Assembly: GCA_003281365.1 (NCBI GenBank)
Contig: QCCF01000012.1
Location: 1 to 38,176, forward strand
Direction: 5' to 3'
DNA from: Prochlorococcus sp. AG-347-K18
GTDB lineage: Bacteria; Cyanobacteriota; Cyanobacteriia; PCC-6307; Cyanobiaceae
Length of the DNA stretch: 38,176 bases
Below the pieces are notes generated by a model. It was not told the origin of the DNA, made no database searches, and was given only the letters and a program-made list of their open reading frames with translations. Shown one piece after another: positions 1 to 38,176 of this stretch (position 1 is the stretch's first letter; each line of letters opens with the position of its first letter). Made by a program: the position numbers and the translations under genes.

Positions 1-321
1 ATAGTTAATGAATTTCTTATAAATAACGAAGTAAAAGTTAAAGAATTAAATACTTTATTAAGACCTGAAGATATAGATTTTTTAAATCAAGTTGAACAAC
101 TATCAACTTGCGAAGCTAAATTAATAAATAAGATCAACAATTTAAATTATTCAAAAAATAGCAAAAATCATCACAAAGATTATGAAAAAAAAATATCCTT
201 ATCTAATAAAGTTCCTAGAAACAAAATTAGTTTGTTCATGATTAACTGGAGCAATAAATTTATTATTATTGCTTTATTAACTATTTCAGCTATAGCTTTA
301 TCAAAACAAGCATGGGCATAA
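1..321 (+). CDS. C-terminal part of an unknown membrane-anchored protein (partial)
   Basis: Frame 1 is open from the first base to a TAA and encodes the last 106 residues of a protein whose start lies outside the window. The visible part is hydrophilic, rich in Asn, Lys and Glu. It ends in one hydrophobic segment (about residues 82-101, with the run KFIIIALLTISAIAL) and a short tail, SKQAWA. This suggests a C-terminal membrane anchor. I do not recognise the family. It is followed by the ligase-associated repair operon, but 35 bases separate them and nothing ties it to that operon functionally. Confidence 0.6.
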   Translation: MVNEFLINNEVKVKELNTLLRPEDIDFLNQVEQLSTCEAKLINKINNLNYSKNSKNHHKDYEKKISLSNKVPRNKISLFMINWSNKFIIIALLTISAIALSKQAWA

Positions 322-356
322 TTAGCTAAATTAACTTCATTGCAAGTCATCTAGTT

Positions 357-1337
357 TTGAGAACTAAAGAAGAAGATTTAATTAAGTATAAAGATGGGAA
401 TCTTTATTGTGAACTTGCCGATGTTTGGATTGATCCAAGTTTTCCAGTTAAGAGGGCATTGATAACTCATGCTCATTTTGATCACTTTACATTTGGCTGT
501 GAAGAATACATTGCCACTAAAGAGACTGCAGTACTTCTTGAAGAAAGAATTGGAGACAATATCAATATTAATACTTTTGATTATTGCGAAGAATTCAAGA
601 TAAATGGTATAAGTATTTCTTTTCATCCTTCTGGCCATATCCTTGGTTCCAGTCAAATAAGATTTATTTTTGCTGAAGAAAAATGGCTAATTTCAGGTGA
701 CTTTAAAATTCAAAAAGATGAGACTTGCAAACAATATGAAATAGTAAAAACTGATTATTTAATAAGTGAATGTACTTTTGGTTTACCAATATTTAAATGG
801 GATGAAACAGATAAAATAGCAAATAATATTTCAGAATGGATAACTAATTCGCCAGAAAAAACTTCTTTACTTTTCTGCTATTCACTTGGTAAAGCCCAGA
901 GATTGCTAAACGAAATTAGTCAAACAAACTTTAAAGGTGATATTTATTCGCATGGCAGTATTTATAAAATAAATAATTGTTATAAACAACTTGGAATTGA
1001 TATTAAAGAAACTATAAAGATAGAAAACAAAAATGAGATTGATAAACACAAAGGAAATTTAGTATTGTTACCCCCATCTCTTATTAAGGGTACTTATCTA
1101 AAAAATTTAAAAAACATTCAAACAGCTTTTGCTAGTGGATGGATGTCAATAAGGGCTTTAAGAAAAAGATCAGGATATGATAAAGGATTCGTAATCTCTG
1201 ATCATGCAGATTGGGATGGAATTTTAGAAGTAGTAAAAAAGTCTGAAGCAAAAAACATTTTTTTTCATCATGGTGATAGTGAATCCATAAGTAAATATTT
1301 AATTGAGAAGGAATCAATAAATGTTCTTTTTTTATAA
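357..1337 (+). CDS. Ligase-associated metallo-beta-lactamase-fold exonuclease
   Basis: A 326-residue metallo-beta-lactamase/beta-CASP-type nuclease. The metal-binding signature HAHFDH is at residues 38-43. It is followed by HPSGHILGSSQ (about residues 92-102), SGDFK (about 117-121) and a C-terminal SDHADWDG motif, all expected of the SNM1/YSH1-like exonucleases encoded beside bacterial ATP-dependent DNA ligases (the DNA ligase-associated exonuclease family, TIGR04122). It is first in an operon with the ligase (9-base gap), an Lhr-type helicase and a PdeM phosphoesterase, which implies end processing during repair. The start is uncertain. TTG is used here, no ATG precedes the conserved core, and an in-frame ATT lies 18 bases upstream. 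The role is inferred from family and context. Confidence 0.88.
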   Translation: MRTKEEDLIKYKDGNLYCELADVWIDPSFPVKRALITHAHFDHFTFGCEEYIATKETAVLLEERIGDNININTFDYCEEFKINGISISFHPSGHILGSSQIRFIFAEEKWLISGDFKIQKDETCKQYEIVKTDYLISECTFGLPIFKWDETDKIANNISEWITNSPEKTSLLFCYSLGKAQRLLNEISQTNFKGDIYSHGSIYKINNCYKQLGIDIKETIKIENKNEIDKHKGNLVLLPPSLIKGTYLKNLKNIQTAFASGWMSIRALRKRSGYDKGFVISDHADWDGILEVVKKSEAKNIFFHHGDSESISKYLIEKESINVLFL

Positions 1338-1346
1338 GAAACAAAT

Positions 1347-2987
1347 ATGAGCTTAAAAAAGTTTTCGGTATTATTTGAAGATCTAGATTCTAGTAATAGT
1401 ACTAATAATAAAATTGAAATTTTAAAGACTTATTTTTTATCAAATAAACCAATTGATAATTCATGGGCAATATATTTATTAACTGGAAAAAGTAATAAAA
1501 GATTTGTTAGTGGAAAATATTTAAAAAATCTATATTCTAAAATTTATAAATACCCTCCCTGGTTAATTGATACTTGTTATTTAAAAGTTGGGGATTCTGC
1601 TGAGGTAATCACCTTATTACTTAAGAATGAGAATCGGGCAAACAAAAAAAAATTAAATAATATATCTCTCAATTATTTATTGAGTGAAACATTACCTGAG
1701 TTATCAAAACTTAATGAGGAGGATAAAAATTTAGTAATAAAAAAAATTTGGGAAACACTCCCTGAAGAAAACCTGCTAGTTTTTAATAAAATTCTTACAG
1801 GAACTTTTAGAATAGGAGTCTCTGTTGGCCTAATCACAAGATCAATTGCAAAACTAATTAATATTGATGAAGAGATAATTTCTCATAGATTGATGGGCGA
1901 TTTTAAGCCTTCAATTGATTCATATAATTTTTTAGTTAATAAGAATATAAATCTTGAAGAATTAAATTCCAAACCATTTCCATTTCTATTAGCAAATACC
2001 TTTGAAGAAAAAATTTTCAAACATTCAATAAATGATTTTCAATTTGAATGGAAATACGACGGTATCAGAATTCAATTAATTAAAAGATCAGGGAATGTCT
2101 CTCTTTGGACAAGAGGTCAGGAATTAGTTAATGAATCTTTCCCAGAATTAGTTGAAAAAATGTCAACTATAAAAGATGATTTTGTTCTTGACGGAGAATT
2201 ATTAGTTTGGAATTTTAAAGAAAAGATAGCCTTAGATTTTACTTCTCTTCAAAAAAGAATAAATAGAAAATCTCCTACTAGATCAATCCAAATAAAATAT
2301 CCAATTATTTTCATTGCTTACGATCTTTTAGAGATTAATGGAAGCGATATAAGAGAAATTAAATTAGAAAATAGAAGAATTAAATTAGAAAAATATTTTT
2401 CAAAATGGCAAAATAGAACCGATAATAATATCTCTGATATCTTTAAAATATGTGATTTAATATATCCCAAAGATTGGAAAGATGCCTTAATTTATAAAGA
2501 AAAATCTCGGAAAAATAATACTGAAGGATTAATTATTAAGAAAAAGGACTCAATTTATACTTCTGGTAGGAAAAAAGGTATTTGGTGGAAATACAAAGTA
2601 GACCCTATGCAATTGGATGCCATTTTAATTTATGCTAAAGGTGGAAGCGGTAGAAGAGCTGGACTTTATACAGATTATAGTTTTGCATTATGGAAAGACC
2701 AAGAATTAATTAAATTTGCAAGTGCATATTCTGGATTGACAGATATTGAGATTAAAGAGCTTGATAAATGGATAAGGAAAAATACTATAGAAAGATTTGG
2801 TCCTGTTCGATCATTGAAACCAGAAATGGTTTTTGAAATTTCTTTTGATAAAATACAAATTTCAAAACGTCATAAATCAGGCATCGCAGTAAGATTTCCA
2901 AGAATAACAAAATGGAGAAAAGATAAAAAAATTAAAGATGCAGATAGGATAGAAAATGCTTACGAATTGATGAAAATAATATCATGA
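1347..2987 (+). CDS. ATP-dependent DNA ligase (bacterial ligase-associated operon type)
   Basis: A 546-residue ATP-dependent DNA ligase that seals nicks through an enzyme-AMP intermediate. An alpha-helical DNA-binding domain occupies about residues 1-200. The nucleotidyltransferase domain follows with motif I KYDGIR, whose catalytic lysine is K236. Motif III is DGELLVW, motif IV is EGLIIKK and motif V is WWKYK. The C-terminal OB-fold contains EISFDKIQIS and ends near RFPRITKWRKDK. The length and order match the PP_1105-type bacterial family (TIGR04120). Its ATG follows the exonuclease stop by 9 bases, and its stop overlaps the helicase start by 4 bases (ATGA), which indicates coupled translation. 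It is distinct from the NAD+-type ligase domain encoded near 32 kb. Confidence 0.94.
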   Translation: MSLKKFSVLFEDLDSSNSTNNKIEILKTYFLSNKPIDNSWAIYLLTGKSNKRFVSGKYLKNLYSKIYKYPPWLIDTCYLKVGDSAEVITLLLKNENRANKKKLNNISLNYLLSETLPELSKLNEEDKNLVIKKIWETLPEENLLVFNKILTGTFRIGVSVGLITRSIAKLINIDEEIISHRLMGDFKPSIDSYNFLVNKNINLEELNSKPFPFLLANTFEEKIFKHSINDFQFEWKYDGIRIQLIKRSGNVSLWTRGQELVNESFPELVEKMSTIKDDFVLDGELLVWNFKEKIALDFTSLQKRINRKSPTRSIQIKYPIIFIAYDLLEINGSDIREIKLENRRIKLEKYFSKWQNRTDNNISDIFKICDLIYPKDWKDALIYKEKSRKNNTEGLIIKKKDSIYTSGRKKGIWWKYKVDPMQLDAILIYAKGGSGRRAGLYTDYSFALWKDQELIKFASAYSGLTDIEIKELDKWIRKNTIERFGPVRSLKPEMVFEISFDKIQISKRHKSGIAVRFPRITKWRKDKKIKDADRIENAYELMKIIS

Positions 2988-5458
2988 AAAATATTACTCA
3001 AACTAATTTAATTTCTAAAATTGAAGAGTTTTTTTATACCAATGAATGGGATCCTTTACCATTCCAAATTGAATCATGGGAAGCGTTTCTGAATGGGGAA
3101 AATGGAATAATTCAAGTCCCCACTGGTTGTGGCAAAACTTATGCAGCTTTAATGGGACCTTTATCAAAGATAGAAAATCCCAAAAATAATAATAGTGTTG
3201 ATATATTATTAATAACTCCTTTAAAAGCTCTCAGCAGAGATTTAAAGAATTCAATCCAACTAGCAGCTTTACATTTTAATAAAGATATTACTGTTGAAAT
3301 TAGAAATGGAGATACTAGTCCATATGAAAAGAAGAAGCAAATAAATAAACCGCCTAATATTCTTATTACTACTCCTGAGTCTCTTACCCTTTTACTTTCT
3401 AATAAAGAATCCAATAATCTTTTTAAAGAGTTGACATCCATAATTATTGATGAATGGCATGAATTGATGGGTAGTAAAAGAGGAAATCAGTGTGAATTAT
3501 CTTTAAGTTGGTTAAGAGGAAATATAAAAAATTTACAAATTTGGGCAATGTCTGCAACTATCGAAAATATTGAAGAAGCGGCAAGAGCAATAGTTGGGAT
3601 GAATGGAATTAAACCTAGGATAATACGTACAAAAATTCAAAAAGAAATAGAAATCATTAGTGTTTTACCAGAGAAAAAAACTACTTTTCCATGGAGTGGA
3701 CATCTAGGAATCAGAAGTCATTTATCACTTTTAAAAATATTGGATAAAAATAAAAGCACCTTATTATTTACTAACACAAGAAATCAAGCGGAAAGATGGT
3801 ATCAATGTCTAAGATTTTCTGTCCCAGAAATGGAAGGGGAAATAGCTCTTCATCATGGATCCCTTGATAAAGACGAAAGAAAAAGAGTAGAAGAAGGGGT
3901 TAAAGACGGTTTAATAAAATGGGTAGTCTGTACAAGTTCATTAGATTTGGGTATTGATTTTCAACCTGTAGATCAAATTGTTCAAATTGGTAGTGCAAAA
4001 AACTTAGCTAGACTTATTCAAAGGGCTGGTAGAAGTGCTCATAGACCAGGTGGAAAATCTAAAATAATTTTTATGCCTACTAATTCTTTAGAGTTATTAG
4101 AGATTAGTGCAATGAGAAGAATAATAAAAAGTGGAGTCTCTGAAAAAATTAGACTTCCTGAATTATCATATGATGTGCTTCTTCAACATTTAGTAAGTCT
4201 AGCTTGCGGAAATGGCTTCGATCCAGTCATCGAAAAAGAGAGAATAAAAAATTGTTGGAGTTATAGAAATTTAAAAGATCAAGATTGGGATTGGTGTATT
4301 GACTTTTTAGAATATGGAGGAAAATGTCTTAAAGCGTACCCAAAATATAAAAAGATTGTAAAAAAAATATCCCAAAATAAAAATGGAAACTTTAAATATT
4401 TTGTAAAAGATAAATCTTTAATAAGAATGCATAAGTTCAATATTGGAACCATTACAAGTGACAAATTTGTAAATGTTAAATATATCAAAGGTAAATCATT
4501 AGGTAATTTAGAAGAAAATTTTGCTTCAAAATTAAATCCAGGTGATACCTTTTACTTCGCAGGGAAAATACTTCAATTTGTAAGAATCAGAGATATGATT
4601 CTATACGTCAAGAAATCATCAAAGAAAAGTTCTTTAATTCCTGCATGGATTGGTGGGCAAATAGCAATTTCTGATCTCCTCTGTGAAAGTTTGAGAAAAG
4701 AAATAGATGTATGCAATGAATTAGAAAATTGTGATTACTTAAATCCAGAACTAAATTCACTGAGCCCAATATTAAAAAAACAAAAAATCCTTTCAAACAT
4801 TCCCAAAAAAGATGAATTCCTTATTGAGATATTTAAAACCAAAGATTTGTCAAATCTTTTTGTTTTTAGCCTGGATGGCAAATTTGTTAATGAAGGGATT
4901 GCATTTCTATGGGCTTTAAGATTTGCAAAATTAAAAAAATCAACTTTTAGTATTACTGCTAATGATTTTGGATTTAGCTTAACCACATCAGAAGATTATG
5001 ATTTTTCAATAATAAAAAAAGAAACTAATTACTTTTTGGATAACAAGAAATTAGAAGAAGATCTAGAAAATGCAATTAATTTTTCAGAATTAACAAAACG
5101 TAGATTTAAAAATATTGCCCAAATAAGTGGATTAGTAAACCAAAATAATCCAACTAAGGCAAAAACATCCTCTCAACTTCAAATTAGCTCCAGTCTTTTG
5201 TACGATGTCTTTACTAAATACGAAGAAAACCATCTTTTAATAAAACAATCGCATCAAGAAGTAAAGGAATATCAATTGGAAAACAAAAGAATTTATAAAT
5301 CCTTAGAAAGATTAAAAAACTTAAAAATTCTTCTTAACGAGATAAAAACACCAACTCCCTTTGCTTTTCCTTTATTAGTTGAGAGACTTAAAAATACTTT
5401 AAGTAATGAACCAATAGAAAAAAGAATAGAAAAACTTATAAAAAAATATAATTATTAA
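2984..5458 (+). CDS. Lhr-type DEXH-box helicase, DNA ligase-associated
   Basis: An 824-residue superfamily 2 helicase of the Lhr core type. The Q-motif region (PLPFQ, 24-28) is followed by Walker A PTGCGKT (46-52), DEWH (156-159), SAT in motif III, TNTRNQAE in motif IV, TSSLDLGIDF in motif V and QRAGRSAHRPG (346-356) in motif VI. The remaining C-terminal half holds the winged-helix and Lhr-core regions. Residues near the C-terminus (about 735-800) are charged and may form a coiled coil. Family knowledge: Lhr proteins are 3'-5' DNA translocases, and this short form (TIGR04121) travels with the exonuclease, ligase and phosphoesterase seen here. The 4-base overlap with the ligase and the abutting downstream gene support a single transcript. 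Confidence 0.93.
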   Translation: MKNITQTNLISKIEEFFYTNEWDPLPFQIESWEAFLNGENGIIQVPTGCGKTYAALMGPLSKIENPKNNNSVDILLITPLKALSRDLKNSIQLAALHFNKDITVEIRNGDTSPYEKKKQINKPPNILITTPESLTLLLSNKESNNLFKELTSIIIDEWHELMGSKRGNQCELSLSWLRGNIKNLQIWAMSATIENIEEAARAIVGMNGIKPRIIRTKIQKEIEIISVLPEKKTTFPWSGHLGIRSHLSLLKILDKNKSTLLFTNTRNQAERWYQCLRFSVPEMEGEIALHHGSLDKDERKRVEEGVKDGLIKWVVCTSSLDLGIDFQPVDQIVQIGSAKNLARLIQRAGRSAHRPGGKSKIIFMPTNSLELLEISAMRRIIKSGVSEKIRLPELSYDVLLQHLVSLACGNGFDPVIEKERIKNCWSYRNLKDQDWDWCIDFLEYGGKCLKAYPKYKKIVKKISQNKNGNFKYFVKDKSLIRMHKFNIGTITSDKFVNVKYIKGKSLGNLEENFASKLNPGDTFYFAGKILQFVRIRDMILYVKKSSKKSSLIPAWIGGQIAISDLLCESLRKEIDVCNELENCDYLNPELNSLSPILKKQKILSNIPKKDEFLIEIFKTKDLSNLFVFSLDGKFVNEGIAFLWALRFAKLKKSTFSITANDFGFSLTTSEDYDFSIIKKETNYFLDNKKLEEDLENAINFSELTKRRFKNIAQISGLVNQNNPTKAKTSSQLQISSSLLYDVFTKYEENHLLIKQSHQEVKEYQLENKRIYKSLERLKNLKILLNEIKTPTPFAFPLLVERLKNTLSNEPIEKRIEKLIKKYNY

Positions 5459-6103
5459 ATGCAAAAAAGTTATTTCAAATTTTACTGGGGCGGTACATTG
5501 TTAGAGATGCTTCCCTCAAGAGCATTATTTTTACCAAAAACAAAAGAGTTGTTTATTTGCGATATTCATCTTGGAAAAGCTGAATACTTTCAAAAAAATG
5601 GTATCCCTCTCACCAATAATTCAGATGAAAAAAATTTTGAAAGAATAAAAATATTAGTAAAAAAATATAGTCCTGTAAAGTTAGTAATTTTAGGAGACTT
5701 ATTCCATAGTAAATATTCAATAAGTAAAACTCTTCAAAAAAAAGTTGAGGATCTTCCCGAACTATTAAAAACTAATGTTGAACTCGTTATAGGAAATCAT
5801 GATGCGGGCTGTAAAATAAAGAATATAAAGATTTTTGATATCAAAAAAACTAAAGATATTACTTTTAGCCATGAGCCTATTAATTTGTCAAATAATAAAA
5901 TTTTGAATATTTGTGGACATTATCACCCAAAACTTTATTTAAAAAACAATGGAGATAAATTATCTTTTAGATGTTTTGCAATGGATATAAAGAAAAATAC
6001 TCTATATTTGCCTGCATTCGGAGATTTAACAGGAGGATACCCTTGCAAAAAATCCTTTAAAAAATGGGCAATAATCTCTGAAAAAGAAATCATTGAAATA
6101 TAG
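5459..6103 (+). CDS. PdeM-type metallophosphoesterase, DNA ligase-associated
   Basis: A 214-residue calcineurin-like metallophosphoesterase. The metal-site motifs are in order: CDIHLG (D35, H37), LGDLFH (79-83), GNHD (112-115), SHEP (137-140) and GHYH (153-156). The short length and the KAEYFQKNGIP segment after the first motif fit the ligase-associated PdeM/TIGR04123 family, a single-strand endonuclease or phosphodiesterase in characterised members. Its ATG directly abuts the helicase stop (TAAATG), so it is the last gene of the four-gene repair operon. The substrate in this organism is unknown. Confidence 0.92.
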   Translation: MQKSYFKFYWGGTLLEMLPSRALFLPKTKELFICDIHLGKAEYFQKNGIPLTNNSDEKNFERIKILVKKYSPVKLVILGDLFHSKYSISKTLQKKVEDLPELLKTNVELVIGNHDAGCKIKNIKIFDIKKTKDITFSHEPINLSNNKILNICGHYHPKLYLKNNGDKLSFRCFAMDIKKNTLYLPAFGDLTGGYPCKKSFKKWAIISEKEIIEI

Positions 6104-6259
6104 TTTTTAAAAATTTATCTTTCAAATAGACATAAATTTTATTAATTTATACCAATTTATACTTAATAGTCTCGATTACTAACCTAATCATTTAATTTTG
6201 TAGGTATTGTTACTTATTAATTGAGAAAATGATGGAGAATAGAATTTGGATAAATCAGC

Positions 6260-6278
6260 CCCTTTCACAAACAAAGGG
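6260..6278. repeat. Inverted repeat upstream of the secreted small protein
   Basis: CCCTTT and AAAGGG, separated by 7 bases, lie 37 bases before the ATG of the next gene. No U-tract follows, so it does not look like an intrinsic terminator. It could be an operator or a 5' UTR hairpin. The rest of the 205-base gap after the repair operon shows nothing else I can name. Confidence 0.3.
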
Positions 6279-6314
6279 TTTACGTTATAAAAAAAATAGA
6301 CTCTTTACGTGGAA

Positions 6315-6614
6315 ATGAAAAAATTAACAAAATTCATCTTATTTCCATTACTTTTTATTCCAGTACTTCATGCTAACGAAAACTTTTCTGTTGAGATAGA
6401 AGCGCTAACACTTGTAATGGAAAAATATAAAAAAGATCCTGAAGCTGAAATTAAATTAGATATTAAAAATATTAAACCAAGTTATATGGCCCTTAAACAA
6501 GACGAATGCAATGCGACAGTAAAAGTAACTGAAAAAACTGGACTAGAAATTGTTAATACTGAATCATTCGATGTAAACGTTTGCAAAAAAGAAATTTATA
6601 AAGTTATTAACTAA
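6315..6614 (+). CDS. Small secreted protein of unknown function, two cysteines
   Basis: The ATG start gives 99 residues; an in-frame GTG two codons earlier is possible, but the ATG makes a cleaner signal peptide. Residues 1-20 (MKKLTKFILFPLLFIPVLHA) form a typical Sec signal with a likely cleavage after LHA. The mature part is about 79 residues with two cysteines (DECNA and NVCKK) that could form one disulfide in the periplasm. I do not recognise a domain. It stands alone between the repair operon and the pst region. Confidence 0.7.
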   Translation: MKKLTKFILFPLLFIPVLHANENFSVEIEALTLVMEKYKKDPEAEIKLDIKNIKPSYMALKQDECNATVKVTEKTGLEIVNTESFDVNVCKKEIYKVIN

Positions 6615-6649
6615 TTACTAAAATATAAAAATTTCATCCAATGATTATG

Positions 6650-6760
6650 AAAGAGGTCTTTTACATTAAGAAGGTGAGACCTCGAGACCTAACAGAAAAC
6701 TTTGGAACGGGTTCTGCTTACTAAATTAATAACTATTATGAAATAGTTAAGGTGTAATAA
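6650..6760. ncRNA. Candidate structured RNA or leader (weak)
   Basis: This gene-free stretch is richer in G+C than its surroundings and contains several short hairpins. GAGGTCT (6653-6659) can pair with AGACCTC (6677-6683), and GAGACCT is repeated in tandem at 6676-6690. AACTATT/AATAGTT makes a further 7-bp stem with a 4-base loop near 6731-6748. No terminator or promoter is obvious and the strand is undetermined. A coincidental set of inverted repeats is possible. Confidence 0.2.
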
Positions 6761-6793
6761 AAAGTACAGAAATAAGAATCTAAGAAATATCGA

Positions 6794-6940
6794 TTATTTC
6801 TTTTTTGAAACTGCTTGAGATTCTTCTCGAGACATTAGTGCTTCTATTTGAGCAAGAACTTTTTGAAGTTCTTCTGTCTTTGTTAAAGATGCTTCAGCAA
6901 CTTCTCTTAGCTTTTCTAATTGTTCTTTTGTTTTGTCCAT
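6794..6940 (-). CDS. Short helical protein, 48 residues, unknown function
   Basis: The frame stays open upstream to an ATG that would add 14 hydrophobic residues. The start MDKTKEQLEKLREVAEASL is preferred because the protein then begins as a regular amphipathic helix. The whole product is predicted helical and charged (Glu, Lys, Gln), with heptad-like leucine spacing and a lysine-rich end, so a small coiled-coil protein is likely. No known domain is recognised. It is monocistronic. Confidence 0.6.
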   Translation of the reverse strand: MDKTKEQLEKLREVAEASLTKTEELQKVLAQIEALMSREESQAVSKKK

Positions 6941-7130
6941 AATAAATGAATTAGAAACAAACCATCTCAAAAAATGGTTCAAATACAGATTTCATACCCA
7001 CACACTTTCATATTCACTCTGTTTTCTATAAAGTCAAATAAAATTCAATTTAAAGAAGAATTTTTGAGGACGTCTAATAAAAACTCTTATCTTAGAAATA
7101 ATATTATTAACTTTGTATTAATGTCCTAAA

Positions 7131-7220
7131 TTAAGAAGTAAATACTGGAAGTCCAATTGTTGCAGTTGTAATTAAAGCCCCTGCAAAGATTAAGAAAGGT
7201 AGAAATGGATAGTTTTTCAA
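7131..7220 (-). CDS. Candidate 29-residue single-helix membrane microprotein
   Basis: A TTG-initiated frame encodes a short N-terminus with Lys and Pro (MKNYPFLPF), then a hydrophobic stretch with Gly and Thr (LIFAGALITTATIGLPVF) and a stop. The composition resembles the small photosystem and cytochrome subunits of cyanobacteria, but I cannot match it to a named one. An in-frame stop lies a few codons upstream, so no longer start exists, and no clear ribosome binding site is seen. It sits in a 385-base gap between the 48-residue gene and pstB that otherwise shows nothing. Confidence 0.35.
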   Translation of the reverse strand: MKNYPFLPFLIFAGALITTATIGLPVFTS

Positions 7221-7325
7221 AGAGAAATTACAAATTTTAAACAACTATATAGGTATTTATACTGTTTGTCTACCCCTAAAACCTTTTTAAGTGATGATTT
7301 TTCCTTATAAAGTAAAAACTGAACA

Positions 7326-8135
7326 TCAGCCAAATTTACCTGATATGTATTCCTCAGTTATTTTTTCTTTAGGAGAGTTAAAAATTTTCTTTGTAGAATT
7401 AAATTCGGCGAGATAACCCACTTTTCCTCCATCACCATCTTCGTATTCAATAGCATTAAAAAATGCAGTCATATCACTTACTCTTAGTGCTTGTTGCATA
7501 TTATGAGTTACGATTATTATCGTGAAATTCTTCTTAAGTTCATGCATCGTTTCTTCTATTTTCAAAGTAGAGATTGGATCTAAAGCTGAACATGGCTCGT
7601 CCATTAGAATTATTTCAGGTTCAATTGCGATAGTTCTTGCTATGCATAGTCTTTGTTGTTGGCCGCCAGATAAAGAATATCCACTATCATTTAATTTATC
7701 CTTACATTCATCCCATAAAGCAGCTTTTCTTAGTGAGCTTTCGACTAATTCATCCATATCTCCAGTAAAGCCATTAATTCTTGCCCCAAATGCAATATTT
7801 TCGTAAATAGATTTTGGGAAAGGATTAGGTTGTTGAAAAACCATACCAATTCTTCTTCTTACTTCAACTGGATCTACTCTTTTATCGTAAATATTTGTTC
7901 CATCAAACAGCACAGTTCCTTTAAGTGAACAATTAGGAATCAAATCGTTCATTCTATTTAATGATCTAAGAACAGTTGATTTACCACAACCTGAAGGTCC
8001 AATAAGGGAGGTTATATTTCCTTTTTTAAAATTACAAAAAACATTTCTTACTGCTTCAAAAGTTCCATAGCTAATAGAGACATTCTCGAGAGATAAAATG
8101 ATATTCTTTGGTATTCTTTTATTAGTTTTAATCAT
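7326..8135 (-). CDS. pstB: Phosphate ABC transporter ATP-binding protein PstB
   Basis: A 269-residue ABC ATPase that powers high-affinity phosphate uptake at the cytoplasmic membrane. Walker [10 protein letters not shown] is at 46-54, the PstB-typical Q-loop [14 protein letters not shown] at about 100-113, the signature LSGGQQQR at 155-162, Walker B ILMDEP around D179-E180, and the switch histidine in VTHNMQQA. These PstB-specific strings separate it from other ABC ATPases. It is the last gene of pstC-pstA-pstB on the minus strand and begins directly after the pstA stop codon. Confidence 0.97.
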
Positions 8136-9029
8136 TTATACTCTCTTGGTTTTCTCAGTAAGAGCGGCCAATATCCTTGAAAATATATTTACTGATAGTA
8201 TCGATAAAACAAGAATAAAGGAAGCTGCCCAGGCCAGTTTATTTTGAGCATCATATGGTTCTAGAGCAAAGTTGTATATCAATACGGCCAAAGAACCCAT
8301 CTCATAAAACAAGTCTCCAAAGCCTGTTATGTAGTAATAGGAGAACAAAGCCGTAAAAATCAAAGGTGCTGTTTCACCTGCAGCTCTTGCGATTCCAAGC
8401 ACAACCCCAGTAGCAATAGATCTAAAGGATGAAGGCAAAGTAACTTTCAATATGGTTGTATACATACTTGCCCCAACACCAAGAGACGCATATCGCAACT
8501 CATTAGGCACCAGCTTTAAACCTTCATCAGTCGTCTTAATCACAGTAGGCAACATCAATATTGAAAGCGCCATACCTCCCGCCAAACCGCTGTACATACT
8601 TCCAAATAAGATCTTTGTAGAAACAATTAAGGCATAAATAAATACGCCAGCGATAATTGAGGGAACTCCAGCTAAAACATTTACACCAAATCTGATAAAT
8701 CTTGAAAAAGGTCCTCCTTTTGAATATTCAGCTAGATATATTCCACCACCAACACCTACTGGTATAGCAATAATTGAAGCAATGGTAGTTATTATTAATG
8801 TTCCGATCAATGCAGGATTAATACCTCCTGCATCTAAATCATCTCCAGGAGGATTTGGTTCTAAAGTAAATAGTTCTGGTGTGATTTGAGATCCACCTTT
8901 GATGAGAATATAAGTCACTAGAAAAATCAAAGGAAGTATTGCTATCAAAGCACAAATTACGGAGAGAGAAGTGAAGAATTTATCTCCTATATTTCTGGAT
9001 AATCTTTTCTGGTAATAAAGTGAATTCAT
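8136..9029 (-). CDS. pstA: Phosphate ABC transporter permease PstA
   Basis: A 297-residue inner-membrane permease with about six hydrophobic segments. The PstA signatures are GGIYLAEYSKGG after the second helix, FGVNVLAGVPSIIAGVFIY, and the EAA-type loop LRYASLGVGASMYTTILKVTLP with GIARAAGETAPLIFTA. It forms the channel with PstC. The start ATG lies 6 bases after the pstC stop, and pstB follows with no gap. Confidence 0.96.
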   Translation of the reverse strand: MNSLYYQKRLSRNIGDKFFTSLSVICALIAILPLIFLVTYILIKGGSQITPELFTLEPNPPGDDLDAGGINPALIGTLIITTIASIIAIPVGVGGGIYLAEYSKGGPFSRFIRFGVNVLAGVPSIIAGVFIYALIVSTKILFGSMYSGLAGGMALSILMLPTVIKTTDEGLKLVPNELRYASLGVGASMYTTILKVTLPSSFRSIATGVVLGIARAAGETAPLIFTALFSYYYITGFGDLFYEMGSLAVLIYNFALEPYDAQNKLAWAASFILVLSILSVNIFSRILAALTEKTKRV

Positions 9030-9035
9030 AATTAT

Positions 9036-9983
9036 CTAATATTTGAGACTAAATTTCTTAACTAGCCACTGTGCAAAGATATTTACTACCAAAGAAAGTA
9101 TCATCAGTACAAAAGCCGCATAAAACAGTGATGAAACCTGACTACCATCAGCTTCACCAAACTGGTTTGCAAGCATGGATGAAATGGTATATCCAGGAGA
9201 TAATAGAGACCAACTAAATGCATTTGAATTACCAATAATCATTGTCACAGCCATTGTTTCTCCCATTGCCCTACCTAAAGCCAATAGAACACCTGCCATA
9301 ATTCCTGATAATGCTGCAGGCAAAATTACTGAAAATATTGTTTTCCATCTACTAGCTCCAATTCCATAAGCCGCATTTCTTAGCTTTTTAGGAACCTGAT
9401 TAAGTGAATCTCTTGCAATGGAGGTCACTATTGGCAAAAGCATTACTACTAAAATCAATATTGCTAAAAAGGAATTCCTACCTGTAGGTTCTGTACTAAA
9501 AAAAGGTATCCAACCAAAGAAATTATGTAAAAAGACAAAAAAGGCTCTAAAAAAAGGTTCCATTACAAATATTGCCCAGAGTCCTAATACAACTGATGGA
9601 ATAGCTGCAAGTAATTCGACAAAGGAACCTATTATCTCTCTAACAACTTTAGGCACAAAGTCTTCGGTAATAAATATTGCAGTTCCAACTCCCAGAGGAA
9701 TAGTTATTAATAACGAAAGAAATGATGTTACTAATGTGCCATAAATTGCAGTAAAAGCTCCGTATTCATCTTTTACAGGATTCCATTCTGAGGTTACTAA
9801 AAACTTCAATCCATACCTTGAAAAGGATTCAAATGACTGAAAAAAGACAACTAAAATAATTCCTAAAAGTATTATTGCTACGAAACTAGACAAGACTAAA
9901 GCAGTATTCTTGAAGATAATATCTATATTTTTTTCGATACCGAATCTTTTACGATTCTTGAAAAGAGTTAATTTCTCTTCCAT
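9036..9983 (-). CDS. pstC: Phosphate ABC transporter permease PstC
   Basis: A 315-residue permease, first gene of the pstCAB operon. It has an N-terminal hydrophobic helix (about 30-52), the PstC loop TSEWNPVKDEYGAF, VELLAAIPSVVLGLWAIFV, and the EAA loop LRNAAYGIGASRWKTIFSVILP followed by ALGRAMGETMAVTMIIG. It pairs with PstA. Possible Pho-box-like repeats lie about 40-60 bases upstream. Confidence 0.96.
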   Translation of the reverse strand: MEEKLTLFKNRKRFGIEKNIDIIFKNTALVLSSFVAIILLGIILVVFFQSFESFSRYGLKFLVTSEWNPVKDEYGAFTAIYGTLVTSFLSLLITIPLGVGTAIFITEDFVPKVVREIIGSFVELLAAIPSVVLGLWAIFVMEPFFRAFFVFLHNFFGWIPFFSTEPTGRNSFLAILILVVMLLPIVTSIARDSLNQVPKKLRNAAYGIGASRWKTIFSVILPAALSGIMAGVLLALGRAMGETMAVTMIIGNSNAFSWSLLSPGYTISSMLANQFGEADGSQVSSLFYAAFVLMILSLVVNIFAQWLVKKFSLKY

Positions 9984-10022
9984 TAAAAAAAGAATATCTC
10001 TATAAATCTACTACTAAATGTT

Positions 10023-10046
10023 GTAAAAGACTTTAAGAGGGGTTAA
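10023..10046 (-). promoter_or_regulatory. Possible Pho-box repeats upstream of pstC
   Basis: Read on the minus strand, the segment contains TTTAACCC, CTCTTAAAG and TTTTACAA, with TTAA/TTAC cores spaced 10 bases apart. The known cyanobacterial Pho box is a tandem of PyTTAAPyPyT repeats spaced 11 bases, so spacing is one base short and the match is partial. The position upstream of pstC is right for PhoB control. Confidence 0.35.
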
Positions 10047-10108
10047 AGGTATAAGAAAGTCATGAAAAGTAAACATCCTTAAACTTAATTTCTTCAAAAA
10101 TTTTTTCT

Positions 10109-10139
10109 TTAACTTTCCTTAACCATAAGTAAATATTAT
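10109..10139 (+). promoter_or_regulatory. Possible Pho-box promoter of the small membrane protein
   Basis: TTAA cores at 10109 and 10119 lie in TTTAACTT and CTTAACCA, and a weaker GTAA follows at 10129. The first two match the PyTTAAPyPyT consensus, with a 10-base period instead of 11. A TATTAT -10-like element at 10134-10139 follows directly, 22 bases before the gene. This is the layout of a promoter in which PhoB replaces the -35 contact. Confidence 0.35.
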
Positions 10140-10161
10140 TTATTGAATAACAACTGAGGGA

Positions 10162-10368
10162 ATGTTTAAATACAGGGAATTTATTTCTCAAATCAAATAT
10201 AAAGAAGTAATATCTTCCCCTGTATATTTTATTCCTGTTTTGCTTCTATCCATAATGATTATTATTGAAGGTTTTCACATCTTTAATCACAAACAAAATT
10301 GCAAAACTAAAGCTGAGTGGATGGAACAATCAGGAATGACTTATGACAGGGAATCAGAAGTTAATTAA
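10162..10368 (+). CDS. Small single-pass membrane protein, possibly phosphate-regulated
   Basis: A 68-residue protein with a basic N-terminus (MFKYREFISQIKYKEV), one hydrophobic helix (about 20-40, FIPVLLLSIMIIIEGF) and a charged tail with one cysteine (KQNCKTKAEW). GAGGGA four bases upstream of the ATG resembles a ribosome binding site. It diverges from pstC and converges on arsR. The family is not recognised. A role connected with phosphate stress is inferred only from position and the upstream repeats. Confidence 0.65.
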   Translation: MFKYREFISQIKYKEVISSPVYFIPVLLLSIMIIIEGFHIFNHKQNCKTKAEWMEQSGMTYDRESEVN

Positions 10369-10386
10369 TAAAATCTAAAATATAAT

Positions 10387-10758
10387 TTATTCGCAGCAAC
10401 GTTTTCTATTTGAGGAATAATCTGTCAAAGAAGTTATCCATTCCTGGATCAAAAAGAGAGATTCTTTATTTAGGCTGTAGTAGACCCATCTACCTTCTTG
10501 TCTGTCTGAGATAAGACCAGCTTCCTTTAAAATTTTTATGTGATATGAAATTCTTGATTGAGATAAATTAGTTAATTTCATAATATCGCATACACAAACT
10601 TCTCCATCCATCATTAGATCAATTATTTCTAGCCTAAAAGGATCTGAAAATGAAACCATCAACTTAGATATATTTTCTTTTTCTACTTTGCTACTCTCTT
10701 TTAACAATTTAAAGTAAATGAATTCTTTTAAATATAGCTTAAATAAAAAAGATTTCAT
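10387..10758 (-). CDS. arsR: ArsR-family arsenite-responsive repressor
   Basis: A 123-residue winged-helix repressor. The motif GEVCVCDIM (C55, C57) matches the ELCVCD As(III) site of classical ArsR proteins. The recognition helix region LSQSRISYHIKILKEAGLI and the wing RQEGRWVYYSL follow. A CysCys pair lies at the very end (RKRCCE) and may add a ligand. The third cysteine of the E. coli site is replaced by Met. The N-terminal ~30 residues exceed the usual ArsR length, so the true start could be internal. It diverges from gap-arsJ across a palindromic promoter, so it probably represses both directions until arsenite binds. Confidence 0.9.
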   Translation of the reverse strand: MKSFLFKLYLKEFIYFKLLKESSKVEKENISKLMVSFSDPFRLEIIDLMMDGEVCVCDIMKLTNLSQSRISYHIKILKEAGLISDRQEGRWVYYSLNKESLFLIQEWITSLTDYSSNRKRCCE

Positions 10759-10771
10759 TAATCAAAACATC

Positions 10772-10801
10772 TTGATACATCAAAATATTTTGATGTATAG
10801 T
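10772..10801 (+). promoter_or_regulatory. gap-arsJ promoter overlapped by the ArsR operator palindrome
   Basis: A 24-bp perfect palindrome with half-site ATACATCAAAAT occupies 10775-10798. A -35-like TTGATA (10772-10777) and a -10-like TATAGT (10796-10801) bracket it with an 18-base spacer. A bound repressor would therefore occlude the promoter. The 12+12 symmetry is typical of ArsR/SmtB operators. The arsR start lies 17 bases away on the other side, so autoregulation is likely. Confidence 0.75.
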
Positions 10802-10823
10802 TTATATAGAAAATTTCAAAGTT

Positions 10824-11846
10824 ATGAAAATTGGAATTAATGGTTTTGGAAGAATTGGCAGATTAGTTTTCAGAGCATTATGGGATAGAGCTGATATAGA
10901 AATAACTCACATTAATGAGATAGCAGGAGATTCGAATGCCGCTGCGCATTTACTCGAATTCGATTCGGTCCATGGTAGATGGGGGAAAGATATAGAGGTC
11001 AAAGAAGATGAAATAATAATTGGGGAAAAGAAATTAGCCTACACATCTTTTAAAAATTATCTTGATGTTCCTTGGGGAAAATCTTCTGTAGATATTATTT
11101 TGGAATGTACAGGAAAGAATAAAAAGCCAGACCAACTTAATCCATATTTTGATTCTCTTGGGATGAAAAGAGTAATAGTAGCTTGTCCAGTAAAGGGGAT
11201 TGTAGCTGGAGAGGAATCACTTAATATTGTTTACGGTATAAATCAAAGTCTTTATGACCCTTCTAAACATAAATTAGTAACTGCAGCATCTTGCACTACA
11301 AATTGTTTAGCTCCGATAGTAAAGGTAATCAATGAAAATTTTTCAATTAAGCACGGCGCTATTACAACTATTCACGATGTTACCAACACTCAAGTTCCTG
11401 TAGATTTTTATAAAAGTGATTTAAGGAGAGCAAGAGGATGTATGCAAAGTTTAATACCTACTACTACTGGATCTGCTAAAGCTATCGCTGAGATCTTCCC
11501 AGAATTAAAAGGAAAATTAAATGGGCATGCAGTAAGAGTTCCTCTACTTAATGGTTCTTTAACCGATGCAGTTTTCGAATTAAATAATGAAGTGTCAACT
11601 GAACAAGTAAATTTGGCACTTAAGTTAGCTTCAGAAACTTATTTAAAAGGAATTCTTGGCTATGAAGAAAGACCTTTAGTTTCTGCAGATTATGTAAATG
11701 ACTCTAGAAGTTCAATAGTTGATAGCTTATCAACTATGGTTGTTAATTCAAATTTATTAAAGATATACGCTTGGTACGACAACGAGTGGGGTTACAGCTG
11801 CAGACTTGCAGATCTTACTGAATATGTAATCAAAAAAGAGATTTAA
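10824..11846 (+). CDS. gap: Glyceraldehyde-3-phosphate dehydrogenase of the arsenate-resistance type
   Basis: A 340-residue GAPDH. The NAD-binding GFGRIGR is at 7-13 and the active-site segment SCTTNCLAP carries catalytic C157. HDVTNTQ and the C-terminal [11 protein letters not shown] motif are also present. Context decides the role. It is first in an operon with arsJ and is controlled by arsR. In the characterised Gap/ArsJ pair, this dehydrogenase uses arsenate in place of phosphate to make 1-arseno-3-phosphoglycerate, which ArsJ exports. A glycolytic role cannot be excluded from sequence alone, but a stress-specific paralogue is likelier in this setting. Confidence 0.93.
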
Positions 11847-11857
11847 TTTATGTCTTT

Positions 11858-13117
11858 ATGAAGTTATCTAATATTCAACAATATAGTGTTGTAACAGCAA
11901 ACTATTGGGCATTCACGCTTACTGACGGCGCATTAAGATTATTAGTTGTTGGTCACTTTCATGAGCTAGGTTACACAACTCTACAAATTGCTTTACTTTT
12001 CCTTTTTTATGAGTTTTTTGGAATAATTACTAATTTATATGGTGGTTGGATAGGAGCAAGATATGGTTTAAGGCTTACTTTATGGATTGGGACTATCCTG
12101 CAAATCATTGCTCTTTTCATGCTTATTCCAGTTAAGGAGGATTGGCCAGTAATATTTAGTGTCGTATACGTTATGGTTGCTCAAGCAGTCAGTGGGATAG
12201 CAAAAGATTTAAACAAAATGAGTGCTAAAAGTGCTGTTAAGACAGTTGTTCCAGAGACAAATTATGGCAATGATACTGGCCAAAAACAACTTTTTAAATG
12301 GGTTGCTATTTTAACTGGATCTAAAAATGCTCTTAAGGGAGTTGGGTTCTTCTTGGGTGGACTTTTATATAAGTTATTTGGATTCAATAATGCTGTAGGA
12401 ATTATGGGTTTTGGACTCTGCTTAGCCTTTTTATTGACATTAATCTTACCTGGAGAAATTGGCAAGATGAAGGCCAAACCAGCTTTTAATGATCTTTTTT
12501 CAAAATCAGATGCAATAAATATTCTTTCAGCAGCAAGATTCTTTCTTTTTGGAGCAAGAGATGTTTGGTTTGTTGTAGCTCTTCCAGTATTCCTTGATAT
12601 GGCATTTGGCTGGGACTACATGGAAATAGGATTATTTCTTGGGGCCTGGGTAATAGGTTATGGAATTGTTCAGGCTTCGGCTCCAGCAATTAGAAAGATG
12701 TGGGGCCAGAAAGAAAGTCCAGATCGTAAAGCTATCCAATTTTGGAGTGCCGTATTAATGGTCATACCATCTTTGATAGGAATCGCATTATGGAGAGAAA
12801 GTTCACCATCAATAGCAATAATTTTAGGACTTACTATTTTTGGATTTGTTTTTGCAATGAATTCATCTACACATTCTTATATGATTTTGGCCTACTCTGA
12901 TAATGAAAAAGTCAGTTTAAATGTTGGCTTCTATTACATGGCAAATGCTGCTGGAAGACTAATTGGAACATTACTCTCTGGCTTATTATTTATGATTGGA
13001 AGAAATCCAAGTATTGGACTCCAATATTGTCTTTATTTTTCATCACTTTTAATATTCTTATCTTGGATTTCCAGTCTTAAATTACCCTCGTTGAAACAAA
13101 GCCTATCAGCTCCATAA
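11858..13117 (+). CDS. arsJ: ArsJ, major-facilitator exporter of organoarsenical
   Basis: A 419-residue MFS protein with about 12 hydrophobic helices. The N-terminal NYWAFTLTDGALRLLVVGHFHELGY and the LFLFYEFFGIITNLYGGWIGARYGL segment are hallmarks of ArsJ as I know the family. Partner knowledge: ArsJ exports 1-arseno-3-phosphoglycerate produced by the adjacent GAPDH, which removes arsenate taken up by the phosphate transporter. The start is 11 bases after gap, which supports co-transcription under ArsR control. Confidence 0.9.
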   Translation: MKLSNIQQYSVVTANYWAFTLTDGALRLLVVGHFHELGYTTLQIALLFLFYEFFGIITNLYGGWIGARYGLRLTLWIGTILQIIALFMLIPVKEDWPVIFSVVYVMVAQAVSGIAKDLNKMSAKSAVKTVVPETNYGNDTGQKQLFKWVAILTGSKNALKGVGFFLGGLLYKLFGFNNAVGIMGFGLCLAFLLTLILPGEIGKMKAKPAFNDLFSKSDAINILSAARFFLFGARDVWFVVALPVFLDMAFGWDYMEIGLFLGAWVIGYGIVQASAPAIRKMWGQKESPDRKAIQFWSAVLMVIPSLIGIALWRESSPSIAIILGLTIFGFVFAMNSSTHSYMILAYSDNEKVSLNVGFYYMANAAGRLIGTLLSGLLFMIGRNPSIGLQYCLYFSSLLIFLSWISSLKLPSLKQSLSAP

Positions 13118-13147
13118 AGACTAATTTTTCGGAATTAGAATATTTTA

Positions 13148-14374
13148 ATGGCAAAAATATCCTTAATTGAACTCGCAAAAACTTTCCTAAAAATTGGTAT
13201 TTTAAGTTTTGGAGGACCCTATGCTCATATTTCCTTATTCGAAGATGAAATTATCAATAATAAAAAATTGATATCAACTCAATCTTTTGAAAAAGGTATT
13301 GGATTATGTCAAATACTTCCAGGACCAATATCTACTCAATTGGCAATATATATAGGTCTTAAAATAAATGGTTATCTTGGTGGATTGATATCAGGTATAT
13401 GTTTCATTATCCCAGGATTCATTTCGGTATTAGCTCTTAGTTTTTTTTGGCAAATTGGTTATGGATCAAAATTCTTAACAGATTTAATTTATTTTAATCC
13501 GCCTATTATTGCAGGAATAATTTTTTCATTCTCATTAGATCTATTAAAAAAAAGATTAAAGTTTGATCGAATATTATTCTCCAGCTCAATATTATTTCTA
13601 CTTATATTTGCTAAATATAATAGTATTCAATTTCCACTCATAACAATTCTTAGTATTGCAGGATTTATAAATATATTTTTAAAGAAATTCAAAAATATTT
13701 TTTATAGCTTGGTCCCTTTATCTATATTTTCAACAACCTCATTTTTGTTTAGCTCGGTCTTTTTAGATATATCAAAGTTTTATAATTTTTTAAGAGAGTC
13801 TATAAACTCAAAGGTTTTAGTTGATTACTTTAATCTGTTTTTTTTCTTCTTTAAATCTGGACTTTTTATTTTTGGAGGTGGATTAGTAATCATTCCTCTT
13901 ATGAGTGATTATATTATCTCGCAAGGATGGTTAACAAATAATGAATTTATAGATGGAATAATGATTAGCCAAATAACGCCTGGGCCTGTCTTATTAATTA
14001 CAAGTTTTATTGGATATAAAGCAGGGTTTTCGATCGAAGGAATAAATGAAGCTTTAAAGTATTCATTTATATCAACTTTTGCAATTTTTTTACCAAGTTT
14101 TTTATTGATTTTTGTTTTTGGAAAAGGCTTTATAAAAAACAGAATTAAATCGATTAATTACTTTATCGAAGGAGTGATCAATACAATTCCTGGAGCAGTT
14201 ATTTTCTCTGGATTTAATTTAATTGAAGATAGTTTTTCATCAAAATTCTTTTTAATTAGCTCTATTTTTATAGTTTTAATCTCCACACTATTATCTTTTT
14301 TAAAAATGGTTCCAACATACATACTCATTCTTTTTTCTTTAATATTAGGCTTGTCAAAATATTTGTTTGCATAA
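13148..14374 (+). CDS. chrA: ChrA-type (CHR family) anion transporter
   Basis: A 408-residue membrane protein made of two homologous halves, as in long-chain CHR proteins. The first half has [17 protein letters not shown] and [19 protein letters not shown]. The second has [13 protein letters not shown] and [22 protein letters not shown]. The GGP/GGG and PGP motifs are the family signature. It follows arsJ by 30 bases on the same strand and may be the third gene of the operon. A short hairpin (CTAATT/AATTAG) lies in the gap. Family members export chromate, but here the substrate could be another oxyanion. Confidence 0.88.
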
Positions 14375-14379
14375 AAAAA

Positions 14380-14400
14380 AGGAGGATATAAATTCCTCCT
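14380..14400 (-). terminator. Intrinsic terminator downstream of pstS
   Basis: AGGAGGA pairs with TCCTCCT (7 bp, 7-base loop). Read on the minus strand, the stem is followed by at least eight T residues, so it terminates pstS transcription. On the plus strand the T-tract is missing and chrA probably ends less sharply. Confidence 0.85.
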
Positions 14401-14420
14401 GTTAAATATTGTCTTACAGT

Positions 14421-15416
14421 TTATTTACCGATTCTTTTTACAGCAGCTCTTGACTTCTCAAGAATATCTCCTTTTAAGGGGACAAATCCAAGTGATGGAG
14501 CTTTATCTTGATACTCATCACTTAACAATGTATTAAAGGCTTGTTTGATAGCTTTAGTGTTTCTACCATTACCCTCTTGATAAGCAAGTATCCATGTTAA
14601 TGAAGCTATAGGGTATGCTCCTTTTGCAGTTGGATTAGGATTTTTACCAGCAAGATTTTCATCTAAAGTAATACCATTGAGAGCTTTAGCTCCTGCCTCA
14701 ACTGTGGGCTTTACATATTCTCCAGAAAGATTCTGAAGTGCAGCTGCTTTAACATTACCTTTTATATAAGACTGGTTAACATAACCAATTGCGCCAGGAG
14801 TATTTTGAATAACACCTGCAACGCCAGAATTACCCTTCGCTCCAACACCTGCCGGCCATTTTACAGACTTACCTGTGCCTAATGTCCAGGTTTGTGAAAA
14901 CGCTTCCATAGAGTTTGTAAAGGCTTTAGTTGTACCTGATCCATCAGAGCGATGAGTCCAAGTCAATTTCCCTGGTTTACAACCTAATTCTTTCCAATCT
15001 TTAATCATTCCCATAGCAACTTGTACTGCTTTCTCTTGGGAAAGTTTTAAATCACAATCATAGTTATAACCAAATGCAATAGTACCTCCAACCATAGGTA
15101 TCTGTACTAGTCCTCTAGTAACTTTTGCTATATCTTTATCTTTCATGGGATCATCAGAAGCACCAAAGTTTACAGTCTGATCAATAAATGCTTTTCTTCC
15201 AGAACCAGAGCCGACAGCTTGATAATTAACTCTTGGGCCGCCAGATTTTGCTAGATCAAAAAACCATCGAGTGTAAATTTTGGCAGGAAATGATGCTCCA
15301 GCACCACTTAATCTTGTTTTAGCAGAAACACTTGTGCCAGGAACACTTGTACCAGCAGCAATGGCTACTGCAGAAGTGAAAACCAAAGCTTTCTTAGCTA
15401 TGTTCATGGATGTCAT
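14421..15416 (-). CDS. pstS: Periplasmic phosphate-binding protein PstS
   Basis: A 331-residue phosphate receptor with an N-terminal Sec signal (about residues 1-32, KKALVFTSAVAIAAG, likely cut after VSA). There is no lipobox cysteine, so it is probably soluble in the periplasm. Phosphate-binding segments are GAGASFPAKIY, the GSGSGRKAFI loop with NFGASDDPM, and HRSDGSGTTKAFT. It delivers phosphate to PstCA. It lies apart from pstCAB, separated by the arsenic genes. Its own upstream region has three TTAA repeats at 11-base spacing, and a terminator closes the single-gene transcript. An alternative start is the Met at residue 4. Confidence 0.96.
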   Translation of the reverse strand: MTSMNIAKKALVFTSAVAIAAGTSVPGTSVSAKTRLSGAGASFPAKIYTRWFFDLAKSGGPRVNYQAVGSGSGRKAFIDQTVNFGASDDPMKDKDIAKVTRGLVQIPMVGGTIAFGYNYDCDLKLSQEKAVQVAMGMIKDWKELGCKPGKLTWTHRSDGSGTTKAFTNSMEAFSQTWTLGTGKSVKWPAGVGAKGNSGVAGVIQNTPGAIGYVNQSYIKGNVKAAALQNLSGEYVKPTVEAGAKALNGITLDENLAGKNPNPTAKGAYPIASLTWILAYQEGNGRNTKAIKQAFNTLLSDEYQDKAPSLGFVPLKGDILEKSRAAVKRIGK

Positions 15417-15490
15417 GATTAAATAAAGACTTCATATTTATAGCACCAAATTTACACACAAATACTCATTAATTAAAACTTTATCCTATG

Positions 15491-15520
15491 GTTAATTAGT
15501 TCTTAACCCCTTCTTAAACT
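15491..15520. promoter_or_regulatory. Pho box upstream of pstS
   Basis: On the plus strand three TTAA cores (15492, 15503, 15514) are spaced exactly 11 bases, in GTTAATTA, CTTAACCC and CTTAAACT. This is the repeat unit and period of the cyanobacterial Pho box. It is 76-100 bases upstream of pstS and over 200 bases from the porin, so pstS is the likely target although the repeats read away from it. Confidence 0.65.
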
Positions 15521-15684
15521 AAATATCAAAATAACTTATTTACGTTTGGTTTTGAAAATATTTGAAAATAAATGAATTTCAATTTAAAAATATTATTTAA
15601 AAAATATTCAAAAATTTTAGAAATCATTTTGTTTAATTTAAGAAAAGTTTAAAGTCTCTTTAAAATTTCCTTCTGACCTAATTT

Positions 15685-15714
15685 CTTAGCCGTTTCTTAA
15701 CCTTTATTAGTTCT
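15685..15714 (+). promoter_or_regulatory. Pho box upstream of the porin
   Basis: CTTAGCCG (15685), CTTAACCT (15696) and a degenerate TTAGTTCT (15707) repeat at 11-base spacing, in the same direction as the porin. The middle copy matches PyTTAAPyPyT fully. The -10 region would fall near GATATT at 15725-15730. Confidence 0.65.
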
Positions 15715-15755
15715 CATAGATTTGGATATTTATCCATTTTTACGTGTTGAGGTTC

Positions 15756-17081
15756 ATGAAACTTTTTCAAAAACTAATTGCTGCTCCTGCAATCATTTCT
15801 TTGGCATCAGGTTTAGCAGTAAACGCAGCTGAGATCAATTCAACAGATCTTAGTGATTATTCAAACTCCAACAATTTAGTATCTTTAGGTGATTTTAAAT
15901 CTGATACTTTATTCCCAGGAGATTGGGCTTACGATTCATTAAAGGATCTTACAAATAGCCCTAAATTTAATGGTAACTCAGTTACTCGTTTAGAAGCTGC
16001 TGCTGAATTAAGCAATCTAATCGCTGGTGGTGAAGGCTTAATGAACGGAGCTGCAATAGGTAGGCTAAGTGATGAACTTGGTTCTGAGTTGGCAATTATG
16101 AAAGGAAGAGTTGATGGCCTTGAAGCTCGTGTTAACGGACTTGAAGCTGGTTCTTTCAGTGAAACGACCACTATGAGTGGTGAAGTAGGGTTCCTATTAG
16201 GTGCAACTGATTCAGCAACTAAAGCCAATGATGTAGTTCAGTTTGAATATGCCTTAGGAATTGACCTAGATACAAGTTTCACAGGTGAAGATAACTTAAA
16301 CATCGGAATAGTAACTGGAAATGGTCTAACAAATGTTGGTGCTGATAAGACTGGTTTAGACTGGGGAGAAAGTGAAAGTGACGCCCTTGTGGTTAATGAC
16401 CTCAACTACACTTTCCCAGTAGGCGCATGGAAGGTTGCAGTTGGTGATTCTATGGATGCATCCAAGACTTGGCCTAATGCATGTTCCATGAATAATATGG
16501 TTGATAACTTAGGAGATTGTGGTGCCGCAAACTCTGTTGACTTAAGTGGTAATGTTTCACTTAGTGCTGCAACTGGATTTGGAGATGGTTGGGAACTTGG
16601 ACTAGGTATATCTGGAATTGCAGGCAAAACCGATACTAACTCCACTGGTTTGTTTACTAAAGAAGGTACTGACCTTTTTGGTTTAGCTCTTGGTTATGAA
16701 GCAGATACATTCGGTTTCACAGTAGCTTACTCTGATAAAGATACTGCCAACTACTACGGTTTAGTTGCATATTACAGCCCCGAAGAATTACCAACTACCT
16801 TTAGCGGTGGTGTTGAAGTAGGGAATCCAGATTCAGGGGAAGACACAACTCAATGGGCTTTCGGTATTAGTACTGATGTAGGTGAAGGTACATTAAGTGC
16901 AAACATTGGAACCAATGGACCAATCAAAGACAATGCAGAAGAAATTTATGCATATGATCTTTCCTACGAATATCCACTTAACGACAGTATGAGTATTACA
17001 CCTTTCGTTTACATTTCTGAAACGACAGGTACAAATGTTGACACTACTGGAGCCGGTGCATTTGTATCATTCTCTTTTTAA
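15756..17081 (+). CDS. Phosphate-stress outer-membrane porin (SLH plus beta-barrel)
   Basis: The ATG with an upstream GAGG gives 441 residues; a GTG four codons earlier is less likely. Domains in order: a signal peptide (about 1-23, ending VNAAE), an SLH-like region with GDWAYDSLKDL and SVTRLEAAAELSNLI, a short coiled coil (about residues 100-125, LAIMKGRVDGLEARVNGLEA), then a long Gly/Asp/Thr-rich beta-barrel ending in the terminal phenylalanine FVSFSF. This is the cyanobacterial Som/OprB-type porin. The pho location and upstream Pho box suggest it increases outer-membrane phosphate entry, like the PhoE-type porin of Prochlorococcus. Specificity is inferred. Confidence 0.9.
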   Translation: MKLFQKLIAAPAIISLASGLAVNAAEINSTDLSDYSNSNNLVSLGDFKSDTLFPGDWAYDSLKDLTNSPKFNGNSVTRLEAAAELSNLIAGGEGLMNGAAIGRLSDELGSELAIMKGRVDGLEARVNGLEAGSFSETTTMSGEVGFLLGATDSATKANDVVQFEYALGIDLDTSFTGEDNLNIGIVTGNGLTNVGADKTGLDWGESESDALVVNDLNYTFPVGAWKVAVGDSMDASKTWPNACSMNNMVDNLGDCGAANSVDLSGNVSLSAATGFGDGWELGLGISGIAGKTDTNSTGLFTKEGTDLFGLALGYEADTFGFTVAYSDKDTANYYGLVAYYSPEELPTTFSGGVEVGNPDSGEDTTQWAFGISTDVGEGTLSANIGTNGPIKDNAEEIYAYDLSYEYPLNDSMSITPFVYISETTGTNVDTTGAGAFVSFSF

Positions 17082-17116
17082 TTTTTTACAAAATTCCTAG
17101 AAGAGTAAAAACATTG

Positions 17117-17139
17117 GGCTCCATAATGGAGCCTTTTTT
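17117..17139 (+). terminator. Terminator after the porin, probably bidirectional
   Basis: GGCTCCA and TGGAGCC form a 7-bp stem with a 3-base loop followed by six T residues on the plus strand. On the minus strand the stem is followed by CAATGTTTTT, so it can also end the phoB-phoR transcript, whose stop lies 10 bases away. Confidence 0.9.
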
Positions 17140-17148
17140 CTTCCCATC

Positions 17149-18306
17149 CTATAAATCTTTATCGAGACATGGAAAGATAGTTTCAAAAATTGCTCCACCA
17201 TCCTTATGATTAAAAGCCTTTATAAAACCTTTATTGTTATTGATTATTTTTTTTGTTATTGAAAGACCTAAACCACTTCCACTTTTCTTGAATTTAGTTC
17301 TTGATGGATCACCTCTATAAAAACGAGAAAAAATATCATTAAATTCATTTTCTTCTAATCCAATACCTTTATCTCTAACTCTCATAACAACCGAGCTATC
17401 TCTTTTAAAAATTTCAATTTGAATTTCTTCATTAGCTGGGGAATAACGAATAGCATTATCCAAAATATTTATAAAAGCTCTTTTTAAATTTTCAATATCT
17501 GCAGATATAAAATATTTTGTTGGTATCAGTAGATTTATTTTTATATCTTTTTTTTCTGCAAGTGGTTTTAAGGTTTGCCAAGATTCCATCACTAAATCTG
17601 AAATAGATATTTTTTTATTTCTATTAAAAGCCTCGCTACTTTCTAGCTTAGAAAGTTCTAAAGTTTCTTCGACCATTTTTCTTAGTCTTTTAGATTCTTT
17701 CTTAAGTCTTTTAACAAGATATTTATCTTTCTTTGATACTACTGCTTCCAATCTTTCGCCTATCAAAATAAGAGATGTAAGAGGTGTTTTCAGTTCATGA
17801 GACACATCATTAATTAATTGATTCTGTCTTTTTTTTATGGATTCAATTGATAATTTACTATCCAACAATATTAAATAATTTTTTTTCCTTGCTCTAACAA
17901 TATTTACAGAAATGGGTTCCCCCGAAATGGTGCAATCTAGGCTGATTGGGAAATCTTTTTTTCTTGAATATAAAATCTTATTTCTTAGTACTTCGAGCTC
18001 ATTAATATCATTAACTGCTTTTCCAATAACATCTTTATATTTAATAAACTTAATGAGAGATAAACCTTTCTGATTGATAAATTTTATTGTTAGATCAGAT
18101 GACAAAATCATCCATCCTTGAGATGAATAGTCTAACCAAGATAAAAGTTGCTGTGGTTTAACTTTATCAAATGGAAAATCAAAAATTTGTTGGTTCTTAT
18201 TTTTAGTTAATTCAATATTTTTATTATTTTTTGAAAATCCTTTAACCTTGGTTTTCCATTTCTCATAAAAGAAAGTTAATACTTCTTGTAGTGTTTTCAT
18301 TTTCAT
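17149..18306 (-). CDS. phoR: Phosphate-sensing histidine kinase PhoR/SphS
   Basis: A 385-residue sensor kinase. A PAS-like region covers about 55-150 (SQGWMILSSDLTIKFINQKG). The dimerisation/H-box NDVSHELKTPLTSLI carries H170. The N-box DNAIRYS, G1 RDKGIGL, the F-box FSRFYRGD and G2 GSGLGLSI complete the ATPase domain. There is no transmembrane helix, as in cyanobacterial SphS, so sensing is probably through Pst or PhoU-like contacts. The start overlaps the phoB stop by four bases (ATGA), so the two are co-translated. All catalytic residues are present. Confidence 0.94.
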   Translation of the reverse strand: MKMKTLQEVLTFFYEKWKTKVKGFSKNNKNIELTKNKNQQIFDFPFDKVKPQQLLSWLDYSSQGWMILSSDLTIKFINQKGLSLIKFIKYKDVIGKAVNDINELEVLRNKILYSRKKDFPISLDCTISGEPISVNIVRARKKNYLILLDSKLSIESIKKRQNQLINDVSHELKTPLTSLILIGERLEAVVSKKDKYLVKRLKKESKRLRKMVEETLELSKLESSEAFNRNKKISISDLVMESWQTLKPLAEKKDIKINLLIPTKYFISADIENLKRAFINILDNAIRYSPANEEIQIEIFKRDSSVVMRVRDKGIGLEENEFNDIFSRFYRGDPSRTKFKKSGSGLGLSITKKIINNNKGFIKAFNHKDGGAIFETIFPCLDKDL

Positions 18307-19031
18307 CCAAACTTATAGCCAAAACCTCTAACAGTTTTAAGAAACTTTGGAGCAGAGGGATCTTCTTCTAATTTCTCTCTGAGCCATCTAACATGAACAT
18401 CTACCGTTTTAGTATCACCGATAAAGTCAATTTCCCATATTTTTTCAAGTATTAAATCCCTTGACCATACTCTTTTTGGATTTTTCAAAAATAATTCTAA
18501 TAATTTAAATTCTTTGGGAGATAATGTTATTTCTTTATCAAAAGAAGTTACCCTGCATTCTTCCAAAAACATTTTTATATGATTAAACTCAATGATAGTT
18601 TGTGTTTTGTCTATATATTTCTTATTACGTTTAGATCTTCTTATTAATGCTCTTGATCTGGCAATTAATTCATTTAAACCAAAAGGTTTTGTTAAATAAT
18701 CATCAGCACCAACCTCTAATCCAAGAACCCGGTCTGATTCATTATCTTTAGCACTCAAAATTAATATAGGTGTATAATTTTCTTCATTTCTTATTTTTCT
18801 GCATAACTCTAATCCATTAAGACCCGGCAACATCAAGTCAAGAATTATAAGGTCTATATCATTTTTATTATTATCTCCAATAAAATCTGAGGCACTTAAA
18901 CCATCTTTAAAAGTTAACACTTGAAAACCTTCGCCTTTCAATGATTCACTTACTGTCAGCCTAATACTCTTATCATCCTCTACAAGAAGAATTTTTGAGC
19001 CCTGCAAACTTTTATGATCTTTAGTAGCCAT
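18303..19031 (-). CDS. phoB: Phosphate response regulator PhoB/SphR
   Basis: A 242-residue OmpR-family response regulator. The receiver has acidic pair E18-D19-D20, phospho-acceptor D65 (LIILDLMLPG), Thr/Ser in LILSAKD and a conserved Lys in DDYLTKPF. The winged-helix output domain has LSPKEFKLLELFLKNP, WSRDLILEKIW and GDTKTVDVHVRWLREKLE. It is the expected activator of pst and porin genes through the Pho boxes in this window. It is first in the phoB-phoR operon. Confidence 0.95.
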   Translation of the reverse strand: MATKDHKSLQGSKILLVEDDKSIRLTVSESLKGEGFQVLTFKDGLSASDFIGDNNKNDIDLIILDLMLPGLNGLELCRKIRNEENYTPILILSAKDNESDRVLGLEVGADDYLTKPFGLNELIARSRALIRRSKRNKKYIDKTQTIIEFNHIKMFLEECRVTSFDKEITLSPKEFKLLELFLKNPKRVWSRDLILEKIWEIDFIGDTKTVDVHVRWLREKLEEDPSAPKFLKTVRGFGYKFG

Positions 19032-19134
19032 TTAAAGTTCCATCAATTTTATTTTATATAATCAAATTTATTTGATGTAATTATTTCATATTTACTTTAC
19101 ATTCAATGTTATTTTATCTGGTCTTATTAGCTTT

Positions 19135-19149
19135 TTAATTTTTCCTTAA
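19135..19149. promoter_or_regulatory. Possible Pho-box pair upstream of phoB
   Basis: Two TTAA cores 11 bases apart (19135 and 19146; the second in CTTAAACC) lie about 105 bases before phoB, on the opposite strand in orientation as at pstS. With only two copies in an A+T-rich gap, chance is a real alternative. If real, it suggests autoregulation. The remainder of this 190-base gap holds nothing I can name. Confidence 0.3.
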
Positions 19150-19222
19150 ACCTGTTTATTTAATATAAAAATGCTTCTTTAATTTTCCTCACACAAACAT
19201 ATTAAAGGAGCAAACTTTTCAT

Positions 19223-19576
19223 CTACCCCCAGCCTTTTTCTGCATTTTGAATGATCCATTGTGCAAGAACTTTATCCTCTCCATCCTTTAATTTATTTTT
19301 ATAACCTTTCATAAAACCAATCCCATCATTAGCAATTTTTGTTATTGAATTTACATCTGCTATTCCTCTTTTTTCAAGGTCGGAAAGTTTTAATGATTTG
19401 GATCCTTTGAGAACGACTGATCCACCTCTTACATGGCAACCAGCACAAACATTTCTAAAAATTGTTTCTCCATCTCTAATATCAGAAGCCATTAGATATC
19501 TATCTTGCAAAGAGGTTTGAAAAATAATTATTAAAGTTATTAGAGGAATAACTAATAGAAATTTAAATATTTTCAT
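19223..19576 (-). CDS. Cytochrome c6-like protein
   Basis: The ATG gives 117 residues; a GTG six codons upstream is the alternative. A signal peptide (KIFKFLLVIPLITLIIIF) targets it to the thylakoid lumen or periplasm. One haem site CAGCH follows about 10 residues into the mature part, the axial Met is in GFMKGYK, and the C-terminus ends QNAEKGWG, close to the usual QAEKGW of cytochrome c6. The spacing fits a class I c-type cytochrome that carries electrons between cytochrome b6f and photosystem I or an oxidase. Which paralogue (PetJ or a c6B/C form) is not decided here. Confidence 0.85.
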   Translation of the reverse strand: MKIFKFLLVIPLITLIIIFQTSLQDRYLMASDIRDGETIFRNVCAGCHVRGGSVVLKGSKSLKLSDLEKRGIADVNSITKIANDGIGFMKGYKNKLKDGEDKVLAQWIIQNAEKGWG

Positions 19577-19630
19577 TTGATTTATTTCACTCACAATTAA
19601 TTTAGCAATTAATTCTGAATCTCGATCTAT

Positions 19631-20686
19631 CTATTTTAATAGCTCTACTGCTACGACAAGATTTCCTAATAATCCGTTCAAAATATTTAGTTGTTCTTTA
19701 CTACCAAATGCTATTAATACTTGACCTGGCTGAAGTATGAAATTACCTCCAGGATTAGTAAACAACTTTTCATTTTCTTTAATAGCTAATATTTTTGCAC
19801 CGCTCTTTTTCCCTATTCCAAGTTCAGAGAGTGATCTTTTCTCTGCTGTTTCAAAAAGACTAATATCATTACTTAATTCAAATTCTTCAATTTCACATTC
19901 ACTTCCTGCAAGCAGATCAAGAAAATCAATAGCAATTGGTCTTAAAGCCATTGATGCCATTGCTCTTCCTGCAGCTATATAAGGGCTTACGACTATACTT
20001 GCTCCAGCTAATCTCAATTTATTTGCGGCTTCTTCAGTTCCAGCTCTTGCAATTACTCTTATAGAACTTCTTATTCCTTTAGCGCTTAAAACCACATATA
20101 AATTTGCAGCATCGTTAGGTAAGGTGACGACCAAACTTTTGCATTTTTCTAATCCTGCCAGTTTTAAAGTCTCATCAAGAGTTGCATCAGCACAAAGTAC
20201 TTCTAAACCATTTTCTTCAGCAATCTTTTTTCTATCTTCATCGCTCTCAACAACAATAATTGGAATATTTTGCGTTTTTATTTGGTTAGATATTTCCTGG
20301 CCTACCCTTCCATATCCGCACAAAATTACATGATTTTCCATTTTTCTAAGAAGTCTTTTAAAACGTAATTCGTTTACTCTTTGAAAATAGCCGGATTCGA
20401 ATAATCTAACAGCTTTTTGAAAGGTAAATTGAATAAAGATCAATCCGCCAACGATTACTAAAACAGTTACTATCCTGCCTTCAGGACTTAAAGGTTGAAC
20501 TTCTCCAAAACCAATAGTGGTTATTGTGATTAGAACCATCCATAAGCAATCACTCCATTCCCATCCCTCTGTTATTCGATAGCCAATTGCGCCTAAAAAA
20601 AACAGAAAGAATAAAGAATAAATAAGACCAAACCAAGGCCTTAAATAGTCTTTAATAAAATAGAACTCAAATAATCTAAGCTTCAT
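19631..20686 (-). CDS. K+ channel with cytoplasmic RCK (TrkA-N/C) domain
   Basis: A 351-residue two-helix channel. The first membrane helix spans about residues 19-36. A pore loop follows with selectivity filter TTIGFG (56-61, a variant of TVGYG), then a second helix (about 70-88). The RCK_N Rossmann domain begins VILCGYGRVG (GYGRVG 124-129) with the acidic VESDEDR strand end. The TrkA_C domain covers about 265-345. The MthK/Kch architecture implies K+ conductance gated by cytoplasmic ligand. It stands alone, 36 bases from the cytochrome gene. Confidence 0.88.
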   Translation of the reverse strand: MKLRLFEFYFIKDYLRPWFGLIYSLFFLFFLGAIGYRITEGWEWSDCLWMVLITITTIGFGEVQPLSPEGRIVTVLVIVGGLIFIQFTFQKAVRLFESGYFQRVNELRFKRLLRKMENHVILCGYGRVGQEISNQIKTQNIPIIVVESDEDRKKIAEENGLEVLCADATLDETLKLAGLEKCKSLVVTLPNDAANLYVVLSAKGIRSSIRVIARAGTEEAANKLRLAGASIVVSPYIAAGRAMASMALRPIAIDFLDLLAGSECEIEEFELSNDISLFETAEKRSLSELGIGKKSGAKILAIKENEKLFTNPGGNFILQPGQVLIAFGSKEQLNILNGLLGNLVVAVELLK

Positions 20687-20869
20687 ATCCCTTATTATCG
20701 TTAACTATTCAAAAATTTCAAAAATATTTTCTATTATGTTCCTAAAACTATTTATTTGTTTAAGTGAAATACATATTAAGCAGGATAATAATTTTTATTT
20801 TCGTAGCCATATGCATTAAACAAATGATTACAGTTTCAGGTCTTATTTAATACTTCATAGAAAATTAAT

Positions 20870-21001
20870 TCAAGGTTTTACTTGTACTGATTCAATAAGA
20901 AAATCAGAAGCTGCTTTTAACCAATCCGCGACTGTAAGACGGAGATCAGGTTGAGAATATACAAGCGCGACAATGATTCCAACTAAGATTATCTTTACCA
21001 T
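20870..21001 (-). CDS. 43-residue secreted or membrane microprotein
   Basis: The ATG frame begins MVKIILVGIIVALVYS, a hydrophobic helix, then PDLRLTVADWLKAASDFLIE, an amphipathic helix, and ends VQVKP. Base composition and the amphipathic design look like real coding. Family unknown. It lies in the 392-base gap between the K+ channel and the DUF1499-like gene, whose other parts show nothing. Confidence 0.6.
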   Translation of the reverse strand: MVKIILVGIIVALVYSQPDLRLTVADWLKAASDFLIESVQVKP

Positions 21002-21078
21002 GGCAATTCAAATATTCTTATGAATTAAAGCACAACTATTTAGTAAAAAGAACCTTAAATTTATAAAAAATAGATTAA

Positions 21079-21432
21079 TTAAAACTTCTCTAATTGATTA
21101 AACAAGTATTCCACTCTTCTAAGATTTACGCCTAAATCAGATTGCCCTAATCTTGCTGCAGATCTTATCTGAATAATTCCTTTTGATCTATCTACATAAC
21201 TTCTTACATCAAGCTTTAAAATTTCTAGGTCATCTGGAAATCTAAAAATTAAGCTTCTACAAACGCCTCTCCAATAATTTCTACCACTTTCAATAACTTC
21301 TGTACGAGGTAACCCTTCTGCTAGAGAAACAAGTTGAATAAACTTTTGATCAACATTTATTAGTTTCTTTTCTACTAAGACACTATTTAATGGATTAGTT
21401 ATTGGAGCAAGACCTTGAATGGAGGAAACCAT
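21079..21432 (-). CDS. DUF1499-like protein
   Basis: A 117-residue protein whose C-terminal half, VRSYVDRSKGIIQIRSAARLGQSDLG with NLRRVEYLFNQL, carries the DUF1499 signature (RSASRxGxSDxGxNRxRVE). Function of the family is unknown. It has no signal peptide or membrane helix. It is shorter at the N-terminus than many DUF1499 proteins, as is common in picocyanobacteria. Confidence 0.75.
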   Translation of the reverse strand: MVSSIQGLAPITNPLNSVLVEKKLINVDQKFIQLVSLAEGLPRTEVIESGRNYWRGVCRSLIFRFPDDLEILKLDVRSYVDRSKGIIQIRSAARLGQSDLGVNLRRVEYLFNQLEKF

Positions 21433-21552
21433 ATTTTTAAGAAAGATATAGATGTTCTAACCGATTTCATACACAAAGTGAGAGAAAAAAGTAAATAAAT
21501 GCCCCATACATTTAATCTCTTTATAAAGATTCCTTATTTTTTGATCAAAATT

Positions 21553-21690
21553 CTAAAATTTGAGATTTTTAATTGTTTTTTTTGATAGAGATGGTTGTCT
21601 ACCTTTATTACTAGTTAGTTTCCTAACCCATAAAAAAACTCCCACAAACAAAAAAATTTCAACAATAATTCCAACCTTTATTAGGCTCAT
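21553..21690 (-). CDS. 45-residue single-helix membrane microprotein
   Basis: ATG with GAGGA six bases upstream. One hydrophobic helix, IKVGIIVEIFLFVGVFLWV, is followed by a basic tail (RKLTSNKGRQPSLSKK). It overlaps the upstream 30-residue gene by four bases (ATGA), so it is the third gene of a translationally coupled minus-strand operon. Family unknown. A longer open frame on the other strand is a shadow. Confidence 0.65.
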   Translation of the reverse strand: MSLIKVGIIVEIFLFVGVFLWVRKLTSNKGRQPSLSKKTIKNLKF

Positions 21691-21779
21691 TTTTTATCCT
21701 CTTTCTTCTTGTTGGTGCCCTCAATGTATGGCACAAGAATATTTAATAACCACTTTTTAAATGAATTTAACGGTTTCAT
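21687..21779 (-). CDS. 30-residue basic microprotein
   Basis: Encodes MKPLNSFKKWLLNIL, VPYIEG and a Lys/Glu-rich tail NKKKEDKK. The N-terminal half is an amphipathic helix likely to lie on a membrane surface. The start is 6 bases after the 127-residue gene and the stop overlaps the 45-residue gene (ATGA). The tight spacing is the main evidence for coding. Confidence 0.6.
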   Translation of the reverse strand: MKPLNSFKKWLLNILVPYIEGTNKKKEDKK

Positions 21780-21785
21780 AATCTT

Positions 21786-22169
21786 TTACTTGCCTTTTCT
21801 CCACAAACTCCTCCCTTTAATGAGATCCTCTACATTTGGCCAAGCTGCTATTAATTCTTTAAGTGCCTTTCTGTTAGGAGTATAGAAAACACACGACAAT
21901 GCACTTATTACATAAAGTATGAACCATAACTTACTTTCTGAATAAGCTAAAAACAAAGAGAAAAGAAAACTTCCAATAAAGAAAAAGAAAAATGATCTAT
22001 TTAATATTTCTAATGGAGTTCTTTTAAGTCTGTAGAATTTAATCTTTTTAATATCTTCTTCAGTATCTTTCTGAAATTTACTTTCGTATGAATTAATTAT
22101 TTCCTCCTCTAAAACTTTTTCGTACTCTAAATTATCAAGTGGATCACTACTATCCTTTTTATTTATCAT
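21786..22169 (-). CDS. Two-helix membrane protein of unknown function
   Basis: 127 residues. An acidic N-terminus (about 1-45, LEYEKVLEEEIINSYESKF) precedes two adjacent hydrophobic helices (about 57-90, RSFFFFFIGSFLFSLFLAY and LWFILYVISALSCVFY). A basic C-terminus with PNRKALKELIAAWPNVEDL follows. First gene of the three-gene microprotein operon. No family recognised. The 283-base gap before the next gene shows nothing. Confidence 0.75.
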   Translation of the reverse strand: MINKKDSSDPLDNLEYEKVLEEEIINSYESKFQKDTEEDIKKIKFYRLKRTPLEILNRSFFFFFIGSFLFSLFLAYSESKLWFILYVISALSCVFYTPNRKALKELIAAWPNVEDLIKGRSLWRKGK

Positions 22170-22452
22170 TGGTATCTATAAAGTACAAATATGGTAACTA
22201 ATTTAAGGTATTTTAAAAAGTATCAAATTTTATCTGTTAACTGGAGCTATACGAACAGATCATGGTTTTGAAAATACTTCAAGATTGTCTTATTTAAAAA
22301 AGATAAATTAGTCAAAATATTCTTTTTGATTTTCCCAAATCTTTCAGTCATTTAAAACAATCACTCCTATAAGCTTGATAGCATTAATTAAATTGTGAGG
22401 CAATATCTAAATCTAGAGTTAAGATAGTTTAAAGATTTTAATAATAATCAAT

Positions 22453-22764
22453 ATGCAAAGGTATTTGATTTCCTACGAATTTACAGATGGCGAGGATCAA
22501 GAAGAAGGAGCAGAAATGCTAATTAATTGGTACGAATCAGGTGGTCCCCAAAACAGACCTGAAAACTATGAGGTTCATTCTTGGATTTTTATGGTTCAAA
22601 ATGGGATTGGACATTCTGTAGTAAGTGCAGATTCTCTTGAGACAATTTGGAAGCAATGGCATCCCTGGAGAAGGTTAATGGATATAAGTATTCAGCCGTG
22701 TATGGATCTTGATGAGACAGTCGGATTATTCAAAAAACAAAAAATGAATACACGGATAGTCTAA
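22453..22764 (+). CDS. DUF3303-like protein
   Basis: 103 residues. The beginning LISYEFTDGEDQEEGAEML and the conserved middle IGHSVVSADSLETIWKQW with MDISIQPCMDLDE fit the DUF3303 ferredoxin-like fold (a strand, a helix, then a strand pair ending in a D/E-rich loop). Cytoplasmic, no known activity. Confidence 0.7.
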   Translation: MQRYLISYEFTDGEDQEEGAEMLINWYESGGPQNRPENYEVHSWIFMVQNGIGHSVVSADSLETIWKQWHPWRRLMDISIQPCMDLDETVGLFKKQKMNTRIV

Positions 22765-22857
22765 AAGTATTTGACTTCCAAATATAAATTTCTTTTTAGT
22801 AGCACCTAATACTACATACATATTTCACTGCGTTAAAAAGGATAAGATTAATTTTCC

Positions 22858-23052
22858 ATGATGAATGATTCTTATCACATTTACTTCAAAGGAGAAATTC
22901 TTTTCAAGAATTTAAGTAAAGATGAATTTGAATTTGTTTGGGGAAAACTTTATACATCTTATATAAATGCCCTAAATAAAGAGCTAACTTACGAATTAAT
23001 TAGTGAAAACAATATTATGGAACCGGCTTTAAACCTTGAGCCTTCTTACTAA
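22858..23052 (+). CDS. 64-residue conserved-looking hypothetical protein
   Basis: The start is ATGATG, so residue 1 or 2 may initiate. Begins YHIYFKGEILFKNLSKDEFEF and has an alternating strand-helix pattern with an aromatic core (FVWGKLYTSYINAL). No membrane helix. Hypothetical, unrecognised, likely of the small picocyanobacterial type. Confidence 0.65.
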   Translation: MMNDSYHIYFKGEILFKNLSKDEFEFVWGKLYTSYINALNKELTYELISENNIMEPALNLEPSY

Positions 23053-23072
23053 ATCAAGAACTAAATACTAAA

Positions 23073-23315
23073 TTATGAATAAAATAAGAAAAGCTGTCTC
23101 TTTTTTATTTTGAGGTATTCTTTCTCTTCTTTAGTTATATCTAAAGCAATTTTATTTGCCTCAATTTCGACATTCGAACTATAATTTTCAAAGTTTTCCT
23201 CTCTTTTAAATAGTGCAACAATGCCAATATCTGTTATGAACCAAATAAAATGATCAGTTTCTCCAATTGGCTCCTCTTTTAAGGAATCAATAATCAAATC
23301 ACAGGTTGAATTCAT
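23073..23315 (-). CDS. 80-residue hypothetical protein
   Basis: A strand-rich start (STCDLIIDSLKEEPIGETDH), a hydrophobic strand pair (FIWFITDIGIVALFKR) and a C-terminal charged helix (ITKEEKEYLKIKKRQLF). No recognised domain. It lies 21 bases downstream of the next minus-strand gene, so they may share a transcript. Confidence 0.6.
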   Translation of the reverse strand: MNSTCDLIIDSLKEEPIGETDHFIWFITDIGIVALFKREENFENYSSNVEIEANKIALDITKEEKEYLKIKKRQLFLFYS

Positions 23316-23336
23316 TTAATTAATCTGAGAGGGATT

Positions 23337-23573
23337 TTAATTGCCTCCATTGCAATACCTTACGGCCTCAGAATTAGTGCCGCCATCTTCAATAATTTCT
23401 GCAACACATTTATTAAAAAGTTTAGATTCTTTTTTTACTGAACAGAATCCAAAAGCGATTGCAGCTAATGCTATTGCCGATACGAAACTAGAACCCAGTT
23501 GTATAAAACCATAGGCAAACATAATGTTTTTCTTTCCAGAACACTTTTTTGAATCCTTTTTCTCCTCTGTCAT
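23337..23573 (-). CDS. 78-residue membrane protein with cysteine pairs
   Basis: A polar Lys-rich N-terminus with one Cys (MTEEKKDSKKCSGKK) precedes one long hydrophobic helix (about 20-43, YGFIQLGSSFVSAIALAAIAF). The tail has three further cysteines (FCSVKK, NKCVAEII, VRYCNGG). The two tail cysteines outside the helix could pair if exported. Family unknown. Confidence 0.65.
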   Translation of the reverse strand: MTEEKKDSKKCSGKKNIMFAYGFIQLGSSFVSAIALAAIAFGFCSVKKESKLFNKCVAEIIEDGGTNSEAVRYCNGGN

Positions 23574-23936
23574 GTTTAAAAATTTAACTCGTTTAAACCT
23601 ATTTGATTAATTTTTGGTTTGGGAAGTATTGCCATAGAGAAAACCGAATAAAGCATTAACTTAAGCAGCTAAGACAAAAATTGAAAAATTCAAGTTCAGA
23701 TTTATTTTTCTTCACTTTAATTTTCAAATTGATACATCATGAATTAAAAAGTTTATAAGTCATTTCTCAACATGATTAAGTAGTCAAAATATTTTTTATG
23801 AATCAAAAAGTAATGATCCCACAGTCATAACATATGATTATGGCGTTTTATAAATTATATTTTAATTGTTTTTGATAAAGTATTAATACTTAAAAATAAT
23901 TCGAGAAAAGCTTGTTTTGATAATGCTCCCCGAGAG

Positions 23937-24050
23937 TTATCCACTTTTTAAGCGTTTTTCAACAGGTTTTTCCACAATATGTTGATTAAATTTAAATTTC
24001 TATGTGCAAAATAAAATATATTCTTTTTTTTTAAGGAAAAACTATCCACA
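23937..24050. promoter_or_regulatory. Cluster of DnaA-box-like sites
   Basis: In the gene-free stretch 23574-24110, four sites on one strand resemble DnaA boxes (consensus TTATCCACA, cyanobacterial TTTTCCACA): TTATCCACT (23937), TTTTCAACA (23956), TTTTCCACA (23968, perfect cyanobacterial form) and CTATCCACA (24042). A very A+T-rich segment lies between the last two. Chance is a serious alternative in such DNA. The rest of the stretch shows nothing I can name. Confidence 0.4.
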
Positions 24051-24110
24051 CTTTTTTTTTTGGATCAGTAATATTTAAGTTGTTTTTAAATTAATTTAAG
24101 TTTTAAACTT

Positions 24111-24236
24111 ATGAAATTAAATGAGACAAAAAGGAATTTGACTCATGAAATCAAAACAGAGTTAAAAAAAACTAAACTTAAAGTTCTTACCAATGAAAAA
24201 GATTTTTTAGTAAAAAATCTAAAAAAGGCTGGATAA
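24111..24236 (+). CDS. 41-residue basic helical microprotein
   Basis: Encodes a Lys/Glu-rich helix (NETKRNLTHEIKTELKKTK) ending LKVLTNEKDFLVKNLKKAG. The C-terminal 19 residues resemble those of the 57-residue gene at 28.1 kb (LxxLxxExxxLVxxLKKxG shared). No membrane segment, no clear ribosome binding site. The similarity to a second gene is the best argument that it is coding. The next 295 bases hold nothing recognised. Confidence 0.5.
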   Translation: MKLNETKRNLTHEIKTELKKTKLKVLTNEKDFLVKNLKKAG

Positions 24237-24531
24237 TAAATTTTTCGCTTTAAATCATTTTTAAACAACAACTTTTCTAAAACTCTTTACTAATACAAAT
24301 AATAGAACTCTTGAATGATCACCTAAAGTATTATTAGTTCACCAAATATAAAATTTCTATTAAATATACAAATTAATACTTTAGATACTAAGCGTATAAA
24401 ACAAATCTTAGTTATATTATTCAAATCTCAATAAGAGATCAGATTAGAAATATAAACGGAAAATTCCTAGTTTTTTTTAATTATATAAACAATTATTTTC
24501 CCTGTATTCGAACCCTTTTTTCATTCAAAAG

Positions 24532-24783
24532 ATGAATACCCAAGAACTAAAAGTCAGTTATAAAAAGCTTTTAAATAAAGCTGCTCAAGCAGACGGTCGT
24601 AAAGAAACTGTTTCTTACTTAAACCGTGCTGCTAAAATCAAGTCAAAACTTTATTCAACTTCTAAAGTAAATTGCTTTAGATGTAATGGAGCAGGTTTTC
24701 TAAGAATTTCATTAGATGAGACGAAAACATGTCTATCTTGCTATGGGAAGGGATTCTTAATAAAAGAAAATCAGCAGGTTTAA
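24532..24783 (+). CDS. Small zinc-finger protein of the DnaJ central-domain type
   Basis: 83 residues. The N-terminal half is helical (LKVSYKKLLNKAAQADGRKE). The C-terminal half carries two CxxCxGxG motifs, CFRCNGAG and CLSCYGKG, separated by 15 residues, the pattern of one DnaJ zinc centre without the J domain. Such proteins in cyanobacteria bind zinc and may act as small holdase or assembly proteins. Function is inferred. Confidence 0.75.
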   Translation: MNTQELKVSYKKLLNKAAQADGRKETVSYLNRAAKIKSKLYSTSKVNCFRCNGAGFLRISLDETKTCLSCYGKGFLIKENQQV

Positions 24784-24799
24784 AACAATTTGATTATTC

Positions 24800-24955
24800 A
24801 TGAGAGATCTCATTCAAGCTCACAAAAAATTAATTAAAACAGTAAAAGAACAAATGGGATTTTCTGATTATGGGATGTATTGGTTGGCTTTCTTGGAAGG
24901 GGGTCTAACTATATGGTTGCTAGATAGAATATTTTTCCACTGGTTAAAGTTTTAA
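24800..24955 (+). CDS. 51-residue single-helix membrane microprotein
   Basis: An amphipathic N-terminus (RDLIQAHKKLIKTVKEQMG) precedes a Trp-rich hydrophobic helix (MYWLAFLEGGLTIWLLDRIF). It starts 16 bases after the zinc-finger gene, so both may be on one transcript. Family unknown. It is open from an ATG and lacks a convincing ribosome binding site. Confidence 0.55.
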   Translation: MRDLIQAHKKLIKTVKEQMGFSDYGMYWLAFLEGGLTIWLLDRIFFHWLKF

Positions 24956-25045
24956 TTTTTATTTAGGTCAAAAAATTTCTGCAGATATTAAATAAATTTA
25001 TTTATCGAAACCATTTGAAAAGTTGTAAGATGGTAAAAAACTAAT

Positions 25046-25273
25046 ATGCAATTACTCGGATTAATTCTTCTTCTAGCAAGTAGCTGGTATTTATGGAAAT
25101 TAACATCAAACTTTCTTGATGAACCAACAAAAAAAGAACTAACTAATAGTTTAAATAACCTCAAAAATAAAATCTCTGAGCGAAAACAAAATTTCTCTAA
25201 AGCAAAATTAAGCGAAGCTTGGGAAAAATACAAAGAAGAAGGTGGTGCCTTATCTAATAAAGAAAAAAGCTAG
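25046..25273 (+). CDS. 75-residue N-terminally anchored protein
   Basis: N-terminal hydrophobic helix (MQLLGLILLLASSWYLWKL) then a long charged helix with heptad-like spacing (KKELTNSLNNLKNKISERK) and a Lys/Glu end. The last helix is a likely coiled coil. First of four tightly packed plus-strand genes, the next of which starts inside this stop codon. Family not recognised. Confidence 0.65.
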   Translation: MQLLGLILLLASSWYLWKLTSNFLDEPTKKELTNSLNNLKNKISERKQNFSKAKLSEAWEKYKEEGGALSNKEKS

Positions 25274-25527
25274 TGGACTTTTTTATTGTTACAAGTCTCA
25301 CTAAAGATATTTCTAGAATTGATCTAGTTGGTATTTTGTTTGGTCATTTAATTTTTGGTGTTGCATTGACACAGCTTTTAGATTGGACTTGGTTAAAGAA
25401 CCTTATGAGTGAAGAAGATAAAACAAGGATGCTTAAAAGTTATACATGGAAAGACTTATTAGTAGATGGAGCAATTGTTACGGTAGTTCTAGGAATAATC
25501 TTTTTGATAATTAGCATTTTTCTATAA
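25273..25527 (+). CDS. 84-residue two-helix membrane protein
   Basis: GTG start overlaps the upstream TAG by one base. First hydrophobic helix about 20-36 (LVGILFGHLIFGVALTQLL), a short charged loop with Trp (DWTWLKNLMSEEDKTR), and a second helix at the end (about 62-84, IVTVVLGIIFLIISIFL). No domain recognised. The overlap and the abutting next gene support one operon. Confidence 0.6.
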   Translation: MDFFIVTSLTKDISRIDLVGILFGHLIFGVALTQLLDWTWLKNLMSEEDKTRMLKSYTWKDLLVDGAIVTVVLGIIFLIISIFL

Positions 25528-25617
25528 ATGAACGTAACTTACATCCTTTTAGTTTTTTTAATGATATCAATTGTGATTTTCACTCAAATAATCAATGCCT
25601 CCGATAAATCAAAATAA
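25528..25617 (+). CDS. 29-residue single-helix membrane microprotein
   Basis: The ATG abuts the previous stop (TAAATG). Encodes MNVTYILLVFLMISIVIF, one helix, then TQIINASDKSK. The next gene abuts its stop in the same way. The head-to-tail arrangement is the main evidence for coding. Confidence 0.55.
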   Translation: MNVTYILLVFLMISIVIFTQIINASDKSK

Positions 25618-25719
25618 ATGAACGAAGTAACTAGCAACTCCTCAACTGGGTGGTACTTAATAGCTTTGGTAAGCACTTTATCTTTTTTAGCTTTAATTTA
25701 CTTCGGCCAAAAAAGATAG
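25618..25719 (+). CDS. 33-residue single-helix membrane microprotein
   Basis: ATG abuts the previous stop (TAAATG). A polar N-terminus (NEVTSNSSTG) precedes one hydrophobic helix (WYLIALVSTLSFLALIYF) and GQKR. The shape, a luminal N-terminus with a Trp at the interface and a basic cytoplasmic tail, is that of many thylakoid small subunits, but I cannot name it. Last gene of the four-gene operon, followed by a terminator. Confidence 0.55.
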   Translation: MNEVTSNSSTGWYLIALVSTLSFLALIYFGQKR

Positions 25720-25757
25720 AGTAAACTTTGAAAGACTATTTAAATTCATAAAAAAAA

Positions 25758-25782
25758 CTCTGCAACTTCATAAGATGCAGAG
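25758..25782. terminator. Bidirectional intrinsic terminator
   Basis: CTCTGCA pairs with TGCAGAG, with a small inner CTT/AAG stem. On the minus strand seven T residues follow, giving a strong terminator for the 40-residue gene and SDR side. On the plus strand CTTTAAATTATT gives a weaker one for the microprotein operon. Confidence 0.75.
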
Positions 25783-25805
25783 CTTTAAATTATTAAATAA
25801 CTGAT

Positions 25806-25928
25806 TTATATAAATCTATTGATTATAAAACCTTTTTTCTTAATCAAAGAAAAAGAGACCGATGAATGTGATGAAGATACTGAATTCACGGCCCCTTTAA
25901 TAACCGCATTTTTCGGTAGATACGACAA
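25806..25928 (-). CDS. 40-residue Ser-rich microprotein with a perfect Shine-Dalgarno
   Basis: A TTG-initiated frame encodes MSYLPKNAVIKGAV, NSVSSSHSSVSFS and a basic end (LIKKKGFIINRFI). It has no membrane helix. The start choice rests on the Shine-Dalgarno sequence, which is much stronger than at other genes here and 7 bases away. A terminator lies 24 bases downstream. Family not recognised, but the signals argue for translation. Confidence 0.6.
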   Translation of the reverse strand: MSYLPKNAVIKGAVNSVSSSHSSVSFSLIKKKGFIINRFI

Positions 25929-25930
25929 TG

Positions 25931-25943
25931 AATCACCTCCTTT
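25931..25943 (-). promoter_or_regulatory. Perfect extended Shine-Dalgarno sequence
   Basis: On the minus strand AAAGGAGGTGATT matches the complement of the 16S rRNA 3' tail (ATCACCTCCTTT) over twelve bases. It decides the TTG start of the 40-residue gene. Such a long match is rare in this A+T-rich sequence, where most genes have weak or no visible sites. Confidence 0.7.
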
Positions 25944-26060
25944 ACTAATGTTTTTTTAAAGATAGCTAAAACAATGGAACAAGGAAAGAAATTCGTTAAA
26001 AATTTAAAAGTTTTTTAACAAATTAACGATATAAATCTCTTAAAAATAAAAATATAGATA

Positions 26061-26726
26061 TTACCAAGGCAAAACTTCTCCGTTGGCATGCCAAAACGTA
26101 CCCGAGTTATTTTTATTTAGAGAATCAATACGTTTTAAAAGGCCACTTGCTGATTCTTCAGGACTAATTCCATTTCTTGTAAAGCCAGTCATTCTTGTAC
26201 TCACTAACCCAGGATGCAAAATAGCTACATAAATATCATCTCTTGATAAATCTATAGAAAGTGATTTTGCTGCCATTGACAAGGCTACCTTAGACATCCT
26301 GTAACCATAAGAACTTCCAGATGAATTATCTTCAATAGATCCCATTCTACTTGTGATAAAAGCAACTTTAGAAGATCTTTTTAAAAGGTGTTTAAGTGAT
26401 TGGGTCATACTTATTGGGCTCAATGCATTAACTTCAAATTGCCGCAAAATACTTCGTTTATCTAAGTTTTCAAAAGAATTAAATTCATAAATTCCTGCAT
26501 TATGAATTAAGCAATCTAAATCAACTCCTGCTAGTTTTTTACACAAATTTGTTATCGACTCATCAGAAGAAATTTCTATATTCTCTTCAATTCTCACTCC
26601 TAAATCTCTAAGTTCTTTTGAAGCTTCCCTACACGTTGCAATTACATTATCACCCCTCCTATGAATTTGCCTACATAGTTCTAATCCAATACCCCTATTT
26701 GATCCTGTAATTAGATAAGTCGACAT
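26061..26726 (-). CDS. Short-chain dehydrogenase/reductase
   Basis: A 221-residue Rossmann-fold SDR. Nucleotide motif TGSNRGIG (7-14), NAG (76-78 in IHNAGIY), catalytic S126, Y142 and K146 (YRMSK), and HPGLVSTRM after the active site. Close in size and pattern to C-factor-like NAD(P)-dependent reductases. Substrate not predictable. It is single, with an ordinary core-gene appearance within a stretch of microproteins. Confidence 0.88.
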   Translation of the reverse strand: MSTYLITGSNRGIGLELCRQIHRRGDNVIATCREASKELRDLGVRIEENIEISSDESITNLCKKLAGVDLDCLIHNAGIYEFNSFENLDKRSILRQFEVNALSPISMTQSLKHLLKRSSKVAFITSRMGSIEDNSSGSSYGYRMSKVALSMAAKSLSIDLSRDDIYVAILHPGLVSTRMTGFTRNGISPEESASGLLKRIDSLNKNNSGTFWHANGEVLPW

Positions 26727-26899
26727 CTCTAAACTAAAAAATAAAAAATTAATCTAAATCCAAATATATAAGAAAACGAACTAGAAAAAGAAAAAATTTA
26801 TAAAATTCCTTATTAGAATTTTTAAGGTTATGATAAATGATGAAATTTAAAAGACTTTAAAAAAGAAAGCAAAGATATTTTTATCATCAAATTTAATGT

Positions 26900-27106
26900 A
26901 TGGAAATTTTCAATCAAGAATTTATACAAGAGATTATTAGGTTAACTTGGAGAAATCCTCCTTTCATGGCTATAGCTATAGCGTTAGTTTGGCTTATCCC
27001 ACAATTATTTATCAGAAAAATAATGGCAAAAAAATATGAAATAAGAAAAATAGAAATTCAGAAAAATAAAATACAGAAGCTTTACCCAACTAATACTCCT
27101 AAATAA
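26900..27106 (+). CDS. 68-residue single-helix membrane protein
   Basis: Acidic amphipathic N-terminus (EIFNQEFIQEIIRLTW), hydrophobic helix (FMAIAIALVWLIPQLFI) and a Lys-rich helical tail (RKIEIQKNKIQKL). It has an ATG but no visible ribosome binding site. Unrecognised. The 173 bases between the SDR and this gene contain one weak A+T hairpin (AAAATTC/GAATTTT) and nothing else. Confidence 0.65.
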   Translation: MEIFNQEFIQEIIRLTWRNPPFMAIAIALVWLIPQLFIRKIMAKKYEIRKIEIQKNKIQKLYPTNTPK

Positions 27107-27167
27107 GATTTTTATTTATAAATTGATCTAATGAATCAAAAAATTACTTTATGCATCTAAATAAAAT

Positions 27168-27359
27168 ATGACCTACAAAATAATTAGAATTGATGGGAAA
27201 GATGACGAATTAACAGCTCAAAGTTTTGATAAGTATTCAGATGCGTACAATTTGTTAGAGGAACTATATGGAGATTTATGTTGTTCAGATGCTGATTATG
27301 GAGACATAACTTACTACGATATTGTGGAAAATAATTTAAAAAGTAACGATGGAGAATAA
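27168..27359 (+). CDS. 63-residue acidic hypothetical protein
   Basis: Strand-helix pattern (YKIIRIDGKDDELTAQSFDK, YSDAYNLLEELYGDL) followed by CysCys and an aromatic, acidic end (DADYGDITYYDIVENN). Soluble. Appears to be a compact strand-helix-strand domain known only as hypothetical in picocyanobacteria. Function not predicted. The remnant at the next entry follows it. Confidence 0.65.
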   Translation: MTYKIIRIDGKDDELTAQSFDKYSDAYNLLEELYGDLCCSDADYGDITYYDIVENNLKSNDGE

Positions 27360-27361
27360 AA

Positions 27362-27550
27362 TGGGCTCCCTCCCTTGAAGAAAATATTGGGGTAATAACG
27401 AGTGTTTATGAATCCATCAACGAAGATCTGTCAAATCTATAGAAAGAAACTGGATGTCCCGATTCATTTACATTTGAATTCATTGGTAAGATTCAGAGTG
27501 AATGGCATCACGAATCTTGCTACTCCATAGTTAGAAAAAACAAAGAGTAA
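27362..27550 (+). pseudogene. Remnant of a small protein gene with an internal stop
   Basis: One frame reads through 63 codons apart from a single TAG at 27440-27442. Before the stop it encodes WAPSLEENIGVITSVYESIN, and after it KETGCPDSFTFEFIGKIQSE followed by WHHESCYSIVRK. Both halves look like genuine protein, with a compact C-terminal motif. There is no start codon at the 5' end: the ATG at 27361 is out of frame and stops after five codons. A point mutation plus loss of the N-terminus would explain this. Confidence 0.5.
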
Positions 27551-27654
27551 AAATTAGAATATTTTTAATCTTCAACTCAAATATATAAATTTTTAAAGAA
27601 TTATATTCCAATTAAGATTCTTTAAATATAATTCAAAATTAAAAATGTCAAATC

Positions 27655-27741
27655 ATGATTATTAGAATACTCGGCATAGTTCTTATTCTTGGTACTATTG
27701 CATATTATGGTTTAGTTTTGACTGGGCAAAGCAACCTTTAG
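27655..27741 (+). CDS. 28-residue single-helix membrane microprotein
   Basis: Encodes MIIRILGIVLILGTIAYYGL followed by VLTGQSNL. One hydrophobic helix with a short polar tail, of the photosystem small-subunit type, but not identifiable. A T-rich stretch follows. Coding is inferred from the clean helix. Confidence 0.5.
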   Translation: MIIRILGIVLILGTIAYYGLVLTGQSNL

Positions 27742-27775
27742 TTTTTTTAGTTTTTTTTACTTTTTAAAATCTCTC

Positions 27776-27988
27776 ATGAAATGGCCTCCTACTCTTTGTT
27801 GGACCGCACCAAAAACTATTAATGGTCATAGGCATTTTCAAGTTAAAGCTTATGGTGGTAAAAATGAAGATAGATGGGTTGATATTTTTCCTGCCAAAAA
27901 TAAAAAAGATATCAAAAGAATCTCTTGGGCAAAGCTAAAATCAGAATGGGCTAGTGGATGGCTAAGACTCTCAAAAGTTAAAGATTAA
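27776..27988 (+). CDS. TIGR02450-like Trp-rich small protein
   Basis: 70 residues with five tryptophans. The pattern PTLCWTAPKTINGHRHFQVK with a central RWVDIFP and SWAKLKSEWASGWL is that of the short Trp-rich TIGR02450 family. Soluble with a beta-strand core. Function unknown. Confidence 0.7.
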   Translation: MKWPPTLCWTAPKTINGHRHFQVKAYGGKNEDRWVDIFPAKNKKDIKRISWAKLKSEWASGWLRLSKVKD

Positions 27989-28086
27989 TTTATTTATGTA
28001 AATAAATATTATTAACCAGAAAACTGTAAAAAATAATACCCAATACGAAAAAAATATTTTCTAGTATCTTTAAAAATCTGTTTGAT

Positions 28087-28260
28087 ATGAAGCCAGAACC
28101 GAAGAAAAAACTTCCTAATAAAAAAGTTACAAGTTCAGCAAAATTTGAGGCTAAAGAACAATTTACAAAATCAGCGTTAGAAAATCTAAAAACAGAAAAT
28201 GAAAGACTTGTTAACTTATTAAAGAAATCTGGTGAAATTAAAGAATCAAAAAAAAGTTAG
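28087..28260 (+). CDS. 57-residue basic coiled-coil microprotein
   Basis: Lys/Pro-rich N-terminus (KPEPKKKLPNKKVTS) then a helical C-terminus ALENLKTENERLVNLLKKSG and a basic end. It shares LxxLxxExxxLVxxLKK[AS]G with the 41-residue protein at 24.1 kb, which suggests related genes. No membrane segment. Confidence 0.55.
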   Translation: MKPEPKKKLPNKKVTSSAKFEAKEQFTKSALENLKTENERLVNLLKKSGEIKESKKS

Positions 28261-28311
28261 ATTTACAGAATTAAAATTTTTCTATTATTATGTTTATTTA
28301 TAGATTGTGAA

Positions 28312-28431
28312 ATGATTGAAAAAATCTCCCTCGCAAATTCACATTTACCTCAACTTATTGGGTTCGTACTTATGTCAATAGGTTATACATTAGGCAATAA
28401 ATTTTACCTTCCAAAAATCAAGCAAAAGTAA
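28312..28431 (+). CDS. 39-residue single-helix microprotein
   Basis: Encodes MIEKISLANSHLPQLIGFVL and MSIGYTLGNKFYLPKIKQK. A short polar start, one hydrophobic helix (LIGFVLMSIGYTLG) and a basic end. It lies 51 bases after the 57-residue gene, so the two may share a transcript. The following 284 bases up to the Hli gene are A+T-rich, with nothing else recognised. Confidence 0.5.
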   Translation: MIEKISLANSHLPQLIGFVLMSIGYTLGNKFYLPKIKQK

Positions 28432-28685
28432 TAATTTCTAGTTATTAAAAATTAATTTAAATAAATATCATTAAAAATTAATTCCTATAAAAAATTTCAA
28501 TACTCTATTTAACTTGGAGAAACAAAACTTCAAAACTAATATTGCAATTCAATCAAGACAACTCTGAAAAACTGACACATAAATGTAACATAAAAGTCTT
28601 AAATGATCTGAAATCCAAAGAAAAAGTAAGAATTCATACTAATTTTTTTTAAATATGTTACATTAATTAATAATTCAAGTTAAGG

Positions 28686-28716
28686 TTTCCTCTGTCGACA
28701 AAGCGGAATTAGGAAA
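28686..28716 (+). promoter_or_regulatory. 5' hairpin that could mask the Hli ribosome binding site
   Basis: TTTCCT (28686-28691) can pair with AGGAAA (28711-28716), which overlaps the ATG. The intervening bases contain the palindrome TGTCGACA. If this forms, initiation is sequestered and could be released by temperature or a trans factor. The six pairs are weak. Confidence 0.25.
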
Positions 28717-29036
28717 TGTTGGATACATACAATTGTCATTCACTTTTTGGCTTACTAAATGATTACAAACGAAATCTAAAAATGGATGCACTTACTAGTT
28801 TTATAGTTGTTATAATTGCAATTACAATTCAATTCTCCTTATACGCCATCAAAAGGTTGCAAGAACCTTTAGAACCAAATTATTTGATAGATAAAAATTC
28901 CAAAAAAATTAAAAACTACATGGGTAAATTTTGGAAAAATGCCGAAATAACAAATGGGAGATTAGCTATGATTGGTTTTTTAGCTTTGATAATAAACTAC
29001 GGTTTTTTTGGATGGATAATACCAGGTTTTATATAA
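28716..29036 (+). CDS. High-light-inducible (Hli/Scp) protein with an extra N-terminal helix
   Basis: 106 residues, or 84 if the internal Met (MDALTSF) is used. The C-terminal part AEITNGRLAMIGFLALIINY with GFFGWIIPGF carries the Hli chlorophyll-binding motif ExxNGRxAMxG. An additional N-terminal hydrophobic helix (SFIVVIIAITIQFSLYA) gives two membrane segments, one more than the usual single-helix Hli. Hli proteins bind chlorophyll and carotenoid near photosystem II under stress. The long linker (about residues 48-75) is Lys/Asn-rich. The exact start is not settled. Confidence 0.85.
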   Translation: MLDTYNCHSLFGLLNDYKRNLKMDALTSFIVVIIAITIQFSLYAIKRLQEPLEPNYLIDKNSKKIKNYMGKFWKNAEITNGRLAMIGFLALIINYGFFGWIIPGFI

Positions 29037-29132
29037 ACTATTAATAAATAAAGGTCTTAAGGAAAAAAAATCTCTCGTTCAAAACAAACTCTCTTTTTAA
29101 AAAAAAAATTTTTATTATAAGTAAAAAAGCAA

Positions 29133-29330
29133 TTGAGTAATTCTGATTTTGATAAAAATGGATTTGATAGCTATGGAATACATTGGCTTCAATATGCTGC
29201 TTTTGCTGTCTCTGGTTTTGCTATATTTACAACCTGGGCATTTTTTTATGATGAAAGATTCCACAACTTTGTAATGTATATTTTCAGGGTTATTAACTGC
29301 AGTGGGTTCAACTGCAATGGAGCACTTTAA
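29133..29330 (+). CDS. Membrane protein, probably frameshifted at the 3' end
   Basis: TTG start, 65 residues. A polar start (SNSDFDKNGFDSYG) and a clear hydrophobic helix (LQYAAFAVSGFAIFTTWAFF) precede YDERFHNFVMYIF. From there the frame gives a poor tail (RVINCSGFNCNGAL), while the neighbouring frame continues as SGLLTAVGSTAMEHFKIL, a second helix-like segment ending in TAA at 29365-29367. The shift falls at a run of four T residues (29281-29284); one T fewer would join the frames. A mutation, a sequencing error or a programmed shift could explain this. The joined protein would overlap the next gene by 31 bases. Family not recognised. Confidence 0.5.
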   Translation: MSNSDFDKNGFDSYGIHWLQYAAFAVSGFAIFTTWAFFYDERFHNFVMYIFRVINCSGFNCNGAL

Positions 29331-29336
29331 AATTCT

Positions 29337-29519
29337 ATGGCTAATCCAGATCAAAAAACAATATTAATTGATAATGCTTTTGAGGAAATAAAAAACATTT
29401 GTATAAATCTTCAAAAAGATACTGATGCTTCGAATTCAGAACTTAAAAGTTTACTAAAACTAATTATCAATGAATGGGAAGAAAAAGAAGAACAAAAAAC
29501 TGGTTTTGGGTTCAGGTAA
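29337..29519 (+). CDS. 60-residue acidic helical hypothetical protein
   Basis: A two-helix polar protein (ILIDNAFEEIKNICINLQKD and LKSLLKLIINEWEEKEEQK), no membrane segment, one Cys. ATG start. It closely follows, or overlaps, the probable frameshifted gene. Function not recognised. The 115 bases between its stop and the terminator at 29635 hold nothing recognised. Confidence 0.6.
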   Translation: MANPDQKTILIDNAFEEIKNICINLQKDTDASNSELKSLLKLIINEWEEKEEQKTGFGFR

Positions 29520-29634
29520 AGTTAGCCATTATCTAAGAAGAGACTTAGGCCTTAAATCATTTTAATATGAACAGACTTTTTTACTTTTAAAATTTATTAT
29601 TTACAATTTAGATTTTTTAGAAAGAAATTAAAAA

Positions 29635-29664
29635 GGAATGAATCTCAAATAGAGGATTCATTCC
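29635..29664 (-). terminator. Strong terminator of a short minus-strand transcript
   Basis: GGAATGAATC pairs with GATTCATTCC (10 bp, 10-base loop), and on the minus strand five T residues follow. It lies 26 bases after the stop of a 13-codon frame, so it appears to define a very short transcript. Confidence 0.8.
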
Positions 29665-29690
29665 AGATTTAGCATTAGTTTTGTTTAGAT

Positions 29691-29732
29691 TTAAATTTTA
29701 TAATTAAACTCCTCTGGTGGACTGCCAATCAT
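29691..29732 (-). CDS. Candidate 13-residue peptide with a strong ribosome binding site
   Basis: ATG preceded by AGGAGGGATCTA encodes MIGSPPEEFNYKI and a stop, then a strong terminator. The AGGAGG is better than at most genes here. It could be a functional small peptide or a leader inside a regulatory RNA. An upstream inverted repeat (29749-29776) may be part of its 5' region. No family is recognised, and the size is at the limit of what can be called. Confidence 0.4.
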   Translation of the reverse strand: MIGSPPEEFNYKI

Positions 29733-29748
29733 TAGATCCCTCCTATTC

Positions 29749-29776
29749 AACAAGTTAAACCTACGCTTTACTTGTT
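29749..29776. repeat. Inverted repeat AACAAGT/ACTTGTT
   Basis: A 7-bp inverted repeat with a 14-base centre, upstream of the 13-residue frame. It could be an operator or a 5' hairpin of that transcript. Confidence 0.35.
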
Positions 29777-29784
29777 AAGAAAGT

Positions 29785-29806
29785 AAATCAGTAAAAATAC
29801 TGATTT
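29785..29806. terminator. Terminator-like hairpin between small genes
   Basis: AAATCAGTA and TACTGATTT form a 9-bp stem with a 4-base loop. It lies 9 bases downstream of the 33-residue minus-strand gene. T-rich DNA follows on the plus strand (ATTATTTT). It is probably the terminator of that gene and may act in both directions. Confidence 0.55.
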
Positions 29807-29814
29807 ATTATTTT

Positions 29815-29916
29815 CTAAAATGTTTGAATTAAAGAAGCTAATTCTGGTGCATCTAATAAAAGTGCAAAAAATGTAAGCACAACTAATAAAAAAATGGAAA
29901 AGTAGAATTGAATCAT
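29815..29916 (-). CDS. 33-residue single-helix membrane microprotein
   Basis: Encodes MIQFYFSIFLLVVLTFFALL, one helix, then LDAPELASLIQTF, a short amphipathic tail. ATG start with a weak ribosome binding site. A hairpin follows its stop. Upstream is an A/T hairpin (29928-29949) of unclear purpose. Family unknown. Confidence 0.55.
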   Translation of the reverse strand: MIQFYFSIFLLVVLTFFALLLDAPELASLIQTF

Positions 29917-30016
29917 ACTTAAAAATTACTTAAAAAGAATTTTTTAAGTTGTATAAAATAATGCTTTGTTTACATAATTAAATATCGCAACCTAGAGAAG
30001 TTTAATTAGAGAATAA

Positions 30017-30250
30017 TTAAGATGCTTCAGGAGAAAAAATCGTCCTATTTTTTTGCCAATATTCACAACCTTTAAGTAAATGATCCCCCTGAGGTATACG
30101 TTTTTCGTATTTTGGACAGATCAAGATAGTAGCAAAAGTTTCTGTAGTGCTGTAGCGAAAGTGATTGCAAGTAATACAAATCTTTGTTCGTTTTCGTTTT
30201 AGGGTAGATTCTTTTAGATATTCCCATTTTGACGGATTTGCCTTGATCAT
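30017..30250 (-). CDS. 77-residue Cys-rich small protein
   Basis: Contains CITCNHF, ICPKYEK and GCEYW: four cysteines plus a histidine that could bind a metal such as zinc or form a small iron-sulfur site. A basic N-terminus (KESTLKRKRTK) precedes it. The start ATG lies 2 bases after the DUF1651-like gene, so the two form an operon. A longer overlapping frame in another phase is a shadow. Confidence 0.65.
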   Translation of the reverse strand: MIKANPSKWEYLKESTLKRKRTKICITCNHFRYSTTETFATILICPKYEKRIPQGDHLLKGCEYWQKNRTIFSPEAS

Positions 30251-30252
30251 GA

Positions 30253-30543
30253 TTACTGGAATTTATTAGTAACAATTTGCCAACCTCCTGAAATTAATTC
30301 ATTCCATGTCTCAGCAGCACACTCAATAGAATGAAGTCTTGAATTTTTAAATTGGGCTGGTTCACCTAATTCATTTGCATAGAAAAGATGAGTATATACT
30401 TTTAAGTTATTAGATACAGATTTCTTATAACTCTCAAAAAAAATTAATAAACCACTTTTTTTGTTAAACAACCCGCCAGTTGGGGGGTCAATAGGGCTGT
30501 CACGATAAAAATAAGTCCGAACATTAGCAACTCCTGAAGTCAT
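30253..30543 (-). CDS. DUF1651-like protein, copy 1
   Basis: 96 residues. The pattern GGLFNKKSGLLIFFE, YTHLFYANELGEPAQFK and AETWNELISGGW matches the DUF1651 family, known mostly in picocyanobacteria. It is a clear paralogue of the gene at 32690-32989; both share MT-G-ANV-T-F near the start and YAN[ED]LGEP in the middle. Its promoter is also shared. Copy 1 has lost the first Trp of the family (GWLL is GGLF here). Function unknown. The Cys-rich gene follows 2 bases downstream. Confidence 0.8.
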   Translation of the reverse strand: MTSGVANVRTYFYRDSPIDPPTGGLFNKKSGLLIFFESYKKSVSNNLKVYTHLFYANELGEPAQFKNSRLHSIECAAETWNELISGGWQIVTNKFQ

Positions 30544-30566
30544 GAGGATAATACAGTTGTACTATT

Positions 30567-30595
30567 AATATAAATGTACTACTCTTAGGCGTCAA
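30567..30595 (-). promoter_or_regulatory. Sigma-70-type promoter of DUF1651-like copy 1
   Basis: On the minus strand TTGACG (30590-30595) and TATATT (30567-30572) are separated by 17 bases, close to consensus. The same elements in the same context (AATACTTGACG and ATATTAATAGTAC) precede the second DUF1651-like copy. The -10 ends 23 bases before the ATG. Confidence 0.75.
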
Positions 30596-30663
30596 GTATT
30601 CCTCTGGTAATTATTTAAATTCTAAAATTACTTTCCAGAAATAATCAGTCGTAAACTTCTTAT

Positions 30664-30972
30664 TTGGTAATAGTGAATACAAGTAACTCCTTGAAAAGGA
30701 AAATATCATTTAAAGAGTATCTCCAAAAGAATGCAATGTATCGAAATCCCTTCTATTTAGGATGGAACAAAGGTTGGTCTTTTTTATTTTTTTTAGAGGG
30801 TGGCATTGCAAAAATTGAAGCAAAAGGTTTTGGTATTTCTATTACAACAAAAGTTGAGAAAGGAGAATCACCCCAAGAATCCGCGGATAGATTAGTCTCG
30901 AAAGAGCAAAGGATTAGAAAATCAAGATATTATTCTTGGGTTAAATCTATTAATGAAAAAACAATAAATTAA
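30664..30972 (+). CDS. 102-residue hypothetical protein
   Basis: TTG start with an in-frame GTG three codons later; I cannot choose. Central segment KEYLQKNAMYRNPFYLGWNK and GWSFLFFLEGGIAKIEAKGF suggests beta-strands; the end is basic and helical (ESADRLVSKEQRIRKSRYY). Perhaps membrane-associated through the aromatic strand pair. Not recognised. Confidence 0.6.
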   Translation: MVIVNTSNSLKRKISFKEYLQKNAMYRNPFYLGWNKGWSFLFFLEGGIAKIEAKGFGISITTKVEKGESPQESADRLVSKEQRIRKSRYYSWVKSINEKTIN

Positions 30973-31000
30973 CCAATCCTTGAATTTCTAAAGTAATTTG

Positions 31001-31029
31001 TTGACAGTCAATTTAAAATAGAAAATAGT
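31001..31029 (+). promoter_or_regulatory. Candidate promoter of the next gene
   Basis: TTGACA (31001-31006), a perfect -35 hexamer, is followed after 17 bases by AATAGT (31024-31029), a 4/6 match to a -10. The GTG start is 12 bases downstream, so the leader would be very short. Confidence 0.5.
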
Positions 31030-31041
31030 CATTTATTTTTC

Positions 31042-31299
31042 GTGTCCAATAAATTTTATGAATGGTGGAAAAACCATAGAAGAGTTGTAACCTATGGAGC
31101 TTTTATCATCTTGTTTGGTTTTTATTTATCTCCTGTTGTCAAAGAAGCAAAATACAAAAACCAATGTATTAAGTACTCTACTAGAGGAGCTTTAACTAAA
31201 TTTAATAAGGACAATATAGGAGAAACATTACTAGAAGAAACAGGTTTGAATATTGATGAACTAGCAAAGATTGAAGGTTATAAGAATTGCATTAATTAA
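31042..31299 (+). CDS. 85-residue single-helix protein
   Basis: GTG start. An aromatic, basic N-terminus (SNKFYEWWKNHRRVV) precedes a hydrophobic helix (YGAFIILFGFYLSPVV) and a polar domain with two cysteines (KNQCIKYS and YKNCIN) that could form a disulfide if exported. No family recognised. It lies 31 bases before the small membrane gene and the ligase-like gene. Confidence 0.65.
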   Translation: MSNKFYEWWKNHRRVVTYGAFIILFGFYLSPVVKEAKYKNQCIKYSTRGALTKFNKDNIGETLLEETGLNIDELAKIEGYKNCIN

Positions 31300-31330
31300 A
31301 AAGTTCGCAAAAATTACGCAGAGTTTTTAA

Positions 31331-31537
31331 ATGATTAAAGGTATGTTTAAACTTATTTTATTAATATTATTATTTGGATTTATATCAATAAGTCCAAAAA
31401 CAAGATATTTAGTTGGCATAACTCTAAAAGAAATTTCTTCATTTCTTGTATGGACTGTTAAATATGAAGATAGAGAAAAATGGATTATAGATAAACCAAG
31501 TTGGATACCTAGCCAAATACTTAAGCCAACTTATTAA
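31331..31537 (+). CDS. 68-residue membrane protein coupled to the ligase-like gene
   Basis: N-terminal hydrophobic helix (MFKLILLILLFGFISI), then a basic loop, a less hydrophobic amphipathic segment (LVGITLKEISSFLVWTV) and a Trp-rich tail (WIIDKPSWIPSQ). Its stop abuts the next ATG (TAAATG), so translation is coupled to the adenylation-domain gene. Could tether a partner to the membrane. Family unknown. Confidence 0.65.
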   Translation: MIKGMFKLILLILLFGFISISPKTRYLVGITLKEISSFLVWTVKYEDREKWIIDKPSWIPSQILKPTY

Positions 31538-32287
31538 ATGAAGACTTATTTGGAAGAACGAATTGAATGGTATGACGATAATTATAGAAATGGTAATGCT
31601 TTAATCTCTGATAAGCAGTTCGACCAACTTGAAAAAAATTTATTAAGAACAAACCCTAATTGTGATTACTTTAAAAAGAAAAATAAACTAGTTTTACCTT
31701 CATTAGAAAAGGATTCAATAGATGAATTTTTGAAAGGATTATTAGTAGATACCAGATTATTAATTGAACCGAAAATTGATGGTTGTGCTGTTGCTTTGCA
31801 ATATAGGAATGGAACCTTGGAGAAAGCAATTTCAAGAAAAGGCGCAGACGTTACTAGTAAACTTATTAAAGTCCAAGACATTCCCAATGAACTCCCTTTA
31901 CGAGGAGTTCTTCAAGTTAGAGGTGAATTATATGCACCCAACCAAAGTCCAAATATCTCCCAGAGAATCGCTTCTGGATTTCTAAGAGCTAAAGAAGGAT
32001 TTTCTGAAAGTCTTAGCTTCTGCGCATTTCAAATACTTAATTCAACACTTAACCAATATGAGTCCAAAAAGATTCTTTCAAAGCTTGGCTTCACGATCCC
32101 TCAGGATATTTCATGCAACTTTACGAGCCAAGTTGAGATATTTAGGAAACAATGGCTAGAAGGGAAGCTTTTTTGTAAATATCCAACAGATGGAATAGTA
32201 GTAAAAATAAATTCTAGAAAATTACAATTGATTAGAGAAAAATCAAATTTAGATTATCCTTATTGGCAAGTGGCAATAAAACGTTAA
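31538..32287 (+). CDS. Stand-alone NAD+-dependent DNA ligase-like adenylation domain
   Basis: 249 residues resembling the N-terminal part of LigA. The start has a reduced Ia (NMN-binding) region: ISDKQFDQL corresponds to ISDAEYDxL, but the Tyr/His signature before it is altered. Nucleotidyltransferase motifs follow: EPKIDG with lysine K79, SRKGAD, the SGFLR segment, VRGELY, FCAFQIL, TDGIVVKI and YWQVAIKR. The protein ends right after motif V, without the OB-fold, zinc finger, HhH or BRCT domains. LigA is usually about 670 residues. Self-adenylation looks possible, nick sealing much less so. It is flanked by membrane microproteins with abutting or overlapping ends. Confidence 0.85.
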   Translation: MKTYLEERIEWYDDNYRNGNALISDKQFDQLEKNLLRTNPNCDYFKKKNKLVLPSLEKDSIDEFLKGLLVDTRLLIEPKIDGCAVALQYRNGTLEKAISRKGADVTSKLIKVQDIPNELPLRGVLQVRGELYAPNQSPNISQRIASGFLRAKEGFSESLSFCAFQILNSTLNQYESKKILSKLGFTIPQDISCNFTSQVEIFRKQWLEGKLFCKYPTDGIVVKINSRKLQLIREKSNLDYPYWQVAIKR

Positions 32288-32400
32288 TGGAATTAATACA
32301 CCAGATTTTTCCTACTTGGCATATTTACTTGGATATGTTTTTGGTTGGCTTTGCAACTTACGGTTTTCTGAGAATTAAGAAAAAAATAAAAACTAAATAA
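32287..32400 (+). CDS. 37-residue single-helix membrane microprotein coupled to the ligase-like gene
   Basis: The ATG overlaps the ligase-like stop by one base (TAATG). Encodes MELIHQIFPTWHIYLDMFLV and GFATYGFLRIKKKIKTK: a Trp/His-bearing start, one hydrophobic helix and a basic tail. Last of the three coupled genes. Family unknown. Confidence 0.6.
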   Translation: MELIHQIFPTWHIYLDMFLVGFATYGFLRIKKKIKTK

Positions 32401-32410
32401 AGTTTTTAAA

Positions 32411-32563
32411 TCATCCGTGATCCTTAAGCATGGATTTAAGTTGTTCGGTATCTAATAGTTCAAGATAATTTCTCATTACCAACCAAGATCTTCTGCTTTC
32501 TAACTTTCCACTTTGTTTAAATAAATTTGCGGAAACTTGATCTATCAATTCTTTATGAGTCAT
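32411..32563 (-). CDS. 50-residue helical microprotein, last gene of the DUF1651-like operon
   Basis: Encodes a helical protein (MTHKELIDQVSANLFKQSGK, LESRRSWLVMRNYLELLD, TEQLKSMLKDHG), Leu- and charge-rich, soluble. It overlaps the 46-residue gene by 11 bases. Two genes end to end plus a clean helical pattern support coding. The open frame on the opposite strand here is a shadow. Confidence 0.6.
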   Translation of the reverse strand: MTHKELIDQVSANLFKQSGKLESRRSWLVMRNYLELLDTEQLKSMLKDHG

Positions 32564-32693
32564 ATTTATATTCTTCATCAAGTTCTATGACAACACCATT
32601 AAAAAATTCTGCTAATAATTTTGATGGGTCTTTCATAGATATCTTTCTATCTACTTTTGATAATTTCTTTTTGATTGGATTTAAGTTAGTCAT
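32553..32693 (-). CDS. 46-residue microprotein, middle gene of the DUF1651-like operon
   Basis: Encodes MTNLNPIKKKLSKVDRKISM, KDPSKLLAEFFNGVVIELDE and EYKYDS: basic N-terminus, acidic end. It overlaps the DUF1651-like stop by four bases (ATGA) and the next gene by 11. The overlaps are the evidence for coupled translation. Family unknown. Confidence 0.6.
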   Translation of the reverse strand: MTNLNPIKKKLSKVDRKISMKDPSKLLAEFFNGVVIELDEEYKYDS

Positions 32694-32989
32694 AAAGAAT
32701 CAGGTAATTCAAGTTCTTCAAAAGTCCAACCTTCTAATTGAAGGTCATGCCATTTATCCCAAGCATTATCTAAATACATTTGAGTGGATGATTTAATTGC
32801 CATTGGCTCACCAAGATCATTTGCATAATATGTATGAGCAAAAATTCTCATACTATTTCTTGGAGATTTTTTATTCCTTATAAATAGAATTAATCTGCTG
32901 CGGTCTGGGCTAAGCAACCAACCACTTGGGGACTCATTACGATAACCGTAAGAAAAATTAGTCCAAACATTAGCTCCTCCTAAAGTCAT
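32690..32989 (-). CDS. DUF1651-like protein, copy 2
   Basis: The second Met is preferred (99 residues), because its distance to the promoter matches that in copy 1; the first Met would give 104 residues with almost no leader. The family pattern SGWLLSPDRSRLILFIRN, HTYYANDLGEPMAIK and WDKWHDLQLEGW is intact, including the Trp lost from copy 1. First gene of a three-gene overlapping minus-strand operon. Function unknown. Confidence 0.82.
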   Translation of the reverse strand: MTLGGANVWTNFSYGYRNESPSGWLLSPDRSRLILFIRNKKSPRNSMRIFAHTYYANDLGEPMAIKSSTQMYLDNAWDKWHDLQLEGWTFEELELPDSL

Positions 32990-33014
32990 TACTAAGTAAT
33001 ACATGTGTACTATT

Positions 33015-33044
33015 AATATAAATACATTAGAAGTGGATCGTCAA
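33015..33044 (-). promoter_or_regulatory. Sigma-70-type promoter of DUF1651-like copy 2
   Basis: On the minus strand TTGACG (33039-33044) and TATATT (33015-33020) with 18 bases between them. The 5' flank (AATACTTGACG) and the -10 region (ATATTAATAGTAC) are identical to copy 1. Confidence 0.75.
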
Positions 33045-33156
33045 GTATTTTGGCAAATAAATTATTTACACTGATAGAGAATAAAAACAGCTCAGTTATT
33101 CCAAAAAATAAATACCCACCAAAAGCCTGTTTTAGCATGCATTTTGATAGGTAACA

Positions 33157-33328
33157 CCGGATCCCCGTCAGTTCTCTGCTGCATCGACCTGGAAATGCCA
33201 GAAGAGGATTCAAAGTGGGCTTTCGTTTCCGATTACAAGATCGGTTTACTACCGCATCACGACAGTCTCCTCAAGTCGAAAGAGAGTCAGATCAGAGCAC
33301 ATAAAGAAGAACTTAACCAAAGATCCAG
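33157..33328 (-). ncRNA. ssaA: Probable 6S RNA (6Sa)
   Basis: A stretch clearly richer in G+C than its surroundings, with no coding pattern, directly downstream of purK; cyanobacterial 6S genes are, to my knowledge, often next to purK. Read on the minus strand it folds as a long rod. The ends close with CTGGATC/GATCCGG, then AGTT/AACT, CTCTG/CAGAG and TCGACTTG/CAGGTCGA. A central open region and a hairpin CCGAT/ATCGG follow. Several pairs are G-U wobbles that become mismatches on the other strand, so the minus strand is supported. The length, about 172 bases, fits 6S RNA, which binds housekeeping RNA polymerase. The exact ends are estimates. Confidence 0.6.
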
Positions 33329-33351
33329 TAATGTAACTCTAACTTATTTTT

Positions 33352-34542
33352 TTATGCATTTGGAGATGGCCAAATGTCTCTTACCATAGTTAATAAAATT
33401 TGCGCTTCATTATATCTCTCTGAATGGGTTTTACCATTTAATAAAAATGTGATGTGAGCCATTTTTCTTCCCAGAATTTCGCGAGATTTGCCATAACAAT
33501 GAATATTAGAACCCTCAATTTCAGATAACATTTTAATTCTGGTTTCCATTGAGATTGGGAAATTCTTTTTTAACCCAAGTAGATTTATCATAATTGCACC
33601 TTCACAGTTCATTTTAATTTCAGGTGGCATTATCCCAGAAGAAATGCAAACATATTGATCAAACTGACTTGAAGTGCAAGCTTCAATAGAGAAATGAGCT
33701 GAATTATGTGTTCTAGGAGCTATTTCATTAATTAAAAGACCATTATCTCCATAGAAGAATTCAATAGCTAAAACTCCAACGTAATTAAGTTCATTGACTA
33801 TTGAAGAGAAAATATTTATTGCAAATAAGTTCAAATCATATTCATTTGTTCCAGGTGCAAGAACCCAATCACAAACATGGTTTGATTGGAACGTCTCAAC
33901 TATTGGAAAGAATCTTATCTTACCGGTTCTATCTCTCGAACCAACAAGAGCCAGTTCTTTTTCATACTCTATCCATTCTTCTATTAACCATTCATTAGAA
34001 TTATTTTCTGTTAAAAAAGAATCTAAATCATCTTTTGTCTTTATTTTTCTGTTCCCTTTGCCGTCATATCCACCTTTATTTGATTTTGCCATTATGGGGA
34101 AAGTCCAATTATCGATTTCCTCATCCAAGAGATTTTTAAAATCTTCAATACTTATCCATTTTGGGCAGGGAATATTCATTCTTTCTATTAATTTTTTTTG
34201 AGAAAACCTATCTACTAATGGCTTAATTGCATTAAGGCTTGGGACAAAAATATCTTTATTATCAATTAAATTTAATTTATCGATTTTTATCCATTCATTT
34301 TCAAAAATTATTTTCTCACACTCATTAATTAATGATTTATTACCTCTTATCTTTAAAGGATCAGCTTCTATGACATGATCTGCTTTTAAACCAGCCGGAT
34401 CATCACAAGATTTTGTTTGCACACATACTTCTAGATCTCTTTTTTTTGCTGCCTCGGTTAACATCAAAGCCAGTTGACCACCTCCAATTATTCCAAGGGA
34501 ATAATTTTTCTTAATATCGTTTATATTTTTTTTAAAACTCAT
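33352..34542 (-). CDS. purK: 5-(carboxyamino)imidazole ribonucleotide synthase PurK
   Basis: A 396-residue ATP-grasp enzyme that carboxylates AIR with bicarbonate in purine synthesis. The N-terminal GIIGGGQLALML binds the nucleotide part. ATP-grasp elements are PIMAKSNKGGYDGKGN and EEWIEYEKELAL, and the metal site is AIEFFYGDNGLLINEIAPRTHNSAH. Length is normal. An RNA gene (6S) directly follows its stop. Confidence 0.95.
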   Translation of the reverse strand: MSFKKNINDIKKNYSLGIIGGGQLALMLTEAAKKRDLEVCVQTKSCDDPAGLKADHVIEADPLKIRGNKSLINECEKIIFENEWIKIDKLNLIDNKDIFVPSLNAIKPLVDRFSQKKLIERMNIPCPKWISIEDFKNLLDEEIDNWTFPIMAKSNKGGYDGKGNRKIKTKDDLDSFLTENNSNEWLIEEWIEYEKELALVGSRDRTGKIRFFPIVETFQSNHVCDWVLAPGTNEYDLNLFAINIFSSIVNELNYVGVLAIEFFYGDNGLLINEIAPRTHNSAHFSIEACTSSQFDQYVCISSGIMPPEIKMNCEGAIMINLLGLKKNFPISMETRIKMLSEIEGSNIHCYGKSREILGRKMAHITFLLNGKTHSERYNEAQILLTMVRDIWPSPNA

Positions 34543-34667
34543 AGCATGATTTTATTACCATTTCTAATTCTTAACAACTGAATTTTTAAGGATCTAGAGC
34601 TTAGATTTTGCTAATATATAAAGTATTTAATACCAAATATTTATAAATTTCAAATAGGTAATCAATT

Positions 34668-35759
34668 GTGAATAAGAGAAAAATATTAGTCCCATTAGGT
34701 GATAAGTCATACGAAGTAACTCTAGAAGCAGGGATACTGAACAATATCAGCGAAGAACTTTTAAAAATTGGTATAACAAAGAATAGAAAAATACTTGTGA
34801 TTTCAAATGAAGAAATATCAAATTTATATGGAGAAAAATTTTTAAATAATTTAAAAGATAATAAATTTCAGGCCAAAATGTTCCTTATCAAGGCTGGAGA
34901 ATCATATAAAAACTTAAAAACCTTAAGTGAAATATATGATGTAGCATTTGAATTTGGCTTAGATAGAAATTCAATAATTATTGCCCTTGGAGGAGGAATT
35001 GTTGGAGATGTAAGTGGTTTTGCGGCGGCGACTTGGCTGAGAGGTATTGAATATATTCAAATTCCAACAACATTATTATCAATGGTTGATTCATCTGTGG
35101 GAGGAAAAACAGGAGTAAATCATCCAAAAGGTAAAAATTTAATTGGAGCTTTCAATCAACCTAAAGCAGTTTTTATTGATCCAGAAACTTTAAAAAGTTT
35201 GCCCAAAAGAGAATTTAGTGCAGGCATGGCCGAAGTAATAAAATACGGAGTAATAAGAGATAAAGAACTTTTCGAATACTTAGAAATTGAAAAAAACAAA
35301 AATGAACTTATAAATCTCAAAAATGAATATCTAATAAAAATAATTAATAGTTCAATTAAAACAAAGTCTCATATTGTTTCTCAAGACGAACATGAAAATG
35401 GTGTTAGAGCAATATTGAATTATGGTCATTCTTTTGGTCACGTTATTGAAAATTTATGTGGCTACGGCAAATTTCTACATGGTGAGGCAATATCAATTGG
35501 TATGAATATTGCGGGGGAAATAGCAATTGAGAAAGGGTTATGGTCTAAAGAAGAATTAAAGAGACAGAAGAATCTTTTGAAGAGTTACGATCTTCCTACC
35601 GAAATCCCCAAAATAAATAAAGAAGACGTTCTAACAATACTTATGGGCGATAAAAAAGTTCGTGATGGCAAAATGAGATTCATACTACCGAAAGAAATTG
35701 GTGCTGTTGATATATATGATGACGTAAAAGATTCATTATTTTTAAAGTTTTTTTCTTAA
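34668..35759 (+). CDS. aroB: 3-dehydroquinate synthase AroB
   Basis: A 363-residue shikimate-pathway enzyme converting DAHP to 3-dehydroquinate. NAD site [15 protein letters not shown] (106-120), [19 protein letters not shown], and zinc ligands in MAEVIKYG (E189), [10 protein letters not shown] and HGEA. Starts with GTG. Its stop overlaps that of the converging methyltransferase by 4 bases. Confidence 0.96.
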
Positions 35760-36946
35760 CGCAAACAGGTTGAATTTATATTCATTTTCTTCTCATTAAA
35801 CTTTTTAAAAACAAACCACTTAAAATCACCTAAACAAACAGGATCAACGAGTCTAAGTAATGCCTCTCTTCTTAGGAGGGCATTTGATAAATCCTCTTTA
35901 ATTTCATTTTGAATCCCATAAAGTCTCTCCGCTAATCCAAGTGCCAACAAAGCCTCTCCTTGTTTAGTTATTCCAACAGTATCAAATCCTAGAGTCTCAG
36001 CATCATTAATTAAAGTTTCTATGCACACATGAGATGTTAAATCGCAATTTCCAGGCGAATCTAGGATATCATTCGTCATTTTTTGATTTTCATAAGAAAC
36101 TATCGTCCCTTCAGAATTCTTAGAGGTGTAGTATTTTTTGGCTTCTTTAGCGTAATCAATTATTAATAAAATACCATTATTAATTTTTTGATAAATAGCT
36201 TTTAACCATTTTGAGTTATCTACATGCCATTCTGTAGTCCATCCTTCAAAAGCATCTTCAGGCGGAATAGTTATTCCCAACTCACTTTTAGCAAGTTTAA
36301 AACTTTTTTCCAATTCACTTGTAATTGGCATTTTATCAAAAAATAATTTATGAGATTTTTTGTCTATAGAAACTGCTTGTCGAATTAATTTTCCCTTTGA
36401 AAAGGTTATTCTCTCTACTGGCAAAGCATCCAAAACCTCATTTGCTATAACTATTCCATTTATATTATTTTCCTCTACTTCATCCAAACCTTTCCATAAA
36501 ATATCAATACCTAAGTTCAAAAATTGATCTAATTTATTTTTTTGTTTTTCTACCATCCCTTCATTAGGTTCAAAAATTACAAAAGAAACTCCTTCTAAAA
36601 AATTCTTGTTGTTTTCTAAAAAATATTTAATTATTCCACTCATAAAGCTTCCATCTCCAGCTCCAAATTCAATTACAGCTAATTTCTGATTAGATAAAAA
36701 ACTACTTTTGAACTGAATCAACCAATCTTCTATTTGTTTGCCCACCAAAAAAGCAAAATCATCAGATAAAGATGGTGATGTGACAAAATCTCCTCGAACG
36801 CCTAACTCAGCTTTACCGCCACCGTAATAACCATTAATGGGATCATTTAAAGCAAAATTCATATAGTCATAAAAACTTATAGTCCCACCCATTTTTATTA
36901 TTTTTTTTACTAACCAATCTGGATTATTCGCGGGTAAGCTATTCAT
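35756..36946 (-). CDS. MidA/NDUFAF7-like SAM-dependent methyltransferase
   Basis: A 396-residue DUF185 protein. [15 protein letters not shown] and [18 protein letters not shown] at the start, SAM motif EFGAGDGS (93-100), then [15 protein letters not shown] and IIDYAKEA, as in the family. The mitochondrial relative methylates an arginine of a complex I subunit. In cyanobacteria the NDH-1 complex is a possible target but this is inference. It overlaps aroB at the 3' end. Confidence 0.88.
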
Positions 36947-36977
36947 CGGCGAAAATATAAAGAGATAAAACTTATTT

Positions 36978-37775
36978 ATGCCTTCAAAGATTAACTATTT
37001 ATTAGGAATATTTCTATCTATATTAGTTTTAATTTCACATAAACCCGTTTTCGCTATAAATAATCCAAATCTCTTACCAGAAGAAAAAACACCAGTAATC
37101 GATTTAGCTAAAACATTAAGCCCTGATCAGAAAAAATCTTTAGAGGAAAAGCTCAACAATCTAGAAATTGAAAGTGGGTGGAAAATTAAATATTTATCTC
37201 AGTTTGAGAGTTCTCCTGGTAGCGCAATAAAGGACTATTGGGATTTAGATGAGACAAGTTTGTTGATAGTTGCAGATCCTAGAGGAGGTAATTTACTGAA
37301 CTTTAACGTCGGAGAGGCTTATTTTAATTTTATGCCAAGGTTATTTTGGGTCGAACTTCAAACAAGATTTGGCAACCAATATTATGTTAAAGATCACGGT
37401 GAGGATGGTGCAGTATTAGATGCAATTGACTCAGTAAAGATTTGCCTTGAAAGAGGAGGATGTCAAGTTGTCCCTGGCTTACCCAAAGAGCAATATATAT
37501 GGACTTTATGTACATCTATTCTTGGAGGTTTAGTAGCAGGTTTCGCATCTGCTCCAAGAAAAGAAGGTCAAGTTATATCAATTGGATTTTTAGCTCTTCT
37601 TTCTCCTTTATGGGGAATGTTATTTGGAATTTTTGGTTTGGCACCGATAATATCCAGAACAAATGATTTATTACCTTTATTTAAAAATGGTTTAGCTTTC
37701 ACAGCAGCAGGAATTGCAGGTTATATCTTGTCTCAAACATTATTTTCAAGATATGAAAATCCCAAAAATACTTAA
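36978..37775 (+). CDS. TPM-domain protein, Psb32/TLP18.3-like
   Basis: A 265-residue protein with a signal peptide (about 1-26, LLGIFLSILVLISHKPVFA) and a TPM domain (about 35-165, VIDLAKTLSPDQKKSLEEKL and YYVKDHGEDGAVLDAI). The C-terminal region has hydrophobic helices (LCTSILGGLVAGFASA and others to about 255). Psb32 protects photosystem II from damage and helps its repair. It acts in the thylakoid lumen with a membrane anchor. Monocistronic, converging on the phosphoesterase. Confidence 0.85.
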   Translation: MPSKINYLLGIFLSILVLISHKPVFAINNPNLLPEEKTPVIDLAKTLSPDQKKSLEEKLNNLEIESGWKIKYLSQFESSPGSAIKDYWDLDETSLLIVADPRGGNLLNFNVGEAYFNFMPRLFWVELQTRFGNQYYVKDHGEDGAVLDAIDSVKICLERGGCQVVPGLPKEQYIWTLCTSILGGLVAGFASAPRKEGQVISIGFLALLSPLWGMLFGIFGLAPIISRTNDLLPLFKNGLAFTAAGIAGYILSQTLFSRYENPKNT

Positions 37776-37798
37776 AATATCAACAAAAATATCTAATC

Positions 37799-38176
37799 CT
37801 AAAAAAATTTATCTTCTTCACGAATTTCACCAGATTCTGAATACCATCGATGAGAAACATGACTTAATCCCTTTTTTTCAAACTCAATCCATGAAAAGTT
37901 AATTAATAATTTCCCATCTTCATCAGTTTTATATCTTGGAACCACAGCAGTGTTGAAATAAATTGTTCCTTTGCTATCAATTTTAAACATCTCTCTTAAA
38001 CCAAGATTTCTTTTAAGCCGGTTGTGCATATGACCAAAAATTACAAGATCAACTTTTCTTCTCTTTTGTATTTGAGAAATAGCTACAGACAAATCTCTAT
38101 CTCCCCAATCTAATGAGGGTAATTTCCAGTCTTTTCCACAAATGCTTCTAGGTTCTGAGCCTAAACCGGAGGGTCC
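37799..38176 (-). CDS. Calcineurin-like metallophosphoesterase, C-terminal part (partial)
   Basis: The minus-strand frame is open to the window edge; 125 residues are visible before the stop and the N-terminal half lies beyond the edge. GPSGLGSEPRSICGKDW and the metal-site motif IFGHMHNRL match the cyanobacterial/plastid-type family (TIGR04168). A TTG inside the frame should not be taken as the start. Substrate unknown. Confidence 0.85.
   Translation of the reverse strand, partial: GPSGLGSEPRSICGKDWKLPSLDWGDRDLSVAISQIQKRRKVDLVIFGHMHNRLKRNLGLREMFKIDSKGTIYFNTAVVPRYKTDEDGKLLINFSWIEFEKKGLSHVSHRWYSESGEIREEDKFF

Follow-up and report, generated by a model that had tools for sequence, protein, structure and literature searches.

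A small Prochlorococcus gene related to Yfr11 and Yfr16, and a micropeptide frame and promoter box that it may share with other small RNAs

The contig of Prochlorococcus sp. AG-347-K18 analyzed here (QCCF01000012.1; all 38,176 nt of it are referred to as the window) carries on its minus strand a compact unit with a strong Shine-Dalgarno (SD) sequence, a 13-codon frame, and a strong terminator, all of which had been originally predicted and were found in the sequence (Table 1). The frame is real, but the product first printed for it comprised only the last 11 residues of MIGSPPEEFNYKI. An alternative TTG start at 29753 lies upstream of the putative transcript. The combination of GGAGG, an 8- to 20-codon ATG frame, and a perfect stem of 8 bp or more with a T-tract occurs once in the window, at this locus, and in none of 200 dinucleotide shuffles of the window; with the terminator left out, GGAGG followed by a short frame is seen twice versus 1.5 times expected by chance. 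A simple terminator scan returned no site in 29400-30100, probably because it accepts loops of 3 to 8 nt and the loop at this locus is 10 nt long. The window also carries 6S RNA and Yfr17, as expected for high-light Prochlorococcus. Directly upstream of the dyad box listed in Table 1 lies a 33-residue membrane-like ORF (MIQFYFSIFLLVVLTFFALLLDAPELASLIQTF, 29815-29916, minus strand), for which a Pfam/NCBIfam search up to an E value of 0.1 gave no match; the box takes the form of an apparent hairpin just past this ORF.

Table 1. Features of the locus, in coordinates of the window.
Feature	Position	Strand	Details
AGGAGGG	29744-29738	minus	read from sequence
Shine-Dalgarno GGAGGG	29738..29743	minus	8 nt from putative transcript start
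Micro-ORF MIGSPPEEFNYKI	29691..29732	minus	ATG 29732, 13 codons, TAA 29693-29691
Intrinsic terminator	29630..29664	minus	10-bp stem GGAATGAATC/GATTCATTCC (29664-29635), 10-nt loop, then TTTTT
Dyad promoter box AAATCAGTATTTTTACTGATTTAC, putative operator	29783..29806	minus	type AAATCNG-N8-CNGATTT
Inverted repeat of the original prediction	about 29747..29778	minus	overlaps putative promoter; unsupported as RNA structure
Putative -10 element TAGGTT (TAnGTT conserved)	29758..29763	minus	class A alignment and spacing from mapped Yfr11/Yfr16 5′ ends
Putative transcript, ~122 nt, divergent Yfr11-family member, class A	29630..29751	minus	RF02363 match
Class-specific 3′ UTR stretch	29669..29690	minus	nearly invariant; this genome deviates from most at two positions

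The locus is covered by the Rfam model of the Yfr11/Yfr16 family, RF02363, over the whole length of the model (positions 1-144 on 29628-29751, beginning at the RNA 5′ end; 35.7 bits, E = 4.6e-4). This score is below the RF02363 gathering score of 44, which is exceeded by orthologues of the locus, referred to as class A, in G080 (48.9), G130 (45.8), G053 (44.7), and G182 (L038, 48.2). When 20 class A loci were compared with Rfam, 18 gave full-model matches and 2 were above the cut-off, several matching only at E values of 0.01 to 0.13. Genus-wide, RF02363 matched in 115 of 151 genomes (above the cut-off in 35, with three class A loci passing), and it had no match in 14 control genomes.

In G015, which is taken as strain MED4, RF02363 matches were located at 358606-358754 and 657391-657529, with the GGAGG and ATG core at 358714-358746 and 657489-657521 on the minus strand. 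Since these matches fall on the published coordinates of Yfr11 [complement(358606..358754)] and Yfr16 [complement(657392..657529)], two RNAs characterized by Northern blot and 5′ RACE (Steglich et al. 2008, PMC2518516, Table 1), the core loci of G015 can be firmly identified by position as Yfr11 and Yfr16. The table in that paper gives a homologue of these RNAs only for MIT9515; with class A, the Yfr11 family reaches many additional high-light genomes. In Yfr11, Yfr16, and Yfr8, GGAGG comes 8, 8, and 9 nt after the mapped 5′ end, and the spacing in the first two places the start at this locus at 29751. The inverted repeat listed in the original prediction is present, but because of this start position most of it would lie upstream of the RNA, over TAnGTT, and it more likely belongs to the promoter.

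Our locus resembles Yfr11 and Yfr16 in its full-length covariance-model match, the terminator at the end, the start of the micro-ORF, the transcript start relative to GGAGG, and a box 40-41 nt upstream of GGAG; it differs in the distinct 3′ part of class A and in the SD-ATG gap, which is 6 nt in the window and 8 nt in theirs. The MED4 region around Yfr16 contains relatives of the surroundings of the window locus in scrambled order. Two Yfr11-family copies stand in tandem in one genome (G100:C20:750-898 and 1155-1304), with starts ~400 nt apart. Judged by similarity, the locus is a divergent Yfr11/Yfr16-family member, and it is very probably transcribed as a Yfr11-type gene. The proposal of a complete miniature gene is thus backed by conservation, by Rfam, and by relatives that coincide with Northern- and RACE-mapped RNAs, and the gene appears to be real, conserved, and partly known already.

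Nearly full-length matches to a 171-nt unit from this locus (80-100% identity) occur in 127 of the 200 genus genomes searched (its own included and many of them incomplete), and partial ones in 5 more. Of at least 118 public contigs with the same core, the 80 listed are titled Prochlorococcus or uncultured Synechococcaceae. Weak extra matches of the unit led to other loci sharing the GGAGG and ATG core, and six classes are distinguished, all with GGAGG and ATG: A (this locus), B (Yfr16), C (Yfr11), D (Yfr8), E, and F. Class D (GGAGGCAATCTAAATGATTGATAGTCCGCCTGAAATTTAG, MIDSPPEI) came from a search of 392 family genomes with a pattern that left the wobble positions free; in MED4 it begins at 339961, which is 9 nt into Yfr8 (339952..340241), and two class D loci are named Yfr8/9 by Rfam. 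Class E, mostly MIDTPPEYQIEAN, occurs in seven genomes of 1.5-2.0 Mb from six other genera, and the search that yielded class D found nothing in the remaining 33 genera. Class F (MIDSLPEISE) was detected in the AG-347-K18 genome by a DNA search with class D; this locus (L361, C5:69412-69722, minus strand) has no Rfam match at the gathering score, and its MED4 counterpart lies at 979808-980111 (MIDSLPAISE). We rejected the idea that classes E and F are one orthologous locus: a 20-nt exact flank match was present at one E locus and absent from a second.

Of 60 genomes with a completeness of 95% or more, 58 carry the core in one or more copies; among the 87 genus genomes with a completeness of 90% or more, DNA similarity places class D in 78 and class F in 80. 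A reversed-pattern control had no hits in the sets of 200, 392, and 60 genomes. AG-347-K18 itself holds classes A, D (MIDNPPEI), and F. Similarity beyond the core connects only B with C and, weakly, A, so the common denominator of the six classes is the promoter box, GGAGG, and the start of the frame. As far as the comparison goes, then, what this locus, Yfr11, Yfr16, Yfr8, and the two unnamed classes share would not be the RNA body. Yfr8 (RF02360, the Yfr8/9 pair) is a case in point: it has the MIDSPPEI frame, the same box, and GGAGG at a similar place, but it is up to 290 nt long, is overlapped by the antisense Yfr9, has an 8-codon frame, and has no noticed similarity in the remaining RNA. 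A phage origin was rejected, as the class A/B/C pattern occurs in no viral contig. A looser pattern had seven viral-contig hits (L383-L389); these are 71- to 82-residue proteins that start with MID[SR]PPE[FY] and contain a CxCGM motif, and they seem to have no relation to the micro-ORF.

The dyad box AAATCNG-N8-CNGATTT is located upstream of GGAG in every class. Within three mismatches, it was present in 242 of 245 distinct upstream sequences, and in 240 cases its distance from GGAG was 40-43 nt; shuffled upstream sequences contained it in 18 of 244 cases on average, and in 1 of 244 at 40-43 nt. The window copy has the dyad at this distance, and a search of the window at up to three mismatches returned no other place, the hits on the two strands overlapping here (0.26 expected by chance). 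At position 29799, C is found in most other class A genomes. Boxes of classes A and D are mostly exact, and those of class F are the poorest, with two to three mismatches. Counted from the mapped starts of Yfr8, Yfr11, and Yfr16, the box occupies about -54 to -31. Exact boxes are found at three places in MED4, namely Yfr8, Yfr19, and an uncharacterised 50-60-residue ORF; one-mismatch boxes are found at five further places, one of which is Yfr11, and the Yfr16 box has more than one mismatch. In the one-mismatch search on both strands, the reversed pattern gave 0 to 5 hits per genome versus 10 to 17 for the real one.

The conserved 50-60-residue ORF (MKSxxxWLSKMxESMANAFMHPLKNxLPPxIG...) is preceded by the box AATCAGCATAAAGACTGATTT at L516, L520, L522, and L523; in the AG-347-K18 genome, a one-mismatch box followed by such an ORF is found from base 440 of L536. 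Searches of the ORF met no Pfam/NCBIfam cut-off and gave a weak sub-threshold Pfam match only. In another genome (L489, G095:C7), the center of the Yfr8 box is inverted, GGTAAATATGCC for GGCATATTTACC, which a symmetric binding site would allow.

The Yfr19 box (L512, about 1086193-1086216 in MED4) is followed after ~30 nt by the beginning of RF02366. Yfr19 (RF02366) has the same dyad box and the same reported light/DCMU response as Yfr11, and it differs from the family in lacking the combination of GGAGG and a MIDSPPE frame. According to the accessible part of Steglich et al. (PMC2518516), Yfr11 and Yfr19 are lowered by light and raised by DCMU, and Yfr16 follows the same trend; Yfr8 is constitutive during phage infection, and no light response is given for it there. 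The box may be the cause of the shared light/DCMU response. As for the regulator, NtcA and RpaB sites presumably do not fit the dyad box. PedR was rejected as a candidate since its motif, as printed in the accessible part of PMC13421787 (RWWTRGGYNNYY), is unlike the dyad.

To describe the frames, we propose a MIDSPPE-group rule: GGAGG, 5-11 nt, ATG, a MID-x-(P/L)-P-E-like start, and a stop within 18 codons. The window copy fits it with a D3G replacement (MIGSPPE). An ATG start is conserved in 219 of the 221 distinct members (A, 122 of 123; B, 32 of 33; C, 23 of 23; D, 22 of 22; E, 7 of 7; F, 13 of 13; the exceptions are ATT in one class A and ACG in one class B copy), and GGAG is located 5-11 nt before it, with a gap of variable length, in 244 of 245 distinct upstream sequences; these class counts, like those of the box, combine loci found by DNA, Rfam, and pattern, and counts of these features are biased because many members were gathered with patterns requiring GGAGG and ATG (A/B/C) or, for D and E at first, with amino acids fixed too. 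The frame is 8-13 codons long in 198 of 221 distinct members, and a stop comes within 18 codons in 216 of 221. Class A frames are between 8 and 29 codons long, with frameshifts responsible in some cases, and the commonest class A peptides are MIDSPPEEL[N/D]YKI. In codons 2-7, each of the six third positions differs among the class majorities, as do Ser4 (Thr in E) and Pro5 (Leu in F); class F reads MIDSLPE, and Pro-Pro is therefore not universal. Residues 3 and 4 vary in class D (MIESPPEI, MIDNPPEI, MIDDPPEI, MIDRPPEI, and MIDIPPEI). Within classes, codons 2-7 contain 13 synonymous versus 24 nonsynonymous changes (P = 0.04 to 0.22 depending on the assumed transition bias), and third positions account for 19 of 40 changes (P = 0.044), a weak signal obtained with variants treated as independent. 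A kept ATG and SD separated by a variable gap fit translation, and we consider it likely that the frame is translated. Selection that keeps the peptide, besides an RNA role, is the best but unproven explanation.

Conservation is not limited to the frame: in the class A alignment, 29690-29669, after the stop, is conserved as strongly, and this class-specific 3′ part fits an RNA role. In alignment A1, which retains 106 of the 111 class A sequences left after thinning of 146 distinct ones (L032-L035, with an insert, and the shorter L036 were omitted), the terminator helix is paired in 97% of cells and the inverted repeat in 86.9%, one pair of the latter being unpaired in 68 of the 106 sequences. 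The number of distinct class A sequences is 149 in the alignment-column count and 123 by a shorter key. Covariation was no higher than in shuffles for either helix, and RNA structure was thus rejected as the cause of class A conservation. An RNAalifold consensus adds a small GGAGG hairpin, in which almost all pairs are unvarying. In predicted folds of some classes, the in-frame CCnCC pairs with GGAGG, so part of the conservation may be at the RNA level. The 5′ part of Yfr8 folds better than 99% of shuffles; the other five class representatives fold no better than shuffles. The original prediction, partly supported here, named the right pair of alternatives in a micropeptide versus a regulatory RNA with a coding part.

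We also considered hli mRNAs as base-pairing targets and rejected them: z was -1.2 for 40 distinct hli ends and -0.2 for 200 other gene ends, with one shuffle used for all ends. In a single genome, one hli 3′ end (L058, G123:C10:15600-15628) is closely complementary to class A RNA (query 94-123).

A purely regulatory RNA, in which GGAGG, AUG, and CCnCC would form a hairpin or base-pairing seed with little or no translation, would account for the near-invariant 3′ UTR of class A, the Yfr8 fold, the largely paired GGAGG in predicted folds of D, E, and F, and the weakness of the synonymous signal. It accounts less well for GGAGG and ATG being kept though the gap between them changes, and the shuffle-level 5′ fold in five of six class representatives and the missing covariation excess in class A also argue against it; we regard it as rather unlikely. 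Alternatively, translation may matter and the peptide not, if ribosome occupancy protects or exposes the RNA and sets its stability or pairing. Pro-Pro-Glu is a slow type of motif for ribosomes, Pro-Pro is in the majority of every class except F, and the SD is very strong and near the 5′ end; the printed decay values (over 20 min for Yfr16, 19.7 min for Yfr8, and 4.8 min for Yfr11) are also in line with this idea. Yet Leu-Pro stands in place of Pro-Pro in class F, Met-Ile is no less conserved than Pro-Pro, and there is no downstream gene for control in cis, which together make it improbable.

A short frame followed by a terminator is attenuator-like, and the peptide could be a leader peptide for a downstream gene. 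This is disfavored because no obvious same-strand gene follows closely: the next plausible downstream ORFs, 29337-29519 and 29133-29330, are on the plus strand, and the only minus-strand 60-codon ORF there is TTG-started and overlaps them. The unit moreover recurs in classes with differing surroundings, and we consider an attenuator very improbable.

The explanation that we favor, with moderate confidence, is that the transcript is under light/redox control, yields a micropeptide, and may have a further function as RNA. The locus would be a small stand-alone Prochlorococcus gene of the Yfr11/Yfr16 family. A regulator responsive to light or photosynthetic electron flow would act through the dyad box, centered near -43, and drive a transcript that by homology would start 8 nt before GGAGG and end at the hairpin. 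Ribosomes on the strong SD would make the 13-residue peptide, and residues 1-7, which read MIDSPPE in the majority of relatives, may be its functional part. Three features, namely the variable end of the frame, the near-invariant 3′ UTR, and the terminator, lead us to expect a dual-function transcript, the same RNA probably also having an RNA-level role. Such a transcript would combine a short frame with an RNA role as SgrS/SgrT and SR1 do; according to the accessible descriptions, their peptides have 43 and 39 residues, compared with mostly 8-13 predicted from sequence here.

No mention of MIDSPPE was found in the open-access literature searched, and a 2014 MED4/MIT9313 transcriptome study may have noted the frames. 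In the accessible parts of that literature, including PMC7368042, PMC5126843, and PMC5607370, we recognised nothing that assigns a peptide to Yfr8, Yfr11, or Yfr16, and the part of Steglich et al. (PMC2518516) available discusses peptide frames in Yfr6 and Yfr9 only. Three findings are new as far as the open-access literature searched shows: a micro-ORF common to Yfr8, Yfr11, and Yfr16; a third class that is widespread; and the box shared with Yfr19. We tentatively propose, as a possibility that may well prove wrong, that Yfr8, Yfr11, Yfr16, this locus, and the two unnamed classes form one multi-copy family that encodes an 8- to 13-residue MIDSPPE micropeptide, that occurs throughout the high-light genus and also in some genomes from six other genera, and that is co-switched with Yfr19 by one light/redox-responsive dyad operator. 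Since they appear to share the SD, the MIDSPPE frame, and the promoter box, some RNAs called noncoding may make a micropeptide.

Prochlorococcus has very few regulatory proteins and many small RNAs, mostly unexplained. If the proposal is true, the family would to our knowledge rank among the shortest conserved bacterial gene families. Three of these RNAs would then be mRNAs for one conserved micropeptide under a single operator, their light response would gain a common, testable cause, and the list of noncoding RNAs of a very abundant phototroph would need revising.
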